A DNA stretch of 64,000 bases from Vampirovibrio chlorellavorus (GTDB lineage Bacteria; Cyanobacteriota; Vampirovibrionia; Vampirovibrionales; Vampirovibrionaceae). Below, one piece after another: positions 1-64,000 of the stretch; the stretch's first letter is position 1, and every line of letters starts with the position of its first letter. A program made the translations under genes and the position numbers. Under the pieces are notes generated by a model. That model was not told the DNA's origin, made no database searches, and saw only the letters and a list, made by a program, of their open reading frames with translations. The DNA lies in contig LAPX01000007.1 in the NCBI GenBank assembly GCA_001858525.1, forward strand, positions 124,001 through 188,000, read 5' to 3'.

Positions 1-108
1 TTTGGTTTCGTTCACTTGCATTTTGCCGAATTGCGCATGGCAACTTTCCCAGAAAGCTTGTTTTTATTCATGTAGTAATTAGTAAGCATTCGGTAGGAAA
101 GGTTGCTC

Positions 109-333
109 ATGTCTCACAGACTTGGACAAAACCAAAACCCTTTCTTAAAAACGCAGGGGCCATTGCCCCCAGTCAGTCCCCGCGGAGTACACCGGCCCCT
201 ACCAGCCGCCAGTGGCCCTAATGGCCCTGACCAGTTTGGCCAATTTTTAGAAGGCTTACAAACACGCCCAGTAAATCTGGAACGCCCCAAGCCCAAAGAT
301 GGTAATGGCGCCCTGCTGGATTTATCGGCATAA
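109..333 (+). CDS. small hypothetical protein (74 aa)
   Basis: No family recognised. The ATG at 109 is preceded by AGGAAAGG (95-102) at good Shine-Dalgarno spacing, which makes it a better start than the in-frame TTG at 103. The product is rich in Pro, Gly and Asn, begins MSHRLGQNQNPF, and shows no signal peptide or membrane segment, so it is probably cytoplasmic and partly disordered. A strong intrinsic terminator lies 28 bases after the stop, making this a monocistronic unit separate from thiL. The good RBS and dedicated terminator argue for a real gene despite its size. Confidence 0.55.
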   Translation: MSHRLGQNQNPFLKTQGPLPPVSPRGVHRPLPAASGPNGPDQFGQFLEGLQTRPVNLERPKPKDGNGALLDLSA

Positions 334-360
334 GCCCGAACAACCGTGATAAGATTACTC

Positions 361-385
361 GAGAGGCTGATATAGCCTCTCTTTT
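361..385 (+). terminator. Rho-independent terminator
   Basis: GAGAGGCT (361-368), a 5-base loop and AGCCTCTC (374-381) form a perfect 8-bp stem followed by TTTT. It ends the transcript of the small ORF at 109-333 and insulates thiL. Confidence 0.8.
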
Positions 386-389
386 AACA

Positions 390-420
390 TTGCAGTTCCT
401 TTTGCAAAGCCCTTTATAAA
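390..420 (+). promoter_or_regulatory. possible thiL promoter
   Basis: TTGCAG (390-395) could be a -35 box, with TTTATA/TATAAA at 413-420 as the -10. No clear Shine-Dalgarno precedes the thiL ATG at 429, and transcription from this -10 would begin only a few bases before the ATG, so the message may be almost leaderless. This is inference from two weak boxes. Confidence 0.35.
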
Positions 421-428
421 GCCTCTCT

Positions 429-1412
429 ATGTCCAAAGAACTTGCCATTATCGATCTCATCGCCCAATTGTCCGGACAAACGGAAGCCTTGGCCGATGAC
501 GCCTACTGGGATGAGCCCGCCCGTCTGGTTTATACCACCGATATGCTGGTGGAAAACCGGCATTTCAGCCTGGACTACTTTAGCCCAAAGGATTTGGGTT
601 GGAAGGCAGCGGCGGTTAATATCAGCGATTTGGCTGGCATGGGCGCCCAACTCAAATGCATCCTGATCTCCCTGGGCTTGCCGGAACACCTGCCTTTGGC
701 CTTTGTTGGCGAGCTCTATCAGGGCTTCCAAAGCGCCTGCCAGCAATTCGGCGGTTTTATCGCGGGCGGGGATACCGTTGGCAGCCCCACCCTGACCCTC
801 AACGTCACCGCCATCGGCACCTGCCCTCCCGGAACCCATCCGGGTCGTCGGTTTGCGGCCCAGCCCGGTGACTGGGTGATTGCTACCGGCTTTCATGGCC
901 TCAGCAAAGTGGGACTGGAAGCCTTTACCCACCACTGGCCAGACTTTAACACCAGCAAGCAAGCCCACTTGCACCCGCTCCCTCAGATAAAAGCCGGTCA
1001 AGTGCTGGCCAGCAAATTTGAGCGCTATGCCCTGATGGACAGCAGCGATGGCTTGGCCGACGCCCTCATTAAAATCGGTCTCAGCAGCAAGAAACCTGTG
1101 GTGGTGGAACAGCGTAAATTGCACATTCACCCGGAAGTGAGTGCCTACGCACAGCAAAAAATCAGCCAGAACACGGCCTTGCATGCCGAGCAAGTGGCGC
1201 TGGATACCTTACTCTACGGCGGAGAAGACTTCCAGCTAGTGGCCGCAGTGCCGGAGGTGGACCCTGATATCCTGGCCCACTTCCACGTCATTGGCCGGGT
1301 CGCCTCAGACGACCTACCGCCGGGTGCTTACCTGAAAAATGAAACCTCGGGCCCCCTCACCCCCCTGCACCTCAATCAAACGTACAAGCATTTTCAGGGA
1401 GAATCCCCGTGA
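429..1412 (+). CDS. thiL: thiamine-monophosphate kinase
   Basis: ThiL phosphorylates thiamine monophosphate to thiamine diphosphate with ATP, the last step of cofactor biosynthesis, in the cytosol. The 327-residue length is normal for the family. Family signatures are visible in order: DDAYW near residue 24, TTDMLVENRHF near residue 37, the nucleotide/metal-binding stretch AAVNISDLAGMGA near residue 60, IAGGDT near residue 113, and a C-terminal YGGEDFQL. The PurM-like fold is known for the family. Its stop overlaps the ispD start by four bases, so the two genes are translationally coupled although their pathways are unrelated. Confidence 0.93.
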   Translation: MSKELAIIDLIAQLSGQTEALADDAYWDEPARLVYTTDMLVENRHFSLDYFSPKDLGWKAAAVNISDLAGMGAQLKCILISLGLPEHLPLAFVGELYQGFQSACQQFGGFIAGGDTVGSPTLTLNVTAIGTCPPGTHPGRRFAAQPGDWVIATGFHGLSKVGLEAFTHHWPDFNTSKQAHLHPLPQIKAGQVLASKFERYALMDSSDGLADALIKIGLSSKKPVVVEQRKLHIHPEVSAYAQQKISQNTALHAEQVALDTLLYGGEDFQLVAAVPEVDPDILAHFHVIGRVASDDLPPGAYLKNETSGPLTPLHLNQTYKHFQGESP

Positions 1413-2110
1413 GTGCAGCTGTATGCTGGGCCGTTATTCCCGCTGGGGGCACTGGCAGTCGATTTTCTCCCACACAGGACAAGTTATTAGCCTCCTTGGC
1501 CGGAAAACCCGTCTTATGCCACACAGTGGCAGCACTTTTATCGGTACCGGACATTGAAGGCATTGTCGTCACCGCCAGCGCTGAGCATTTAGAACCCTAT
1601 CGCCATCTGCTAGAGAAAGAATTTCCCGGCAAAAATCTGCGCTTTACGACTGGCGGAAGCTCCCGCCGGGCTTCAGTCTATCAAGGGCTACTGGCCTTAC
1701 CGGACAGCGTTACGATTGCCCTGATCCACGATGCGGCCCGTCCGCTCATCCACGCACAAACCATAGGGCGTTCTCTTGAGGCCGTCCGGCAAGGAGCCGT
1801 GGGCAGTGTGGTGGCTATCCCTGTGGTAGACACCCTCAAAACCGTGGATTCACAAAGCGAGACCCTGACCATTGCGCAAACCATAGACCGTAGTTGCTTC
1901 TGGCGGGCTCAAACCCCGCAGGTTTTTCAACTCAAAGCCCTGCGCCAAGCCCACGAACAGGTCCCTCAGAGTGAAGCCGTCACGGACGACGCTCAGCTAC
2001 TGGAACTGCTGCATCTCGGGCCAGTGCAAATTGTGCCCGGCGAGGCCAGCAACCTCAAAATCACCACCCCGGAAGATATGACCCTGGCGGAGTGGTATTT
2101 GCAACGTTGA
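1409..2110 (+). CDS. ispD: 2-C-methyl-D-erythritol 4-phosphate cytidylyltransferase
   Basis: IspD joins CTP and MEP to form CDP-methylerythritol, the third step of the MEP isoprenoid pathway. The N-terminal nucleotide-binding signature PAGGTGSRF is near residue 11, followed by a conserved lysine. HDAARPLI (about residue 105) and the C-terminal KITTPEDM are also typical. The length of 233 residues matches the family. The start is a GTG that shares GTGA with the thiL stop, preceded by AGGGAGAA (1396-1403). Two other MEP genes in the window, ispH and ispG, are far away, so the pathway is not clustered here. No ispF follows. Confidence 0.95.
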   Translation: MSAAVCWAVIPAGGTGSRFSPTQDKLLASLAGKPVLCHTVAALLSVPDIEGIVVTASAEHLEPYRHLLEKEFPGKNLRFTTGGSSRRASVYQGLLALPDSVTIALIHDAARPLIHAQTIGRSLEAVRQGAVGSVVAIPVVDTLKTVDSQSETLTIAQTIDRSCFWRAQTPQVFQLKALRQAHEQVPQSEAVTDDAQLLELLHLGPVQIVPGEASNLKITTPEDMTLAEWYLQR

Positions 2111-2143
2111 GCTTGCAACCCTCACTTAACGGGGCACTCTGAT

Positions 2144-2172
2144 TTCTTTAGCCGCAAAATAAGCGCTATAAT
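2144..2172 (+). promoter_or_regulatory. ruvA promoter (-10 TATAAT)
   Basis: A consensus TATAAT lies at 2167-2172, about 31 bases before the ruvA ATG. The -35 region near 2144-2149 is poor (TTCTTT). This suggests that ruvA has its own promoter rather than depending only on thiL-ispD read-through. Confidence 0.55.
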
Positions 2173-2202
2173 GGGCAACATCTGTTGAACAGGAAGCACC
2201 GT

Positions 2203-2832
2203 ATGCTGTCGTATCTCAAGGGTGAATTGGTTGGCAAAGCGTTTGAATCCCCCCGGGGCGCTTATTTTCTGGTTGATATGCACGGCATGGGCTTTGAAGT
2301 GCTGACCAGTCAGCGGTCTGTGGATAGCAGCCCACCCGTTGGGGAGACGGTTCAGCTGTTTACCACCCTCGTGGTTCGAGAAGACGCCCTGTTTCTGGTT
2401 GGTTTCAACAGCAAGGAAGAGCGTGATCTCTTCAACATTCTGCAAAGTGCCTCTGGCATTGGCACCAAAGTGGCGCTCTCTTTATTGTCGGCCTTATCGG
2501 TTTCCGAAATCGCCCAAGCGGTGGTGTCCAACAACTTCAACCTCCTGACCAAAGCCAAAGGGGTAGGGAATAAGCTGGCCCAAAAAATGACGCTGGAACT
2601 AAAAGAAAAAATGATGAACTGGCGAACGGTGGACTTTGCCAACCAGCTGAGCGCCGAGAGTTTCCAAGGCGCTTCTGAGGCCTTTGTGGAGGCCGAATCG
2701 GTACTGCTGTCACTGGGGTATCAGCCAGAGGAAATCCAGCGCAGCTTTAAGGCCATTGCCGCCGAGTCGTCACCAGACTCCTCGGAGCTGATTCTGCGAG
2801 AATCATTGCGCTGGCTAGCCCATTCCGTCTAA
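2203..2832 (+). CDS. ruvA: Holliday junction branch migration protein RuvA
   Basis: RuvA forms a tetramer that binds Holliday junctions and loads the RuvB motor during recombinational repair. The ATG at 2203 follows AGGAAG (2191-2196) and gives a 209-residue protein, normal for RuvA. It begins MLSYLKGELVGK, the typical OB-fold start. Helix-hairpin-helix signatures follow (SASGIGTKVALSLLSALS at roughly residues 78-95, then KGVGNKLAQKM). A C-terminal domain III carries ALLSLGY-like residues that contact RuvB. No ruvB or ruvC is adjacent. An upstream TTG in the same frame would add six residues and lacks support. Confidence 0.94.
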   Translation: MLSYLKGELVGKAFESPRGAYFLVDMHGMGFEVLTSQRSVDSSPPVGETVQLFTTLVVREDALFLVGFNSKEERDLFNILQSASGIGTKVALSLLSALSVSEIAQAVVSNNFNLLTKAKGVGNKLAQKMTLELKEKMMNWRTVDFANQLSAESFQGASEAFVEAESVLLSLGYQPEEIQRSFKAIAAESSPDSSELILRESLRWLAHSV

Positions 2833-2909
2833 ACAAGCAGAGCCAATGGATCGAGACTTTCAAAACGAAGCCTCACGCAAGCATCCAAGCATTTCAGAAG
2901 CACTGAACA

Positions 2910-3142
2910 AAGGCAAAAGAAAACCCTGCTCGTGGGTCAAGCAGGGTAGGAGATGATGAATTCTGAACCAGAGCCTTCAGCATCTCCGGCAGAGAGAAAA
3001 GAGACAGCAGTGTAAAGTCTGTGGTGGGGGGGCCCCGATGTGCTTGTATTAAAACAAGCAGGGCAGCGACTGGTTCTAGGAACTTCCTCCCAAATTCAGG
3101 CCTCAGTCTGAGAGAAAAGTCTCTCCTACCGCCGTAAAGCCT
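2910..3142 (-). ncRNA. candidate 6S-like structured RNA
   Basis: The 425-base gap after ruvA holds no convincing gene, but the minus strand shows nested long-range pairing: closing stem 3130-3122 with 2953-2945 (9 bp, perfect), then 3098-3093 with 2962-2957 (6 bp), then 3076-3070 with 2971-2965 (7 bp), plus a local hairpin TGCTTGT/ACAAGCA. The closing stem spans 186 nt. Just beyond it, ACCCTGCT/AGCAGGGT (2923-2930, 2940-2947) forms an 8-bp hairpin followed by a T-rich tract on this strand, i.e. a terminator. A possible promoter (TTGAGT with TATCAG at 17-base spacing) would start the RNA near 3142. A long rod with internal bulges and this size matches 6S RNA, which binds RNA polymerase. RNase P, tmRNA and SRP signatures were not seen. 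Confidence 0.5.
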
Positions 3143-3258
3143 CTGATAGCAGGCAATAGAAAGCGACTCAACAAATTCTCGAAAAATTTTGGCCTTCAAC
3201 CCTAAACTTTTGAAACAATCGGTCGATAAACAGCTTATAGAAAAATGAGCTTGAGCCT

Positions 3259-3813
3259 ATGACCGCCAATCACGCCCGTATCATCCAAAGCCCGGCAGCG
3301 ATTACACCGATCAGCCCGGAGCTTTCCTCGCAACAGCCACAAGCGGTAACCGATGAGCAGGAAACCTCTTTACCCCCTGCTTCCCCTGATGCAGCCGCCT
3401 CTCAAACGTTCAGATCGGATGCTGAAATGGTTCCACTGGCCAAATATCAAGCCGTGGCCACAGAACTGGCCCGTTACAAGGCCCATTTCGGCGAACTCCC
3501 TCCACCGGAAACCATAACCACAGAGAGCCTCCCTACTTCAGAGCCTCCCCAAGCCATTGAGGCGATTGACACTTCGACAGGTAATCCGGCTGAAGCCTAT
3601 CTCCCGTCGGTGGTGTCCCCACCGGAGGCCAGTGTTAATCTGGAACAAAGCCGCGAGGAGACTGAGCAGTTGCTGAACATCCTGTCTGTCAATGACCGGG
3701 ATTTGGCCCATGAGGCGAACGACTTGAAGGAAATACTCAACATTTCGCCGAATTCTCCTACTACGCCTTTAAAACATTTTGGCTTTCAACGCAGCAAATC
3801 GGCCAATCAATAA
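3259..3813 (+). CDS. hypothetical acidic, Pro/Ser-rich protein
   Basis: No family recognised. The 184-residue product is rich in Pro, Ser, Glu, Thr and Ala through residues 1-125, so it is probably disordered. A short charged segment near residues 130-165 (ETEQLLNILSVNDRDL, then ANDLKEILNI) could form a helix or coiled coil. There is no signal peptide. The ATG lacks a strong ribosome binding site. A terminator 30 bases downstream and the absence of a competing gene support expression. Function unknown. Confidence 0.5.
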   Translation: MTANHARIIQSPAAITPISPELSSQQPQAVTDEQETSLPPASPDAAASQTFRSDAEMVPLAKYQAVATELARYKAHFGELPPPETITTESLPTSEPPQAIEAIDTSTGNPAEAYLPSVVSPPEASVNLEQSREETEQLLNILSVNDRDLAHEANDLKEILNISPNSPTTPLKHFGFQRSKSANQ

Positions 3814-3841
3814 CCCCGTTCTATAATAACCATCGCAACAA

Positions 3842-3877
3842 AAACCCGAACCACAAAAGGGCTCGGGTTTTTTTAAT
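3842..3877 (+). terminator. Rho-independent terminator, possibly bidirectional
   Basis: AAACCCGA (3842-3849) pairs with TCGGGTTT (3863-3870), followed by a T run. It lies between the convergent 3259-3813 gene and rpmA and can serve the former; on the minus strand the stem is followed by TTTTGTTGCG and may also end the rplU-rpmA message. Confidence 0.75.
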
Positions 3878-3892
3878 GGTTTTGAAAATCGA

Positions 3893-4153
3893 TTAAGAAA
3901 GCACCGGAATGATGCTAACCTTTTGGGAAGTCTTGCGGTGACGCTCAAATTTAACCGCGCCAGCAACCAGGGCGAACAGGGTGTCATCCCCGCCACGGCC
4001 TACGTTGGTACCGGGGTGGAACTTGGTGCCACGCTGGCGAACCAGAATTTCGCCGGCATTGACCGCTTGACCACCAAAACGCTTAACGCCAAGCCGTTTA
4101 GACTCGCTATCGCGTCCGTTCTTTGTCGATCCTACACCTTTTTTTGATGCCAT
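3893..4153 (-). CDS. rpmA: 50S ribosomal protein L27
   Basis: L27 sits near the peptidyl transferase centre of the large subunit. The 86-residue protein begins [19 protein letters not shown] and carries the diagnostic [19 protein letters not shown] followed by [15 protein letters not shown]. The N-terminus is of the short type without the cleaved leader found in Firmicutes. It lies 64 bases downstream of rplU, the usual L21-L27 pair. An obg GTPase gene, often next in line, is absent; a terminator follows. Confidence 0.97.
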
Positions 4154-4217
4154 TGCTTGTTTTCTCCAGATTTAAACTTGCTGCGACAAATACCTGCCAG
4201 TAGGCAGGCGGTCTGAG

Positions 4218-4535
4218 TTACTTCGGCAGATTCAACCCTTCGATCTGAATTTGGGTATAGTTCTGACGATGGCCATTTTTGCGGCGGTAACCTTTTTTGC
4301 AGCGCATTTTGTAAACCAACACTTTGGGGCCACGGAAGTGACGAAGCACTTTGGCCTTTACAGTGGCGCCGCTCACATAGGGAGCGCCCACCAAGGATTT
4401 TTCGCCGTCAACGACCATTAAAACGTTGCCGATTTCAAAAGTCTCATCCACATCTTTGGGCAATAAGTCCACATCGATGTAACGACCTTCTTGAACCTGA
4501 TATTGTTTTCCGTTCAAATCCACAATAGCTAACAT
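4218..4535 (-). CDS. rplU: 50S ribosomal protein L21
   Basis: L21 is a large-subunit protein that binds 23S rRNA. It has 105 residues, usual for the family, starting MLAIVDLNGKQYQVQEG with the conserved GKQY, and ending with the basic loop YKMRCKKGYRRKNGHRQ followed by QIEGL. It is the first gene of the rplU-rpmA pair and has its own near-consensus promoter (see 4619-4647) about 80 bases upstream, giving a leader that could hold an L21-type regulatory structure, though no clear fold was identified. Confidence 0.97.
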   Translation of the reverse strand: MLAIVDLNGKQYQVQEGRYIDVDLLPKDVDETFEIGNVLMVVDGEKSLVGAPYVSGATVKAKVLRHFRGPKVLVYKMRCKKGYRRKNGHRQNYTQIQIEGLNLPK

Positions 4536-4618
4536 GTGTTTAATACCTTTGTTGAGGGGAATCTAACCGTACAATTGCGGGACACAGATCTCGATGGTGA
4601 CGGCTGAAGTGAGGAATC

Positions 4619-4647
4619 AATATACCAACACCAAAAAACCGTGTCAA
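4619..4647 (-). promoter_or_regulatory. near-consensus sigma-70 promoter for rplU-rpmA
   Basis: On the minus strand TTGACA (4647-4642), a 17-base spacer and TATATT (4624-4619) form an almost perfect housekeeping promoter. It lies between the rpsA stop and rplU, so the L21-L27 genes can be transcribed independently of ispH-rpsA. Confidence 0.8.
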
Positions 4648-4686
4648 ATGAGTGAGAGTTTTAGAGCCAGAGGCCCAAGGCCTACC

Positions 4687-5766
4687 CTATTGGGCAGGAC
4701 CTTGGAACTCCAAAGTGATTTTGCGCTCACCGGCAAAGATGGAAACGATGCGGAAGCTGTAGCTTTCGGTCAGGAAGTACTGACGTCCGCTGTTGTCGTA
4801 GGCGCAGTAAGCTTCCACGCCGGGTGCCAATTCAGCCAGCACACCAGAGTTGAGCAACTTGGAAATGCGACCATTCAGCACTTCGCCTACTTTGAACTGC
4901 TCGTTCACGGATACCCAAGGATCCGGCTGCAAGCGTTTCAAGCTGAGGCTGATGCGCTGCAGATCGCGATCGACAGTCAACACACGCACCGTGAGGCGTT
5001 CGCCCAGGGTCAGCACTTCGGAAGGGTGCTGAATCCGGCGCCAGGTAATTTCAGACAAGGGCAGCAAGCCATCGATGCCATTGATATCGACGAAAACCCC
5101 GAAATCAGTGATCTTCACGATTTCGCCTTCCACGATGTCGGCTTCGTTCAGCTTGCCAATGGTTTCGGCGCGCATTTTGGCTTTTTGCTCGAACACGGCT
5201 TCCCGGTGGCTGAGGATGAGCTTGTTTTTGTGCTTGTCCACTTCCAGAATTTTGGCGGGCAGTACATCACCGACCAAATCGTGCAGGGTTTTAGCCACAC
5301 GCAACTGGCTGGCAGGGATAAAGCCTTTGAAGCCCAGAATGTTGACGATAACGCCACCTTTGGTGGTGCCGCTGACGGTGGTTTCCACGATTTCACGGGA
5401 ATCACGCAGCTCCATCAGACGATCCCAGTTTTTCCACATGGCCACCCGACGAACTGACAGGGTGTAGTGGGCACGGGTCTCATCGGCGCCATCATGCTGA
5501 CTGAGCAGGAACAACTCCAGTACTTGACCGGACTTGTACTGAGCTCTCAGGTCATCCAGGCTGTAGCAACCGGGAACTTCCTTCATGGGAACGACACCTT
5601 CGGATTTACCGCCGATATCCACCGTCATGCCATCTTTTTCCAGTTTCAAAACCTCGCCCACCACAATGGTGCCGGGCTTTAAAGCGGTTTCAAAACTTTT
5701 TTCAAGCAAGTCGGCAAAGCTTTGGCGCATTTCTTCCGACGTTTCTAATAATGTGGTCATTCCCAT
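4687..5766 (-). CDS. rpsA: 30S ribosomal protein S1-like, four S1 repeats
   Basis: S1-domain protein of 359 residues, probably the ribosomal S1 that unwinds and recruits mRNA. Repeat 1 starts around PGTIVVGEVLKLEKDG (residue 32), repeat 2 around VSGTTKGGVIVNILGF, repeat 3 is the best conserved (VEGEIVKITDFGVFVDI, then IDGLLPLSEI) and repeat 4 is divergent (VGEVLNGRISKLLNSG). This short S1 form resembles cyanobacterial S1. The ATG at 5766 is preceded by AAGGA at about 11 bases. ispH lies 46 bases upstream on the same strand, a linkage also known from Clostridia, where IspH and S1 can be fused. A paralogue is at 31334-32443. Confidence 0.88.
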   Translation of the reverse strand: MGMTTLLETSEEMRQSFADLLEKSFETALKPGTIVVGEVLKLEKDGMTVDIGGKSEGVVPMKEVPGCYSLDDLRAQYKSGQVLELFLLSQHDGADETRAHYTLSVRRVAMWKNWDRLMELRDSREIVETTVSGTTKGGVIVNILGFKGFIPASQLRVAKTLHDLVGDVLPAKILEVDKHKNKLILSHREAVFEQKAKMRAETIGKLNEADIVEGEIVKITDFGVFVDINGIDGLLPLSEITWRRIQHPSEVLTLGERLTVRVLTVDRDLQRISLSLKRLQPDPWVSVNEQFKVGEVLNGRISKLLNSGVLAELAPGVEAYCAYDNSGRQYFLTESYSFRIVSIFAGERKITLEFQGPAQ

Positions 5767-5812
5767 TAATCAAAATTCCTTTTTGATTGCTAACTGTAAC
5801 GTTGATAGGAGT

Positions 5813-6712
5813 TTAAAGCGTTTGCAGGTACTCCAGAACCTCTTGAATCAACCAATCCGGGGTTGAGGCCCCAGCGGTGACGCCGATGATGCTGGCCTTT
5901 TCCAAAGCTTCACACCCTTCGAGTTCTTTGTAAGTCTCAATATGAATGGTTTCCGTGCCTTCAGTGCGGCAAATTTCGGCCAAATGGGTTGTGTTGGCAC
6001 TATTTTTGCCACCAATAACCACCATGAACTCCACTTTACTGGTCAACTCCAGTGCGGAATTCTGCCGAAAATAAGTAGCCGGGCAAATGGTGTTGAATAC
6101 CTTCAGTTCTTTAGCCACCTTGGACAGCTCTTTGACCATCTCAAAGAAATTCTCTTCCATCTGGGTGGTTTGAGACACCACACCAATGCGGCGACGGGGC
6201 ACGTCCTTCAGCTTCTCGGAGATTTCATCCACCTTGTTGATGGCTACAATCTTGGCCCCAGGCACTCGCTGAGAGTAAGCCTTGATACCGATAATCTCCG
6301 GGTGTTCTTCTTTACCCACGATCACCACGGTATACCCTTCTTCAGCCAGTTGAATGGCCTTGTTCTGCACCAGGCGAACATCAGGACAGGTGGCGTCAGA
6401 GACTTCCACACCCTTTTCCAATGCCTGATCCACCATCTCCGGTGGAGCACCGTGGGTACGAATAACGCAAACACTTCCCGGTGGGACTTCATCCAGAGAA
6501 GAAACTGTTTTAATATGCTTGGCATCGAGGTGATCGATGACCTGTTGATTGTGAATCAGCTGCCCCAAGACATAAACGGGCTTATCACTGCTTTCCCCAA
6601 CAGCCAGTGTTTTATCCACGGCTTTTTGAACCCCGTGGCAAAAACCGGAATGTTCTGCCACCAGTATGGTTTTGGGCTTTTTGGACTCGGTTACAGAGTG
6701 GGTGAGTTCCAA
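5813..6712 (-). CDS. ispH: 4-hydroxy-3-methylbut-2-enyl diphosphate reductase
   Basis: IspH (LytB) is the 4Fe-4S enzyme that converts HMBPP to IPP and DMAPP, the last step of the MEP pathway. Three cluster cysteines are visible: SGFCHGV near the N-terminus, DATCPDV, and NTICPATYFRQ. The conserved ITAGAS-like motif appears as VTAGASTPDWLIQ near the C-terminus. The open frame reaches an ATG at 6775, but that start has no ribosome binding site and adds a tail not usual for the family. The TTG at 6712 (with AAAGG 12 bases upstream) gives about 299 residues and is preferred; the 6775 start cannot be excluded. It probably forms an operon with rpsA. Confidence 0.92.
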   Translation of the reverse strand: MELTHSVTESKKPKTILVAEHSGFCHGVQKAVDKTLAVGESSDKPVYVLGQLIHNQQVIDHLDAKHIKTVSSLDEVPPGSVCVIRTHGAPPEMVDQALEKGVEVSDATCPDVRLVQNKAIQLAEEGYTVVIVGKEEHPEIIGIKAYSQRVPGAKIVAINKVDEISEKLKDVPRRRIGVVSQTTQMEENFFEMVKELSKVAKELKVFNTICPATYFRQNSALELTSKVEFMVVIGGKNSANTTHLAEICRTEGTETIHIETYKELEGCEALEKASIIGVTAGASTPDWLIQEVLEYLQTL

Positions 6713-6871
6713 GCGGACTACAAACCTTTCGTTTAAGATCCCTGTCGATACCAAGCACCTGAACGATGCGGTCATTTAGAATAACAGGGTACACCGTTTC
6801 GTTCCTTAATTTGTATTACAATCCGCCCGAAAAAATCAACCATCTTTAGGAAAGGGACACAAGTCTTCCGA

Positions 6872-6880
6872 TGCTATAAT
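6872..6880 (+). promoter_or_regulatory. extended -10 promoter of the sigma factor gene
   Basis: TGCTATAAT (6872-6880) is an extended -10 element. It overlaps the first in-frame ATG (6879) of the sigma factor reading frame, so that ATG would lie upstream of the transcription start, and the true start must be downstream. No good -35 is seen, as is common with extended -10 promoters. Confidence 0.6.
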
Positions 6881-6998
6881 GCAGAAAGCATCTTTTATTT
6901 CGCCCCCTGCCCCATATTGGAATGAGTGTTTGACCAATTTCGCCAGGAGAGCCGCGAATTTTATCCACAGCTTGAGTGAGTTAGAGGACGGTGACTTC

Positions 6999-7817
6999 GT
7001 GAGCGGTACGCCAACCAGAGCATCTTCGGAAGATATATTTTCCAGCGATCTGGAAGACTTGCTCCACAGCTATCTGACCTGTGATTTGGACGCCCAAAGC
7101 AAAGACAAATTACGCGACCAGATTGTGGCCCGGGTCATGCCCTATGTGAAAAAAATCGCCCACGGACTGGCCCGTCGAAGCTCGGACCCGGTGGAAGACC
7201 TGATTCAGGTGGGCAATATTGGCCTGCTCAAAGCCATTGATAAATTCAACCCCTTGGTGGGCAGCAGCTTTAAAACCTATGCCACCTACTTTATCACCGG
7301 AGAGATTCGGCACTACCTGCGGGACAAAACGGCCATGATCAAGGCCCCTCGGCAGATGTACGAGCTGTACTACCGCATCAATCAAATTGTGCATAAACTG
7401 ACTGAACATCTGGGTCGCACCCCCACCGACCTGGAAATTGCCGAAGAACTGCAATGTCCGGTCACCAAGATCACCCAGGCTCAGGACATAGAGCGCCGCC
7501 GCCTGCCCGTTTCACTGGATCAGTACTTGGTCAACGACAACGGTGGCAACGAAACCATGTACGTGGAGCGGCTGGTAGACCATACCCAGACCGAATTCAG
7601 GGAAACCCATGAAAACCGACTGGTCATTGAGCGGGCCATGACCGGCCTGAAGCCCGATCTTCGTGATGTTATTACCATGACCTACTACGAAGACCTCAGC
7701 CAAACGGAAATCGCCGAGCGTTTGGGCATCTCTCAGATGCAAGTGAGCCGTCGGTTGCGTAAAGCGCTGGATTTATTGTCCCAAACGCTAAAAGCGGACC
7801 AGGGCGCCTCTCGATAA
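6999..7817 (+). CDS. RNA polymerase sigma factor, SigF/SigB-like (group 3)
   Basis: Alternative sigma-70 family factor directing RNA polymerase to a regulon, perhaps motility or stress. Region 2 is visible as DLIQVGNIGLLKAIDKFNP and FKTYATYFITGEIRHYLRD; region 3 as LGRTPTDLEIAEEL; region 4 as LSQTEIAERLGISQMQVSRRL near the C-terminus. Region 1 is absent. The GTG at 6999 has TAGAGGA ten bases upstream and gives 272 residues, the usual size; an earlier ATG at 6879 lies inside the promoter -10. In cyanobacteria SigF controls pilus genes, and a prepilin peptidase gene follows after 54 bases, which is suggestive but not proof. Confidence 0.87.
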   Translation: MSGTPTRASSEDIFSSDLEDLLHSYLTCDLDAQSKDKLRDQIVARVMPYVKKIAHGLARRSSDPVEDLIQVGNIGLLKAIDKFNPLVGSSFKTYATYFITGEIRHYLRDKTAMIKAPRQMYELYYRINQIVHKLTEHLGRTPTDLEIAEELQCPVTKITQAQDIERRRLPVSLDQYLVNDNGGNETMYVERLVDHTQTEFRETHENRLVIERAMTGLKPDLRDVITMTYYEDLSQTEIAERLGISQMQVSRRLRKALDLLSQTLKADQGASR

Positions 7818-7871
7818 AAATTTCTCCGCCACTAAAACCCTTCGTGTGAGCTGAATAGAAAGAAAAACCCC

Positions 7872-8900
7872 GTGTTTGACCCCGTTACGCAGGCATTCTG
7901 GATTCCCTTCATTTTTATTGTAGGGCTTTGCGTGGGCAGTTTTTTAAATGTCATGGCCCTGCGCTTTCTGGCCGATGAGCCCATTGTGCTGCCCCCGTCC
8001 CATTGTCCCCAGTGCAATACCAAACTGCGCCCCATTGATAACATTCCCGTAGTCAGCTACTTGCTACTGGGGGGTAAATGCAACAGCTGTAAAGCCTCTA
8101 TCAGTATTCAATACCCGCTCATCGAGCTGGCCACCGGGGCACTGTTCTGCTTTACCGTTTGGTTTTTTGGCCTGAACTGGCAATCGGTTTTTTTAATGTT
8201 TATGATTGCCAACCTGGTTGTCATTTTTATCACCGACCTGCGGGAAAGCCTGATTTTTAATTTCAACTCCATCTACATGCTCATTCCGGCCGGGCTGCTC
8301 TACAGCCTGCTGAATCTGGGCGGGATTGAGGGAACGGCCTTTACTCTGGACCTGGGTTCTATTGTGCTGCATGTCCCCGAGGCCATCACTTCGGCCCTGC
8401 TGGCCATGCTCATTTCGCTGGTCTTCTTTGAGGGCATGATCCTGCTTTCGCTGTTCTTCTTTGGCACAGAGGGCTTTGGTCACGGAGATACCTTTTTGAT
8501 GATGGGCGCTGGCGCATTTTTAGGCTGGCCGCTCACGGTTTTATCGCTGGGTCTCGGGTTTCTGGCACAAACCATTCCAGCCATCCCCCTGCTGATTATT
8601 CAATGGATTCAAAACAAGCAGTATGTCTCTCTCATCTCTGGCGCCGTGGCCCTAATCGCTGGCACCAGCCCGATGCTGTTGATGAACGCCGGCCTTCCCG
8701 TGGAAACCACCACCTGGATCAGTTTAGGCTGCCTTTTGCTCTCGCTGGTTTCGCTGCTGGTGTTCCTTAAACAAGTTCGCACCGCCCAAACCTTTACGTA
8801 TTTGCCGCTAGGCCCCGCCCTGATTATCGGCATTCTGGTGTCCCTGTTCTGGGGAAATGATTTGATAGGCTGGTACCAGCACTACTTGCTCCGGCACTAG
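7872..8900 (+). CDS. pilD: type IV prepilin peptidase / N-methyltransferase
   Basis: Polytopic membrane aspartyl protease that cleaves leader peptides of type IV prepilins and methylates the new N-terminus. The N-terminal A24 domain shows VGSFLNVMALR and a zinc site of two CxxC pairs (CPQC near residue 42, CNSC near residue 66). The catalytic aspartates are ITDLRE near residue 120 and the GHGD motif near residue 203. About eight hydrophobic segments are present. Length (342) is somewhat above the usual 230-290. The start is a GTG at 7872 after AGAAAGAAAA. A pilin substrate candidate is encoded at 37370-37984. Confidence 0.92.
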   Translation: MFDPVTQAFWIPFIFIVGLCVGSFLNVMALRFLADEPIVLPPSHCPQCNTKLRPIDNIPVVSYLLLGGKCNSCKASISIQYPLIELATGALFCFTVWFFGLNWQSVFLMFMIANLVVIFITDLRESLIFNFNSIYMLIPAGLLYSLLNLGGIEGTAFTLDLGSIVLHVPEAITSALLAMLISLVFFEGMILLSLFFFGTEGFGHGDTFLMMGAGAFLGWPLTVLSLGLGFLAQTIPAIPLLIIQWIQNKQYVSLISGAVALIAGTSPMLLMNAGLPVETTTWISLGCLLLSLVSLLVFLKQVRTAQTFTYLPLGPALIIGILVSLFWGNDLIGWYQHYLLRH

Positions 8901-9048
8901 TCAACGCGGCGCTTGCACTAATCCTATTAGTCTGGCCGTCCATTTTTTGTGTTAATCTCTTCATTGAGATTAATCAATTTCAACGGTCGGTTTTAATTCT
9001 CGTAAGCCCTCTCAAGACGCCAACACGTCCTTACGCTGGAGAAGTCCC

Positions 9049-9687
9049 GTGCTTGCTTTCCATTTCCTGAATCATCGCATTCTGGTAGACCCCATCTACG
9101 GCCTGGAAGTCCTGAACCACATGTGGGCCACCGAACCGGTTGGTACCACCAGCATCCTGCTAACTTCCATTGGCCTGCTGATTACCCTGACCTTTAAATT
9201 ACTGGACTTTATGTGGGACATTTACAAGGAACGGGCCCGACAAGGTCGACTGAAAGTGGAACTGACTGTAGAATCCGGCCCGGATGGCGAGCCTGCCCTG
9301 TGTGCCATTGTTTCAAATGTGGGCCGGGAACCCGTGGTGGTTCGGGATATTGGCTATACCAAGCCTCGCTTAATTGGCAGCGAGTTCATTCGACTGCAAA
9401 CCCAAGCTTCGCCCTTACCGCATGCCTTAAACGCCCGCGAACTGATTCGAATTCATAACATCACCGAAAACGAGGCCGACCTGCATCAGTTATTGGGCCG
9501 CTTTCGGGTTAAGGACTCTATGGGCAAGCTGTGGGAAGTCCCCGATTTGGAGATTCGCAAGGCCCGACGGGCTTTAAAAAGCCTGCGCGGCAAATCGCAT
9601 CCTGCGGAAAAAGGCCCAAAGCCGCTGCCCCGCACAGAAATACTGGCCCAACTGGAAGCCAGTGCCCCCATCTCCACCCAGAATTAA
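9049..9687 (+). CDS. hypothetical membrane-anchored protein
   Basis: No family recognised. The 212-residue protein starts at a GTG preceded by GGAGAAG. It has one clear transmembrane segment (about residues 33-52, TTSILLTSIGLLITLTFKLL) close to the N-terminus, then a soluble part with beta-rich character (LKVELTVESG and CAIVSNVGREPVVVRDIGY). The latter resembles small beta-sandwich domains seen after single membrane anchors in many hypotheticals. The C-terminus is basic and Pro-rich. The gene precedes trpS, which has its own promoter. Confidence 0.6.
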   Translation: MLAFHFLNHRILVDPIYGLEVLNHMWATEPVGTTSILLTSIGLLITLTFKLLDFMWDIYKERARQGRLKVELTVESGPDGEPALCAIVSNVGREPVVVRDIGYTKPRLIGSEFIRLQTQASPLPHALNARELIRIHNITENEADLHQLLGRFRVKDSMGKLWEVPDLEIRKARRALKSLRGKSHPAEKGPKPLPRTEILAQLEASAPISTQN

Positions 9688-9746
9688 AGGCCCCTTAAAC
9701 ATAATTTTGGCCGCTGCGCCCGGCGCTGTCTTTTCAGAATCCGGCA

Positions 9747-9775
9747 ATGACAGCCGTTGGCGCTTCCCCTATAAT
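9747..9775 (+). promoter_or_regulatory. trpS promoter, near-consensus
   Basis: ATGACA (9747-9752), a 17-base spacer and TATAAT (9770-9775) form a strong promoter. Transcription should start about 7 bases on, at 9781-9783, directly before the trpS ATG at 9785, which implies a leaderless or near-leaderless mRNA. Confidence 0.7.
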
Positions 9776-9784
9776 GGGGGCACT

Positions 9785-10843
9785 ATGACTGAGCTAAGCC
9801 AATCCCCCCCCGCCCCCACTGAAATTCTCAACCTGAAAGAAATCGAAAAGCTGCCCGCTTCGGCCAAAGTGGTCATGTCTGGCATGCGCCCCACCGGAAA
9901 GCTCCACTTGGGGCACTATATGGGGGTTCTCAAAAACTGGGTCACTTTACAAAAGCAGTACCCCTGCTTTTTCTCCATTGCCGACTGGCATGCCCTGACC
10001 ACCAAATACGATGACACGGCCAGCTTGAGAGAGAACATCCTTGAAATGGCCCTGGACTGGCTGGCCGCAGGGATTGATCCACAAAAAGCCACCCTGTTTG
10101 TGCAGTCTTCCATCCCGGAAATTGCCGAATTACATTTACTACTAAGCATGATTACCCCAGCCAAGTGGGTACAAACCGATCCCACCCTGAAAGACATGGT
10201 GGCCATGCTGCATGAGGATTTGTCTTACGGGTTATTGGGCTATCCAGTGCTGCAAACCGTTGATATCCTCTCGGTTCGGGCAGGCCTGGTGCCGGTGGGC
10301 AAAGACCAATTGGCGCATTTGGAGATTTCCAGAGATATTGCCCGACGCTTTAATCACCTTTACCAGACGGATTTATTCGCCGAACCTCGCCCTCTGTTGA
10401 CCGAAACGCCCATGCTGATTGGCCTGGATGGCCGCAAAATGGGGAAATCCTTCAACAATGCCATTTACTTGAGTGATTCCGCCGAAGAGACCTGGAGCAA
10501 GGTCAAGACGGCCATTACCGATCCGGCCCGGGTCAAACGCACCGACCCTGGCAACCCGGAAAATTGCGAAGTGGTTTACAAGTACTATCAGGCCTTTGCC
10601 GATCAAAGCGCCCAGGAATTGACCGCTGAAGAATGCCGTTCCGCCAGCCGTGGCTGTATGGACTGCAAAAAGCAGCTGGGTGAACTGATTAACGCCCAAA
10701 TGGCCCCGATGCGGGAACGAAGAGTCCTGTATGCTTCCGATAAGGTCCAGGTTGAAGCCCTTTTAAAAGCTGGCAGCGAAAAAGCCCGGGCCCGTTGCCA
10801 GGAAACCCTTCAGCAAGTTAAAAGTTTAATGAAACTGTTCTAA
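9785..10843 (+). CDS. trpS: tryptophanyl-tRNA synthetase
   Basis: Class I synthetase that charges tRNA-Trp in the cytosol. The ATP-binding HIGH-type signature is GKLHLGHYMG (about residues 38-47), preceded by the family hallmark GMRPTG, and the KMSKS loop reads KMGKS. Conserved EIAELHLLLSM and VGKDQLAHLEISRDIARRF are also present. The start chosen is the ATG at 9785, giving 352 residues; the open frame continues upstream to 9662, but that stretch contains the promoter. A C8 tract occurs at codons 7-9. No trp biosynthesis gene is adjacent. Confidence 0.95.
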   Translation: MTELSQSPPAPTEILNLKEIEKLPASAKVVMSGMRPTGKLHLGHYMGVLKNWVTLQKQYPCFFSIADWHALTTKYDDTASLRENILEMALDWLAAGIDPQKATLFVQSSIPEIAELHLLLSMITPAKWVQTDPTLKDMVAMLHEDLSYGLLGYPVLQTVDILSVRAGLVPVGKDQLAHLEISRDIARRFNHLYQTDLFAEPRPLLTETPMLIGLDGRKMGKSFNNAIYLSDSAEETWSKVKTAITDPARVKRTDPGNPENCEVVYKYYQAFADQSAQELTAEECRSASRGCMDCKKQLGELINAQMAPMRERRVLYASDKVQVEALLKAGSEKARARCQETLQQVKSLMKLF

Positions 10844-10985
10844 CAACGACCCCAGTGACCGAAGAAAAAAGAAAACAGCGTAGTCAGGGACACACGCTGC
10901 CAAAAGGGGACAATAAGGGTCTGTTGTCAGTTGACGAATCTGTAAAACCGGCTCCTCGAACCAGTTTTTATAAACTTTGACTGCC

Positions 10986-11007
10986 TCTCGGCACCTAAAT
11001 GCCGAGA
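10986..11007 (-). repeat. perfect 8-bp hairpin over the stop codon
   Basis: TCTCGGCA (10986-10993) and TGCCGAGA (11000-11007) flank a 6-base loop. It overlaps the end of the Phe-rich gene. No immediate T run follows on either strand, so it may stabilise the mRNA 3' end rather than act as a classical terminator. Confidence 0.5.
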
Positions 11008-11273
11008 CCGCCACCCAGAAACAGGTTGGTACCACTGCCTGGGAACAGGCTCGGTGCCTGAATAGGGGCATCAAAAAAGCTTTGAAAGGTAGTGTTAAAG
11101 GAAAATGGATTGAATTGCGGATAAAACGCAGTGTTTAAAGGCTGCCCGCTGGAGAAAAATAGCAAAGCACCGATATCTTGCGAAAATGCAGCCCGCTGAC
11201 CACTGGGCAAGTTAGGAAAAACACCCTGAAACAAAAAGGGGTTTGGGAAAAAAACGCCGCCTGGTACTGACAT
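10995..11273 (-). CDS. Phe-rich, nearly uncharged small protein
   Basis: No family recognised. The 92-residue product contains 17 phenylalanines and many Gly, Pro, Ser and Asn, with only one Arg and two Asp and no Lys, Glu or Cys. The pattern of Phe dispersed among Pro/Asn/Gly resembles self-associating low-complexity proteins rather than a membrane protein. A strong GGAGGA lies 9 bases before the ATG, which supports translation. An 8-bp hairpin TCTCGGCA/TGCCGAGA (10986-11007) overlaps the stop codon. The gene is preceded by 270 bases of noncoding DNA, consistent with its own promoter. Confidence 0.6.
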   Translation of the reverse strand: MSVPGGVFFPNPFLFQGVFPNLPSGQRAAFSQDIGALLFFSSGQPLNTAFYPQFNPFSFNTTFQSFFDAPIQAPSLFPGSGTNLFLGGGLGI

Positions 11274-11542
11274 TACCGTTGTCCTCCAAAAATTCAGACT
11301 GATGGATCTAAAAAAGACTTAACCAATGCTGACTATATGTCGCCATCAATCCGTTCATTAACTCTCTCTGGTAATCAAAAGATATAGTTCAGCCAATTTA
11401 ATAAAAACAAACAAAAGAGCAGGATTGCTTCCCCCCCAAATTGGTGTAACAAATCCATTACAATGCCCCTGCAAAAAGCTCCATTCCACGCCTGTGGGTG
11501 GTCTTTTGCGACCTCTAATTTGGGTCTGTATCCTGATTGGAA

Positions 11543-12415
11543 CTAAAAGGAGTTACTGGGCCTGGCATTGGACAACTTGAACACTTCCTGTTCCTTTCCC
11601 CCAAAAACGTACAAACCCATCGAATGAAATTTATAAGCCAGACTTTGCCCGTCCGCCTCCAGCACATCCCGGACGCACTGGGAAAAAACAATACTGTTCG
11701 GCCCCGAGAAAGAAGTGATCAGTCTCATTTCCTGCAAGGCTTCCACAGTGGTTAAAGCGCAATCAATGGCATGGATGCCAATTCGAAAGGGAGGCTGGGG
11801 GTCCTTGGGGCGCAGCAGGGCATAATAATTCAGAACAGATTGCGAAACACCCATGGCATACTGCAAACATTGAGAGAGTGATGGAAATTCCAGTGTCAGG
11901 TGACCCACATTCCGCTCCAACGGATTTGCCGCCTGACGCGCAGGACCCTGTTCCAGCAATTGCCCTCCAGCAGGACATTGTTCAAAATCATAATGGATCT
12001 GAACCAGATAGCGCCTGTTCGTGACGACCTTTTTTTGCCGAGTCTCCTGAAGGGCCTGCAGTTTCCTCAAGCGTTTGCGCTGTAATTCAGCCTGCTGCTC
12101 GAGATCCTGACGTTGTTCAGAGGTTTTCAGGTACTCTGAGAGAATGCTCATACCAAAAAACGCCGCTGTGAACACGCAAGCCACAATCCCCTGGTTAGTT
12201 GAGATTTCCTGCCCATTAAAATGGAGAACGGGTGGCTTGATAAACAACTCTACACAGGCATTCAAGGGCGTAAAAAAATGAGTCAATGGCACCAGAAACG
12301 GTTTTAATACACGCATATTAACCGCAAGTAGCAGCCAATGAAAAATGGCCACAGGCGAAATAACCGCAAACAAGGCGGCCAGCACGTCACACAGAATATA
12401 CAGAATTCGCAGCAT
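11543..12415 (-). CDS. membrane protein with degenerate class III cyclase domain
   Basis: A 290-residue protein with hydrophobic segments near residues 3-33 and about 84-95, a charged helical linker (about residues 97-130, Gln/Arg/Glu-rich, likely coiled coil), then a cytosolic domain. That domain shows the skeleton of the adenylyl/guanylyl cyclase fold: LVQIHYDFEQ where the first metal strand should be, LEFPSLSQCLQYAMGVSQ, FRIGIHAIDCAL, GPNSIVFSQCVRD in place of GPxVNxAxRv, and FHSMGLYVFGGKEQEVFKL at the end. The metal-binding aspartates and the GGD-type segment appear lost, so catalysis is unlikely; a binding or scaffolding role is inferred. The assignment rests on motif reading only. Confidence 0.55.
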   Translation of the reverse strand: MLRILYILCDVLAALFAVISPVAIFHWLLLAVNMRVLKPFLVPLTHFFTPLNACVELFIKPPVLHFNGQEISTNQGIVACVFTAAFFGMSILSEYLKTSEQRQDLEQQAELQRKRLRKLQALQETRQKKVVTNRRYLVQIHYDFEQCPAGGQLLEQGPARQAANPLERNVGHLTLEFPSLSQCLQYAMGVSQSVLNYYALLRPKDPQPPFRIGIHAIDCALTTVEALQEMRLITSFSGPNSIVFSQCVRDVLEADGQSLAYKFHSMGLYVFGGKEQEVFKLSNARPSNSF

Positions 12416-12598
12416 CGCTCAAAAGGGATGAATGCCCATTTATTGAGGGTTACAATCTCAGGTAAACACGCACACAGAACCCGCTCTCAACATTCACTCA
12501 GCAAGGCCTAAACCTACTTCTCCCCCAGCATAGCCTGAAACCCTGCATTGAGTAGTCCTCTCAATGGAGGAAATCCCGGGGAGTTAGGCTGAAAGCAT

Positions 12599-13708
12599 TC
12601 AAACTTGTGCCGAATGTGGATGCATTTGCAGAATGTTATACGCCGTATCTCTTTGAGCAGCGTCAAAACCAGCCCGGTGAATGACCTTAACCATCTCTTC
12701 CACGCTCTTGCGAGTTGGATTTATGCCGCATTGAGTCACCACGTTCTCTTCCAACAGAAGTCCACCCATATCGTTGGCTCCCATTCTGAGAGCGGTTTGA
12801 CCAATTTTCAGACCCTGGGTAATCCAGGAGGCCCCGATATTGGGGATATTATCCAGCACAATGCGGGCCAAGGCGCTCACTTTGAGATACTCCACCCCGG
12901 TCGCCGGCGGATTGGGTAGTTTTTCCAGCTTGGTATTGGGTTTCTGGAACGTCCAGGGAATAAAGCTGAGGAAGCCGCCGGTTTTATCCTGCAAATTCCG
13001 AATCTGGAACAGGTGATCCACAATGTGCCAGTCCTCTTCCATCATGCCAAACATCATGGTGGCAGAGGTTTTCAAGCCCAGCCCGTGGGCCACTTCCATC
13101 ACTTCCAGCCAATCGTGAGTGTTTACTTTTTTGTGGCTGACCTTGCGACGAATGTCATCGTGCAAAATCTCGCCCCCCGCACCGGGAATGGAAGAAATCC
13201 CAGCCTCAATCAACTGCTGAATCACCCATTCCAGGCTTTTACCAGTAATTTGGGTCATATAAGCAATTTCGGTGGGAGAAAAAGAGTGAATGGTCAGCGT
13301 GGGGAAGTCTTTGCGCAAATTGCGCACCACATCCAGGTAGTATTCAAATGGCAAATCGGGATTCACCCCGCCTTGCAGCAACAGTTGGGTGCCCCCGGCG
13401 TCTACCAACTCCTGGGTTTTTTCCTTGATCTGGAAGTAATTCAGGGTGTAAGCGTCCGCGTCTTCTTTGTGGCGATAGAACCCGCAAAACAGGCAATCCA
13501 CATTACACACGTTGGTGTAATTCACGTTGCGATCAATAACGAAGGTGACTGGCGAGCCGGGCGGATGGAACCGGGCCTTGACCGCTTCAGCCATCAGGCC
13601 CAGTTCAAACAAACTGGCTTCCCGCAGCAAGCGAAGGGCTTCGTTTTCATCAATTCTGGGGTGGGAATCTGAATTCAGTGAGGTGGCACTTTGCGCAATC
13701 GTAGACAT
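12599..13708 (-). CDS. mqnC: cyclic dehypoxanthinyl futalosine synthase (radical SAM)
   Basis: MqnC cyclises dehypoxanthine futalosine in the futalosine route to menaquinone, using a 4Fe-4S cluster and S-adenosylmethionine. The cluster motif is CNVDCLFCGF (CxxxCxxC, near residue 70). Family signatures GGTQLLLQGGVNPDLP, SIPGAGGEIL and GANDMGGLLLEENVV are present. The length of 369 residues is right. CofH/MqnE relatives share the fold, but the overall motif set fits MqnC best. No mqnA, B, D or E is in the window. The gene is divergent from the B12/radical SAM gene at 13880. Confidence 0.9.
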   Translation of the reverse strand: MSTIAQSATSLNSDSHPRIDENEALRLLREASLFELGLMAEAVKARFHPPGSPVTFVIDRNVNYTNVCNVDCLFCGFYRHKEDADAYTLNYFQIKEKTQELVDAGGTQLLLQGGVNPDLPFEYYLDVVRNLRKDFPTLTIHSFSPTEIAYMTQITGKSLEWVIQQLIEAGISSIPGAGGEILHDDIRRKVSHKKVNTHDWLEVMEVAHGLGLKTSATMMFGMMEEDWHIVDHLFQIRNLQDKTGGFLSFIPWTFQKPNTKLEKLPNPPATGVEYLKVSALARIVLDNIPNIGASWITQGLKIGQTALRMGANDMGGLLLEENVVTQCGINPTRKSVEEMVKVIHRAGFDAAQRDTAYNILQMHPHSAQV

Positions 13709-13744
13709 CGGTCTGTGTTACTATCCTATAGATTCCGGGCGCTA

Positions 13745-13750
13745 TATAAT
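13745..13750 (+). promoter_or_regulatory. -10 box upstream of the B12/radical SAM gene
   Basis: TATAAT at 13745-13750 in the 171-base gap between mqnC and the gene at 13880. The -35 is not obvious. The resulting leader would be about 120 bases and contains a short open frame starting just after the box. Confidence 0.4.
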
Positions 13751-13879
13751 GCATACCATAGCAGAAAACAATTTACAGCCCAAGGCGTTTACGCAACTCC
13801 GTCACGCATCCCCACAACCCTTTATGTTTGAACCTACCCATTTGCCCACCTCGCAATCCAGGGAGCTTTCCTCCAATTT

Positions 13880-15592
13880 ATGGCCACCACTGAATTGAAA
13901 AAACCGGACACTCGCCCCTCTTACCGCCAGGACGACCATCAGGAAACCTACTTATACAAACCGGTCGCCCCCAACGCCGATGCCTTGCGAGTTGCTATGG
14001 TCTATCCGGCGCCTTATCAAATCGCCATGTCCTCTCTGGGCTTTATGATTCTGTTCAAACAACTGGATATCAACCCGGATATTGACGCCCGACGCATTTA
14101 CGCCGATACCCTGCAAGAGCATAACCCCAAAGAACTGGAACTGATGGGCCTGTCCTTTGCCTTTGAACTGGATATTGTTAAGGTGCTGGACATTTACGCC
14201 GAATACGACATCCCCATGTTCGCCAAGGACCGGGATCGCAGCCATCCCCTGATTTTTGCCGGCGGCCCCGTGCCCATGAGCAACCCGGAGCCCTTTGCCG
14301 AATTCTTCGACTTTTTCCTGATTGGGGAAGGCGAAGAGGTCATGAACACGCTCATGAACGTCTACCGCCAGTATCGCCACCTCACCGATCGGGAGGAACT
14401 CATCCACCGGCTGGCCGTGGAAGTCCCCGGCCTGTACGCACCCGGTATGTATGACGTACATTACGAAGGCCCCGATGGCCCCATTAGCGCCATCGTCCCC
14501 AAATACGAAGATATTCCGGCCCTGGTACAAAAGCAGATTGTGGCGAACATGGATGATTTTATCGCCCATACGCCCATTATCAGCGACAAGGCAATCTTCT
14601 CCAACACCCTGCTGGTAGAGGTGATGCGCGGTTGTGCCCACCGTTGCCGGTTCTGTCTGGCCAGCTACAGTATGCTGGGACCGATGGGTTCTGGGTTACC
14701 GGCAGCCCGGGGCGGCACCATCGAGAAGGTCATTCAGATCATTGAAAACGGTATTCAGTACACCGACAAAGTGGGCCTCTTGGGCGCCTTGGTGTCGGAT
14801 CACCCGGAATTCCCTGCCTTGTGCGATTACCTGGACAGCAAAGAGGGACTGACCATTTCCTCTTCCTCGCTGCGGGTGGACACCATCACCGAGCAGATTG
14901 CCAATACCTTTAAAAAGGGTGGTCAAAAGCAACTCACGCTGGCTATTGAGACCGGCTCCGAGCGCATGCGCCGCCGGGTGAACAAGAATTTGCGCCACGA
15001 GCAAATTTTAGAAGCCGCTGGTACCCTGGCCAAGGCCGGGTTGGAAGGCGTGAAGTTCTACGGCATGGTGGGCTTGCCCGATGAAACCGACAATGACGTG
15101 GAACTGCTGGCAGAACTGCTAAAAGAAGTGCGTAAGGACAATCCCAAGCTCAAAATCCACCTGGGATGCAGCTCCTTTGTGCCCAAGGCGGGTACGCCTT
15201 TCCAGTGGCAGCCCAAAATTGATAACAAAACCGTGGATCAGCGCTTTGAGATTCTGCGCAAAAAGCTGCTCAAAGTGGCCGATGTGCGGGCATCCAGCGC
15301 CAAGTGGGATTACTTTCAGGCCTTTTTATCCCGGGGCGATCGCCGGTTAAGCAAGCTAATCGTGCGGTTCTACCAATTGGGGGGCAGTCTGGGTTCTGTG
15401 AATCGGGCTTATAAAGAGCTGAAACGGGAAGGCCAAATTGATTTCCCGGATCTGGATTGGTACGCCCTCAGAGAGCGCCCTGAGCATGAAATTCTGCCTT
15501 GGGAAATGATTAGCTTGGGCGTGCCCAAGAACATCCTGTACAAGGAAGGGCTTCCCCCTCCGGGCTTTGAAAACGCCGTATTTAAAAACTAG
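13880..15592 (+). CDS. B12-binding-domain radical SAM protein (TIGR03960-like)
   Basis: A 570-residue radical SAM enzyme of unknown substrate. An N-terminal cobalamin-binding-like Rossmann region (about residues 30-200) includes VAMVYPAPYQIAMSSLGF, LMGLSFAFELDI and FAGGPVPMSNPEPFAEFFD. The radical SAM cluster motif CAHRCRFC is near residue 251, followed by AIETGSERMRRRVNKN and GVKFYGMVGLPDET. This order matches the TIGR03960 family, widespread in cyanobacteria and Firmicutes, where it is often near ribosomal or RNase genes; related members modify tRNA or lipids. Substrate is not deducible here. GGGAG lies 14 bases before the ATG. Confidence 0.82.
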   Translation: MATTELKKPDTRPSYRQDDHQETYLYKPVAPNADALRVAMVYPAPYQIAMSSLGFMILFKQLDINPDIDARRIYADTLQEHNPKELELMGLSFAFELDIVKVLDIYAEYDIPMFAKDRDRSHPLIFAGGPVPMSNPEPFAEFFDFFLIGEGEEVMNTLMNVYRQYRHLTDREELIHRLAVEVPGLYAPGMYDVHYEGPDGPISAIVPKYEDIPALVQKQIVANMDDFIAHTPIISDKAIFSNTLLVEVMRGCAHRCRFCLASYSMLGPMGSGLPAARGGTIEKVIQIIENGIQYTDKVGLLGALVSDHPEFPALCDYLDSKEGLTISSSSLRVDTITEQIANTFKKGGQKQLTLAIETGSERMRRRVNKNLRHEQILEAAGTLAKAGLEGVKFYGMVGLPDETDNDVELLAELLKEVRKDNPKLKIHLGCSSFVPKAGTPFQWQPKIDNKTVDQRFEILRKKLLKVADVRASSAKWDYFQAFLSRGDRRLSKLIVRFYQLGGSLGSVNRAYKELKREGQIDFPDLDWYALRERPEHEILPWEMISLGVPKNILYKEGLPPPGFENAVFKN

Positions 15593-15646
15593 CCCATCGT
15601 TATAGGCGGCATCACGCTTCAGACCTGTTTTAGATTTTTCTGGGTT

Positions 15647-16759
15647 CTAGACTTTATCTGGCGACTTTTGAGACGCGCCCAATTTATCTGCGGCCCAATT
15701 GAAGGGCAATAACACGTTATCCAGCAGGCCAGAGACAAACAGGGTGGTTTTCACCCACTTGCCTGCCCCGGTCTGGTCATGCGGAACCACGCCCGGATAC
15801 TTTTGCTCGGTGGCGGTAATGGCAGCGGCGGCTTTTTGCCCAAAGGCCTGTAAAGGATTCGCCTTCTTTTGGGTATTGGAGGATTGAACGCTCTGGATGG
15901 CGGCTTTTCCCAGCATGGTGCCATCTTTAATGCCATGCATGCCCAGCGCCGTGATCAGGACAGCAGCTATATTTTCCCCACTGACAGTATAGTGGGCCGC
16001 CTTGGCTTCCGTCATGGGTTGAGGGTGTCGGGCAGCCTGGATTTCGCTAGCCACGCTGGTGGCCGAACCCCATCCCATAATGCCCAACCCGGACAATCCA
16101 CCCAGAAAGGGGTACTTGGCCCCCAAGAAAGCCACCGCCCCAATCACTCCAGCACTCATGGCCGGATGTTGCTTACAAACCGACACGAAATCCGCCAAAG
16201 AGCGATACATTCCATACAGGCGATAATCCCAGCCGGTGCCCCGGTAACTGTTTTGGCCCGAAGCCCAATAATCCAGCGCTTCCTGACGAGCGGCATTTTT
16301 AAATCGTCGCTCAAAGGGATTTCCGGCAAATTCGGCCTCTATCATTTCCGGCACGCTGGTAAATAGCTTCCCGTGGCGACGAGCCTCGTCCAGAGCAGCC
16401 TGCTCGAATTCCGGCTTCAGCCCTTGTCGGTTTACCCGCGCTAACACCTGAAGCACTTTCTTTTCATCCGTCCCAAAATGGGCTTCCACCGTGGCCCGGC
16501 AAAATTCCCTGGCCAGCATATGGGCATGTTTTTCCCGCTGTTGAATCCAATGACGCTGCCAGTAGAAGTCCAGAACGGACCTTGGCAACACAGACAATGG
16601 CCCAGCGGCTTCTCCGGCCTGCCGCAAAGCCCCCGGATGCAAGGTCGAAAACCGAAGCACGGGCATTACCCGAGAAAATTGCCGAGGCTCATGAGTGCCC
16701 TCAACCGGAAGGGTTGGTTTGAGAACAGGCAAGGCCAACCAGGTATTCTGAATCATCAT
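15647..16759 (-). CDS. hypothetical protein with central hydrophobic helices
   Basis: No family recognised. The 370-residue protein has a basic N-terminal third without signal peptide, a helical middle (about residues 70-180), and a hydrophobic Gly/Ala-rich stretch near residues 195-235 (SAGVIGAVAFLGAKYPFLGG and GLGIMGWGSA) that could form a membrane hairpin. The C-terminal 100 residues are Ala/Lys-rich with another weakly hydrophobic patch. Codon use resembles neighbours. It sits tail-to-tail with the B12/radical SAM gene and divergently from ispG. Confidence 0.6.
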   Translation of the reverse strand: MMIQNTWLALPVLKPTLPVEGTHEPRQFSRVMPVLRFSTLHPGALRQAGEAAGPLSVLPRSVLDFYWQRHWIQQREKHAHMLAREFCRATVEAHFGTDEKKVLQVLARVNRQGLKPEFEQAALDEARRHGKLFTSVPEMIEAEFAGNPFERRFKNAARQEALDYWASGQNSYRGTGWDYRLYGMYRSLADFVSVCKQHPAMSAGVIGAVAFLGAKYPFLGGLSGLGIMGWGSATSVASEIQAARHPQPMTEAKAAHYTVSGENIAAVLITALGMHGIKDGTMLGKAAIQSVQSSNTQKKANPLQAFGQKAAAAITATEQKYPGVVPHDQTGAGKWVKTTLFVSGLLDNVLLPFNWAADKLGASQKSPDKV

Positions 16760-16935
16760 GGCTTACATCAGTTGGGAATGAACAAACTCGGCGTTGAACC
16801 GAAAGCCCATTGTACAGAATCCAGCAGCGCAGCTCAATTCCCTGAACGTACCTATAAATAGAAGGCCCTGCTCTTTCATGCTGGAAGCGATGGCGCTAAA
16901 ATGAGGGCACGTCACCAACAGTGAAGGTAAAAGCG

Positions 16936-18132
16936 ATGGATATCCAAAGACGCAAATCACGCAAAATTCGGGTAGGCAACGTGGAAGTGGGCGGAGACGC
17001 TCCCATTGCGGTTCAATCCATGCTAACCAACGACACCCGTGACGTGAAAGAAAGCGTCTACCAAATCAAGCGGCTAGCCGATGCGGGCTGCGAGATTATT
17101 CGGCTGGCCGTACCGGACAAAGAAGCAGCTGAAGCCCTGAAATCCATCGTCTCTCAATCGCCCATCCCGGTGGTGGCAGATATTCACTTTGATTACCGCT
17201 TGGCCTTGGCTGCCGCTGATAACGGGGTGCATTGCATCCGCATCAATCCGGGCAACCAGCCTCGCAAGGAATTTATTCGGGCCGTAGTGACCAAATGCAA
17301 GGAACGGGAGATCCCCATCCGCATTGGGGTCAACAGTGGCTCTGTGGAAAAACCCATTAAAGACGCCTATCCTGACGATCTGGTGACTCAGTTGGTGGAA
17401 AGCGCCCTGCTGAATGCCCGCATTCTGGAAGAAGAAGAGTTCTTTGACTTTAAAATCTCGGTGAAGGCCAGCGATCCGCTGAAAATGGTGGACGCTTATC
17501 GCCGCTTGGCCAAACTGGTGGATTACCCCCTGCATCTGGGCGTGACTGAGGCGGGCACTCTGAAGCGGGGCCTGATTAAAACCTCCCTGGCCTTTGGCAT
17601 GCTGTTATCGGAAGGGATTGGCGACACCATTCGGGTGTCCCTCACTGCCGATTCCATTGAGGAAGTGTTTGCCGGACACGAAATTCTGCGGGGCATGGGC
17701 CTGCGTCAATCCGGCTCCAACCTGATTAGCTGCCCCTCCTGCGGACGCTGCGAAGTGGATTTGCACGGGCTGGCCAACTCCGTGGAAGCCTTGATGGCCG
17801 ATATGGATCGTCAAAATCCCGGCAAGCCACTGGATGTGGCGGTGATGGGCTGCTTTGTGAATGGTCCCGGAGAAGCGGGCCACGCCGATATCGGCATTGC
17901 AGGCGGCATTGGGCAGTACTACATTTTTAAAGGCGAAGAAAAAGTGATGCGGGTACCGGAGCACGAGGCGCTGGAGAAGTTCAAGGCTGAACTGCAAAAA
18001 ACATATGCCGAGTACGACCCGGAGGCCAAGAAGCATCAACCCAAGCAGAATGCCAATTGGCAAACCGCCAACAAGGATGCCGAAACGCTGGCCGTGGAAG
18101 CGCACATTGCGGAGCTGGAATCCTCCGTTTAA
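16936..18132 (+). CDS. ispG: 4-hydroxy-3-methylbut-2-en-1-yl diphosphate synthase
   Basis: IspG (GcpE) is a 4Fe-4S enzyme that converts MEcPP to HMBPP, the penultimate MEP step; its product feeds IspH, encoded at 5813-6712. The C-terminal cluster ligands appear as SCPSCGRC (near residue 262) plus the conserved GCFVNGPGEA. The TIM-barrel part shows VQSMLTNDTRDV, RLAVPDKEAA and IRINPGN. The length of 398 residues is typical of the bacterial single-barrel type. The ATG at 16936 is preceded by GAAGGTAAAAGCG; an in-frame GTG at 16921 would add five residues. The C-terminal tail after residue 360 is Lys/Glu-rich. Confidence 0.95.
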   Translation: MDIQRRKSRKIRVGNVEVGGDAPIAVQSMLTNDTRDVKESVYQIKRLADAGCEIIRLAVPDKEAAEALKSIVSQSPIPVVADIHFDYRLALAAADNGVHCIRINPGNQPRKEFIRAVVTKCKEREIPIRIGVNSGSVEKPIKDAYPDDLVTQLVESALLNARILEEEEFFDFKISVKASDPLKMVDAYRRLAKLVDYPLHLGVTEAGTLKRGLIKTSLAFGMLLSEGIGDTIRVSLTADSIEEVFAGHEILRGMGLRQSGSNLISCPSCGRCEVDLHGLANSVEALMADMDRQNPGKPLDVAVMGCFVNGPGEAGHADIGIAGGIGQYYIFKGEEKVMRVPEHEALEKFKAELQKTYAEYDPEAKKHQPKQNANWQTANKDAETLAVEAHIAELESSV

Positions 18133-18192
18133 CGCCAATCTCCTAATTGAGGTTTAGCCCTGTTGACGAGGCTCTCTGGATAATACCGGACA

Positions 18193-18300
18193 GTAGATTC
18201 CCGCCGGCACGGGAATCACTAGGCTGTCCCATATTCAACCAGTATGATTCTGTAGGACATATCCATTACTGGATTCCCGCCTCCGCGGGAATGACAGGGT
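18193..18300. repeat. two REP-like palindromic repeats
   Basis: Two copies of an imperfect direct repeat, each a palindrome: GATTCCCG/CGGGAATC at 18196-18217 and ATTCCCGC/GCGGGAAT at 18273-18292, both continuing with AC after the right arm. The copies start 77 bases apart in the same orientation. They resemble dispersed ATTCCCGC...GCGGGAAT elements found between genes of many bacteria. An open frame crossing them on the minus strand is a by-product. Confidence 0.65.
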
Positions 18301-18399
18301 GCCTTGAGTGAATGACCTGACCGCCTGAAATTATGACACCCAGAGTTGCCGGAATAACACGAGCTCAACATATTAAAACGGAATGCGTAAGGGAGGTCT

Positions 18400-18468
18400 G
18401 GAGGGGGGACAGAGCGTGCCCTGGACTCTGTTCCCCCTCCAGTGGGGTACAAGGGGCAAAGCCCCTTG
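18400..18468. repeat. two strong hairpins downstream of the bcsB pair
   Basis: A 15-bp stem with a single mismatch (18400-18414 against 18426-18440, 11-base loop) and a perfect CAAGGGGC/GCCCCTTG hairpin with a 3-base loop (18450-18468). Together with the terminator at 18483-18502 and the REP-like palindromes, they make this 378-base gap unusually rich in secondary structure. No gene is supported here. Confidence 0.6.
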
Positions 18469-18482
18469 AATGGAAAATGGGG

Positions 18483-18502
18483 TAAAAAGGGCAGCGCCCC
18501 TT
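18483..18502 (-). terminator. Rho-independent terminator after the bcsB-like genes
   Basis: On the minus strand AAGGGGC, GCT and GCCCTT form a stem (one bulged base) followed by TTTTT, starting 9 bases after the stop of the 18511-20724 gene. Confidence 0.7.
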
Positions 18503-18510
18503 GAGAAACT

Positions 18511-20724
18511 CTATCGCCCAAACAGGAAGCGCAGCACGGAAATTACGCCCATCAGACTGAAGAAGCCGACGGCAATCCAGCCCCAGGTGGGCATCTGGAA
18601 GCCGCCCCGCTGCTCTTGCGGATAGAAGAAGCGGGCTTCACCCTTGCTCAGCAAAATGGCGCTTTGGGGGCCGTTATCGTTCACCACGGTCAGGTTCCCC
18701 TGATTAATACCCTTAAACCAGGCATCATTGGCAAACAACTGGGCATCTCGCACCAGGGCCGTATCATTCTCTCCGGTAATCAACAGGGCCACCCGGCCAT
18801 CGTTCCAGGGGGAGAGCAACTCTTCCACAATCCCTTGACCCGGCGAATAGCTCAATTGGGCCACTCTGGTTTTCTGATCTTCCTGCAAGGTGTTCCAGGT
18901 GCCTTCCGTCAGCAAGGCCGCCTTGTCTTTCAACTCGGCAAACAGCTTGTTTTGGCTATGCTGGCCAATGATGACCAGATTGCGATCTTTTTTCACGTCT
19001 TCCGGCAACTTGGAAGCATGGTAGGCCATCAGCTCGATCCCTTTGCGAGATGCGGATTCGCGCCCCATGCGGGTGGCAAACTGGAGCATGGTTTCCAAAT
19101 CGGTACGATTGATGGTATCCGGCAGCACAATGGCCGTGCGGGACATATCCTGATACGCGGTAAACGGATAGCCACCATCATTAATCAAACCCACATCCGG
19201 CAGCGGGGCTTTGATCTCCCCGGGGAATTCCACGAAAGAGGTATTATGCACCGTGCCCCAAATGTGGACATCGGTGACAAAACGGCACAAATCGTACTTT
19301 TCCGGGTACAGGTGAAAACGATATTCCAGATCGTTGAAGGTGTGGAACTCCTCGGTGGGAATTTCCACGGTTAAATCGGCCAGACTTTTGCCGCTTTTAT
19401 CATCCAGCGGCACGCTTTTAATGGCCTTGCCATTCAACAGCACTTCCAGCTTGGACTGGGTGGCATCCAGCTGCGAGGCATAGCTGTACACCGTGTGCAG
19501 CTTCACCTTTTGCCGACCGGGCAGGTAAATATCGGGCATCAGCTTGAGCTGGTAAAAAATGGGCAGGGCCGTGATACCCCGAGAAGTCTGGGTTTTGAGG
19601 CCCAGGTTATCGAAATTATCCCCGGACTGTAAAATAAAGCCATCCCAGGCCCGCTGCGGATAATCAGCCCCTTTTTGGTAGTCCTTCACAATGGCGGAAC
19701 GCCCCACCAGGATTTTATTCAGACTACCCTGAGCCAGCACATGCGCGGCCTTTTTGACCCCGACCGGGCCATTTCCGCTCACAATCAGCACCGCTCGGGT
19801 GGGATTGAAGGGGTTGGGCACCAGTTGCAGCACCCCGTAATCATCGGGCAGGGTGGTGCCGCTTTTATCAGAGAACTTACCGCCGGACAAGGGCAAGTCT
19901 AAAGCACTGGCCACCGAGCCAATGGCGCTGTTTTCCTGCGGCGTGCCCACCAGAATGACATTCTGATTGGACTGCAAAGCACTGTCATCCCCAATGGACG
20001 GCTTGAGATCCCGCCATTTGGCCTGCTGCCCCAAGTGAGCCGCCACTACCCCGAAGGCTTCCAGCGCTTCATCGGAGGGAGTGTTCGGCAACACATAGGT
20101 GACCGTGGTGGGGGTGTAGTTGTTCAACGGGTCCAGCAGCGGGAAGGGGTATTGAGCCAAATCCGGATGCACCGGCTCCCAGCTGTAATTGAGGGTCAAA
20201 GCGCTGTCCGGTAAAACTTCCGTCCACAGTTCTTCACTGAACGGATCTTCGCACTTGTAGGTGTAGTGCTGATCCACCTGAAACGACAGCATATTGTTGT
20301 CTTTCAGCAGTTCCGGTGGCACGGGAACCGTCACGGTGGTTGCGGTTACGTTGTTTTTCCCCAGCGGAATGGATTTAAGAATGCGATTGTTCACCAGCAC
20401 ATTCAGGCTGGAGCGCTCTGGCAGTAAGTTACTGCCGTGCTGAAAGGTCAGGTGGATGTTAGAGGAAGGCAGCACTTTCCAGCCTTTGGGCCGGGTGAAG
20501 GGATAATCCCGTTGGGTGCGCACCGTTTTGAGCCGATACCCTTGCGGGTCGCCCAGTTCCTTCATGCCAATGCGCAGCGAAGAGCCCGCCGCGGGTTTGG
20601 CCGCAGGAGCAGGGGCCACCGACTGGGCTTGAGACACAGGCAGCAGTGTCAGAGAGGGGGCTAAGATCAGCCCCAACAGGGTGACCAGTGTGGTCCATTG
20701 CATCAGGTTGGGTTTGCGATTCAT
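18511..20724 (-). CDS. BcsB-like cellulose synthase regulatory subunit, copy 1
   Basis: A 737-residue exported protein with an N-terminal signal peptide (hydrophobic core TTLVTLLGLILAPSLTLL, residues 11-28), a large periplasmic part and a C-terminal transmembrane helix ending SVLRFLFGR. BcsB signatures are visible: ERSSLNVLVNNRILKSIPL, FQVDQHYTYKCEDPFSEELW with the conserved Cys, FPLLDPLNNY, and a second repeat of the carbohydrate-binding/flavodoxin-like pair (LEVLLNGKAIKSVPL and DLCRFVTDVHIWGT). BcsB normally supports BcsA during cellulose export. No bcsA is adjacent; a BcsB-like paralogue is immediately upstream, 54 bases away on the same strand. The true polymer is unknown. Confidence 0.82.
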   Translation of the reverse strand: MNRKPNLMQWTTLVTLLGLILAPSLTLLPVSQAQSVAPAPAAKPAAGSSLRIGMKELGDPQGYRLKTVRTQRDYPFTRPKGWKVLPSSNIHLTFQHGSNLLPERSSLNVLVNNRILKSIPLGKNNVTATTVTVPVPPELLKDNNMLSFQVDQHYTYKCEDPFSEELWTEVLPDSALTLNYSWEPVHPDLAQYPFPLLDPLNNYTPTTVTYVLPNTPSDEALEAFGVVAAHLGQQAKWRDLKPSIGDDSALQSNQNVILVGTPQENSAIGSVASALDLPLSGGKFSDKSGTTLPDDYGVLQLVPNPFNPTRAVLIVSGNGPVGVKKAAHVLAQGSLNKILVGRSAIVKDYQKGADYPQRAWDGFILQSGDNFDNLGLKTQTSRGITALPIFYQLKLMPDIYLPGRQKVKLHTVYSYASQLDATQSKLEVLLNGKAIKSVPLDDKSGKSLADLTVEIPTEEFHTFNDLEYRFHLYPEKYDLCRFVTDVHIWGTVHNTSFVEFPGEIKAPLPDVGLINDGGYPFTAYQDMSRTAIVLPDTINRTDLETMLQFATRMGRESASRKGIELMAYHASKLPEDVKKDRNLVIIGQHSQNKLFAELKDKAALLTEGTWNTLQEDQKTRVAQLSYSPGQGIVEELLSPWNDGRVALLITGENDTALVRDAQLFANDAWFKGINQGNLTVVNDNGPQSAILLSKGEARFFYPQEQRGGFQMPTWGWIAVGFFSLMGVISVLRFLFGR

Positions 20725-20778
20725 CCCGTGTGTTCCTTATGGCTCAAAGCGTTTCAAATCTTGATTAATGATGTGGTT

Positions 20779-22980
20779 CTAGCGCCGAAACAGGGCTCGA
20801 ACCAGAATGGGCAGAATAATCAGTACAAAAAAGGCGCCCACCAAGCCCCAAATAATCAGGCTCCAGGAGAGCCCTTTCACCCAGCTCAAGGCAGCATCCC
20901 ACCAATTGCCGGTTACGGCGTTTTTTTCCTCAACGTGAAAGCGGGTCTCTGTGACTGGGTTTAACTGATTTTGCAAAGTAGAAGCCTGCTGCACAAAGCC
21001 GCTGGCCAGTGTCTCAAATTGAGCGTCCGATTCAAACAGCTCGCCCAAAGCCAAAAACCCGGCAGGTTTACTGGCCGTAAACACACTGGCCACCCGATCA
21101 GGGCCCAATGCGTATTGTTCCAGATAGGCCCCTTGCCCTAACTCGGCAGTCTCGCCACTGATGGTTCCCCCGTTGGGGTCAGCCAGTTTCAGCACTTGCA
21201 TCAGTGAACTGCCGGACAGTTGCCACACCAGTTTAGCCCCGGCGGGCAATGCGGCGGCATCGGCCGATTCCCGGAACACAGCCAGATTTTTATCACCGGG
21301 CAGGCTGGCAAACCCTTTGCTCAGGGACAAGCGCAAGTCCGTATCGGCCAGGGTAGAACGTCCCAAACGGGTGGTAAAGCCCAACAGGGCATCCAAAACA
21401 GCCACACTAGGCGTAGCAGGCACGGCCAAATGAACGCCCTCCATGTTATCCGCCTTGGAATAAGGGTACATGGTGCTGTTCAGCAAGCCCACATCCGGCA
21501 AATACGACCCCGGCGCCCCTTCCACCCGGAACTGGGAATCATCCAGAATCTTGCCCCAGGCGTTGTCCTCGTAATTGTCCACGCACCAGCCGTATTTGTC
21601 CGGCATCAGGTGAAACTGGGCCACCAACTCGTTGCGCGGGTGAATCAATTCGCTGGCCACCGGAATGCTGGCCCGCAACAGTTGCTCCCCAGCCGGGTTG
21701 GTCAGGGGCAAATTGGCAATGGAGACATCGTTCAGGCGCAGCTCCAGCGAGGAGAACTCCGGGTTGAGCTGAGGGCTGTAGCTGTAGTTGAGATCCAGCC
21801 ACAATTTACCGCCACTTTTATGAAACTTGCTGACCACCGGCACTTTGTAGGTAATGGGCGGGGCGTTAATTTTATGCACTTCCTGAATGTCAAAGCCCAA
21901 CTCCCGGAAGGTGCGAGACTGGCCTTCCACAAAGCGCGGCACCTTGGCCGTGCGGGTGCCGGGGGGATTCCAGCCAATGGGCACTTCCGCCGATCCACCG
22001 GCCAACGTGGAGGCTTTAGGACGCAGGGTCAAATATTCGGCGGCCTTTAATACCGCTTCATCGGTGTTACCAGTCACCACCAACACGGTTTGAGACTTGG
22101 AACCGGGGGCCTGAAAAAACAAGACCAACCCCTGATCGGACGCCAAAGGCTGCCCGGATTGCTTATTGACCCACTGTCCCCCTTGCAGGGCGTAATTCCC
22201 AACCGATCCGGCCAAGGACTGCACCGCAGCCAAATGAGCGGCTGTGCCGATCCAGACGGCATGCTCATCGGGGGCCGCCGAGGAACGTCCAAACACCACC
22301 CGACTCTTCAGTTCATGCTCCTGAGCCTGCTGGGCCAAATGCACATTTACCAGAGCTAACGCTTGCAATTCCTTGTCAGATGCGGCCTGATCCACCACAT
22401 ACTGCACCTGAGCCGGACTGTAGGTCAACTCATCGATAATGGGATAGGGGAAACCACCCAGATCCACCTTGGGAACCACCGGTTGGTAGTCAAACACCAT
22501 GCGGGTGGCAGGCAGAATTTGCGTCCACAGGGACTTATCCAGCGGGTCTTCGCAATGATCGGTGTAATGCTGCTGCACCCGGAAGTTTAGGGTGTTAAAG
22601 TCCTGCAATAGGCCCACCGGCAAGGGAATGGTCAGCTTGGTCCCTTCCGCGTTTTGTGGGGTCAGCGGAATGTGCTTGATCACCTTATCGTTCACCATCA
22701 CCTGCAACCAGGAACGATGGGGCTGTAATTCGATGGAATGCTGAAACTCCAGGTAAACAGCGCTTTTTGGGGAGACTTGCCAGGTTTTGGGCTTGGTAAA
22801 TTTGGCCTGATACTGAGAACTGACCGTGGGCAGCAGAATCACGTCGTTGATCTTCAGGCGCTTGAGGGGCACCACTTCCGTGGCCGCCATGCTGGGTAGG
22901 CTATTCAGGCCAAGCCCCAAGCTAATGGCCAACAGAGAACCTGCCCATCCGCGCTTTAAAACCGCTTTACTCACCGTCAC
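20779..22980 (-). CDS. BcsB-like cellulose synthase regulatory subunit, copy 2
   Basis: A 733-residue paralogue of the downstream gene with the same plan: signal peptide (WAGSLLAISLGLGLNSLPSMAA), BcsB periplasmic domains and a C-terminal helix (LIIWGLVGAFFVLIILPILV) followed by RALFRR. Matching motifs include HRSWLQVMVNDKVIKHIPL, FRVQQHYTDHCEDPLDKSLW, FPYPIIDELTY and LELRLNDVSIANLPL. The two copies are clearly related but diverged, so the duplication is old. They probably form one operon read from the divergent promoter near 23037. Without a synthase gene nearby, they may partner a glycosyltransferase elsewhere in the genome. Confidence 0.82.
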   Translation of the reverse strand: MTVSKAVLKRGWAGSLLAISLGLGLNSLPSMAATEVVPLKRLKINDVILLPTVSSQYQAKFTKPKTWQVSPKSAVYLEFQHSIELQPHRSWLQVMVNDKVIKHIPLTPQNAEGTKLTIPLPVGLLQDFNTLNFRVQQHYTDHCEDPLDKSLWTQILPATRMVFDYQPVVPKVDLGGFPYPIIDELTYSPAQVQYVVDQAASDKELQALALVNVHLAQQAQEHELKSRVVFGRSSAAPDEHAVWIGTAAHLAAVQSLAGSVGNYALQGGQWVNKQSGQPLASDQGLVLFFQAPGSKSQTVLVVTGNTDEAVLKAAEYLTLRPKASTLAGGSAEVPIGWNPPGTRTAKVPRFVEGQSRTFRELGFDIQEVHKINAPPITYKVPVVSKFHKSGGKLWLDLNYSYSPQLNPEFSSLELRLNDVSIANLPLTNPAGEQLLRASIPVASELIHPRNELVAQFHLMPDKYGWCVDNYEDNAWGKILDDSQFRVEGAPGSYLPDVGLLNSTMYPYSKADNMEGVHLAVPATPSVAVLDALLGFTTRLGRSTLADTDLRLSLSKGFASLPGDKNLAVFRESADAAALPAGAKLVWQLSGSSLMQVLKLADPNGGTISGETAELGQGAYLEQYALGPDRVASVFTASKPAGFLALGELFESDAQFETLASGFVQQASTLQNQLNPVTETRFHVEEKNAVTGNWWDAALSWVKGLSWSLIIWGLVGAFFVLIILPILVRALFRR

Positions 22981-23034
22981 TCCTTGATTTTAAAGAGTTG
23001 TCCCAAACATCACTCAAAACTGGATATGGTTCTG

Positions 23035-23044
23035 ATTATAATAT
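23035..23044. promoter_or_regulatory. shared -10 region for divergent transcription
   Basis: The near-symmetric stretch ATTATAATAT contains TATAAT on the plus strand (23037-23042) and a TATTAT/TATAAT-like box on the minus strand. It lies in the 226-base gap between the bcsB pair and the DJ-1 gene, so it could serve both directions. Confidence 0.35.
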
Positions 23045-23206
23045 GCCGTTGGTGTTTGTGGGGGCGTTTTCATATCAGACTCGTCCGTGGTGCTTGCGCC
23101 AGAGACTTTTGCCGAACTCTCCGAATGGGCGCTTTCAGCAAAGCGACATCTTTGCTTAAATAAAAGCTCACGTTACAGGGTTCCCAAATCAATGGAGATG
23201 CAGGCC

Positions 23207-23755
23207 ATGGCCAAAAAGATTTTGATGCTGATTGCCCCCGACCAATTCCGGGATGAAGAGTTGCTGGTGCCCCGGCAACTCCTGAGCGAGGCGGGCTGGA
23301 CGGTAGAAACGGCCAGCACCCAGACCGGGGCGGCTACCGGCATGCTGGGAGCCATCGAACCAGTGGCCTTTGACCTGAGTTATGCCCAAGCGGAAGCCCA
23401 AAAGCAGGCTTATGAAGCGGTAATCGTGGTGGGTGGCATGGGCTCCCCCGAGTATTTATGGGAGAACGCCCAAGTCCATCAACTGCTGCAAACCCTCAAC
23501 CAGCAGCACCGGCTCATTGCGGCCATTTGCCTGTCCGGAGCGGTTCTGGCCAAAGCCGGATTGCTGAATGGCAAGCAGGCCACCGTCTGGGAAAGTCCGG
23601 ATGCTTTGGCGGTGTTTAAGTCGCATCAGGTGACCTATACAGGCGATCCAGTGACCGTGGATGGCCGCTTGGTGACCGCTAATGGCCCCGAGGCGGCTGA
23701 GGCATTTGCCCAGGCCATTCTCACCCAACTGAAGGCCTTAACCCCCAGCGGGTAA
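23207..23755 (+). CDS. DJ-1/PfpI family protein
   Basis: Class I glutamine amidotransferase-like fold of 182 residues. The start chosen is the ATG at 23207 with GGAG eight bases upstream; the frame is open further up, but the protein then begins MAKKILMLIAPDQFRDEELL, the standard family N-terminus. The nucleophilic elbow is AICLSGAVLAKAGLL (Cys near residue 107), where DJ-1/PfpI relatives usually have AICHG; the His is replaced by Leu-Ser. The acidic partner (DEEL, residues 15-18) is kept. Relatives act as proteases, deglycases or chaperones; the activity here is uncertain. A perfect terminator follows. Confidence 0.82.
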   Translation: MAKKILMLIAPDQFRDEELLVPRQLLSEAGWTVETASTQTGAATGMLGAIEPVAFDLSYAQAEAQKQAYEAVIVVGGMGSPEYLWENAQVHQLLQTLNQQHRLIAAICLSGAVLAKAGLLNGKQATVWESPDALAVFKSHQVTYTGDPVTVDGRLVTANGPEAAEAFAQAILTQLKALTPSG

Positions 23756-23775
23756 GGCTACCTTCCTCATTCAAA

Positions 23776-23817
23776 AAAGCCCCTGAGCAACTTTTTCAGT
23801 TCAGGGGCTTTAATTTG
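23776..23817 (+). terminator. Rho-independent terminator
   Basis: AAAGCCCCTGA (23776-23786) pairs perfectly with TCAGGGGCTTT (23801-23811), 11 bp, followed by TTTAATTT. It ends the DJ-1 gene message. Confidence 0.85.
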
Positions 23818-23887
23818 CTAGATTCATAGTAAAAGAAAAAGATCCATTACCCCCAGAGATATACCAGAGATTTAGAGGATACCCCCT

Positions 23888-24079
23888 ATGGCCATTTCCA
23901 TTCAGGAACTGCGGAAACCCGAGCCAGACTTCAGCTGGCAAACATCCAACGCCAATCCGTTTGGTGTTCAGCCCATCACCAAAGGGTTTCCCTGGCAGGC
24001 TCAGCCGCAAGCGCCCATCAAAAAGCCACGCTCCAGAGGGATTTTAAAGTTTGTGAACTACCTGTACGACCAGCGTTAA
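23888..24079 (+). CDS. small hypothetical protein (63 aa)
   Basis: No family recognised. AGAGGA lies nine bases before the ATG. The product is hydrophilic, with Pro- and Trp-containing stretches (PDFSWQTSNANPFGVQ and KGFPWQAQPQ) and a basic C-terminus (KKPRSRG followed by LKFVNYLYDQR). The short aromatic/basic tail could contact nucleic acid or membrane, but this is a guess. It is flanked by a terminator upstream and converges with tyrS, so it is a separate unit. Confidence 0.55.
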   Translation: MAISIQELRKPEPDFSWQTSNANPFGVQPITKGFPWQAQPQAPIKKPRSRGILKFVNYLYDQR

Positions 24080-24136
24080 GCCAAGCCACTCAACCGGGCA
24101 GGAAAGCGATTCTTATCGCTGCGTTCCCAGCATCGA

Positions 24137-25390
24137 CTAAAACTTGAGGCGAATGAACTTACGCTTGCCCACCTGCAAGACTACGGACTGGCCAGCGGCA
24201 TAGGTAATCTGGGCGTCTACATCCGCGATCTTTTCGCCGTCCAGCTTGACGCCGCCACCCTGAATGAGCCGACGGGCCTCATTGCGGCTGGTTGCCAGCT
24301 GCTGATCGGTCAACAAGGCGGTTAAAACATGGGGCGTGTCCGCAGACAGGGCCAATTCCGGAATATCCTCGGGGATATCCCGCTTTTGAAACTTGGTGAT
24401 AAAGGCCTGCTCGGCAGCCGCCGCCAGTTCCGGTCCATGGTACTGGCCCACCAGATGCTTGGCCAAGTACATTTTGATATCGCGAGGGTTCAACACCCCA
24501 TCTTTAAACTGCTGAGCCTGCTCTTCCAGTTGTTGCTCGTTCAACAAGTCCAGCAACAGCTCATAGCGGGGCAGCAAGGCATCGGGAATAGACATCAGCT
24601 TGCCGTAAAAATCCTCGGGGACATCGGTCAGGTTGATGCAATGCTCCGGATAGGACTTGGACATCTTCACCTTGCCGTCCGTGCCTTCCAGCAAGGGCAT
24701 CAGCAGAACCATTTGGGGATCTCGATCCCGGCCATAAGCCATTTGCAGCTCCCGGCCCATTAGGTTGTTAAAGCGCTGATCGGTGCCGCCCAGCTCAATG
24801 TCAGCATCCACCACCACGGAGTCATAGCCTTGCATCAAGGGGTAAAACAGCTCGTGCAGGGAAATAGGGCGGTTTTCTTTCAGGCGATTGGCAAAGTCTT
24901 CTCGGGCGATAATTTGAGCCACGGTGGTTTTGGCGGCCAGCTTCAAAAAGTCTTCCAACTTCATGCCGCTCAACCACTCGCTGTTGCGCACGACGTTGGC
25001 CTTGCGCACATCAATGACTTTGCCTGCCTGATCCAGATAGGTTTGGGCGTTGACCTGCACTTCCGCATCGGTCAGCGGGGGACGGGTGGCACTTCGTCCA
25101 GAGGGATCGCCAATCATAGCCGTGGCATCCCCGATAATTAAAATGGCCTGATGGCCCAAATCCTGAAACGCCCGCAATTTACGCAGCACCACGGTGTGAC
25201 CCAAATGCAGATCGGGGCGGGTGGGGTCCAGGCCCAGTTTTACTTTTAAGGGCGTTGAGGTTTCAGCGGCCTTTTGCAGTTTGCGGGCCAATTCCATAAC
25301 CCCGCCCGGCAGCAGTTCGCCACCCCGGCAGAGGGTTTGTGCCTGTTCTAAAAAAATCTGGTTGATACCAATCGGGGGAGTCGTCGTCAT
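24137..25390 (-). CDS. tyrS: tyrosyl-tRNA synthetase
   Basis: Class I synthetase charging tRNA-Tyr. The ATP-binding motif is DLHLGHTVVL (HLGH near residue 62), the KMSKS loop is intact (KVKMSKS near residue 243) and the GGTDQRFN tyrosine-binding motif is present. The C-terminus carries an S4-like RNA-binding domain (SRNEARRLIQGGGVKLDG). The 417-residue length and signature order fit the TyrZ-like branch. The gene follows the 25533-25769 ORF and glmS on the same strand, separated by a terminator. Confidence 0.95.
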   Translation of the reverse strand: MTTTPPIGINQIFLEQAQTLCRGGELLPGGVMELARKLQKAAETSTPLKVKLGLDPTRPDLHLGHTVVLRKLRAFQDLGHQAILIIGDATAMIGDPSGRSATRPPLTDAEVQVNAQTYLDQAGKVIDVRKANVVRNSEWLSGMKLEDFLKLAAKTTVAQIIAREDFANRLKENRPISLHELFYPLMQGYDSVVVDADIELGGTDQRFNNLMGRELQMAYGRDRDPQMVLLMPLLEGTDGKVKMSKSYPEHCINLTDVPEDFYGKLMSIPDALLPRYELLLDLLNEQQLEEQAQQFKDGVLNPRDIKMYLAKHLVGQYHGPELAAAAEQAFITKFQKRDIPEDIPELALSADTPHVLTALLTDQQLATSRNEARRLIQGGGVKLDGEKIADVDAQITYAAGQSVVLQVGKRKFIRLKF

Positions 25391-25510
25391 AAGATGATGT
25401 TACCACGTTTCAAAAGAGGGGCTAGAAAGAGGAGCGTGCACAGGGAAAGCGGAGCAAAGTGGAACGGCCCCACGCGAGAGGGTGCTCCATAGACAGGGCA
25501 ATACGATATC

Positions 25511-25534
25511 AAAAAAAGCGCGGATTTGTCCGCT
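25511..25534 (-). terminator. Rho-independent terminator
   Basis: On the minus strand GCGGA, CAAA and TCCGC form a short stem followed by GCTTTTTTT. It touches the stop codon of the 25533-25769 gene and separates glmS and that gene from tyrS. Confidence 0.7.
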
Positions 25535-25769
25535 AGTTTTTCAAGTAAGCGCCTTCGCACCAAAAGGGCTGCACCGAATCGGCCAAATCCACCCGAACCA
25601 CCGCCCAGCGCAACAAGCGGGTGGGGGCTTCCAGGTGTTGCATCAAGCGCTCTTCCAGAACTACCAACGGCTCATGCGCTTGCAGCAATTGAGCCCAGCC
25701 TTCCAGACGAATCTGAAAGCTTTCTATGGTTGCCAATTTCTGAGTAGCAGAGGTCTTAAGTGAGGCCAT
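25533..25769 (-). CDS. small hypothetical protein (78 aa)
   Basis: No family assigned with confidence. GGGAAG lies seven bases before the ATG, and the gene starts 24 bases after the glmS stop on the same strand, so the two are probably co-transcribed. The product is helical with many Leu, Glu and Gln (LEGWAQLLQAHEPLVVLEERLM) and a distinctive end, LLRWAVVRVD and PFWCEGAYLKN. Such compact proteins with a Trp/Arg/Asp core occur in cyanobacterial genomes, but no function can be given. Confidence 0.6.
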   Translation of the reverse strand: MASLKTSATQKLATIESFQIRLEGWAQLLQAHEPLVVLEERLMQHLEAPTRLLRWAVVRVDLADSVQPFWCEGAYLKN

Positions 25770-25793
25770 AGCGGTACTTCCCGTTATTCCCTG

Positions 25794-27698
25794 TTATTCG
25801 ACAGTAACGCTTTTGGCCAAATTGCGGGGCTGATCCACGTCTTTGCCCAGATACTCGGCCATATAGTAAGCCAATAATTGCAGGGGAATAGTAGTGAGCA
25901 TGGGCGAAAAATGCTCTACGGACTCTGGAATCTCCAGAATATCCTCAAAGGTATCCCGCAATTCATTGGGAATAGGGGTGTTGGTAATACCAATCAGGCG
26001 GGCTTCACGGGCTTTGGCCTCCTGACAATTGGAAATCATTTTCTCAAACACCGTCCCCTTGGTCAGCACCGAGACCACCGGCACGTTGCTGTCCAGCATG
26101 GCAATGGGGCCGTGCTTCAGTTCGCTGCCGGAATAGCCTTCCGCGTGAATATAGCTGATTTCCTTCAGCTTCAGGGCGCCTTCCAAAGCCACCGGGAAGT
26201 TCACCCCCCGGGCGATAAACAGCACATCACGGGCCTGGCCGTACTTGCGGGCCAAAGCCTGCAAGGGCTCGGTGTTCTGCAATACGGTTTCAATGCGGGC
26301 GGGCATTTTCAGCAATTCCGCTTTCAGTTCTTCCAGACACTCAGGGGATAAGACATTTCGCTTTTCCGCCAAAGACAGACCCAGCAAGTACAGGGCTGTA
26401 ATTTGGGCGGTAAAGCTTTTGGTGGCGGCCACACTGACTTCCACCCCGGCCCGTACCGGCATTACAAAGTCCGCTTCCCGGGCCATGCTGGAATCTTCCC
26501 GGTTGGTCAGGGTCAACACCCTGGCCCCTTTTTGATGCGACAAACGCAGCGCAGCCAAGGTATCGGCGGTTTCGCCGGACTGGGACATGGTAATGACCAA
26601 ATCCCGATCGCTGATAAACGGATTACGGTAGCGGAATTCGCCAGCGGCTTCCACTTCCACCGGCAACTGCACCAGTTCCTCAATAAAGTATTTGCCCACC
26701 AATCCGGCGTTGTAGGAGGTGCCACAGCCAATGAGTACCACCCGGTTGATGGTGCTCAAATAGTCATCAAACTGGCGTTCCGCCTCAGGAGTGTCTCCCA
26801 GAATCCAGATGGGTTGATGGACGCTTTGCAAGCGCCCGGTCAGAGAGTTTCGCACCACATCGGGCTGCTCATAAATTTCCTTGAGCATGAAGTGCTTGTA
26901 GCCCTTCTTATCAATGGTCAGGGGGTCGGTGCTGATGGTTTCAATGACCGGCTCCACCCGTTCCCCTTGCAGGTTCATAATGCGCAAGCCCGCTGGGGAA
27001 ATCTCCACGATCTCGCCGTCTTTCAGATAAATCAAGCGGTTGGTATGGTTCACGATGGCCACGGCATCACTGGCCACAATGTACTCATCGTTGCCGTTTT
27101 GGTCTTTGCCCACACCCACCACCAAGGGGGCCTGATGCCGGGCGGCAAACAGGTGATTGGGGAATTTCTTGGAAATAACGGTCAGCGCATAGGCCCCTTG
27201 CAACTTTTGCAGCGCCTTTAAAATCACCTTGGAGAAATCGGTTTCGGTTTCCGCGAAATGCTCCAACAGTTGCACCACGCTTTCCGTGTCGGTTTCAGAG
27301 ACAAACTGATGGCCCTTGGCCTGCAACTCCTGACGCAGCTCGTAGAAGTTCTCGATAATGCCGTTGTGCACCAGGGCGATTTCATGACGAGAGCCGGTGT
27401 GCGGGTGGGCGTTTACATTGTTGGCCGCCCCGTGGGTAGCCCAGCGGATGTGACCAATGCCAATGTTGCGATGCCCATTAACCGATTCAGCAGGCAACGT
27501 GGGCAGACGCAATTCGTTGGGCAAAATGCCTTCCAGATTCAGCAACTTGCCGGAGGCTTTATAAACGTGCAACAGACTTTCATCGTCCAGAAAGGCCACC
27601 CCGGCGGAATCATATCCCCGGTATTCCAGAGTCCGTAAGCTGTCCACAATCAAGGGAACAGAAGATTTTTGGCCAAAATAACCGACGATGCCACACAT
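25794..27698 (-). CDS. glmS: glutamine-fructose-6-phosphate aminotransferase
   Basis: GlmS makes glucosamine-6-phosphate from fructose-6-phosphate and glutamine, the entry to peptidoglycan and LPS amino sugars. The N-terminus MCGIVGYFG provides the catalytic Cys after Met removal; the glutaminase domain covers about residues 1-240. Two SIS isomerase domains follow, with CGTSYNAG and SQSGETADTLAALRL in the first and ALEGALKLKEISYIHAEGY in the second. The C-terminus PRNLAKSVTVE is canonical. The length of 634 residues is slightly above the usual 610. No glmS ribozyme was recognised in the 240-base upstream gap. Confidence 0.97.
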   Translation of the reverse strand: MCGIVGYFGQKSSVPLIVDSLRTLEYRGYDSAGVAFLDDESLLHVYKASGKLLNLEGILPNELRLPTLPAESVNGHRNIGIGHIRWATHGAANNVNAHPHTGSRHEIALVHNGIIENFYELRQELQAKGHQFVSETDTESVVQLLEHFAETETDFSKVILKALQKLQGAYALTVISKKFPNHLFAARHQAPLVVGVGKDQNGNDEYIVASDAVAIVNHTNRLIYLKDGEIVEISPAGLRIMNLQGERVEPVIETISTDPLTIDKKGYKHFMLKEIYEQPDVVRNSLTGRLQSVHQPIWILGDTPEAERQFDDYLSTINRVVLIGCGTSYNAGLVGKYFIEELVQLPVEVEAAGEFRYRNPFISDRDLVITMSQSGETADTLAALRLSHQKGARVLTLTNREDSSMAREADFVMPVRAGVEVSVAATKSFTAQITALYLLGLSLAEKRNVLSPECLEELKAELLKMPARIETVLQNTEPLQALARKYGQARDVLFIARGVNFPVALEGALKLKEISYIHAEGYSGSELKHGPIAMLDSNVPVVSVLTKGTVFEKMISNCQEAKAREARLIGITNTPIPNELRDTFEDILEIPESVEHFSPMLTTIPLQLLAYYMAEYLGKDVDQPRNLAKSVTVE

Positions 27699-27939
27699 TG
27701 CGCTGAGTCCTCAGGGTTGTTCGGGAAGCTGAAACTTAGAACGAAAAAACAAGATATCACGCATCGGTCACCCTGAATGGCAGAGCACACCAACCACGCT
27801 CATCCTGCTGCATTGAACTTGATCATTGCCGAAAACGCTCCCTTGCGCAAGAGGCACAGGATAAAATCACCGGCAAATCTTTCCCAAACTCAACCGCTAC
27901 ACCCAAACGGGCATGCGATTCAGATTACAGGGCCAATGG

Positions 27940-28233
27940 CTACAGCACCGTAAAAGCGGCTCGCACCGCCTGTTCATTTTCAGTGACCAGATACAAGGAG
28001 TCTCCCTCTTCCAGAAAAACCGCTTCCAGCTCTACAATGGCCCGCCCATTGCGGGTCACGCACACCACACGGGTATTCTCCGGCAGAGGTACATTATCCA
28101 GCAGCAAGCCCTTGGCAAAGGACACTTTGGAGATCTTCACTTCCACCAGAAACAAGCCATGACGCTTTAAAATGGTGACATTATTGAGATCCCGAGGGGT
28201 TAACCCATTGTTTTGTTTCAGTGTCATTGTCAT
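27940..28233 (-). CDS. free-standing RCK_C (TrkA-C) domain protein
   Basis: A 97-residue protein that is almost entirely one TrkA-C/RCK_C domain: VEVKISKVSFAKGLLLDN, then VVCVTRNGRAIVELE, then LEEGDSLYLVTENEQ. This regulatory domain, which binds small ligands, is normally the C-terminal part of K+ channels, Trk/Ktr subunits or antiporters. Here it is alone, with a 30-residue N-terminal extension. GGA precedes the ATG by about ten bases. A Kef-type antiporter carrying its own RCK module is encoded at 52752-54764, so this protein could act in trans on transport or be a c-di-nucleotide or nucleotide sensor; both are inference. Confidence 0.65.
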   Translation of the reverse strand: MTMTLKQNNGLTPRDLNNVTILKRHGLFLVEVKISKVSFAKGLLLDNVPLPENTRVVCVTRNGRAIVELEAVFLEEGDSLYLVTENEQAVRAAFTVL

Positions 28234-28729
28234 GTCATCGTTTCCTTTCCCGTCTCAAATTCCCTGCTTGCATTACGTTACGGCGGGCAGTCCCACATAT
28301 AGCAATCCACTTGAGTGACTGAGGTTCAATGCAGCCAGTGTATCCACCTCTGATTACTACTCTATATATCTCTTCTGGTAAACGGAGTGAAATTTTGAAA
28401 GTCCCTCAATCAATGTGAATCTAGCAAAAGCAAAATCGCTTGAAAAGGGATGTGTTTTGGACACGAAGGTCAAATGCCCCAAAACAGTTCAGATCAGCAG
28501 ATTTGAATCCCCGCACAATTCCCACAATGGCCTTGTTTTGATTCCTGAGAAAGTAGCCTTTACAGGAATAAGGCCTTCCTCTGAAAAAATACCCGCGTAT
28601 TTGCGACCCGTATTTGCCTCGCGCATTTGCGAAGCCCCTGCCACTTTTGTAGGATACAGAAAGTCTTTGCATACCTTACCCACCAATTTACGCACATTTA
28701 CGCACAAAATCCCTTGAGCTTTTGCCCCC
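28234..28729. other. 496-base gene-free stretch
   Basis: No convincing gene. Overlapping frames on both strands (for example 28415-28717 on plus) have no ribosome binding site or recognisable protein. Visible items are an ATTCCTG/CAGGAAT inverted repeat (28541-28547, 28563-28569), the competing AGGAA/TTCCT pairing around AAGGCCTT next to it, and the 13-base direct repeats at 28597-28635. These lie in the region that would be the leader of the radical SAM gene at 28730. Confidence 0.5.
28597..28635. repeat. three 13-bp direct repeats
   Basis: GTATTTGCGACCC (28597-28609), GTATTTGCCTCGC (28610-28622) and GCATTTGCGAAGC (28623-28635) are contiguous degenerate repeats sharing ATTTGC. Within them CGC...GCG pairs allow small hairpins. 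They could be a protein-binding array upstream of the radical SAM gene; nothing identifies the binder. Confidence 0.55.
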
Positions 28730-29671
28730 ATGACGAAAACTAAGACCGAAAAACCCTACCGCCCATACAGCGCCTACCTGAAAGAAAAGCTGGGCTACAA
28801 AACCTACAAGCTAACCTTGGACGCTGGCTTTACCTGTCCCAACCGGGATGGCACCAAGGCTTACGGGGGCTGCACTTTCTGCGATCAAACCGGTTCTTCC
28901 TCCCGGGCCCAAGATCGGCAGGACACCATTACCGAGCAGCTGTTGAAAAACATGGAAAAGCAGCGCAAACGCTTTAAGGCCGATAAATTCATCGCCTACT
29001 TCCAGAGCTTTACCAATACGTATGACTCGGTGTGTCGCCTGAAAGCCTTGTACGATGAAGCCTGTGAAGCCCATGAGGATATTATCGGGCTGGCCATTTC
29101 CACCCGCCCCGATTGCGTGGACGAGGAAAAAATCGCCCTGATTGCCAGCTATAAAGAACGCATGCAATACGTTTCCGTGGAATATGGCCTGCAAACCATC
29201 CACAACCGCACCCTGGACTTGCTGAACCGGGCCGAAACCTTTGAAGACTTTTTAACCGCTTTTGAGTTGACCCGCAAATACGAATTGGATCACTGCATTC
29301 ACGTGATTTTGGACTTACCCGGCGAAAGCTGGGAAGATCAGATGCAAACCGCCGATAAGCTGGCAGAGCTTCGGGTCAACGGGGTCAAAATCCACTTGCT
29401 GTGCGCCATGGAAAAAACCCCACTGGCTGCTCAATACCTGCGCGGCGAATGGAATCCGCTGGATCAGGAGGCGTATGTCTCCCTGATTTGTGACTTTATC
29501 GAGCGGCTCCATCCGGAATGCGTCATTCACCGGGTGGCCGGAAACGGGCATCATCAGCACGTAGTGGCTCCGTTGTGGCTGCAACGCAAACTGGAGCTAA
29601 TGAACGAGATTGAGGCCGAATTTGCCCGGCGCGGCACCCGACAAGGGTCCAAGTGCAGGGTGTTGCGGTAA
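28730..29671 (+). CDS. YhcC-like radical SAM protein (TIGR01212)
   Basis: A 313-residue radical SAM protein of the YhcC/TIGR01212 family, function not firmly known. The N-terminus shows YSAYLKEKLGYKTYKLTLD, then the unusual wide-spaced cluster motif in which CPNRDG is followed ten residues later by GCTFC (near residues 36-51). Later motifs are YFQSFTNTYD, ISTRPDCVDE, YVSVEYGLQTIH and HVILDLPGES, all typical. The C-terminal VAGNGHHQHVVAP matches family ends. The ATG lacks a good ribosome binding site, so the start is a choice by similarity. Confidence 0.85.
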   Translation: MTKTKTEKPYRPYSAYLKEKLGYKTYKLTLDAGFTCPNRDGTKAYGGCTFCDQTGSSSRAQDRQDTITEQLLKNMEKQRKRFKADKFIAYFQSFTNTYDSVCRLKALYDEACEAHEDIIGLAISTRPDCVDEEKIALIASYKERMQYVSVEYGLQTIHNRTLDLLNRAETFEDFLTAFELTRKYELDHCIHVILDLPGESWEDQMQTADKLAELRVNGVKIHLLCAMEKTPLAAQYLRGEWNPLDQEAYVSLICDFIERLHPECVIHRVAGNGHHQHVVAPLWLQRKLELMNEIEAEFARRGTRQGSKCRVLR

Positions 29672-29710
29672 ATCGAAGCGGTCTTTTACCCAAGCGCGCC
29701 ATTCTTCAAT

Positions 29711-29737
29711 CTTTTTGTAAAGAAAAATTACAAAAAG
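29711..29737. repeat. perfect 10-bp AT-rich inverted repeat
   Basis: CTTTTTGTAA (29711-29720) and TTACAAAAAG (29728-29737) flank a 7-base loop, 40 bases after the radical SAM stop. Too AT-rich for a strong terminator, but possibly an operator or a weak terminator. Confidence 0.5.
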
Positions 29738-29889
29738 GCAATTTTAGGATTGAAAAGTATATACCAATGGAATAATATTTAAATATACCAACCCACCCCT
29801 CACCGGAAACACCCCAAGACAGCTTTGCAAGAAGAACAGTAGAACCCGACAGACCTTAATAAAGAATCAGAGAAAGTGGTCCTATTATC

Positions 29890-30106
29890 CAGTTCTCAGG
29901 TTGTTGATCCACAACCGATTGGACTCCCGGTTTGACGCATTAATCGTGAGCAACGCTCTCGTTCTGCTGCCGATGGCTGAGCATTCAGCCTGTGGCGACG
30001 GTTCACTTACGCTGCTCCATCCAGTTTTTCAACCTAACTCTCGCACTCCTCTCAAAACTACATGCTAGAAGGGAAAGCCTTGCCGTTTGACAAGGCTCTT
30101 TTTTTT
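29890..30106 (+). ncRNA. candidate structured small RNA with terminator
   Basis: The 561-base gap before the sigma factor gene has no gene, but its plus strand shows a chain of hairpins ending in an intrinsic terminator: GGTTGT/ACAACC (29899-29916), GAGC/GCTC (29948-29958), a two-tier stem with GGCTGA/TCAGCC and outer GCC/GGC (29969-29996), then an unpaired C-rich stretch containing CACTCCTCTCA, then AGCCTTG/CAAGGCT with eight Ts (30076-30106). This order of hairpins, single-stranded CUCC motif and terminator is reminiscent of the cyanobacterial Yfr1 RNA, but the motif differs. A TATTAT box at 29883-29888 could be the -10. It could instead be a long leader of the sigma gene. Confidence 0.4.
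30076..30106 (+). terminator. Rho-independent terminator
   Basis: AGCCTTG (30076-30082), an 8-base loop, CAAGGCT (30091-30097) and CTTTTTTTT. Strong on the plus strand, with no coding gene directly upstream, which implies an RNA product or attenuation ahead of the sigma factor gene. Confidence 0.8.
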
Positions 30107-30232
30107 ACTATCCAAAGTGTCCACACCCAGCGCCGCCCCTGAAACTGCAAGTTGAAGATTCCATTTTAAGATCACTGCGGATTAAAACTCCGCTTGTAGC
30201 CATCCCGCGCGAAACGACAGGAGGTTTACCCC

Positions 30233-31228
30233 ATGGCAAACCCAGTGAATGCTTTCGTTCCTTTGCACAGCGATTTGGAGGATGACTATTTAAGTACCCC
30301 CCTGCACGAGGAAATGCCTCTGGAAGGCCCTTGCAATATCGAGGTTAGCAAGACCGATGGGTTTACCGAACAGGGAGAGGACACTGCCGCCTGGTACCTG
30401 CGCCACATGACCCAGCAGTCAAGCCTTTTAACCAAACCCGAAGAACTGGAGCTGGCCAAGCGCGTTTCCCAAGGAGATACCCAAGCCCGGCAAAAGCTGG
30501 CTCAGGCCAACCTACGCCTGGTCATTAGTATTGCCAAGCGCTATAGCGGGCGAGGCGTCAGCTTCATGGATTTGGTGCAAGAAGGAAACCTGGGTCTGAT
30601 GAAAGCCATTGAAAAATTCAACTACCGGTTGGGGTATCGCTTTTCCACCTACGCCACCTGGTGGATCAAGCAATCCGTGTTCAAGGCATTTTCTGAGCAG
30701 GACCGCCCCATACGCCTGCCAGGACACGTGATGGACAGCGTCATCAAACTCAGAAACGCTCGACTAACCCTCAAAAACAAACTGGATCGTTCGGCCACGG
30801 ATGCCGAATTGGCGGCGCACATGGGGGTTTCCCTTCGAAAAGTTCAGCAACTGACCCGAGCTTCCGGTCGAATGATGAGCCTGGAATCCGAGATGACGCT
30901 GAAAGACGGCAACACCCAACCGCTGGGTGAAACCATTGAGGACGATCGCTGGCCTGAACCGGAACAAAAACTGCACCGAGATAAATCTTTACAATTATTG
31001 AGAATGGCCTTACACAGTCACCTGGATGACCGGGAACGTGATATCCTGTTAAAACGTTTTGGCATAGAAACGGGTCAGGAAGTAAGCAGCCTCAATGAAC
31101 CAGAACGCCTGACCCTTGAGGAAATAGGACGTCATTATGGCGTAACCCGGGAGTGTATTCGTCAGACGGAATTGCGAGCAATTCGCAAACTTCGTTCGTC
31201 CTCATTTTTACAACAATTAATCGATTAG
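30233..31228 (+). CDS. RNA polymerase sigma factor, group 2 sigma-70
   Basis: A 331-residue RpoD-family factor with a short acidic N-terminus instead of the long region 1.1 of the primary factor. Region 1.2/2 appears as [13 protein letters not shown] and [20 protein letters not shown], the core-binding [19 protein letters not shown] and the -10-melting [13 protein letters not shown] are intact, and region 4 shows [21 protein letters not shown]. Cyanobacteria carry several such SigB-E-type group 2 factors for stress and circadian responses. AGGAGG lies nine bases before the ATG. Its gene follows the terminator at 30106 and precedes an S1 gene that has its own promoter. Confidence 0.9.
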
Positions 31229-31232
31229 ACAG

Positions 31233-31262
31233 TTCGGTTTCCCGTGATATTATTGATATAAT
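31233..31262 (+). promoter_or_regulatory. promoter of the second S1 gene
   Basis: TATAAT at 31257-31262 with a weak TTCGGT (31233-31238) 18 bases upstream. The leader (about 31270-31333) folds GGGCT/AGCCC followed by a T-rich stretch, which could allow attenuation or S1 feedback. Confidence 0.5.
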
Positions 31263-31333
31263 TCATTGGTTGGGCTATGCTCTGCTATAGTCCAGCCCTT
31301 CTATTTTTGTTTCTGTTGGAGGTATCTCACCCT

Positions 31334-32443
31334 ATGTCCCCCCGTAAAATTAATCCCGCCCTTGGGGATGAGGAAATGCAGACGCCTGAAAAACTTGAGT
31401 TTGAAAAGTTACTGCAACAATATGACTATGCCTTTAAGCGCGGTGAAATCGTTCGGGGGACGATCATTGCCTTAGAATCCAGCGGCGCCTTGGTCGATAT
31501 TGGTGCAAAGACCGCTGCGTTCCTGCCCAACAAAGAAGTCGCCTCGCCTTACGCGACTGCTCAATCCTTGGTAAAACCAGGCGAAGATTTTGATTTTTAT
31601 ATCCTCTTTGAGGAAGACGAAGACGGTCAGTTGACCCTGTCCTTGCGTCGGGTACAAACGGCCCAAAACTGGAATACCCTGGAAGAGTTGATGAACAACG
31701 ACACCGTGGTTCAGTGCAAAGTCACTGCCGTGGTCAAGGGTGGCTTACTGGTCGATGTGATGGGCCTGCGTGGCTTTATCCCTTCCAGTCACCTGCGGGT
31801 TCGTCAGCAACTGGAAGAATTGGTGGGCAACGAGTTGCCTGCAAAAATTATCAACCTGGATCGTCAACGCAACAACATCATCCTGTCTCACCGCAAGATG
31901 ATGGCCGAGCAAATGGCCGAGCAGCGCAAAGATCTGTTCTCCAAGCTGCATGAAGGCGCCTTGGTACAGGGCGAAGTGGTTCGTCTCACCGACTTCGGGG
32001 CCTTCGTGGACCTGGGTGGCGTGGATGGCTTGCTGCCTCTGTCTCAAATGTCCTGGCGCTGGGTGGAGCACCCCTCCGACATTCTCAGCATCGGCGACAA
32101 AATCCAGGTGGAAGTCATTGGCATCGACCACGACAAGCAACGGGTCAGCCTCTCCATCAAAGGCCAGCACGCCGATCCCTGGAACGAAGTTACCAAGGAA
32201 CTGGGTATGGGCGACGAAGTGGAAGGCACCATTACCCGCATGAAGCACTTCGGCGCTTTTGTGGAAGTGTATCCCGGTGTGGAAGCCCTGTTGCCCAGCA
32301 AAGACATTGGCGAATACGAGCATCGCAACAACGTGAAGCTGGATGTGGGTCAAACCATTAAAACCTACATCATCAAGTTCAGCCCGGACGAGCGCCGCAT
32401 CAGCTTGAGCTTCCACGCTCCGGCCACTGCCAACGCCGAATAA
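31334..32443 (+). CDS. ribosomal protein S1-like, second copy, four S1 repeats
   Basis: A 369-residue protein with four S1 repeats: KRGEIVRGTIIALESSG (about residue 35), VVKGGLLVDVMGLRGFIP, VQGEVVRLTDFGAFVDLGG and VEGTITRMKHFGAFVEVYPG. All four look intact, more so than in the copy at 4687-5766, whose fourth repeat has decayed. The ATG at 31334 has GGAGG 11 bases upstream; the in-frame upstream ATG at 31277 is not supported. Either paralogue could be the main ribosomal S1; cyanobacteria also have S1A and S1B. A terminator follows. Confidence 0.87.
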   Translation: MSPRKINPALGDEEMQTPEKLEFEKLLQQYDYAFKRGEIVRGTIIALESSGALVDIGAKTAAFLPNKEVASPYATAQSLVKPGEDFDFYILFEEDEDGQLTLSLRRVQTAQNWNTLEELMNNDTVVQCKVTAVVKGGLLVDVMGLRGFIPSSHLRVRQQLEELVGNELPAKIINLDRQRNNIILSHRKMMAEQMAEQRKDLFSKLHEGALVQGEVVRLTDFGAFVDLGGVDGLLPLSQMSWRWVEHPSDILSIGDKIQVEVIGIDHDKQRVSLSIKGQHADPWNEVTKELGMGDEVEGTITRMKHFGAFVEVYPGVEALLPSKDIGEYEHRNNVKLDVGQTIKTYIIKFSPDERRISLSFHAPATANAE

Positions 32444-32467
32444 GCGCTGACAACAGCTCAAAACTTA

Positions 32468-32496
32468 AAAGCCCTGTGTTAAAGCAGGGCTTTTTT
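32468..32496 (+). terminator. Rho-independent terminator
   Basis: AAAGCCCTG (32468-32476) and CAGGGCTTT (32485-32493) with a T run follow the S1 gene. Confidence 0.85.
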
Positions 32497-32516
32497 AATG
32501 ATGATTTTTTAAAAAC

Positions 32517-33242
32517 TTAAAACCGAATAGCCGCTTCCAGCGAAGTGCGATTGGCCACCCAAACTTGCTCTAGCGATTCCGCCGGGGGCATTTCAGGGTC
32601 AAAGGGTTCATCCAGGCCGGGGGGTAGTTCCAGGGTCACCACTGGAATTTGCCGAATGACACCGGCATAAGTGCCAAAGGACCCCGGCGTGGGATAACCG
32701 ATGCTTTCCACCACCGCATACCCGGACGCCTGAGACATGGCCTCGGCAAAAGCTCGGGCAGGGCCGTCAAAGTTCAACACTTTATAAGGGGAATGGACGG
32801 TCAGGATTTTTTGAGGCTGGTAACGCGCAATCAGCTCAATCATCAAACGGGTTTCCGGTTCACTGGCCGCCGCCGCTCCCGAGTAATAAGGCGTATCCCG
32901 ATTGTCTTCTACCCAGTCCGGGGTGGGATAATTGCGGTTTAAATCGACGCCATTGGCATTCACCCGCGTGCCAGCGGCCAAGCCATCCGGGTTGAGTACC
33001 GGAATAATCAGGGTGGGGCGGGCCATAAAATCAATGGGGTCCTGCGCAAACTGTCCGGCCTGCAAGTGTTCCACGAAATGGGTCACTAACTCGCCGCTGA
33101 TGGTTTCATCCCCGTGAAAAACGCCCACAATAAGGGTATTCAGGCGCTCTGGCTGTTGAGGACCGAAAAAAACGCCCTCAATGGGACGGTGTTGCACCGA
33201 ATGGGCCAGAATTTGGCGATGGGAAGAAAGCATGACACTCAT
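32517..33242 (-). CDS. M14-family zinc peptidase, MpaA-like
   Basis: A 241-residue zinc carboxypeptidase-like enzyme. Metal ligands His and Glu are in GVFHGDETISG (near residues 43-47), a substrate Arg/Asn stretch is NANGVDLNRNYP, the third zinc ligand is in LTVHSPYK and the catalytic Glu is in VTLELPPG. The arrangement matches murein peptide amidase A, which cuts gamma-D-Glu-meso-Dap in recycled wall peptides; other M14 relatives cannot be excluded. There is no signal peptide, so it is cytosolic, as MpaA is. The ATG has no clear ribosome binding site; an ATG nine bases inward is an alternative. Confidence 0.78.
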   Translation of the reverse strand: MSVMLSSHRQILAHSVQHRPIEGVFFGPQQPERLNTLIVGVFHGDETISGELVTHFVEHLQAGQFAQDPIDFMARPTLIIPVLNPDGLAAGTRVNANGVDLNRNYPTPDWVEDNRDTPYYSGAAAASEPETRLMIELIARYQPQKILTVHSPYKVLNFDGPARAFAEAMSQASGYAVVESIGYPTPGSFGTYAGVIRQIPVVTLELPPGLDEPFDPEMPPAESLEQVWVANRTSLEAAIRF

Positions 33243-33283
33243 ATTGTTATTTTAAGGGAGAAATTGGGTTTAGAGGGGCTCTT

Positions 33284-33982
33284 TTAGAGACGTTCTTCCC
33301 GATGAAAGCCATACTGGGTGTCAGCCGCTAAATTCACCCGCATCAATTCCGCCTCCAGGGAGGTGCAATAGGCCTGAATCTGCTCGTCCGAGAGCGCTTC
33401 CGGCACGTGCAGGGGCTTGCCATACATCAGGCGCATTTTGGTAAAGGGCATGGGGGCGTGATAGTGATCCCAGGCCCGTTCAAACTTGCTCAATAACCAT
33501 TCGGTGGCCGAACCCAGCGGGATAATGGGCGTGCCAGTCTGGCTGGCCAAGCGGATGATCCCCGGTTTTACTTTGTAGCGTGGCCCCCGAGGCCCATCCA
33601 CGGTAAAGGCAATGGATAAATCATCTTCCAGCAAAGCTTTACGAAGGCCCAAAATGGCCTGAGTGCCACCCCGTTTATGAGAACCCCGTACAAAATGCCG
33701 AAAACCAATGGTGCGGGCCAATCGGGTGATAAATTCCCCGTCGTTACTCGGGCTGACCAAAATGGCCACTTTTTCGAGCGGAACCGCCTTGAACAGGCAA
33801 TACATGCGCCCGTGCCACAGGGCATAAATCACGGGTTTTCCTGAATCCAGAATGGTCTGGGCTTCTGGATCGCTTTCCACACCTTCCACCCGCCAGGAAG
33901 CCCGAATCCAGCGCAAGGGCTGACCAGCCACCTGAGACAACAGGATCTTGAGAACGCGGTTATTCTTGATTTTAATGCCCAT
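33284..33982 (-). CDS. DUF374 lysophospholipid acyltransferase-like protein
   Basis: A 232-residue protein of the DUF374 group, related to lysophospholipid and lipid A acyltransferases. Family motifs are ALWHGRMYCLF (near residue 53), ILVSPSNDGEFI, FVRGSHKRGG and the hallmark VDGPRGPRYKVKPG (near residue 129). No transmembrane helix is evident beyond an amphipathic N-terminus, so it is probably peripheral to the inner membrane. The acyl acceptor is unknown. It lies 41 bases upstream of the M14 peptidase gene on the same strand and is divergent from rpe. Confidence 0.8.
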   Translation of the reverse strand: MGIKIKNNRVLKILLSQVAGQPLRWIRASWRVEGVESDPEAQTILDSGKPVIYALWHGRMYCLFKAVPLEKVAILVSPSNDGEFITRLARTIGFRHFVRGSHKRGGTQAILGLRKALLEDDLSIAFTVDGPRGPRYKVKPGIIRLASQTGTPIIPLGSATEWLLSKFERAWDHYHAPMPFTKMRLMYGKPLHVPEALSDEQIQAYCTSLEAELMRVNLAADTQYGFHREERL

Positions 33983-34085
33983 CGCTTTACGCCATCTACC
34001 GGAACGTGTCCCATCATAGCCTATTTGTGATTAGATGAGAAAGTTGGTCCGTTCCGTTGTTCTCTCTCAAGGAGTGCTTCCCACC

Positions 34086-34760
34086 ATGAGCGCATTCAGT
34101 CCCCGCTATCAAGCCAATCAGACTCTTGTGGCCCCGTCCATTCTCTCGGCGGATTTTGCCCGACTGGGAGAGGAACTGCAACGACTGGAAACGGCCAAGG
34201 CCGACTGGATTCACGTGGATGTGATGGACGGCATGTTTGTACCCAACCTGACCCTGGGGCCACCGATTATTGAAGCACTACGCAAGCACAGCACGCTGCC
34301 CTTTGATGTACACCTGATGATCGAGCAGCCCGACCGCTATTTAGCCGACTTCGGGGATGCTGGGGCCGATATCATCACCGTGCACGCGGAAGCCTGCCCG
34401 CACTTACACCGCACCTTAAGCGAAATTCGCCGATTGGGCTGCAAGGCGGGGGTTTCCCTCAACCCGGCCACCCCCGTTTCCGTCATTGAAAACGTGCTGG
34501 ATGCGCTGGATTTGGTGTTGATCATGTCCGTCAATCCCGGCTTTGGGGGACAGACCTTTATTCCACAAAGCCTGAATAAACTGGCTCAGGTGAAAACGCT
34601 GATCGCAGAACGGCCTATTTTTCTGGAAGTTGATGGCGGGGTGTCGCCCAAAAACGCCGCTGAAGTGCGAGCCGCCGGAGCCAACGTCATTGTGGCCGGG
34701 TCCGCCGTGTTTAAAGCCGATGATATGCCCGCCACCATTCAGGCCTTGAAGGGGAAATAA
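34086..34760 (+). CDS. rpe: ribulose-phosphate 3-epimerase
   Basis: Rpe interconverts ribulose-5-phosphate and xylulose-5-phosphate in the pentose phosphate pathway. TIM-barrel signatures are [42 protein letters not shown] and [13 protein letters not shown], followed by EVDGGVSP. The ATG at 34086 follows AAGGAG by 12 bases and gives 224 residues; the open frame upstream to 34035 is not supported by similarity. Confidence 0.95.
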
Positions 34761-34860
34761 ACCGTTTTTCAAGATTGCCTGCCAGTATCTGGATCAAAGT
34801 TTCTGGATCCTGGGCCGAAACAGATTACAGTGAAAAAGCACCGTAATATCAGGAGTCTGA

Positions 34861-35541
34861 ATGGCCAGGCGTCGAAATAGTCTCCATCACTTTGCAGGTC
34901 GGTTTGTAGCGCTGCTACTGGGCGTCCTCCTGACCACCACAGGTGGATGGGCTTGGGATGGCAACTGGACCCAGGGGCGTTCCGGCTACGGAAACGATAT
35001 TTTTGAGGACACCGGCCGCAGCGATGGACAAGCGGGGACCGATCCGCCGCAAAAATTCTGGAAGGCCGATCCGCGGGACTATGCCAACGTGGACCCAGAG
35101 GAACTGCACGATTACTTCGACAAGCGAAAGAACCGGGATTACGTTCCTTACGCCCTCACCCGAGTAGAACAAGCCCTGCAATATCAAAATTTCACCTTGC
35201 CCAAAGGCTACTACCTCATCAAACCGGGCGACGCCAACGAAGGTTCTCCGCTGGTTACGATGGGCAGCTTACAAAGCCCCACAGAGAACGGCTCAACCAC
35301 CACGCAACCGGGCAGTCGACCCACCAGCCTCAGCAAGCGAGTGGCCTTCTATCAAAGCTTTGTCATTATCAGGCAAGGCAAAGTATTGGGAGTTGTCCCA
35401 GTGCATCGCATGAGCCCCTACAAGCCGCCCAAGGAGGTCAAAGTACCCCGGCAGGCTCTGGCCTGGGTGGCATGGGAAAACCGCCGCCCCGTGCTCAAGT
35501 TTTATTATAAAAAATGGCTGTATGAAACGGACTTTCAGTAG
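34861..35541 (+). CDS. secreted hypothetical protein
   Basis: No family recognised. The 226-residue protein has a classical signal peptide (basic MARRRNSLHHF, then a hydrophobic core FVALLLGVLLTTTGG and WAWD after). The mature part is rich in Asp, Pro and Tyr with a segment VEQALQYQNFTLPKGYYLIKPG and a C-terminal beta-like part (FVIIRQGKVLGVVPVHRM, then RRPVLKFYYKKWLYE). It is the first of several small exported proteins between 34.8 and 42.3 kb. AGGAG lies close before the ATG (34851-34860). Confidence 0.6.
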   Translation: MARRRNSLHHFAGRFVALLLGVLLTTTGGWAWDGNWTQGRSGYGNDIFEDTGRSDGQAGTDPPQKFWKADPRDYANVDPEELHDYFDKRKNRDYVPYALTRVEQALQYQNFTLPKGYYLIKPGDANEGSPLVTMGSLQSPTENGSTTTQPGSRPTSLSKRVAFYQSFVIIRQGKVLGVVPVHRMSPYKPPKEVKVPRQALAWVAWENRRPVLKFYYKKWLYETDFQ

Positions 35542-35662
35542 CCCGAACTTGTCAATCCAGAATGTGGTTGGGTATGCTTTGCGACACTTTTGATAGAATA
35601 GGCCAATGTATCCTTTTTAAGGCCCTCATTTTAATCCCCAAAGCGCAAAGGTTTATTTCCCC

Positions 35663-35980
35663 TTGATTTTGGAAGCGTTTAGTACGCATTTAAAAACCAA
35701 CACCCTACCGGACAAGCCTCCGGAGCGCATTTTGATGGAATGGCTGACCAGTATCCTGCTCTTTCCACCAGCACCCGGCGATCATGTGGGTCGGGTCATC
35801 CACACCGAAATCGCCATGAGCGAATTCAATGGCCAATTCCTGTTTGAGGGCACCAGCAAAACCGGACGAGAGCTCCTGCGTTCGCTAACCTTGTACTGCC
35901 GCAGTTACGATCACTGGCAGTTCAGCCGTTGGGTGCATGAGGTCCAGGCCTCAGACTTTCAGTGCCAGTATGGCGCCTAG
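35663..35980 (+). CDS. hypothetical protein (105 aa)
   Basis: No family recognised. The frame opens with TTG at 35663, with AAAGG 12 bases upstream; a downstream ATG (residue 25, start of MEWLTSILL) is an alternative. The protein is compact, without signal peptide, with a Trp/Tyr/Cys-rich C-terminal half (LTLYCRSYDHWQFSRWV). A possible -10 (TAGAAT, near 35594) precedes it. Function unknown. Confidence 0.5.
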   Translation: MILEAFSTHLKTNTLPDKPPERILMEWLTSILLFPPAPGDHVGRVIHTEIAMSEFNGQFLFEGTSKTGRELLRSLTLYCRSYDHWQFSRWVHEVQASDFQCQYGA

Positions 35981-36016
35981 ACGCTGAAGGGCTCTCATGA
36001 ATCTGGTAGTCATAGG

Positions 36017-36250
36017 CTAGTAAGCGCAGGCTCTGACAAAGGCCTTGACGTCCTGCTCTTTTAGTGTGCCTGAAGCGGTTTCCCGCATATCTTGTTCAAA
36101 AACGCAGCCGAGCAACTGCTGCCCTTCCAGTACCGGCATTGAATCCAACCGGTGCAAGCGCATCAGGCGCAGGGCTTCAGATGCGTAATCGTTGGCGGAA
36201 ACAAACAAAGTTTCCGAATGATGGTGCTGGGATACAGTGCGCAATGCCAT
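36017..36250 (-). CDS. single CBS-motif protein
   Basis: A 77-residue product consisting mostly of one CBS motif (FVSANDYASEALRLMRLHRLD, then SMPVLEGQQLLGCVFEQDM). CBS motifs usually work in pairs and bind adenosine nucleotides; one alone would need to dimerise. The frame is open to 36376, but the upstream part (RVGPGRWACAHNTR) does not look like protein of this family, and GGGAGA lies 12 bases before the ATG at 36250. It may be a remnant of a longer CBS protein or a real small sensor. Confidence 0.55.
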   Translation of the reverse strand: MALRTVSQHHHSETLFVSANDYASEALRLMRLHRLDSMPVLEGQQLLGCVFEQDMRETASGTLKEQDVKAFVRACAY

Positions 36251-36507
36251 GGCCGTGATGGTCTCCCTTTGCGAATGTCGGTTAAAAATGCAGCTGAATG
36301 TCAGCAGCCTGGTGTTGTGCGCACAGGCCCATCGGCCCGGCCCAACCCGAATGGCAAAGGTCAAAGACCTTGCCATAAGGCTGCTCGGTTTATTTCCAGA
36401 TTAAAACTAGTGATTAAAGCGAATAAATAAAACTCTATGGATTGGCGGCCCGAAAGTCTATTACCCAAACAGGCAGCATCAGCCACACCGTTGAGAGACA
36501 AGGCTTT

Positions 36508-36665
36508 AAATCAGGGAAGGCAGCCCTCACAAGCCGTTTGTAACTGTTTGAGTACAGCGAGTTAAAAATTGTTGGCTTGGCAGCACTGCCAGAAGCAGTT
36601 CTGCGGTTTGTTTGAGGTGCACGCAGTTTTACAAACGGCTTGTGAGGGCTGCCTTGCCTGATTAA
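36508..36665. mobile_element. MITE-like element with long terminal inverted repeats
   Basis: A 27-base perfect inverted repeat (36517-36543 and 36629-36655; arms begin AAGGCAGCCCTC) extends outward with one mismatch through CCTGATT on each side, giving arms of about 36 bases around an 85-base centre. Both ends abut TTAA/TAA, which could be a short target duplication. There is no room for a transposase. The size of about 150 bases, long arms and AT-rich borders fit a miniature inverted-repeat element; a very long hairpin with regulatory role is the alternative. An open frame across it (36435-36689) is a by-product. Confidence 0.55.
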
Positions 36666-36672
36666 ACCCCCT

Positions 36673-36710
36673 GAAAAAGAAAAAAGCACAACCCAATACT
36701 GGCGTTGTGC
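36673..36710 (-). terminator. Rho-independent terminator on the minus strand
   Basis: On the minus strand GCACAAC (36710-36704), an 11-base loop, GTTGTGC (36692-36686), then TTTTTTCTTTTTC. It can end transcripts coming from the pilin-like gene at 37370-37984 or from any small RNA or ORF in 36711-37369. Confidence 0.75.
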
Positions 36711-37369
36711 GCGCTATGAGGAGTTAACTGTAAGTGCAAGTTGAAGTGAAGCTTTGAAAGTCAGAAGGAGGAGAATTGAAGTGCAAATGCGGAGTGAAAT
36801 CTTATGTTATTAATATAGACAAGAGTCCAAAAAACTTTAATTTTAGACCTTAATGCCTATCCCCCAAGGGTTTCACCCCCTAAAAACCCCTCATTTTACG
36901 GTAAAAAACCCCAAAAAAGAAACAAATCTTAACAAAAAACCAGCAAACACCCTCCCTGAAGGCATTACGGCACCTTCGGGTGAACCAAGGGATGCGTGGA
37001 AGATTGAACCGGCATTCCCACCGTTAAAAACGAGGGCAAGGACGCATGCGGGTTTCGCCGAAGGATAGGGGGCACCGCCTTGCCCAAGGCCCCATCCAGT
37101 GTGCTCCCCCGTTGTTCCTGAGCGGCTCCACTGGCCTCGTTCTGGAGAAATTGCAAGAGGCACTCTTCGTTTAAATTCATCATGGGTGCTTACCTACCTG
37201 GACTCCCCAAGGGGACCCGCCTACACCCTTTCATCTTAACCAAACGGCCCTACATTCATCATCGACCAACCGATTTAAATTTCCCCTCCGCCCAAAGATC
37301 TACAGTAACCAAGGTAGAAGGTTAAGCCTAAAATACTTGGGATAGAAGTATAGAACAAAGCCCAAAAGC
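36711..37369. other. 650-base stretch with no clear gene
   Basis: Short overlapping frames occur on both strands, none with similarity I recognise. It holds an AT-rich block (36770-36940), then a GC-richer block. The stretch lies between a minus-strand terminator and the pilin-like gene, so it is probably the 3' part of the pilin transcript or an eroded gene. Composition differs from the flanking housekeeping genes. Confidence 0.4.
36965..37183 (-). CDS. possible small protein (72 aa)
   Basis: A weakly supported frame. It starts MMNLNEECLLQFLQNEAS, a plausible helical N-terminus, with AGGTAGG about 8-14 bases upstream, but the second half (PSFLTVGMPVQSSTHP) looks random, as if frame-shifted. 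It is on the same strand as the pilin-like gene upstream and the terminator downstream. It could be a degraded gene. Confidence 0.25.
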   Translation of the reverse strand: MMNLNEECLLQFLQNEASGAAQEQRGSTLDGALGKAVPPILRRNPHASLPSFLTVGMPVQSSTHPLVHPKVP

Positions 37370-37984
37370 TTATTGCCAACTAAACCAAGAAGGATCAAAA
37401 ACAGAAGCAGAGGGTAATGCGCCCAAACTATCTACACTACCCACCCGAGTCGTGCCACGGGTAGTCAGACCGCCGTTGTAATACAATACAAATTCCACAG
37501 ACTTGCCTGAACTATCAGCCGTAGAGCCACTGTATATCCCATCCGGGTCATAATCGAAACGAATGGCGTTCAGAGAACTAGTTCCATCAAAATACCATGA
37601 TGTAGCAACTAAAGTACCACCTTGATGAAGCTTCAGGCACACAACCCCTGCATTTGAGCAATTATGACTACCGTAGAGAGGATGCATATCCACCAGAGAG
37701 GTGGTGTCCACGCTCACGTAATTCATATAGGGCGTTAGGTCAGACGCTTTAAAATTAGCGGACAACACACCAGCTTGAGCCGCCTGCTGATAAGCCCCGC
37801 TGATCATGGCAGCCACCTCTTTGGCCGCAGCCACCTTTTGGCTGTTTTGCTGACTGCTCAGCAACTTGGGAATGGTAAAGGTGGCAATCACGCCCAGAAT
37901 GGCCAAGCTAATCAGCAGCTCCGCCAACGTAAAACCCCGGGTGATTTTCAGTCGCTTGCGGGGGGGGGGGGGACATAAGAACAT
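37370..37984 (-). CDS. type IV pilin-like protein with homopolymer tract at start
   Basis: A 204-residue prepilin: a basic leader, the prepilin peptidase site RG followed by FTLAELLISLAILGV (Glu at mature position 5), a hydrophobic N-terminal helix, and a globular part with two Cys close together (HNCSNAGVVC), typical of minor pilins or pseudopilins. AAAGG lies ten bases before the ATG. Codons 4-8 consist of a run of 13 Cs (37960-37972), so one-base slippage would shift the frame before the signal peptide; a second ATG at 37976 lies in another frame and would become productive after a +1 change. Prepilin peptidase is encoded at 7872-8900. Confidence 0.82.
   Translation of the reverse strand: MFLCPPPPRKRLKITRGFTLAELLISLAILGVIATFTIPKLLSSQQNSQKVAAAKEVAAMISGAYQQAAQAGVLSANFKASDLTPYMNYVSVDTTSLVDMHPLYGSHNCSNAGVVCLKLHQGGTLVATSWYFDGTSSLNAIRFDYDPDGIYSGSTADSSGKSVEFVLYYNGGLTTRGTTRVGSVDSLGALPSASVFDPSWFSWQ
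37960..37972. repeat. 13-base poly-G/poly-C tract
   Basis: Thirteen consecutive G on the plus strand (C on the coding strand) within codons 4-8 of the pilin-like gene. It is the longest homopolymer noticed in the window. Such tracts change length by slipped-strand mispairing and also invite sequencing error. Confidence 0.9.
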
Positions 37985-38021
37985 CTACAACATACCTTTA
38001 AATTTGCCTAAACCAATAAAA

Positions 38022-38046
38022 AGCAGCTTCTATCAAGCTGCTCTTT
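38022..38046. terminator. hairpin able to terminate in both directions
   Basis: AGCAGCTT (38022-38029), a 5-base loop and AAGCTGCT (38035-38042). Plus strand follows with CTTTATAT, minus strand with TTTTTATTGG. It lies in the 211-base gap between the divergent pilin-like gene and the 38196 gene, upstream of both, so what it would terminate is unclear; a short minus-strand RNA is one option. Confidence 0.5.
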
Positions 38047-38195
38047 ATATCGACACGCCCCTCAAAAACTTTAGGGTCATTTTGAAAAAAATGCGATTCA
38101 AAATCCGGCCCCTGCTCCCCCAATCTTGAAAAGCCTTGTAGTATTGAAGAAGAGCGTTCTGGTTTCAAAATCGGTGAGGGAGTGTTAAACACCAT

Positions 38196-38849
38196 ATGAA
38201 TCAATCATTACTCAGAAAGGCGTTTGGCCTTTTGGCAGTCGGGCTTTGTATTCTACAGAACCAAATACCCAACGCACAGGCTGAACTGTGCGGCATGGCG
38301 GGCTCCAACGCCAGTATTCCGGGTGATAAGTATGCTGGCTACTGGCAAACCACCTTTGGGCTAATGCGTCTGGTGCAATTTGGAACCAACTGGGTGGAAG
38401 GTCCCGGCAGTGCTTCTGGCTACATTCGGGGTACTCAGTCGGGCCCCCTGCTGGAAGGCCGCCTGGGAGAAGATCCCGGCCAGTTGTATGGGGCCAATGT
38501 GCACTTGCAAATGACCGAAGGCGGCCGCTGCCTGAAGGGCACTTATGTCTTTGACGGCGACAAAGAAGCCAATGAAATCCTCGGATTTCGCATCCAGCGC
38601 CCCAGTCAGCCCTACAGCTTTTATTATGAACTGACCGATCGTACTGAGCAATTGAAGCGGATGATTGGGGGGATACTGGACTTTAGCACCCTGGAAGGCC
38701 CAGACGTCAGAGTATTCCCGCCGGGTTTTGTACCCGGTGCCATGCCGACGGTAATGCCGTCAACGTTGTCCCCCTCGCCCAGCAGTGAGGAGAACACCGA
38801 TCCGGAAGCCCATGAGGACAATCACGAAAGCCCTGAGGGCTACGAATAA
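38196..38849 (+). CDS. secreted hypothetical protein with lipocalin-like repeat pattern
   Basis: A 217-residue exported protein: signal peptide with core FGLLAVGLCILQ and AQA before AELCG. The mature part shows alternating W/G-rich strands (GYWQTTFGLMRLVQF, then GSASGYIRGTQSG, LEGRLGEDPG, GGRCLKGTY), a pattern seen in beta-barrel or beta-sandwich proteins that measure 'W.T.FG.M.L...G.Y....G.L.G'. The C-terminal 40 residues are Pro/Ser then acidic (disordered). Function unknown. It is tail-to-tail with the 38853-39254 gene. Confidence 0.62.
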   Translation: MNQSLLRKAFGLLAVGLCILQNQIPNAQAELCGMAGSNASIPGDKYAGYWQTTFGLMRLVQFGTNWVEGPGSASGYIRGTQSGPLLEGRLGEDPGQLYGANVHLQMTEGGRCLKGTYVFDGDKEANEILGFRIQRPSQPYSFYYELTDRTEQLKRMIGGILDFSTLEGPDVRVFPPGFVPGAMPTVMPSTLSPSPSSEENTDPEAHEDNHESPEGYE

Positions 38850-38852
38850 GCC

Positions 38853-39254
38853 CTAAATCCGTTCATCCAGATGATAACAAATAATGGCGCCCACCAATGG
38901 GCCCACAAGCATTCCAATCATCGGGATGCTTTGCCCTGCCGACCAACCCAGACTGGCGCCAGCCAAAGCACCATCCCAATTGGGATCTAAGGCTTTGGGC
39001 ACGGGGGCTTTACGGAGTCCCTCAAGCCCTGATTGGCCTTGCTCCGCCTGGGCAAACTCGGCCTGATTAAACATAAAAGCCTGAATCTGCAGGCTTTGTT
39101 CCGGTTTTTGCAAAAAGTTTAAAAAGCCCGTGCATAAAACAGCAAACAGCCCGCCCAGTAATAAAACAGCGGCCAACAGACGATTACCGCCTTTAATCAG
39201 CAGGCCAGTGCGATAATGGGCCAAGTACAACCAGTTGCGGTCAACGTCACTCAT
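38853..39254 (-). CDS. hypothetical membrane protein (133 aa)
   Basis: No family recognised. The ATG at 39254 has AAGGAG five bases upstream. One clear transmembrane helix near residues 27-45 (LLAAVLLLGGLFAVLCTGFL) and a weaker Gly/Ala-rich one near the C-terminus (GASLGWSAGQSIPMIGMLVG and PLVGAIICY), with a Gln/Glu-rich loop between. A two-helix hairpin protein is likely. It neighbours other small exported proteins. Confidence 0.55.
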   Translation of the reverse strand: MSDVDRNWLYLAHYRTGLLIKGGNRLLAAVLLLGGLFAVLCTGFLNFLQKPEQSLQIQAFMFNQAEFAQAEQGQSGLEGLRKAPVPKALDPNWDGALAGASLGWSAGQSIPMIGMLVGPLVGAIICYHLDERI

Positions 39255-39349
39255 GCGGACTCCTTCCAAACCCGTCTATTCCTGTATTGAAAAATGGGTC
39301 TGAATTGATGCAATATATAAATATAAAAACAACCAAATGGGCGGAATTG

Positions 39350-39366
39350 CTCAGCGCGACGCTGAG
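39350..39366. repeat. 7-bp perfect hairpin
   Basis: CTCAGCG and CGCTGAG around CGA, in the 243-base gap between divergent small genes. No T run; possible operator. Confidence 0.35.
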
Positions 39367-39497
39367 GTTCCCTAAACCCTGTCAGATTGGCTGTAAAATA
39401 GAGTGAAAGACACCACCCGGCCGTTCAAAAGGAAGCGGCAAGGCCAGATTCGAGTACGGCTAAATCAGTGAGAGCATAAAACGGTGAATCAATAAAA

Positions 39498-40151
39498 ATG
39501 ATGAGTTTGCGGCATTTACGGCTAAAAAAATATACCGGGATTATTATATTTTTATCCCTGCTGCTTTGCCTATTCACCGGGTGGGCAGTGGCCGAAAAAA
39601 CAGTGACTGCCAAGGCCCGCATCAGCAGCGATGCGGAACTGGCACAACTCAAGCAGGATTTGGACAAACTGGACACCCTGGTCAGCCAAGGATTAGTGGG
39701 GGAAGCCTCGGTGCTGGTGGGGCAGGAAATTCGGGCCAGAGATATTTATCGACGCTATCTGGATAAAGCGGCCTCCATGAGCCAGGAACTGCTCCGGGTC
39801 AGTCAGAAAATCAACACGGCCGGTCAGGATATTTCCCTGCAACAACTGGGAGCCATTTGCCAAAAAGTCAGTCTGGCCAACCTGCGGTTTAAATGTGCTT
39901 TCCAGCACGGCGAAGAGCATTTTCAGAGTTATCAGCTCATTCAGGAAGCCCTGTCCAACCTGGAAGCAGCCACTGAATACTGGCGCGTTTCAAACCGCTA
40001 TCGCAAGGTCTATCGGGGCGGGGCCAAGGAGCAAATGGATGATGATGAAATTCTGAGAGTTCGTCTGCTAAAAGCGGTCAACGCCATTGATGAACTGAAA
40101 ACGCTTATGGACACCCGAGCGGCCCTGTCAAAAGATCTGGAAGAAGATTAG
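39498..40151 (+). CDS. exported coiled-coil hypothetical protein
   Basis: No family recognised. The 217-residue protein has an N-terminal hydrophobic segment (YTGIIIFLSLLLCLFTGWAVA, residues 12-32) that is a signal peptide or anchor, with VAE as a plausible cleavage context. The remainder is strongly helical with heptad-like patterns (ELAQLKQDLDKLDTLVSQGL and LLRVSQKINTAGQDI), two Cys (AICQKV and FKCAF) and an acidic end. A periplasmic coiled-coil role is inferred. MM at the start leaves a choice of two adjacent ATGs. Confidence 0.58.
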   Translation: MMSLRHLRLKKYTGIIIFLSLLLCLFTGWAVAEKTVTAKARISSDAELAQLKQDLDKLDTLVSQGLVGEASVLVGQEIRARDIYRRYLDKAASMSQELLRVSQKINTAGQDISLQQLGAICQKVSLANLRFKCAFQHGEEHFQSYQLIQEALSNLEAATEYWRVSNRYRKVYRGGAKEQMDDDEILRVRLLKAVNAIDELKTLMDTRAALSKDLEED

Positions 40152-40248
40152 ACAGGCCTTTACACATGCCCCACGGGCTGCCTATTGCCGTTGCCCGTCT
40201 GGGTAGGTCCGGGCGCTTTGGGCGGCTGCTTGGCTTGGGCTCGCTTCT

Positions 40249-40277
40249 TTGGTAAAGTGGGCCCGTAGGTCAATATT
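40249..40277 (+). promoter_or_regulatory. possible ahcY promoter
   Basis: TTGGTA (40249-40254), 17-base spacer, AATATT (40272-40277). Weak. The preceding 90 bases are GC-rich with a GCCCG/CGGGC hairpin, but the SAH riboswitch core was not found. Confidence 0.35.
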
Positions 40278-40304
40278 TAAACGATATGACCGCAATGAAT
40301 TTAG

Positions 40305-41588
<1,284 letters not shown>

Positions 41589-41601
41589 CCAAGTCTAAAA
41601 T

Positions 41602-41640
41602 TTGAAAAGCCCCTTCTCTTGCTGAGAGGGGGCTTTTCAA
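41602..41640 (+). terminator. Rho-independent terminator
   Basis: TTGAAAAGCCCC pairs with GGGGCTTTTCAA around a CTCTC/GAGAG inner part, followed by TTTTC. It is symmetrical enough to act in both directions and follows ahcY. Confidence 0.8.
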
Positions 41641-41670
41641 TAAGAAGTGGAACAGCTTAGGAGCTTCTCA

Positions 41671-42330
41671 ATGAAAAATCGTTATTTACTATTGACCCTG
41701 CTAGTGACAGTGCTCTTACAAAATGCGGTGCATGCTGAAGTTCCAGTTGGCCTTCGTCCGGTAGACGCTAACAGTAAAACCCAATGTGTGGAATATTACC
41801 CTCAGCCCGATGGCCCCCTGCTCTGTAGTGAACAAGCCCTACAAAAATCAGCTGTAGACCCTCAGGATTTAAAATACGAACGCCTTTCCCTGCGATTTGA
41901 TGGCCGCCCCTGGCAGGCCGGTTTCTGGAATCAACAACCGCAAAGCCCGGTTTGGGAATACGTGGTAAACGGAGAAAGCATCAACCATTGGACTGAATTG
42001 GTGAGTACGCACTTTTTCCCCAACCTGCAAACAAAGGCCACCGCTGAACAGTTTATGCAAATGAATATTGCGCAATTCAGACAGCAAGGCCTGACCCCCG
42101 CCATTACTATCATTCGCCAAAGCCCCCAAGATGTTTTGTATGAGTGGGCCTTGACCAATGCGGGTACCGAAAATCAGGATGAGTTACAACGTATTTTTTC
42201 CACCGACGAGGGCATTTACATGGTGCGCTACACCAGTCGTCCCACTATGTCGGTTAAAAACCGCCTTATCTGGACCAAGCTGTTACTTGAGACCATGCCC
42301 AAGGTCAAAACCAGCGGCAAGGGGAATTAA
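41671..42330 (+). CDS. secreted hypothetical protein (219 aa)
   Basis: No family recognised. AGGAG lies eight bases before the ATG. The signal peptide is clear (YLLLTLLVTVLLQNAVHA, then EVP). The mature domain contains two Cys pairs (TQCVEYY and LLCSEQAL) and a mixed fold with WEYVVNGESINHWTELVSTHFF and IRQSPQDVLYEWAL. This resembles small periplasmic domains that end in a strand pair (GIYMVRYTSRP). It closes the run of exported proteins. Confidence 0.6.
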   Translation: MKNRYLLLTLLVTVLLQNAVHAEVPVGLRPVDANSKTQCVEYYPQPDGPLLCSEQALQKSAVDPQDLKYERLSLRFDGRPWQAGFWNQQPQSPVWEYVVNGESINHWTELVSTHFFPNLQTKATAEQFMQMNIAQFRQQGLTPAITIIRQSPQDVLYEWALTNAGTENQDELQRIFSTDEGIYMVRYTSRPTMSVKNRLIWTKLLLETMPKVKTSGKGN

Positions 42331-42353
42331 TAGAGCTGAGGCTTCCGCTTTCC

Positions 42354-43118
42354 TTAATTTAAATTCTCGATGCCGCAAATGGTTCGATAGGCACAAAATT
42401 TATCGGGACATTGACGGTTATCCGGCAAGTCATACTCTTCTTCCACCGCCATGGCCGATACAATGGTGGACAGGGTTTGCCGGGTGGCCTCATGCTTGGC
42501 CGCGTTGTAATTCAAAATCACTTCCCGTACGGGGGAGTGGTTATCGGCCTTCACTTCCACATACACAAACTGCACTTGCTCCGGCTGAAGGGGCCCATTC
42601 CAGTTTAGGTTCAAATCCGCTGCGGATTCAGTTTGAGCCACTTCCACCAAGGCATACAAATACAACCGGGTTTGCCAGTCCACCTCCGGGTTACGAGGCA
42701 CCCCAGTCCCGGTTTTCCAGTCGATCACCAAGACCGTATCATCACGGCGGGCCACCCGATCAATTCGCCCGGTCAACCAATCCGTGTATCCCTGACGAGT
42801 GGGCATGGGCACGTGAAAGGCCCATTCATTGGCAATCACCGGTAAATGCGCCACAGGATGCGCCATCAGCTTCTGCCAACTCACCCGCACATCCATGGGA
42901 GCGTTTTCCAGCAAAAGTGTACAATCCAGTCCACGGGCCTGATAATCCAGCAGTTTGTGCACGTCCCGTCCCAGCCGGAAATGCTGAATATCCGCAGGCC
43001 ACTGCATTTTTTTGACGTGCTTGTAAAAAAACTGACGTTTGCATCGGCTCCAGGATTTAAAGGCATCGGAAGAAATCTGGGTAAATTCAAGTGGCCTGGG
43101 CACTTTGAGCCTCCCCAT
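42354..43118 (-). CDS. PD-(D/E)XK nuclease with Fe-S cysteines, RecB/Cas4-like
   Basis: About 254 residues. The nuclease core is GRIDRVARR, then LVIDWKTG (Asp and the D-x-K pair near residues 137-150) and the QTRLYLYAL motif (QxxxY). One Cys near the N-terminus (SRCKRQFF) and three at the C-terminus (CPDKFCAYRTIC) would hold a 4Fe-4S cluster as in AddB and Cas4. An upstream ATG at 43136 is also possible. The gene overlaps the end of the helicase gene at 43087 by about 30-50 bases on the same strand, so the proteins almost certainly act together in DNA-end resection. Confidence 0.8.
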   Translation of the reverse strand: MGRLKVPRPLEFTQISSDAFKSWSRCKRQFFYKHVKKMQWPADIQHFRLGRDVHKLLDYQARGLDCTLLLENAPMDVRVSWQKLMAHPVAHLPVIANEWAFHVPMPTRQGYTDWLTGRIDRVARRDDTVLVIDWKTGTGVPRNPEVDWQTRLYLYALVEVAQTESAADLNLNWNGPLQPEQVQFVYVEVKADNHSPVREVILNYNAAKHEATRQTLSTIVSAMAVEEEYDLPDNRQCPDKFCAYRTICGIENLN

Positions 43119-46100
43119 CCCCAATAGACACCACATTATCCAGCGGCGGATTCAATTTGGCTTGCAGTAAACGAAAAGCAGCTGCCGGCTCCACCTTATG
43201 TACCTTGTTATACCGACTCATTGTTTGAAGATGTGCAGACAGATACAAAGCCCGCTTGGCTCGGGTCAAGCCGACATAAATTAACCGGGCTTCCTCTTCA
43301 ATTTTTTCCCGTTTTTTATCAAGTTGATATGTATCTGATAATAAAATTCCATTATTTTGAAAAACGATACGATCTAATTCTTGAACCAACTTATCAACCT
43401 CATTAAATCGAATACTGTCTAATGAATGAGGAAATGAATATGGATCTGACTGTAAAAAGGGCATAAACACCACGTCAAATTCCTGCCCCTTGGATTTGTG
43501 CATGCTCATCACCTGCACCACCTGACTGGCATTTTGGGCCAACACTTCCCCAAAGCCCTTCTTCCCCCGCCAGGATTTTTGAAAGGCCTCAAACTGGTGC
43601 AACACAATCTCCAAGGGAGATAAATGCACCAAATGCTGGTATGCATTCAAAATATCCTGAGCCATCAAGGCGCACAAATACCCGTTACTGCGATCGGCCA
43701 CAGACGTGCAAAACCGATCCACAATGCGAGCCACCAGGGCGCTGACATTTCCCCCCGCCGCTTGCCGACTGAAGTCAACAAAATCGTAATACCACTGCCG
43801 CAACAGTTCATCGTCCAAATGAAAGGGCGATTGATACAGTAAGGGCTGACTGTCCATCAGGCCCTTACGAGAAGCATTATCTGGCAAACCAGAGCGTTCC
43901 ACCTGCAATTGATACCACTGACTTTGCAGGGGTAAATCATAAGGAGAAGCCAGCAACTTGAGCGTACAAACAATGAACGAAAAAAGCGGATTCACGTTCA
44001 ACTGCTCACTCAAACTGACCGCCGGAATTTGGGCCTGATGCAACATAGCAGTGACCCGATTCACTTGCGGATTGGTGCGCACCAAAATGGCAATGGAGGC
44101 TTCCGGCTGGTCCGCCCGAAGGTGTTGAATGCGCTCCACCAGCCAGCTCTCTTCCATCTTGTCCAGATCAAACAATTCGGCTGATGGTAAATGTAATAAT
44201 GCCGGATTTTGTCCTGGAACAGGTTCCATATCCACCGGCTCAAATGCTTGCTCCAATCCGGGAAGCTGGCTGGCCTGCCGCATCCAGAAATTGGCCAGCG
44301 CAATAATTTCCGGGGCGCAGCGTCCGCTTTGATTCATGCGAACCGGCACCTGGGCGTTTTTGACAAAATCCCGAAACACAGAAGTATCAGCAGAACTGAA
44401 GGTGGTGGTGATGGATTGATTGGTATCGCCGGTGCGAATTAAATTGGGATTTTCTCCACCCAAAAGGGCGATAAATTCTTGCAACAAGCGGGAGGAATCC
44501 TGAGCCTCATCCTCGATAATATAGGCAAATTGCCGCTGATATTTTTCCCGAATATCGGGGAAGCACCGCAGAATATCCACGGCCTTGGTAATTAAATCAG
44601 TAAAATCAAGGGAACCGCTATGGTGCAACTCGTGATTATACAACTTGTACGCGGGTAAAAATTCCGCCAAGCGAAAATTACCGGGCTGACTCTCAATGTG
44701 TCGCTGAATGGCGGCTTCCGTAATGCCAAACATTTTGCAGTGATTCATACCCCGATCGATGGCCCGCTGCCAGTCCATCACATTTTTGGTAGATTCCGGC
44801 TGCGTGAGCAAGGCCACCTTACTCAGGATTTCGCCCCGCCCGTAATCATCCAAAATGGTCATATCATCCGGTAAAAATCCGGCCAGCACGGCATGATCGT
44901 TTTCAGCCAGAATGCGAAACGCCAAACTGTGAATGGTGGACACCACCGGCAATTTATTGGACACACCGGCCAGCTTCTTCTTCAATCGACCCAGCAGGGT
45001 TTTAGCGGCACTGTCCATATACGTCAGCACCAGAATACGATCCGGTTCGATGCCCCGCTGTATTAACTCCAGCAACAATTCCACGTTCACAAAAGTTTTG
45101 CCGGCACCGGGCACGGCACTAATGGCCATGGTCCCTGACTGATAAGCAAGAATGGGTTGCTGATCCGCCCGCAAGACAGCACGCTCCAGCGCCTGCAAAT
45201 CCTGCATGGTTTCCGGCACATTCAGCAAGCGCGGTTTTAACAAGCCCATGTGCGTTCCCCCTAAATCGTCCAGCTCGCTGGCATAAGCCTGAATTCGCTC
45301 CGTGGCCAGCAGCATTAAAGAGCGGGTAATATGCCCCGCCCGAGTGCGAATGACCGCCTCGTTAAACTCTTCGCTGAAGGCCGTATTGGAGCCATCCCAC
45401 ACTGCGGAATGCACCCAGGCATTGTAGAGAGGGGCATTGTCACTGCGAGCCCACTCACGGGCACTCACATCCAGCCAGCACTGCACTTTGCGGTAAATTT
45501 CCAAATCAATCATCTTTTGAGGCGTGCCGATAATCAGGGCGTCTGGCTGCACCGCCTCCGGCATTTCAGGCGTATCGGCCATGGTGCCGCTTTTCACCTG
45601 TTCCAGCCACCATCGGTTAAAATCCTCACCAGCCACCGTATCCGGGGCTTGCCCCGATCGGGTCAGGCCTTTATAAATTTCTCGCTGCCGCAAATAACTT
45701 TGAATAATGCGGTTCAAATCCGCGTAACCATCTCGCTCGGTGGCACAAGGGGCCAATAATTCCTTGAAAGCCGAATAGAGCTGTTGATCAAAGCCCAGTG
45801 CGGCCGCCTTTTGTAGCCATTGACCCAACAACTGATAACGGGACAGCGCGGGCTCGGTTAAAGCAAAAGGCAGCACTTCCAGGGGCGGCAAAGGGTAAAA
45901 CCCTTCCGAATTGCTGCCCAACCAATCGCCAACCGCTTGAGACAACTGATCCAGCCGTTCTCCAGAAATATCGGGTAAATGCTGAAAGCCCAACCCCTGC
46001 ATCAGGATGGTCTTAATTTCCCACCGAGAGGGATAAACTTTCCACTGCGAGGCATTGGCCCACTGAATCAGGGAAATAAAACTCTTGCACTTGGGATTAT

Positions 46101-47292
46101 CACTGGGGCGCTTGGTACCCGACAGCAGTTGCACCGGAATGCCCCGCTGACTAAGGCGACTGTGCAATTGATGGAAACTCAAAAAATCCGTTTTGGGCAG
46201 TACCAGACAAAAATCGCCGGGGCTGTAGCCCGCCTCCAGAGCATCCAGCACATCATCCACCACTTGTTCCAGTAGCTCCACCCGGGTCATAAACCCATCG
46301 TTCAGGCTGACCATAGCCGGCATGGGCGAAAAGTCTTCGGTGCGCTTCCAGTTGGCCAACAAAGCCTGTCCCGCCTGATAAGCACTATCCTCTCGGGTTA
46401 AAACCACCGTTTCCCCGGGACGCAAGCCTTTCAGGGCATTCCAGTCATACGGATAAGCGTTTAAATACCCCCGCCGGGAGCCTCCATCCACATCCGCCGC
46501 CAGAACCAGCGTTTCCAAATCTGGGCTTAAAAACTCAATCAGCCGCTGCTGGGCCACAATGGTTTCATCCACATCATCCACAATCAGGTGACGAATCTCA
46601 CCTTTCAACCCGGTGGACAAGGCATTGTCCTTCTTCAGCAGGCTGTTGAAAATATCCAGCTGCTTATTGGGGTCCAGCACCCGTAGGACGTAGCTTTCAA
46701 TATCAAACTGCTGCTCCAGCCAACTGACTTCAGCGTGGCACATCTCATTCATCAGCACAGATCGTTCCTGCATATCCTTGCGGGAGAGCAGATTCTCCGA
46801 ACGCAAGCGAAGGCGGCGCACAATTTGCTTTAAAATATGCTGATCCGATCCGGGAAAGTTCTCGAAAACGGTTTGCCCCTTTTGCTCGGACTCTTTTCGC
46901 AAACGGGCCAACAGCCATTTTAAAATCAGCTCACTGTCTTCCAGGCCAGACAATTCAGGGCGGATCACCGAAGCGCCTTTTTTCAGGGTGCGGCTGACTT
47001 CCTGCTCCACCAACGGCCAGTAATTAAACAGCACATTGCGCACAAAACCGGCGTAAGTATAGATGGGCAGCTGAGCCACCGCCTGCGTCCGGGATTCCAG
47101 AAGGCGCTCGATAAATTTTTGCTGACGAGCGTGGTTGCTACAGAGAACCAGCACCGACGATGCCGGTACGGTTTGCAGCAATCGACTGGTTTCCGCCACC
47201 AAACGACTGGTTTTTCCAGAACCCAACGGGCCTTCCACGTACAACATCGCTTCCGGACGTGCCCTTTTAACTTGCCCTTGCAAGCCAGCCAA
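43087..47292 (-). CDS. twin-motor SF1 helicase (AddB-like plus UvrD-like halves)
   Basis: A roughly 1,400-residue protein with two helicase modules. The N-terminal half has a P-loop GPLGSGKT near residue 21, a Walker B IVDDVDE near residue 239 and a diverged remainder, like AddB/RecC. The C-terminal half is a full UvrD/RecB-type motor: AVPGAGKT near residue 730, DEAQD near 927, GDTNQSI, MHKSKGQEFD near 1267 and LTRAKRAL near 1343. No nuclease domain is seen; the adjacent overlapping gene supplies it. The start is uncertain: TTG at 47292, or ATG at 47247. In known AddAB the two motors are separate proteins, so this fusion is notable. Likely role: double-strand-break end processing. Confidence 0.82.
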   Translation of the reverse strand: MAGLQGQVKRARPEAMLYVEGPLGSGKTSRLVAETSRLLQTVPASSVLVLCSNHARQQKFIERLLESRTQAVAQLPIYTYAGFVRNVLFNYWPLVEQEVSRTLKKGASVIRPELSGLEDSELILKWLLARLRKESEQKGQTVFENFPGSDQHILKQIVRRLRLRSENLLSRKDMQERSVLMNEMCHAEVSWLEQQFDIESYVLRVLDPNKQLDIFNSLLKKDNALSTGLKGEIRHLIVDDVDETIVAQQRLIEFLSPDLETLVLAADVDGGSRRGYLNAYPYDWNALKGLRPGETVVLTREDSAYQAGQALLANWKRTEDFSPMPAMVSLNDGFMTRVELLEQVVDDVLDALEAGYSPGDFCLVLPKTDFLSFHQLHSRLSQRGIPVQLLSGTKRPSDNPKCKSFISLIQWANASQWKVYPSRWEIKTILMQGLGFQHLPDISGERLDQLSQAVGDWLGSNSEGFYPLPPLEVLPFALTEPALSRYQLLGQWLQKAAALGFDQQLYSAFKELLAPCATERDGYADLNRIIQSYLRQREIYKGLTRSGQAPDTVAGEDFNRWWLEQVKSGTMADTPEMPEAVQPDALIIGTPQKMIDLEIYRKVQCWLDVSAREWARSDNAPLYNAWVHSAVWDGSNTAFSEEFNEAVIRTRAGHITRSLMLLATERIQAYASELDDLGGTHMGLLKPRLLNVPETMQDLQALERAVLRADQQPILAYQSGTMAISAVPGAGKTFVNVELLLELIQRGIEPDRILVLTYMDSAAKTLLGRLKKKLAGVSNKLPVVSTIHSLAFRILAENDHAVLAGFLPDDMTILDDYGRGEILSKVALLTQPESTKNVMDWQRAIDRGMNHCKMFGITEAAIQRHIESQPGNFRLAEFLPAYKLYNHELHHSGSLDFTDLITKAVDILRCFPDIREKYQRQFAYIIEDEAQDSSRLLQEFIALLGGENPNLIRTGDTNQSITTTFSSADTSVFRDFVKNAQVPVRMNQSGRCAPEIIALANFWMRQASQLPGLEQAFEPVDMEPVPGQNPALLHLPSAELFDLDKMEESWLVERIQHLRADQPEASIAILVRTNPQVNRVTAMLHQAQIPAVSLSEQLNVNPLFSFIVCTLKLLASPYDLPLQSQWYQLQVERSGLPDNASRKGLMDSQPLLYQSPFHLDDELLRQWYYDFVDFSRQAAGGNVSALVARIVDRFCTSVADRSNGYLCALMAQDILNAYQHLVHLSPLEIVLHQFEAFQKSWRGKKGFGEVLAQNASQVVQVMSMHKSKGQEFDVVFMPFLQSDPYSFPHSLDSIRFNEVDKLVQELDRIVFQNNGILLSDTYQLDKKREKIEEEARLIYVGLTRAKRALYLSAHLQTMSRYNKVHKVEPAAAFRLLQAKLNPPLDNVVSIGDGEAQSAQAT

Positions 47293-47420
47293 ACTGTAAC
47301 AGCACTACTATACCGGATTACCCGAAAGCCCAACAGGGATCAATCTTCGGTTTTAGGCCACAATCGATCCAAGGGATCATCAATTTTCAACCAATAACCC
47401 ACTTTACCCGTTCAAAGTCG

Positions 47421-47594
47421 CTAATTCGCGCCCTCTCTGGGCAAAAACTCCTTTAAAATGGCTTCGCGATTCTTCCGAAACTGCAGATAGGTATCCCAGT
47501 CCTTGGCAATCTGCTCTGATTCCTTCAAAAGTCGCTCCAGTTCCTGCTGCGTGATGCTTGTCATCATACGTTTGCAATAATCCCTCAGTCCCAT
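47421..47594 (-). CDS. small coiled-coil protein (57 aa)
   Basis: No family recognised. GAGG lies six bases before the ATG at 47594. The product is highly charged and helical (QELERLLKESEQIAKDWDTY, then RKNREAILKEFL). It lies upstream of the helicase gene on the same strand, about 130 bases away, and may be co-transcribed with it. An overlapping frame (47404-47619) lacks these features. Confidence 0.5.
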   Translation of the reverse strand: MGLRDYCKRMMTSITQQELERLLKESEQIAKDWDTYLQFRKNREAILKEFLPREGAN

Positions 47595-47771
47595 TGCGTG
47601 CCTCAAGTCCCTTTGTCATCGACCCAATCGTGAAAAAGTTTAGAAAAACTGGCCCATTTATGACTTTTTCTTTAAAATAGCTTATGGATTGTTACAATCT
47701 AGGCATCCCTGAAACGGTATTATACAAGAATGTAATAAAAAGTAAAAAGTTGGTGAGAATGGGAACCCCCA

Positions 47772-48278
47772 ATGGCTAACAAAATTATTCAAACCGCGCG
47801 CTTTGGAGAGGTCTCTGTTGACGAAGAGCGCGTCATTCAGTTTATTGAGCCGATTTTGGGTTTTAGCGACTCAGCGCGCTACGTTATTCTGGATCATGCC
47901 GAAGATTCACCCTTTAAGTGGCTACAATCCGCCGATGACCCTGAGCTGGCCTTTGTGGTCACCAATCCCAAACTGTTCGGCATTGACTATGAGTTTGCCT
48001 TGTCCGATGAAACGGCTGAACACTTAACCCTGCACAGTGCTGAAGACGCTCTGGTGATGACCATCGTCAACATTCCCCAGGAAGATCCCAGCAAAATGAC
48101 CACCAACCTACTGGGCCCCATTGTGGTGAACCAGGCCAGTCGCAAAGCCCTGCAAGTGGTGCTGCATGACAGCGGTTATAGCACTAAAACCCGTCTCATC
48201 CCTGATGAAGTACTACAGCAACAACCCAAAGGAGCGCCTTCGGTCTCATCTCCGGCATCCGCTGACAAAGGAGAATAG
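47772..48278 (+). CDS. fliW: flagellar assembly factor FliW
   Basis: FliW binds flagellin and CsrA, releasing or sequestering CsrA to match flagellin translation to assembly. The 168-residue protein begins with the family start (TARFGEVSVDEERVIQFIEPILGF) and shows FKWLQSADDPELAFVV, the conserved LLGPIVVN and SRKALQVVL. The C-terminal 25 residues are an added disordered tail. The neighbouring csrA gene, five bases downstream, confirms the assignment. TACAAT near 47690 could be its -10. Confidence 0.93.
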   Translation: MANKIIQTARFGEVSVDEERVIQFIEPILGFSDSARYVILDHAEDSPFKWLQSADDPELAFVVTNPKLFGIDYEFALSDETAEHLTLHSAEDALVMTIVNIPQEDPSKMTTNLLGPIVVNQASRKALQVVLHDSGYSTKTRLIPDEVLQQQPKGAPSVSSPASADKGE

Positions 48279-48283
48279 GGACT

Positions 48284-48544
48284 ATGCTGGTACTCACCCG
48301 GAAAACCGGTCAAAAAATCATCATCGCCAATGAAATAGAAGTGACCATCCTGGAAACCAAAGGGGATTCGGTCAAAATTGGCATTGAAGCTCCCAAGCAA
48401 ATCACCATTTATCGAGAAGAAATTTTCGAAGAGATCAAGAAAAGCAACCGGCAAGCCACTCAGGAAGCTGAAACAGCTCGCCTGAACAAGGCCATTGAGG
48501 CGGTTAACCTGATTAAAACCAGCCCTCCCACGCAGGAGGGGTAG
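48284..48544 (+). CDS. csrA: carbon storage regulator CsrA
   Basis: Post-transcriptional regulator that binds GGA motifs in mRNA leaders, in flagellated Gram-positive-like systems chiefly that of flagellin. Starts MLVLTRKTGQKIIIANEIEV, with VKIGIEAP and YREEIFEEI as expected. At 86 residues it has a C-terminal extension over the 60-residue E. coli form, as do CsrA proteins controlled by FliW. Six bases separate it from fliW and the next gene starts five bases after it, so the four genes form one operon. Confidence 0.95.
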   Translation: MLVLTRKTGQKIIIANEIEVTILETKGDSVKIGIEAPKQITIYREEIFEEIKKSNRQATQEAETARLNKAIEAVNLIKTSPPTQEG

Positions 48545-48548
48545 GTCG

Positions 48549-49298
48549 GTGGCTGTCTTCTCTCAACTTAATGAAGCCAGAGATCTTTTATTCAGAGAGA
48601 GAAAGGCCCCACAAGCCGAGGAATCGTTACGCCCACTCATGGCACAAGCCAAAGCCCTCAGCATTGAGGAAAAACGGGCGCTGTATGAGCTCATGGGCCT
48701 GGCCATGAGAGCCCAAGGCCGGTTTGAGGAAGCCGCCCAACTCTACAACCAGATTGACGACTACTACCAAAGCGGCTACTGCGCCATGTTGCAAGGCAAA
48801 ACCCAAGCCATGCAAAAGGCCTGGAGCAAACTACTGAGCCTGCGCCAAAACCACTGGTGTGTGTCCCTGTACGGATTAATCAGCGGTCAACTCCGAACGG
48901 TGCCCACCATTTTTCAAGTTCGCAACCACATGGAAAGCGATATCGCCAACCTGATTGCGGCCAATCGCACCGATTATCTTGAAAATTACCTGAACTACGT
49001 GGATTTCCTAATTCAAATCAATCTGGAAGCGCCCAAATTTGCCGGACGAGCCCTGATGAACGCAGGCTGGCTGGATCGCGCTGGCAAGTACCTACTGCAA
49101 GGGCAGAAAGCCCTGCCCAACGATCCCGAAATCTATTTTCATCTAGGGCAGTACAGTGTGGCCTTGAACCACCTGAAAGAAGCCTGCCTGATGCTGAAGC
49201 AATGCCTACTCATCAGCCCAACCTATCGCCCCGCCAGTGATTTGCTGGAGACGTTAACCGATAATCCCCAAGACAGCATTATTCCCCAAGAAAGTTGA
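48549..49298 (+). CDS. TPR-like repeat protein
   Basis: A 249-residue helical protein with tetratricopeptide-like repeats (ALYELMGLAMRAQGRFEEAAQ, then AGKYLLQGQKALPNDPEIYFHLGQ and SPTYRPASDLLE). It starts at a GTG with GGAGGGG upstream, four bases after csrA. Protein-protein interaction is the expected role; placement between csrA and a glycosyltransferase suggests a part in flagellin or surface glycan handling, which is inference. Confidence 0.7.
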   Translation: MAVFSQLNEARDLLFRERKAPQAEESLRPLMAQAKALSIEEKRALYELMGLAMRAQGRFEEAAQLYNQIDDYYQSGYCAMLQGKTQAMQKAWSKLLSLRQNHWCVSLYGLISGQLRTVPTIFQVRNHMESDIANLIAANRTDYLENYLNYVDFLIQINLEAPKFAGRALMNAGWLDRAGKYLLQGQKALPNDPEIYFHLGQYSVALNHLKEACLMLKQCLLISPTYRPASDLLETLTDNPQDSIIPQES

Positions 49299-49301
49299 GC
49301 T

Positions 49302-50009
49302 ATGAGTACTTACCAAACCATCAGCATCCTGATCCCCGTATTCAACGAAATTCGCTTCCTGAGTGACCTGCTGGAAAAAGTGAATGCGGTGGATTTTTGC
49401 GGCCTGCAAAAGCAAATTATTATGGTGGATGATGGTTCCACCGACGGAACCCGTGACCTGCTGAAGCGCTATGAGGGACAAACGCCCTACACGGTGGTTT
49501 ATCACGAAGCCAACCAAGGCAAAGGGGCGGCCCTCCGAACAGCCCTGCAATACGCCACCGGGGATATTATCGTCATTCAGGATGCCGATTTAGAATACGA
49601 TCCTAAAGACTACCCGGAGCTAATTCAGTTGATTCTGGATGGCAAAGCCGATGTGGCCTATGGCAGCCGTTTAACCGCCGGAAAACCGGTCCGGGCCTTC
49701 AACGTGCTGCATTACTTCGGCAACAAATTCCTGACCTTAATGACCAATATCCTCTACAACACCACCCTGACCGATATGGAAACCTGCTACAAGGCCTTCA
49801 AGGCCGAGTTTCTGAAGGACGTGGTCATTCGATCCAACCGGTTTGACTTTGAACCAGAGATTACAGCCAAGGTACTCAAGCGCGGGGCCAAATTATACGA
49901 AGCCCCCATTTCCTACAGCGGCCGCAACTTTGATGAGGGAAAGAAAATCACTTGGCGGGACGGCATTTCCGCCCTGTGGACGCTGGTGAAGTACCGCTTT
50001 GTGAATTAA
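49302..50009 (+). CDS. family 2 glycosyltransferase (DPM1-like)
   Basis: A 235-residue GT2 enzyme of the polyprenol-phosphate mannosyl/glucosyltransferase type: SILIPVFNEI, MVDDGSTDGTRDLL, NQGKGAALRTAL, the DXD-like QDADLEYDP, and the acceptor-site RRTNRF-like RSNRFDFEPEI. No membrane segment follows, so it is the short cytosolic form. It is the last gene of the fliW-csrA operon. A role in flagellin or cell-surface glycosylation is plausible from context only. Confidence 0.85.
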   Translation: MSTYQTISILIPVFNEIRFLSDLLEKVNAVDFCGLQKQIIMVDDGSTDGTRDLLKRYEGQTPYTVVYHEANQGKGAALRTALQYATGDIIVIQDADLEYDPKDYPELIQLILDGKADVAYGSRLTAGKPVRAFNVLHYFGNKFLTLMTNILYNTTLTDMETCYKAFKAEFLKDVVIRSNRFDFEPEITAKVLKRGAKLYEAPISYSGRNFDEGKKITWRDGISALWTLVKYRFVN

Positions 50010-50048
50010 GCGCCATTCATTTTTACCATCGCCGCGCTCTTTGAAAGG

Positions 50049-50939
50049 CTAGTCCAAATCCAGGCCGACATCAATGGCCGGAACGCCCAGGGTAATTTTA
50101 CTGGTGGAAATGATATCCACCCCGGTTTCAGCGTAAGCCCGAATGGTCTCCAAACTGATACCGCCGCTGGCCTCGGCAATGGCCCGATTTTGGATGAAGC
50201 TCAAAGCCTCCCGAATGGTCTCGGGGCTCATATTGTCCAGCAGGATAATATCGGCACCGGCTTCTATCGCTTGCTGGACTTGCGCCAGGGTATCCGCCTC
50301 CACCTCAATCTTTGTGGTATGGGAAATTTTGGCCCGCAGCGTCTTCACAGCCACAGCAATAGCCTGATTCGGGTTGGTATCGCCCAACGCTTGCAAGTGA
50401 TTGTCTTTCAGCATGACGCAACTGCCCAGGTTAAACCGGTGCGGCACCCCGCCCCCGTGAATCACAGCCTGTTGCTCCAGTAAACGCAAGCCGGGAGTGG
50501 TTTTCCGGGTATGGGTAATTTTGGTTTCTGTGCCGCTGACCGCTTGCACATAGCGCCGGGTCTCGGTAGCCACCCCACTGAGGTGCTGTAAAAAGTTCAA
50601 AGCGGTGCGTTCCGCTTTCAGAATGGAGGCCATCGCCCCCTCTACCTGGGCAATAACCGTACCAGCCTCTGTAAAATCCCCATCCTGAAGCATCGGTGTA
50701 AACACCAAAGCCGGATCGACCATTTGGCAGACCAAAGCGGCCACGGACAACCCCGAAACCACACAGTTCTGACGCACACGGAACAGGGCCTGCTTTTGCA
50801 ACAGGACCAACTGCGGCAATGGATCTGTAGTGACATCACCCTGACCCAAATCTTCCAGCAAAGCCGCTTGGACAATGCCTTGAAAGGCCAGCTGCTCGGC
50901 GCTCAGGGAAAGCCGATTCAAACTTAATGCTGCGCTCAT
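50049..50939 (-). CDS. nadC: nicotinate-nucleotide pyrophosphorylase
   Basis: NadC (quinolinate phosphoribosyltransferase) converts quinolinate and PRPP to nicotinate mononucleotide in NAD synthesis. Signatures are LEDLGQGDVT, ALNFLQHLSGVAT, THTRKTTPGLR, CVMLKDNH and EVEADTL, then DIILLDNMSPE and SGGISLE. The length of 296 is typical. Its ATG overlaps the nadB stop (ATGA), so both are translated in tandem. nadA, the missing partner, is elsewhere. Confidence 0.96.
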   Translation of the reverse strand: MSAALSLNRLSLSAEQLAFQGIVQAALLEDLGQGDVTTDPLPQLVLLQKQALFRVRQNCVVSGLSVAALVCQMVDPALVFTPMLQDGDFTEAGTVIAQVEGAMASILKAERTALNFLQHLSGVATETRRYVQAVSGTETKITHTRKTTPGLRLLEQQAVIHGGGVPHRFNLGSCVMLKDNHLQALGDTNPNQAIAVAVKTLRAKISHTTKIEVEADTLAQVQQAIEAGADIILLDNMSPETIREALSFIQNRAIAEASGGISLETIRAYAETGVDIISTSKITLGVPAIDVGLDLD

Positions 50940-52534
50940 GGAACAGCAGCACCCACGGTCGCTGAGCTGAGGGTTTTCATGGGGAGAACCGAATCTGGCT
51001 CCGGAAAATCCAAGCGGGTATGAGCGCCTCGGCTTTCACAGCGATCTAAAGCAGCCTGAGCAATTAAGCGCGCCACTTTCAACTGACTCATCAGCTCAAA
51101 GCCAACCGGAATGACTTGCTGCCAGTGATTGGCCACCACCTGCGCTTCCAGAATTTGAAGCTCAGTCAAAGCCCGCTTCAGCCCATCACCACTCCGCAAA
51201 ATGCCCACCTGTTGCCACATCAGGTCATGCAGTTTCCCTAAAGCCTCAAACATGGCGGACTGAGACTCATAACTATACTGACCCGATGAAATTGAAGCAT
51301 CTTTGGCAATGAGGGCCTTGGGATTTTCCTCAATATAACGGGATACTCGCCGGGCCAGAACCACACATTCCAGCAAAGAGTTACTGGCCAAACGGTTGGC
51401 ACCATGCAAACCCGTGTAAGCAGTCTCCCCGACCGAATACAGTCCGGGAACCGTGGTTTTGCCTTCCACATCCACCGTGATTCCACCCATTAGGTAGTGC
51501 GCAGCAGGCGCCACCGGGATCCAATCCTTGCGAATATCAACCCCAAACTTCAAGCAACTACTCAAAATGGTGGGAAAGCGCTTTTCGATGGTCTCAGCAG
51601 GAAGATGCGTAATATCCAGATAGACATACGGCAGATTGGAAGCACGCATCTCGGCGTAAATGGCCCGGGTCACAATATCCCGAGGGGCCAGTTCTCCATC
51701 TGGATGATACTTTTTGGCAAACAACTGGCCCTGCCCATCTCTCAGCAAGCCCCCTTCACCGCGCAGGGCTTCGGAGACCAGAAAATGAAGCTGTCCATCG
51801 GCGTAAAAAGCAGTGGGGTGAAACTGAATGAATTCCATGTTCTCAATAGCCGTGCCAGCTTGGGCCGCCAAGGCGATACCATCCCCGGTGGCGATTGCTG
51901 GATTGGTGGTATGGCTATAAATTCGCCCAATACCACCGGTAGCCAGTACCGTATGAGGGCTGTATACCACCACTTCCTTATGATTATGGTAATCTACGGC
52001 CCGGCACCCCTGACAAACCCCATCGGCCAGGAGTAATTCCACCACTTGGGCATACTCCATCACCTCAATCAGGGGATTTTTACGAACTTTATCGATCAAG
52101 GCCATTTCTACGGAATGTCCAGTGGCATCCCCGCCAGCATGCAGAATGCGCTGGACACTGTGGGCGGCTTCGCGGGTTAAAGCCAGTTGATTGTCAGGAT
52201 TTCGATCAAAAGGAACCCCATAAAACAGCAAGTCCTCAATGGAGGCATAACCTTCAGCCAAAATAGAGCGGGCAGATGGTTCATTACAAAGCCCAGCCCC
52301 GGCTCGAATCGTATCTTGCAGGTGCAAATCCAGAGAATCATCCGGGTTGGATGGCAACACCGCCGCTATTCCGCCTTGCGCGTAACGAGAGTTACTTTCA
52401 TCCAGGGCGGATTTCGTAATGAGTAGTGTCTGAACGCCTGCCCCTGCCAATTTTAAAGCCGTAAACAAGCCTGAAATTCCCGTACCCACCACAAGTGCGG
52501 AAACTTGTTTGACCGAAAAAGAATGATTTTTCAT
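50936..52534 (-). CDS. nadB: L-aspartate oxidase
   Basis: NadB oxidises L-aspartate to iminoaspartate with FAD, the first step of de novo NAD synthesis. The FAD-binding motif VVGTGISGLFTALKLAGAG lies near residue 12. NSRYAQGGIAA, EFIQFHPTAFY, SEALRGEGGLL and LASNSLLECVV are typical. The ATG at 52534 gives 532 residues; the frame is open to a GTG at 52558 with weak ribosome binding. Divergent from the antiporter gene. Confidence 0.95.
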   Translation of the reverse strand: MKNHSFSVKQVSALVVGTGISGLFTALKLAGAGVQTLLITKSALDESNSRYAQGGIAAVLPSNPDDSLDLHLQDTIRAGAGLCNEPSARSILAEGYASIEDLLFYGVPFDRNPDNQLALTREAAHSVQRILHAGGDATGHSVEMALIDKVRKNPLIEVMEYAQVVELLLADGVCQGCRAVDYHNHKEVVVYSPHTVLATGGIGRIYSHTTNPAIATGDGIALAAQAGTAIENMEFIQFHPTAFYADGQLHFLVSEALRGEGGLLRDGQGQLFAKKYHPDGELAPRDIVTRAIYAEMRASNLPYVYLDITHLPAETIEKRFPTILSSCLKFGVDIRKDWIPVAPAAHYLMGGITVDVEGKTTVPGLYSVGETAYTGLHGANRLASNSLLECVVLARRVSRYIEENPKALIAKDASISSGQYSYESQSAMFEALGKLHDLMWQQVGILRSGDGLKRALTELQILEAQVVANHWQQVIPVGFELMSQLKVARLIAQAALDRCESRGAHTRLDFPEPDSVLPMKTLSSATVGAAVP

Positions 52535-52751
52535 GAAAGCGGGATGCTGCTTAAACACAACTTCAAAATTATTTGGTGATTATAGCCTAAGAGGCTCCGA
52601 ATTTCTTTTGATTTCCTCAAAAACCAGACTCATTCACATAAAGGCTGTCCTCGATTCAGGCACGCTGTGCCTTAAGCTTGGATTTGCCCCCGGCAAGTAA
52701 AGCTGTTAGACTAATTAGTAAACTGGCCGGAGGAGGGTAAAACTAACAGCA

Positions 52752-54764
52752 ATGGAACACAGCGCACTGGATGCTTCCGTTTTAACCTTGCTTGCTCTGA
52801 TTTTCTCCATTGGGGCGGTGCTTGCCTACATTTTGCAACGCTTTCACCTCCCCACCTTTCTGGCTTTTATCCTGACCGGCATTTTACTGGGCCCCAATGC
52901 CCTGAACTTGGTTCAGGTCCACGAGATCCAAATTATGGCCCAAGTCGGTATCATCTTCCTGCTGTTTATTGTCGGACTGGATCTCTCTGTCGACAAGCTG
53001 CGTCAACTGCGATACCAAGCCCCTTTAGCAGGTCTGCTGCAATTAGCATTCACCACCCTGGCTTTAACCATTGCATTACATTTTCTGGCGCAGTTCCCAC
53101 TGCAATTAGCCTTTCTGGTGGGTTCTACCCTAGCACTGAGTAGTACTGCCATTGTGCTGAAAAGCCTGGAAGATCATCGGGAAATTGATTCCGATCACGG
53201 ACGCCTCATTTTAGGCATACTCATCATTCAGGATTTATCAATTATCCCACTCATGGCCTTGGTGCCCTCACTCACTCAACCCTTCACCAGCGACACCACC
53301 ACACAATTGGCCTGGATTACCTTTAAAGCCCTAATCTTCGGGGCCATTGCCGTTGCCATCAGTCTGAAAGTAGTCCCCGTCTTTCTGGATCGACTAGCCT
53401 CCACCAACAAAAAAGAAGTCTTTACCTTGGCACTGGTCTGCATCGGATTGGGGATGGCCTTACTGACGCATCAAATGGGGTTATCTTACGAGGCAGGAGC
53501 TTTTGTAGCGGGTTTGGCCCTGAGCCGAAGCCTGTTCTGCAGACAGGTCATCGCCGATAGTAAAGCCTTTCGAGATGTTTTCATCACACTGTTCTTTGTT
53601 TCCATGGGCCTTTTGTTTGATGTGCGCTTTCTATTGCAGCACGGCTGGCTGGTAGTTGGGGCCACCACCCTCTTAATCCTACTCAAAGCGTTTTGCGCTT
53701 ACGCAGCGGTTCGCACGTCACGATTCCCCCATCGAACAGCCCTTTGGGCAGGACTTTCCCTCTTTCAAGTGGGAGAATTTTCCTTTGTACTGATGGGTCG
53801 CACTCTGGATACCATTAGTAAAGTCCCCAGCTGGCAGCAACTACTTGGCTTCTGGAATCCCATCATCATTGACGCCATTATCATTTCCATGTTTCTCACC
53901 CCCATTGTCCTTCGCCTGATTCACCGTTTGACCACTCCCTACCTGAAAGCACGACTGAAACGGGTAAAAACGACTGCCGAACTAGAAGAGCCAGAGGCGG
54001 CCACAATGGCACACGTCATCATTGCCGGTTATGGACCCATCGCCAGAAATCTGGCCACAGCCTTGGAAGAACAGGGGATTCCGTATGTGGTGGTGGAAAC
54101 GAACCTAAAAACCGTCCGCAAGCTGAAGGCAAGAGGGATTACCTGCGTCTACGGGGATATTTCACGCCGAGAGGTGCTAGAAGCCGCTGGAATCGAACAA
54201 CCCACCATCCTGGCCATTACCTTCCCGGACGTGCGAACTGCCGAATCGAGCGTACAACTAGCCAAACAAATCAATCCCAGGACCTACTGCACTGTCCGTT
54301 CAAGATATCGGGCGGACATAGATCGCCTCCACCGAATCGGGGTCGACAGTATCATCTATGAAGAGTTTGAAACCAGCATCAGCTTTATCTTTAACATCAT
54401 GAACCACCTACACTACCCGGTTCTGGAAACAGACCGGTTGATTGCACGGGTTCGCCAACTGGAAAACAACTTGCACCGAATGGCTGTGACCAAAGAGCAT
54501 ACCGTTTTTGGTCGTTTCAGCTTACTGGAAGGCACCCAGATTCGCTGGCTACCCATTGGCGCAGGCAGCGAGCTGGCCGGAAAGAGCCTTAAAGAAGCCA
54601 AAATCCGACAAAAGACAGGGGTGAACGTCATCGCTCTGGTGCAAGGAGACGAAAAAGTCCAGGTGGCCGCCAATCCCGATCTGGTTTTGCAACCTGAAGA
54701 TGTGGTGGTAGGCGCCGGAAACCTGCCACAATTGCAGGCTCTGGAAAATTTACTGTCACCTTGA
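52752..54764 (+). CDS. Kef-type monovalent cation:proton antiporter
   Basis: A 670-residue CPA2-family transporter with about 12 membrane helices in residues 1-390 (LLFIVGLDLS, LSSTAIVLKSL, FVSMGLLFDVRF), a TrkA-N Rossmann domain near residue 420 (IIAGYGPIARNLATALEEQG, then CVYGDIS) and a TrkA-C domain in the last 80 residues. It probably exchanges K+ or Na+ for protons at the inner membrane under ligand control. Cyanobacterial-type, without the glutathione-site signature identified. GGAGGAGG lies 16 bases before the ATG. Confidence 0.88.
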   Translation: MEHSALDASVLTLLALIFSIGAVLAYILQRFHLPTFLAFILTGILLGPNALNLVQVHEIQIMAQVGIIFLLFIVGLDLSVDKLRQLRYQAPLAGLLQLAFTTLALTIALHFLAQFPLQLAFLVGSTLALSSTAIVLKSLEDHREIDSDHGRLILGILIIQDLSIIPLMALVPSLTQPFTSDTTTQLAWITFKALIFGAIAVAISLKVVPVFLDRLASTNKKEVFTLALVCIGLGMALLTHQMGLSYEAGAFVAGLALSRSLFCRQVIADSKAFRDVFITLFFVSMGLLFDVRFLLQHGWLVVGATTLLILLKAFCAYAAVRTSRFPHRTALWAGLSLFQVGEFSFVLMGRTLDTISKVPSWQQLLGFWNPIIIDAIIISMFLTPIVLRLIHRLTTPYLKARLKRVKTTAELEEPEAATMAHVIIAGYGPIARNLATALEEQGIPYVVVETNLKTVRKLKARGITCVYGDISRREVLEAAGIEQPTILAITFPDVRTAESSVQLAKQINPRTYCTVRSRYRADIDRLHRIGVDSIIYEEFETSISFIFNIMNHLHYPVLETDRLIARVRQLENNLHRMAVTKEHTVFGRFSLLEGTQIRWLPIGAGSELAGKSLKEAKIRQKTGVNVIALVQGDEKVQVAANPDLVLQPEDVVVGAGNLPQLQALENLLSP

Positions 54765-54775
54765 ACATAGAGACC

Positions 54776-54802
54776 TTGCCAGAAATTTGTTTATGTTAAA
54801 AT
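54776..54802 (+). promoter_or_regulatory. promoter of the rimP-nusA-infB operon
   Basis: Extended -10 TGTTAAAAT (54794-54802) with TTGCCA (54776-54781) 15 bases upstream. Transcription would start near 54810, just ahead of the leader hairpin at 54827-54861 and 112 bases before rimP. Confidence 0.5.
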
Positions 54803-54826
54803 CGGCTTTACTTCTTGATGATTGTC

Positions 54827-54861
54827 AGAAGTGGGTCAGTGAACAAAGGCCCACTTCTTTT
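54827..54861 (+). terminator. leader hairpin / attenuator before rimP
   Basis: AGAAGTGGG (54827-54835) and CCCACTTCT (54850-54858) make a perfect 9-bp stem followed by TTTTGTT. It sits in the untranslated leader of rimP-nusA-infB. A conditional terminator, possibly responding to NusA itself, is known for this operon in other bacteria as rimP leader structures; this instance is inference. Confidence 0.7.
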
Positions 54862-54921
54862 GTTAAGAGCCGAAATCAAAACCAGAATCCACAAAACACC
54901 CTCAGGAGTACCTTACCCGGA

Positions 54922-55527
54922 ATGAAACGGACCGTCTCACCTTTTACGCAACTGAAACCCGAGCAAGTGCAAGCCATTCAGCAGGCTGTTTTCACGTTGG
55001 TGGAAAGTCAACTCGATCCGAAGTATTTTCTGGTGGATGCGGCCTTTGAAAAAGAAGCCGGATACTGGTATTTACGGGTGTATGTAGACTTGAAAGAAGG
55101 CTCTATTTCCATCAGCGAGTGCGAGGCCATCAGTCGCAGCCTGGATCCGGTTCTGGAAACATTTTCTTTGCTGTCAGATGTGGCCTACAGTCTTGAGGTC
55201 AGCTCTCCCGGGCTCTTCAGGCCATTAAAAACAACTCGGGAATTTATGTTTTACCAAGGAGAGCCGGTCCGCATCACTGGCGCCGCAGAATCCAAGAACA
55301 AGAAAAAAGCGGCAAAAGCACTGCCTTCAGAATTGCCCACCGTGGCCGAAGGTATTCTGACAGGATTTGATGAAGCCCGCCAAGCAGTCCTGCTGCGTGA
55401 CAGCAAGACCGCCAAAGATTTCGAGGTTTGCCTGCAAGACGAGCAGGCAGTTTACCTCAACCCAGTCATTCGCTTCCCCGAAGATGAGGACGCTACACCC
55501 TTATCTTCAGCGATTGACGCACTATAA
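54922..55527 (+). CDS. rimP: ribosome maturation factor RimP
   Basis: RimP assists 30S subunit maturation. The ATG at 54922 with AGGAG 13 bases upstream gives 201 residues; the frame is open upstream to 54787, but that crosses the leader hairpin. Signatures are LVDAAFEKEAGYWYLRVYVD, ISECEAISRSLDPVLE and the hallmark YSLEVSSPGLFRPLKT. A Lys-rich insert (SKNKKKAAKA) interrupts the second domain. First gene of the rimP-nusA-ylxR-infB-rbfA set. Confidence 0.9.
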   Translation: MKRTVSPFTQLKPEQVQAIQQAVFTLVESQLDPKYFLVDAAFEKEAGYWYLRVYVDLKEGSISISECEAISRSLDPVLETFSLLSDVAYSLEVSSPGLFRPLKTTREFMFYQGEPVRITGAAESKNKKKAAKALPSELPTVAEGILTGFDEARQAVLLRDSKTAKDFEVCLQDEQAVYLNPVIRFPEDEDATPLSSAIDAL

Positions 55528-55569
55528 TTATTAACAAATCAAAGGATTAACAGGAGGTAAGCCGTCACC

Positions 55570-56883
55570 ATGATTAAAGTTGGCCCCGCGTTGATGGAAC
55601 ATGCTGAACAACTGGAGCGGGAACGTGGTATTCCCAGAGACGTAGTCATTTCCTCCTTAAAAGAAGCCATGCTGGCCGCTTACAAGCGCTATGCAAAGCT
55701 GGAAAATCTGACTGGTTATGAGTGCCGCCTGAATGAAAAATCCGGCGAAATTGGTATTTATGAGCTCAAACGGGTGGTCAATGAACTGAGCGACCCGGAA
55801 GAGATTGAGTACGACGAAGCGGGCGAGGAAATCCCCCGTGAGCCTGAAATCGAGTTGAAAGAAGCTCGCAAAATCAAGCCAGACGTTGAGCTGAACGACA
55901 TTCTGGAAATTGAAGTGACCCCGGATGAATTTGGCCGTATCGCCGCTCAGTCCGCCAAACAGGTCATTACCCAGCGTATTCGCGAAGCTGAGAAGAAGCT
56001 GGTTCAAAAAGAATTTGAAGAGAAACGCGGTTCCGTCACCACGGCTATTGTTCAGCGCATTGAAGGCCGGAATGTCATTGTCAACATTGGCAAATCCGAA
56101 GCCATCTTGCCGCCCAAAGAGCAACTGCCTTCTGAATACTATCGGGTTGGCAACAAGCTGCGGGTTTATGTGCTGGACTTGAAAGATTCTGGTCGTGTGC
56201 CCCAAATCATTGTGTCCCAAGCTCATGCGGCTATGGTAAAAGAAGTGTTCGAGCTGGAAGTACCTGAAATCGAGGACGGCCTGGTCGAAATCAAGAGTAT
56301 TGCCAGAGAAGCAGGCTACCGGACCAAAGTGGCCGTTACTTCTCACGATCCGGATGTGGACGCCCAGGGCGCTTGCATTGGGACCCGTGGCAGCCGGATT
56401 CAGGCCATTGTCAACGAGTTGAAGAACGAAAAAATCGATATCATCCGCTGGTCCCAGGATCCGGTGGAGTTCATCGTCAACGCGTTAGCTCCCGCCAAGA
56501 TTATCCGGGTTATCATCATGCACGATCCCCGTCAATCCAGAGCACTGGTCATCGTGCCCGATGATCAACTCTCTCTGGCCATTGGTCGGGAAGGGCAAAA
56601 CGTCCGCCTGGCAGCCAAATTAACCGGCTTCAAGCTGGATATCAAAAGCATTGGCCAAGTGGAGCAAGAAGGCGGCATGGCTTACTTCGAGCAAATGGCA
56701 GCTCCGCCAGCCGATTACATCCCCGAAGGCCAAGAATTCCCTGAAGGTGAAGAACAACCGGTGCCGGTTGCTGCTGGTGAAATCTACACTGAAGAAAGCC
56801 AGCCCGAAGCCGACGCAGACGCCCAAGAAGCGCCCGCACAAGACGCAGAACGCTCTGTAGAAACGGAGGAAGTGGAGGGCTAG
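55570..56883 (+). CDS. nusA: transcription termination/antitermination protein NusA
   Basis: NusA binds RNA polymerase and nascent RNA to tune pausing, termination and antitermination. Domain order: N-terminal polymerase-binding part (VISSLKEAMLAAYKRY), S1 domain near residues 152-217, two KH domains (GACIGTRGSRIQAIVNELK near 265; LAIGREGQNVRLAAKLTGF near 335) and an acidic Glu/Ala-rich tail after about residue 380. The typical E. coli AR repeats are missing, as usual in this lineage. AGGAGG precedes the ATG by 12 bases. Confidence 0.96.
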   Translation: MIKVGPALMEHAEQLERERGIPRDVVISSLKEAMLAAYKRYAKLENLTGYECRLNEKSGEIGIYELKRVVNELSDPEEIEYDEAGEEIPREPEIELKEARKIKPDVELNDILEIEVTPDEFGRIAAQSAKQVITQRIREAEKKLVQKEFEEKRGSVTTAIVQRIEGRNVIVNIGKSEAILPPKEQLPSEYYRVGNKLRVYVLDLKDSGRVPQIIVSQAHAAMVKEVFELEVPEIEDGLVEIKSIAREAGYRTKVAVTSHDPDVDAQGACIGTRGSRIQAIVNELKNEKIDIIRWSQDPVEFIVNALAPAKIIRVIIMHDPRQSRALVIVPDDQLSLAIGREGQNVRLAAKLTGFKLDIKSIGQVEQEGGMAYFEQMAAPPADYIPEGQEFPEGEEQPVPVAAGEIYTEESQPEADADAQEAPAQDAERSVETEEVEG

Positions 56884-56904
56884 ACTCCCCACTGGAGGCC
56901 TGTC

Positions 56905-57174
56905 TTGCCACGTACCATACTTCGACAGTGTATTAACTGCCGACAACAGCTTCCTCGTGAAAGCATGCTTTGCCTAACCAGCAATCACGATCACCACTTT
57001 TCAATCGATGGAAATCCCCCTTTGCAAGGACGATCCTCCTACGTATGCAGGAACAAAACCTGTCTAACTGAGGCGTTACGGGCAAAGAAATTTCAGCGCA
57101 CGTTGAAAAGAGCGATCCCTAATGCTATATTGGAAGCCTTGAATGACCAATTGAAAGGAATCTCCTCACTGTGA
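56905..57174 (+). CDS. ylxR: YlxR (DUF448) RNA-binding protein
   Basis: A small basic protein found between nusA and infB in many bacteria; YlxR (RnpM) of Bacillus modulates RNase P. It starts at a TTG with GGAGG six bases upstream. The Cys motif RQCINCRQQLPRESML and YVCRNKTCLTEA define the family fold. At 89 residues it is of normal size. It ends in GTGA, overlapping the infB start by four bases. Confidence 0.9.
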   Translation: MPRTILRQCINCRQQLPRESMLCLTSNHDHHFSIDGNPPLQGRSSYVCRNKTCLTEALRAKKFQRTLKRAIPNAILEALNDQLKGISSL

Positions 57175-59675
57175 CGTCCCCCAAAGTAAGAGTCCACGAA
57201 ATCTCCAAAATCCTGGGCGTCAGTAATGCCGCAGTGATTGATTTACTTGCAAAAAATCATGGCGTTCAGGTCAAAAGCCACTCTAGCACAGTTGACCAGA
57301 CTGTTGCCGATCGTTTGATTAGCCAGTTTAAAGCGCAAGGCCAGCCCGAAGCTTCCAGCAAGCAGGCCCCACAAGCCGTCAGCGAAAATAAAATTGCCAC
57401 GGCAGAAAATACAGTGAGAAACACGCCCACTCAGGCAGCACCTCCGCAGGCCTCCGCAGCTCCGGAGAAGAAGGAAGCTGAAACACCTTCCTCGAATAAC
57501 GCCAATAAAGGGTTCACCCCACAGGCGCGACCCGCAGCGAGACCCGGGCAAGGGCAGCCGTACCCCGGGAATCCAAGGCCTCAAGGCAATTATCAGCAAC
57601 CTTCACAACCCGGTGCACCCCAAAGACCGGCTCAGTCCTACCCAGGTTCCCCACAGAACGGGCCACAAAGCCCCCCACAGAATACACAAGGCTATCGGCC
57701 TGCTTATGGCCAAAACAGACCCGGTCAATCTCGCCCCGGTCAAGGTGGTCAGCGTCCGGGTGGCTTTCAGCAACCCCAGCAACGCCAAGGACAATCTTCT
57801 CGTCGTCCCTCGCCTTATGAAAACCGCCTCAGCATTCGCCAAAAGCGCGAAGAGGAACAAGCGGCACTGGATGCCTTGCCCAAGATCACTCGCATTGATG
57901 AGCCGATTGTGGTTCGCGATTTGGCCGAAAAACTCCGCCTGAGAGAAACCGAAATCATCAAGCACCTGTTTATGAAGGGCATGATGGTGACAGTAAACCA
58001 GACATTGGATATCGACTTTGCCAAAGGTGTGGCCAAGGAATTTGGCTTCGAGGTTGAAGAAACCGCAAAAGTAAAACACGAGGGTGAGTACAGTCACCTG
58101 GGCGCTGAAAGCAAAAAGCTGGATGAAACCAAATTTGAGCATTTGCAAGAGCGGGCCCCGGTCGTGTCGATTATGGGTCACGTTGACCACGGCAAAACCA
58201 CCTTGCTGGACTCCATTCGGGAAAGTCGTCACAAGGTTGTAGACAGTGAAGCCGGTGGTATTACCCAAAGCATTGGTGCTTACACCGTTGAAAAAGGCGA
58301 TCAGCGCGTGGTGTTCCTGGATACCCCGGGTCACGAAGCGTTCACCTCCATGCGGATGCGTGGCGCCCAGTCCACCGATATCGCTATTTTGGTAGTGGCT
58401 GCCGATGACGGCGTGATGCCCCAGACCATTGAGGCCATCAACCACGCCAAGGCCGCTAAAATTCCCATTATTGTGGCGGTCAACAAAATCGACAAGGCCG
58501 ATGCCGACCCGGATCGGGTGTTGGTACAGCTGGCCGACTACGGTCTCTCCGCTGAAAAGTGGGGCGGCGACACCCTGACGGTTGAAGTCAGCGCGCTACA
58601 AAAACTGGGTCTGGATGATTTGCTGGATTCAATTTTGCTGGTCTCTGAATTGCTGGAACTCAAGGCAGACTCGACCGTTCCCGGTGAAGGGCTTATCATC
58701 GAAGCCCAACTGGACAAGCGTATGGGCCCTGTGGCCACCGCTTTGGTTCAAAACGGCAACTTGAAAGTCGGCGATAACGTATTGATTGGCTCAGTCGGCG
58801 GCCGGGTTCGGGCGTTGATTGATGATCACGGTTCTCGCATCCAGCACGCTGGTCCATCCACACCAGTGGAAATTTTAGGTCTGGATGGCGTTCCCAACGC
58901 AGGCGATACCTTCCGTGTAGTCCGCAACGACAAAGAATTCAAACAATCCTTGGCCGCCGGTAAACAAAAGGAACGGGATCAGCGCATTGGGGTCAGCCGT
59001 TCTGTGGCAGCAGGCTTTAGCGGCCGCTCCGAGATTGAAAGCGATAACGCGGTCAAGGAAAATCAGTTTAATTTGCTGGTGAAAGCCGACACCCAAGGTT
59101 CATTAGAAGCCGTGGTCGATGTCCTGCAACGGATGACCAACGACGAAGTGAAAATCAACATCGTACACAGCGCCACCGGGGATATCTCTGAGGCCGATGT
59201 GATGCTGGCTTCAACCGCCAACGCGTTGATTATCGCCTTTAACGCCAAGGTAGACACGACCCCTCAGCGTTTAGCCGACCAGGAAGGCGTGACCATCAAG
59301 CGCTACGATGTGATTTACCACATCACCGAAGAAATTGAAAAATGGGTTCTGGGGCAACTGGAGCCAGAAACCGAGGAAGTGCACACCGGTTCCGCCGAGG
59401 TGCGTCAAATCTTCAAAGTGGGCAAAACCGGCACCATTGCGGGTTGTATGGTCACCAGCGGCAAGCTGATCCGAAATGCCAAAGCCGTGGTGTTGCGTAA
59501 CGGTAAGGAAGTCTTCTCCGGCACCTTGAATAACCTGAAACGCTTTAAGGATGACGTGAAAGAAGTGGCCACCGGTTACGAATGCGGTATTTCTTTCGAT
59601 AAATTCCAGGGCTTGCAAGAAGGCGATGTCATTGATGTCTTCACCACCAAGGCTTTGGAACGCACCTCACTGTAA
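57171..59675 (+). CDS. infB: translation initiation factor IF-2
   Basis: IF-2 brings initiator tRNA to the 30S subunit and promotes subunit joining, using GTP. It starts at a GTG that overlaps the ylxR stop. Residues 1-50 form an IF2N-type helix domain; residues 60-220 are a Pro/Gln/Gly-rich disordered linker with many PGQ/QRP repeats; a second IF2N domain lies near 240-290. The GTPase domain has GHVDHGKTT near residue 336, DTPGHEAF and NKIDKADA. Domains II-IV and the C-terminal tRNA-binding fold follow. The total of 834 residues is usual. Confidence 0.97.
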
Positions 59676-59797
59676 AAGCCCGATATCAGACAACCAAACT
59701 GCATTTTGAACAGAACCCGTTTTCTTTTGAAACAAATACGCTTGGCGTTTCGTTTTTAATTCAACATACGAAGATTAACCATTGGAGGTCTTAAGCC

Positions 59798-60166
59798 ATG
59801 GCCAACCGCAGTGATTTCAGCCGGGCTGATAAAGTAAGAAAAGCAGTCATTCGCGAGTTCAGTGATATTTTAACCACTGAAGTCAAGGATCCTGCTCTGG
59901 TTAATCAATTAATTTCCGTAACCGATGCGGAAGTCAGTGGCGACTTACGTCATGCCCGGGTCTTCGTCAGCGTGATGGGCGATGAAGACACCCAAAACGC
60001 AGTGATGGCTGTGCTTCAAGAGCAAACACCCAAGATTCGATCAGCCATTGGTCAACGTATTCGGCTGCGCTACACGCCCGAAATCGAAGTCCGTCTGGAT
60101 AATTCCCTGGAGCGCGGTGCACGGGTAACCCAGTTACTGAACCAGATTTCTCGCGGCGAAGTATAA
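59798..60166 (+). CDS. rbfA: 30S ribosome-binding factor RbfA
   Basis: RbfA binds immature 30S subunits and helps 16S rRNA 5' maturation, especially in the cold. The 122-residue protein shows RADKVRKAVIREFSDILTTEVKDP, the KH-like fold and VFVSVMGDE, then RYTPEIEVRLDNSLERGAR. TTGGAGG precedes the ATG. A partial GAAAC...GTTTC/GTTTTT structure in the 122-base gap after infB may attenuate. Last gene of the rimP operon. Confidence 0.95.
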   Translation: MANRSDFSRADKVRKAVIREFSDILTTEVKDPALVNQLISVTDAEVSGDLRHARVFVSVMGDEDTQNAVMAVLQEQTPKIRSAIGQRIRLRYTPEIEVRLDNSLERGARVTQLLNQISRGEV

Positions 60167-60176
60167 AGCCTCTTCT

Positions 60177-60212
60177 CAACCAAAGAACGCCCTCTGGGGT
60201 GTTCTTTGGTTG
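60177..60212. terminator. 12-bp perfect hairpin between convergent genes
   Basis: CAACCAAAGAAC (60177-60188) and GTTCTTTGGTTG (60201-60212) flank a 12-base loop, between the stops of rbfA and pdxA. T runs are short on both sides, so it may be a bidirectional terminator of moderate strength. Confidence 0.65.
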
Positions 60213-60214
60213 CG

Positions 60215-61228
60215 CTATGAATTCAGCACAACCTGTTTGGGCTGGACGGCAGGCAATCTCAACCGATGCGCCATGGTGTAGGCGGCAATCAGGCTACAGG
60301 GATCGGCAATTCCCTGCCCCACAATGTCGGGCGCCGTGCCATGACTGACCGAAGTGCGCAAAAAGGGGAGGCCAATGGTCACATTCACCGCATTGAGGCC
60401 AGCCACCATTTTAAAAGGAATCAAACCCTGATCATGATAGGCGGCCACATAAGCGTCATACTGCAGCCGTTCAATATCAAAATGCCGAAAGGCGGCATCG
60501 GCTGCTACCGGCGGTTCAATGCCAAAACCGTACTTTTGGGCTACCCCTTTTAAGGCCGGTTTAATAATGCGTTCTTCTTCTTCACCGTCAATTTCACCAG
60601 CATGCGGATTGACGCCCAAAATGCATAGGCGGGGCGTTTGAATCTGGCAAACGGTCTGAAAAAATTCAGCCAGATTGCTGAGAGATTGAGTGACTTCCCG
60701 AATGCTCAGGGATTCAGAAACCTTGCGCAAGGCCACATGACGGGTCAGCAGCAACATGCGAAACTGTCGATACACAAACAACATATCGGACTGAAAGGTT
60801 TGACCATAGCTTTTGCGGGCCAGTTGCTGAAGCATTTCCGTATGCCCGGTAAAGGGAATGCCTGCCAAGTGCAGGTTTTCCTTGGAAATAGGTCCGGTGA
60901 CCAAGGCTTGTGCGTGCCCCGCACTAATTTCAGAGACCGCCGCCTCAATGCTCTCATAGGCTACCTGCCCGGGCAGCTTTTGATGCGCCGTAAAACGGGA
61001 GTGCTGTAGATCTTCATAGTCAAAACGATGGCCTTCCGGCAGCTCAATACCCAGCGCATCCGCAGTATGCACCAGGTTGGCAATATCCCCGAAAATACGC
61101 AAGCGCACCCCATCATCGGGCAAATCCGCCTGATGAGCCAGAAAGCGAGCAGTAATTTCCGGGCCGATCCCGGTGTAATCACCAATGGTCAGGCAAAAAG
61201 TGGTGGTGTTAGAAGGCATTTCAGGCAT
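60215..61228 (-). CDS. pdxA: 4-hydroxythreonine-4-phosphate dehydrogenase family (PdxA/PdxA2)
   Basis: NAD-dependent dehydrogenase of the PdxA family, acting in pyridoxal phosphate synthesis or, for PdxA2 enzymes, in D-threonate/D-erythronate breakdown. Signatures are LTIGDYTGIGPEI, VTGPISKENLHLAGIPFTGHTE, LGVNPHAGEIDGEEEE, AYHDQGLIPFK and TSVSHGTAPDIVG. The length of 337 is normal. The start overlaps the end of the upstream four-carbon acid sugar kinase gene by eight bases, a pairing known for the PdxA2 pathway. The substrate cannot be settled from motifs; it could also be the only PdxA and serve vitamin B6. Confidence 0.88.
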   Translation of the reverse strand: MPEMPSNTTTFCLTIGDYTGIGPEITARFLAHQADLPDDGVRLRIFGDIANLVHTADALGIELPEGHRFDYEDLQHSRFTAHQKLPGQVAYESIEAAVSEISAGHAQALVTGPISKENLHLAGIPFTGHTEMLQQLARKSYGQTFQSDMLFVYRQFRMLLLTRHVALRKVSESLSIREVTQSLSNLAEFFQTVCQIQTPRLCILGVNPHAGEIDGEEEERIIKPALKGVAQKYGFGIEPPVAADAAFRHFDIERLQYDAYVAAYHDQGLIPFKMVAGLNAVNVTIGLPFLRTSVSHGTAPDIVGQGIADPCSLIAAYTMAHRLRLPAVQPKQVVLNS

Positions 61229-62597
61229 GAACGGAGGTAGACTCGTGTTGCTTGATAAACTTTACCACGTTGGCAAGGGCCAGAGGAGTGCCAAACCCAC
61301 CCGATTTGGTAATAATCCAACGTCCCTGATTGTCGGTGCTCAGCGGAATAGAGTCATCCGCCTCCGCCAGAATTTCCAGCTGGTTACTGCGCAACTCCTG
61401 ACAGACCTGGCAGGTGGTTTCTCCGCCCACCAAAACCAGCTTGACCGGTTTACGACGATACACCGCCTCAGTCAACTGGGAGAGCACCTTCTGGGCTCGC
61501 TCAGAGGCCTCAAGGTCGGATAAATGATGTTCCTTGGCCAGACTGATGGTGCGAGCGCAAGCCTCTTCCTTCAAGGCGCTGGATAAAACCACCGTGTTTC
61601 GCTCACCCAGTGAGGTGATCAGGTTATCCAGCAAGCCATCCAGCGGGCTGAGGCCTAAAATCTGATCCGGGGTCAATTCAAACAGTTCCAAACTGCTGCC
61701 CTGCCCGTAGTAAGCGTAATTTTCCATCAGCCGCAGGGTTTGAGTACGGGTTGTATCGGTGGTACTGCCGTTCACAATCAGGATGGGAGAGGGGTTGGCC
61801 TGCAACACCCGTTTCGCTTTGGGGTGTTCACTCCCCAACTCCGGGCGATTGGTCCACAGTGCAGCCAAGGCGTTGGCCAGCCCCGCGGATCCACAAGGAA
61901 TCACCCGGGCGTACTTTTGAGCCTTTTCAATGGCCAAAGCAATTTGCTCTAAATCTTCATTACTGGTGGCATCAATCACCACCAGCTTTTTACCCTCTTC
62001 AATCAGCTCTTTCAGCTTAACCAGAACCGGGCCAGCCCCATGTAACACCATGCTCAGCGGTATATAGCCCACCAAACCGGGCCGAGTAGCCTGCTCCAAC
62101 AGGGTAGGCACATGGGATTGCCGCACCGGAAAAAGCGGATCACGGGCCACTACAGTTTTTTCAACGGGCACGCCCCGCACCAGCTGATAACCACCGACCG
62201 TGCGGCGCCCTTCCAGGGGATAAGCAGGAACAATGACGGCACACTGGGCTTTCAGCTCGTCCAACACCCCCAAACACTCATGGGCAATGTGTCCGCGCAA
62301 AGTGGAGTCAATTTTCTTGTAAAAATTCTCCACCCCCAGCTTGTCCCTGCAAAAAGCCACCGCCTGACGCACCATGGATTGCGCTTCCAGCGGTTGCATG
62401 TGCCGAGAGCCGGTATTGATGGACCAAACCTGATTGTCCTGATCCGAGACAGCCTGAGACGGTTCCTGATTGGCCAGCTTTTGGAAGTCCAGCAAAATAT
62501 GCGTCTGGGCTTGAGCGGAAAAAAACTGCAAGGCTGTGTCGCAGGCCCCGGTCAAATCATCCGCCACGATACCGACACTTAAACCCGGAATTTGCAT
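61221..62597 (-). CDS. four-carbon acid sugar kinase (DUF1537, OtnK/DtnK-like)
   Basis: A 458-residue kinase of the DUF1537 family, which phosphorylates four-carbon acids such as D-threonate or D-erythronate. Conserved parts are VGIVADDLTGACDTALQF, SINTGSRHM, FYKKIDSTLRGHIAHE, VIVPAYPLEGRRTVGG, NGSTTD and the C-terminal VGGETTCQ and KSGGFGTPLALANV. The latter is the ATP-site signature. The overlapping pdxA gene would oxidise the phosphorylated product, giving dihydroxyacetone phosphate. No transporter or regulator gene is beside them. Confidence 0.85.
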   Translation of the reverse strand: MQIPGLSVGIVADDLTGACDTALQFFSAQAQTHILLDFQKLANQEPSQAVSDQDNQVWSINTGSRHMQPLEAQSMVRQAVAFCRDKLGVENFYKKIDSTLRGHIAHECLGVLDELKAQCAVIVPAYPLEGRRTVGGYQLVRGVPVEKTVVARDPLFPVRQSHVPTLLEQATRPGLVGYIPLSMVLHGAGPVLVKLKELIEEGKKLVVIDATSNEDLEQIALAIEKAQKYARVIPCGSAGLANALAALWTNRPELGSEHPKAKRVLQANPSPILIVNGSTTDTTRTQTLRLMENYAYYGQGSSLELFELTPDQILGLSPLDGLLDNLITSLGERNTVVLSSALKEEACARTISLAKEHHLSDLEASERAQKVLSQLTEAVYRRKPVKLVLVGGETTCQVCQELRSNQLEILAEADDSIPLSTDNQGRWIITKSGGFGTPLALANVVKFIKQHESTSVHA

Positions 62598-62710
62598 AGG
62601 ATATCCTTATCAATGCTCAGTGGAGACAGTGAATACAATGGATTAATACCGAGATTCATCATTATTAAACATCGCGGTTAAACATCCCGGCACTGGACAG
62701 CGAACCTGGC

Positions 62711-63064
62711 TTAAAAAGCGGCGCCAACTTCCATAGGAGCGGCATTATCCCGCTTGCTGCCCACAAAGCCGACATCGATGGCTTTAATGTAAGGCCATTC
62801 CTTGGGGTTGCCCGCCTGATCGTTGTAGCGATTCACTTCCAGCTGCCCGGTCACACTGACCAAAGCGCCTTTCTTGATCCACTCACCCACAAACTCCGCC
62901 TTACGACCCCACACTTCGATGGTGAACCAGTCCGTAATACGATTTTCCTTGGAGTAATTACGGTCCACGGCCACCGAAAACCGGGCTTTGACGCTGCCGC
63001 TTTCAAAGTATTTAATCTCGGGGTCCTGACCCAAACGGCCCACAATGGTTACGGAGTTTGCCAT
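62711..63064 (-). CDS. ssb: single-stranded DNA-binding protein
   Basis: SSB coats single-stranded DNA in replication and repair. The ATG at 63064 with GGAG nine bases upstream gives 117 residues starting MANSVTIVGRLGQDPEIKYF; the frame is open a few codons further. The OB-fold motifs GSVKARFSVAVDR, WFTIEVWGRKAEF and GALVSVTGQLEVNRY are clear and resemble cyanobacterial SSBs. After the OB-fold only about ten residues remain, and the usual acidic tail ending in DIPF is absent (the end reads MEVGAAF), which is atypical because that tail recruits partners. Confidence 0.9.
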   Translation of the reverse strand: MANSVTIVGRLGQDPEIKYFESGSVKARFSVAVDRNYSKENRITDWFTIEVWGRKAEFVGEWIKKGALVSVTGQLEVNRYNDQAGNPKEWPYIKAIDVGFVGSKRDNAAPMEVGAAF

Positions 63065-63184
63065 AACAGAAGTCTCCAAAGTTTTTACGATGAATGAGGC
63101 CCATTATACCGTAAGGGGAATGATCTCCCAACGATTAAGGCGGGCAGTGTAAAGCACGCACTTTATCAGCGCACCCCAAACAGC

Positions 63185-64000
63185 CTAGGCATCCTGGGCC
63201 AACAGTGTCTCCAACTCGCCATGCAAGTCGTTCCCATTGGTGCCAATCAGGTGAATTCGCCGCTCCGCATACGGAACCCGTCCGCCGGTGAGGCTGGTCA
63301 CTTTGCCCCCAGCTTCTTCAACCAGCAAAACGCCAGCAGCAACATCCCAAATAGAGAGCTTCAACTCCCAGAAGCCATCCAGTCGGCTACAAGCAACATA
63401 GGCCAAGTCCAACGCCGCTGCCCCCGGACGACGCACTCCTTGGCAGTGGGGGGCGATGCGCTCAAAGTGGCGCAAATTATTCACGGTAGAGGTGGCAATG
63501 TCATAAGGGAAACCCGTGGCCAACAAGGCGTTACTGAGTGTATGGGCCCGATTCTTGCTGACAAAAATAGCCTGATCGTTCAAAAAGGCGCCTCGACCAC
63601 GCAAGGCATAGAACAACTCTTTTTTAAAGGGATCGTAAATGACCCCGATTTGCGGCTCTCCGGCGTAAAAGTAGGCGATGGAAACGGCAAAATGAGGGAA
63701 GCCGTGCGCATAATTCGTGGTTCCATCCAGTGGATCGACCACCCAGGTGTTGGATAAATCGACCGCTTGCCCTTCCTGAAAGGTCTCTTCCGTCAGCAGC
63801 AAAGCCTCCGGACAGCCCTTACTAAGGATATCGACAATCACCGCATCGCACTCTTTATCCACAGCCGTAACCAAATCAATGCTGGTATTTTTGAATTCCA
63901 CCTGCACGACCTGCCCATAGGAGGCCATTTGTATTTTCCCGGCAGCCTGAGCGGCCTGAATCGCCACCTTCAAGCACCGATCCGCTTTATCAGGGGCCAA
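63185..64000 (-). CDS. suhB: inositol monophosphatase family protein (5' end outside window)
   Basis: Mg-dependent phosphatase of the SuhB/IMPase family, which hydrolyses inositol-1-phosphate and related sugar phosphates. Metal and active-site motifs are TAVDKECDAVIVDIL, LLTEET, WVVDPLDGTTNYAHGFP (Asp pair near residue 88) and IWDVAAGVLLVEEAGG near the C-terminus. The visible 271 residues cover most of the usual 260-280. The apparent start is a TTG at the last bases of the window, so the true N-terminus may lie beyond. Confidence 0.88.
   Translation of the reverse strand: MAPDKADRCLKVAIQAAQAAGKIQMASYGQVVQVEFKNTSIDLVTAVDKECDAVIVDILSKGCPEALLLTEETFQEGQAVDLSNTWVVDPLDGTTNYAHGFPHFAVSIAYFYAGEPQIGVIYDPFKKELFYALRGRGAFLNDQAIFVSKNRAHTLSNALLATGFPYDIATSTVNNLRHFERIAPHCQGVRRPGAAALDLAYVACSRLDGFWELKLSIWDVAAGVLLVEEAGGKVTSLTGGRVPYAERRIHLIGTNGNDLHGELETLLAQDA

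Follow-up and report, generated by a model that had tools for sequence, protein, structure and literature searches.

A pilin gene of Vampirovibrio chlorellavorus with a tract of 13 cytosines in its leader is, judging from genome sequence, very probably a contingency (phase-variable) locus. Read in the same way, pilin genes with slippery repeats in their leaders number dozens to hundreds in the Vampirovibrionia, a non-photosynthetic class of the cyanobacterial phylum. The window, i.e. the whole stretch of 64,000 nucleotides that was analysed (G000:C26:124001-188000), belongs to an assembly of 3.03 Mb in 28 contigs, here called G000. The features discussed are listed in Table 1.

Table 1. Positions within the window of the pilin gene, its leader elements and the prepilin peptidase.
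Feature	Position	Strand	Evidence
Type IV prepilin-like gene, 204 aa	37370..37984	-	ORF, profile matches and predicted pilin-like architecture
C13 tract, leader codons 5-9	37960..37972	-	direct reading; 13 G on the plus strand
Start codon, first ATG	37982..37984	-	pilin frame at n = 10, 13, 16 C (re-translation)
Second ATG	37974..37976	-	pilin frame at n = 9, 12, 15 C; unfavourable distance to Shine-Dalgarno
Shine-Dalgarno-like AAAGG	37995..37999	-	direct reading
Conserved Gly codon of GFTLAE motif	37934..37936	-	motif match; predicted prepilin peptidase cleavage after Gly
Stand-alone pilin cassette, ~0.82 kb (823 bp)	37307..38129	-	absent at the syntenic site in G002 (L265) and G004 (L266)
Prepilin peptidase, PilD-like	7872..8900	+	PF06750, 115 bits (G000:C26:131917); ORF

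The product of 37370-37984 matched the Pfam profile N_methyl (PF07963; 26.6 bits against a cut-off of 21.2) and the NCBIfam profile IV_pilin_GFxxxE (TIGR02532; 28.4 bits against 16.3), both above the curated cut-offs, and shows the GFxxxE cleavage and methylation motif followed by a hydrophobic helix. Its leader is short and positively charged (MFLCPPPPRKRLKITRG), with 17 residues before the cleavage site. The mature part was modelled (pLDDT 80.5) with a helix at residues 4-54 and beta strands thereafter, and the predicted model thus shows a long N-terminal helix with a beta-sheet head. Best fold match in the PDB was the pilin FimA, with a probability of 0.96 but an E value of 0.06, and the PDB sequence matches of the window pilin were pilins, but weak. 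A prepilin peptidase is encoded in the pilin's own genome; the one in the window carries the sole A24 N-terminal domain (PF06750) found there. The original prediction had called the frame from ATG 37984 a clear prepilin, and on its profile matches and predicted architecture the gene encodes a true type IV prepilin.

The gene begins ATG TTC TTA TGT CCC CCC CCC CCC CGC, and its C13 tract is the only mononucleotide run longer than 8 in the 64 kb, where a first-order model predicts 0.01 runs of at least 13 for C and 0.003 for G. The original prediction had located this 13-base run exactly (37960-37972, G on the plus and C on the coding minus strand), and it was right that the first ATG reads into the pilin frame at 13 C, which is the ON state found in the assembly. 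Its assignment of the tract to codons 4-8 has to be corrected to codons 5-9. The second ATG had been expected to come into frame after gain of one C, with no product after a further gain; re-translation at n = 9-17 C gave the full pilin from ATG 37984 at 10, 13 and 16 C, from ATG 37976 at 9, 12 and 15 C, i.e. after loss of one C or gain of two, and zero pilin at 11, 14 and 17 C, so that gain of one (14 C) is the silent state. These frames agree with the earlier idea that two of three tract length classes can be ON, but the Shine-Dalgarno-like AAAGG lies 10 nt upstream of ATG 37984 and 18 nt upstream of ATG 37976, and the latter has no Shine-Dalgarno at a usable distance, which makes it more likely that the gene would be ON at one tract length in three rather than two. 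A real start downstream of the tract had been named beforehand as an objection to switching. The usual start codons are excluded there by the sequence, since no ATG, GTG or TTG occurs in the pilin frame between tract and GFTLAE (CGC AAG CGA CTG AAA ATC ACC CGG). The tract is of a size to slip and separates the start codon from the pilin frame, so each one-base change would switch translation. A promoter-type switch of the Bordetella fim type was considered and ruled out, as the tract is placed after the start codon in coding sequence. Elsewhere in the window, we observed a C8 run (9804-9811) about 7 codons past the likely start ATG 9785 of a tryptophanyl-tRNA synthetase-like gene.

Slipped-strand mispairing with a change of frame is the established mechanism for such tracts in Campylobacter (PMC6321876), Neisseria and Haemophilus (PMC5084427, PMC2651432). 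In the pilin gene, it would act in replication by gain or loss of Cs in the leader tract, and a single-base change would toggle pilin translation between ON at 13 C and OFF, while weak initiation at the second ATG would give a product at 12 or 15 C. The switch would thus work at prepilin translation, and the repeat would be free of cost in the mature subunit because the prepilin peptidase would remove the tract-encoded leader. Paralogues sharing a conserved N-terminal helix could enter one pilus while differing in the C-terminal domain, and independent repeat switches could yield a population holding many pilus surface variants. Type IV pili were proposed to aid attachment of V. chlorellavorus to Chlorella (PMC4451040), and the variants might plausibly serve attachment to prey or host, or escape from phages. 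What the sequences show is the tract, its frames, the pilin family, the enrichment of leader repeats and the length differences between leaders that are otherwise identical; how fast the tract slips, and that the pilin is expressed, joins a pilus and has such a role, is what we infer here.

The window pilin is one of a large family. A protein search gave 42 pilin matches in G000, where the paralogues occur in tandem arrays; four congeners had between 8 and 40 matches. Across 39 paralogues the first 20 residues were near-invariant (mean 0.96) and the remainder varied. At least nine paralogues carry leader repeats, of the types C9, C10, C11, C13, C26, (CAGA)n, (GACA)n, (AAGA)n and (CTCA)n, and a tenth (C16:163) has C14 in a longer leader. 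Judged by the best Shine-Dalgarno plus ATG, the nine repeat leaders comprise three in the ON and six in the OFF state, as would be expected from random frames. Tandem sibling pilins differ in repeat number (C5 versus C9; 2 versus many CTCA units).

Pattern searches across the genome, on which the repeat counts rest, found 15 C tracts of at least 9, of which five fall in pilin leaders and a sixth in a pilin leader of greater length, and all four GACA, AAGA or CTCA arrays of at least 4 units were located in pilin leaders. With leaders defined as 80 nt x 42 genes and strand-specific counting, the enrichment was significant for C tracts and tetranucleotide arrays (binomial p ~1e-13 each), where the latter value holds for the three motifs counted, which were picked because they had been seen in leaders, and is partly circular. 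Such enrichment of repeats in surface or variable genes across a genome is typical of contingency genes. Among congeners, the lone GACA array of G004 is in a pilin leader; an (AAGA)n array in G002 lies away from any pilin, so that tetranucleotide arrays of the genus do not always mark a pilin.

The repeats might also have built up with no switching role, given a weak constraint on the prepilin leader, which is cleaved off and whose sequence varies widely between paralogues. We consider this extremely unlikely: repeats are not seen in other sequence free of constraint, as there is one tract of such size in 64 kb and the tested tetranucleotide arrays occur nowhere else in G000, and frame-breaking lengths precede intact pilin frames, which would not be tolerated if the coding repeats were neutral.

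Two further kinds of tract-bearing gene were observed. A TolC-like outer-membrane protein gene, recognised by eye (L072 position 962, G000:C3:33461), has C9 directly after its start (ATGGCCT, then C9), is in frame in the assembly and is a possible further phase-variable gene. In a second pilin class (L091, L097, L103, L104 and L106 in G001; L078 in G000:C16), 150-170 nt separate the C tract from the GF motif downstream of it; the tract precedes a conserved extension of ~45 residues (LWLACCSSLCLKPSPWLMEKARRDLGWLPSACHQRAIG), which gives a prepilin leader of unusual length.

Tract length also differs between otherwise identical leaders. Identical flanks of 40+40 nt enclose G10 and G11 within one genome (L296/L275), and C11 and C12 in another (the L234 pair; L191/L162). 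Tract lengths hence differ between near-identical sequences among paralogues of related species, as they do in contingency genes, which indicates that tract length changes faster than bases are substituted, and each of these one-base differences (10 versus 11; 11 versus 12) flips the frame. Together with the repeats in at least nine leaders and their enrichment there, these pairs back the phase variation that the original prediction had put forward as an inference. A tandem pair of pilins was also observed (L355, G097:C42), which shares 45 nt upstream and the 24 nt from the tract to the motif start and has G12 in one copy and G10 in the other.

Long homopolymers are error-prone, lengths in metagenome assemblies could be off by one, and some related contigs end at such tracts (G006:C44, G030:C15, G123:C35). 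An assembly or sequencing artefact, by which the true tract length would be off by one or more, nevertheless appears very unlikely to us. The tract recurs across many independent genomes and assemblies, C tracts of up to 26-30 were assembled, and tetranucleotide arrays are not prone to such error.

A syntenic orthologue of the window pilin, sought for a comparison of tract length, was not found in G002 and G004, where the site is empty and has no pilin motif. In these two congeners the sequences on either side of it (36026-37306 and 38130-40300) are retained with ~80% identity and lie ~50 bp apart; the 823 bp with the pilin are absent, and the cassette has thus been gained or lost. Pilin genes were thus seen to come and go as single units (L265, L266).

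The paralogues might be silent donors for gene conversion in the style of Neisseria pilE/pilS, the tract being a recombination or G-quadruplex element, and both the tandem arrays and a G-run that adjoins the gene on one strand would fit such a role. There is hardly any probability that we would give to it, as most paralogues are full-length genes with a Shine-Dalgarno and ATG of their own and not truncated silent cassettes lacking start sites, this start is in frame in 49 of 59 tract-less genes at genus and family level, and several leaders carry tetranucleotides that are incapable of forming G4 DNA.

We screened 84,980 species genomes for C9 before GFTLAE and obtained at least 113 stretches. 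Among the matches listed, all informative titles were Gastranaerophilales/Melainabacteria or Vampirovibrio, and the rest read 'uncultured bacterium' or Fusobacterium sp. CAG:439; the record with the latter title has the pilins with C9 before a GFTLAE-type motif. Within the class, a C pattern with a shorter motif matched 47 of 382 genomes and a G pattern 31 of 137. No C-tract pilin pattern was found in ~80 genomes from other classes of the phylum. Reversed control patterns gave 0 matches in the G-tract scan, 0 for the longer phylum pattern and few in the short C-tract class scan. Two genomes that we assign to the Gastranaerophilaceae (G044 and G083) had 114 and 152 pilin matches, with G or C tracts in most of the sampled leaders. 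These genomes (L269-L328) are ~2 Mb in size, and the pilin matches make up an exceptional share of their gene content.

In the Gastranaerophilaceae, tract lengths are not random with respect to frame. Taking Shine-Dalgarno plus ATG as start, 50 genes of G044 and G083, sampled by protein and blind to the tract, were one base short of ON, 4 were ON (~7%, 4/55) and 1 was one base long. The genera g53 and g34 showed the opposite offset, with 19 genes one base long, 2 ON and 1 one base short, in a sample selected by a pattern of G9 or more or C9 or more; C9-or-more selection is biased against shorter ON lengths. Direction is a property of the genus: tracts lack one base in g15 and g47 and have one too many in g53 and g34. 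The offset is seen in poly-G and poly-C leaders alike. ON length differs from gene to gene with spacing, and across tracts of 10-13 the offset persists. Starts of tract-less pilins are mostly in frame. Leader copies share descent, which makes the offset counts non-independent, and a systematic length error is a possible contributor, though many assemblies are involved.

Such a constant offset between start and main frame, found in several Gastranaerophilaceae genera, would also be produced by programmed slippage, in which RNA polymerase or ribosome slips at a fixed rate, the pilin level is set and the DNA length conserved. The offset recurs in nearly every gene despite varied spacing, and 132 of 182 OFF genes lack any other start codon in the pilin frame, and just 9 have one with a Shine-Dalgarno. 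As an explanation of the window gene we nevertheless hold programmed slippage to be unlikely. That gene is in frame, and in its genus no offset bias was found, as ON and both OFF frames occur. The tetranucleotide leader repeats of the genus are poor slippery sites, and G11 and G10 forms of one leader coexist within a single genome. Equal offsets of poly-G and poly-C leaders argue against tRNA-specific slipping, and we found no supporting RNA structure. A candidate hairpin in Gastranaerophilaceae, in which the Shine-Dalgarno would pair with a GCTCC conserved downstream of the G tract, seemed persuasive on inspection but was rejected, since its helix lengths and folding energies were similar to those of shuffled controls.

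The offset rather suggests a default-OFF repertoire, in which the consensus tract is kept one slip from ON; programmed frameshifting is the less likely cause of it. The non-random tract lengths in Gastranaerophilaceae imply that simple neutral switching fails to describe the whole class. It is possible, if rather doubtful, that in this family most of the more than 100 pilins per genome stand one base off and that pilin is made solely by slippage, either through rare DNA slips, which would leave few pilins ON in any one cell, or by programmed slippage of RNA polymerase or ribosome across the entire gene family, with the window gene as the Vampirovibrio member. A lineage-fixed one-base offset raises the question of how these pilin genes get expressed.

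Most known cases of phase variation by simple repeats come from pathogens, among them Neisseria, Haemophilus, Campylobacter and Helicobacter. In the Vampirovibrionia, a class with a lineage of algal predators and with gut bacteria that are common but uncultured, it would act on very large type IV pilin families, and extreme pilus heterogeneity within gut populations is predicted. The literature that we searched, in which subscription papers were thinly represented, contained no link between Gastranaerophilales and phase variation, and mentions of pili in Melainabacteria concerned just the presence of pilus genes. As far as tested, the kind of system is known, and the host group, the scale and the one-base offset are new.

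In Bordetella pertussis, fim2 and fim3 have a poly-C tract in the promoter and encode fimbriae of the chaperone-usher type. Both there and here fimbrial subunit genes bear a poly-C tract, whereas here the pilin is of type IV and the tract lies in the coding sequence of its leader. Within Neisseria, the tip adhesin gene pilC has a coding poly-G tract. Homopolymeric G/C tracts are also what our system has in common with the Campylobacter phasome, in which, to our knowledge, no single protein family dominates; in contrast, one pilin family dominates here (114-152 matches in the two Gastranaerophilaceae), with an ON share of ~7%. Campylobacter poly-G contingency tracts are mostly 9-10 long; each genome has 5-81 phase-variable genes, and the ON share across a large collection of draft genomes was close to neutral drift (PMC6321876). 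In Haemophilus influenzae, surface structures vary in phase through tetranucleotide repeats (PMC2651432), and the loci are best known for LPS; such repeats are shared with our system, where several unrelated repeat types occur within one pilin family. Pilin variation in Neisseria had been cited as precedent by the original prediction, and the parallel holds for variation of type IV pili as such and is looser for the mechanism, as, according to a review of Neisseria adhesins, pilE varies by recombination with pilS and the phase-variable poly-C tract of opc is in the promoter (PMC3960869). Recombination with silent cassettes is the main mechanism there, whereas here each full-length paralogue carries a repeat of its own.
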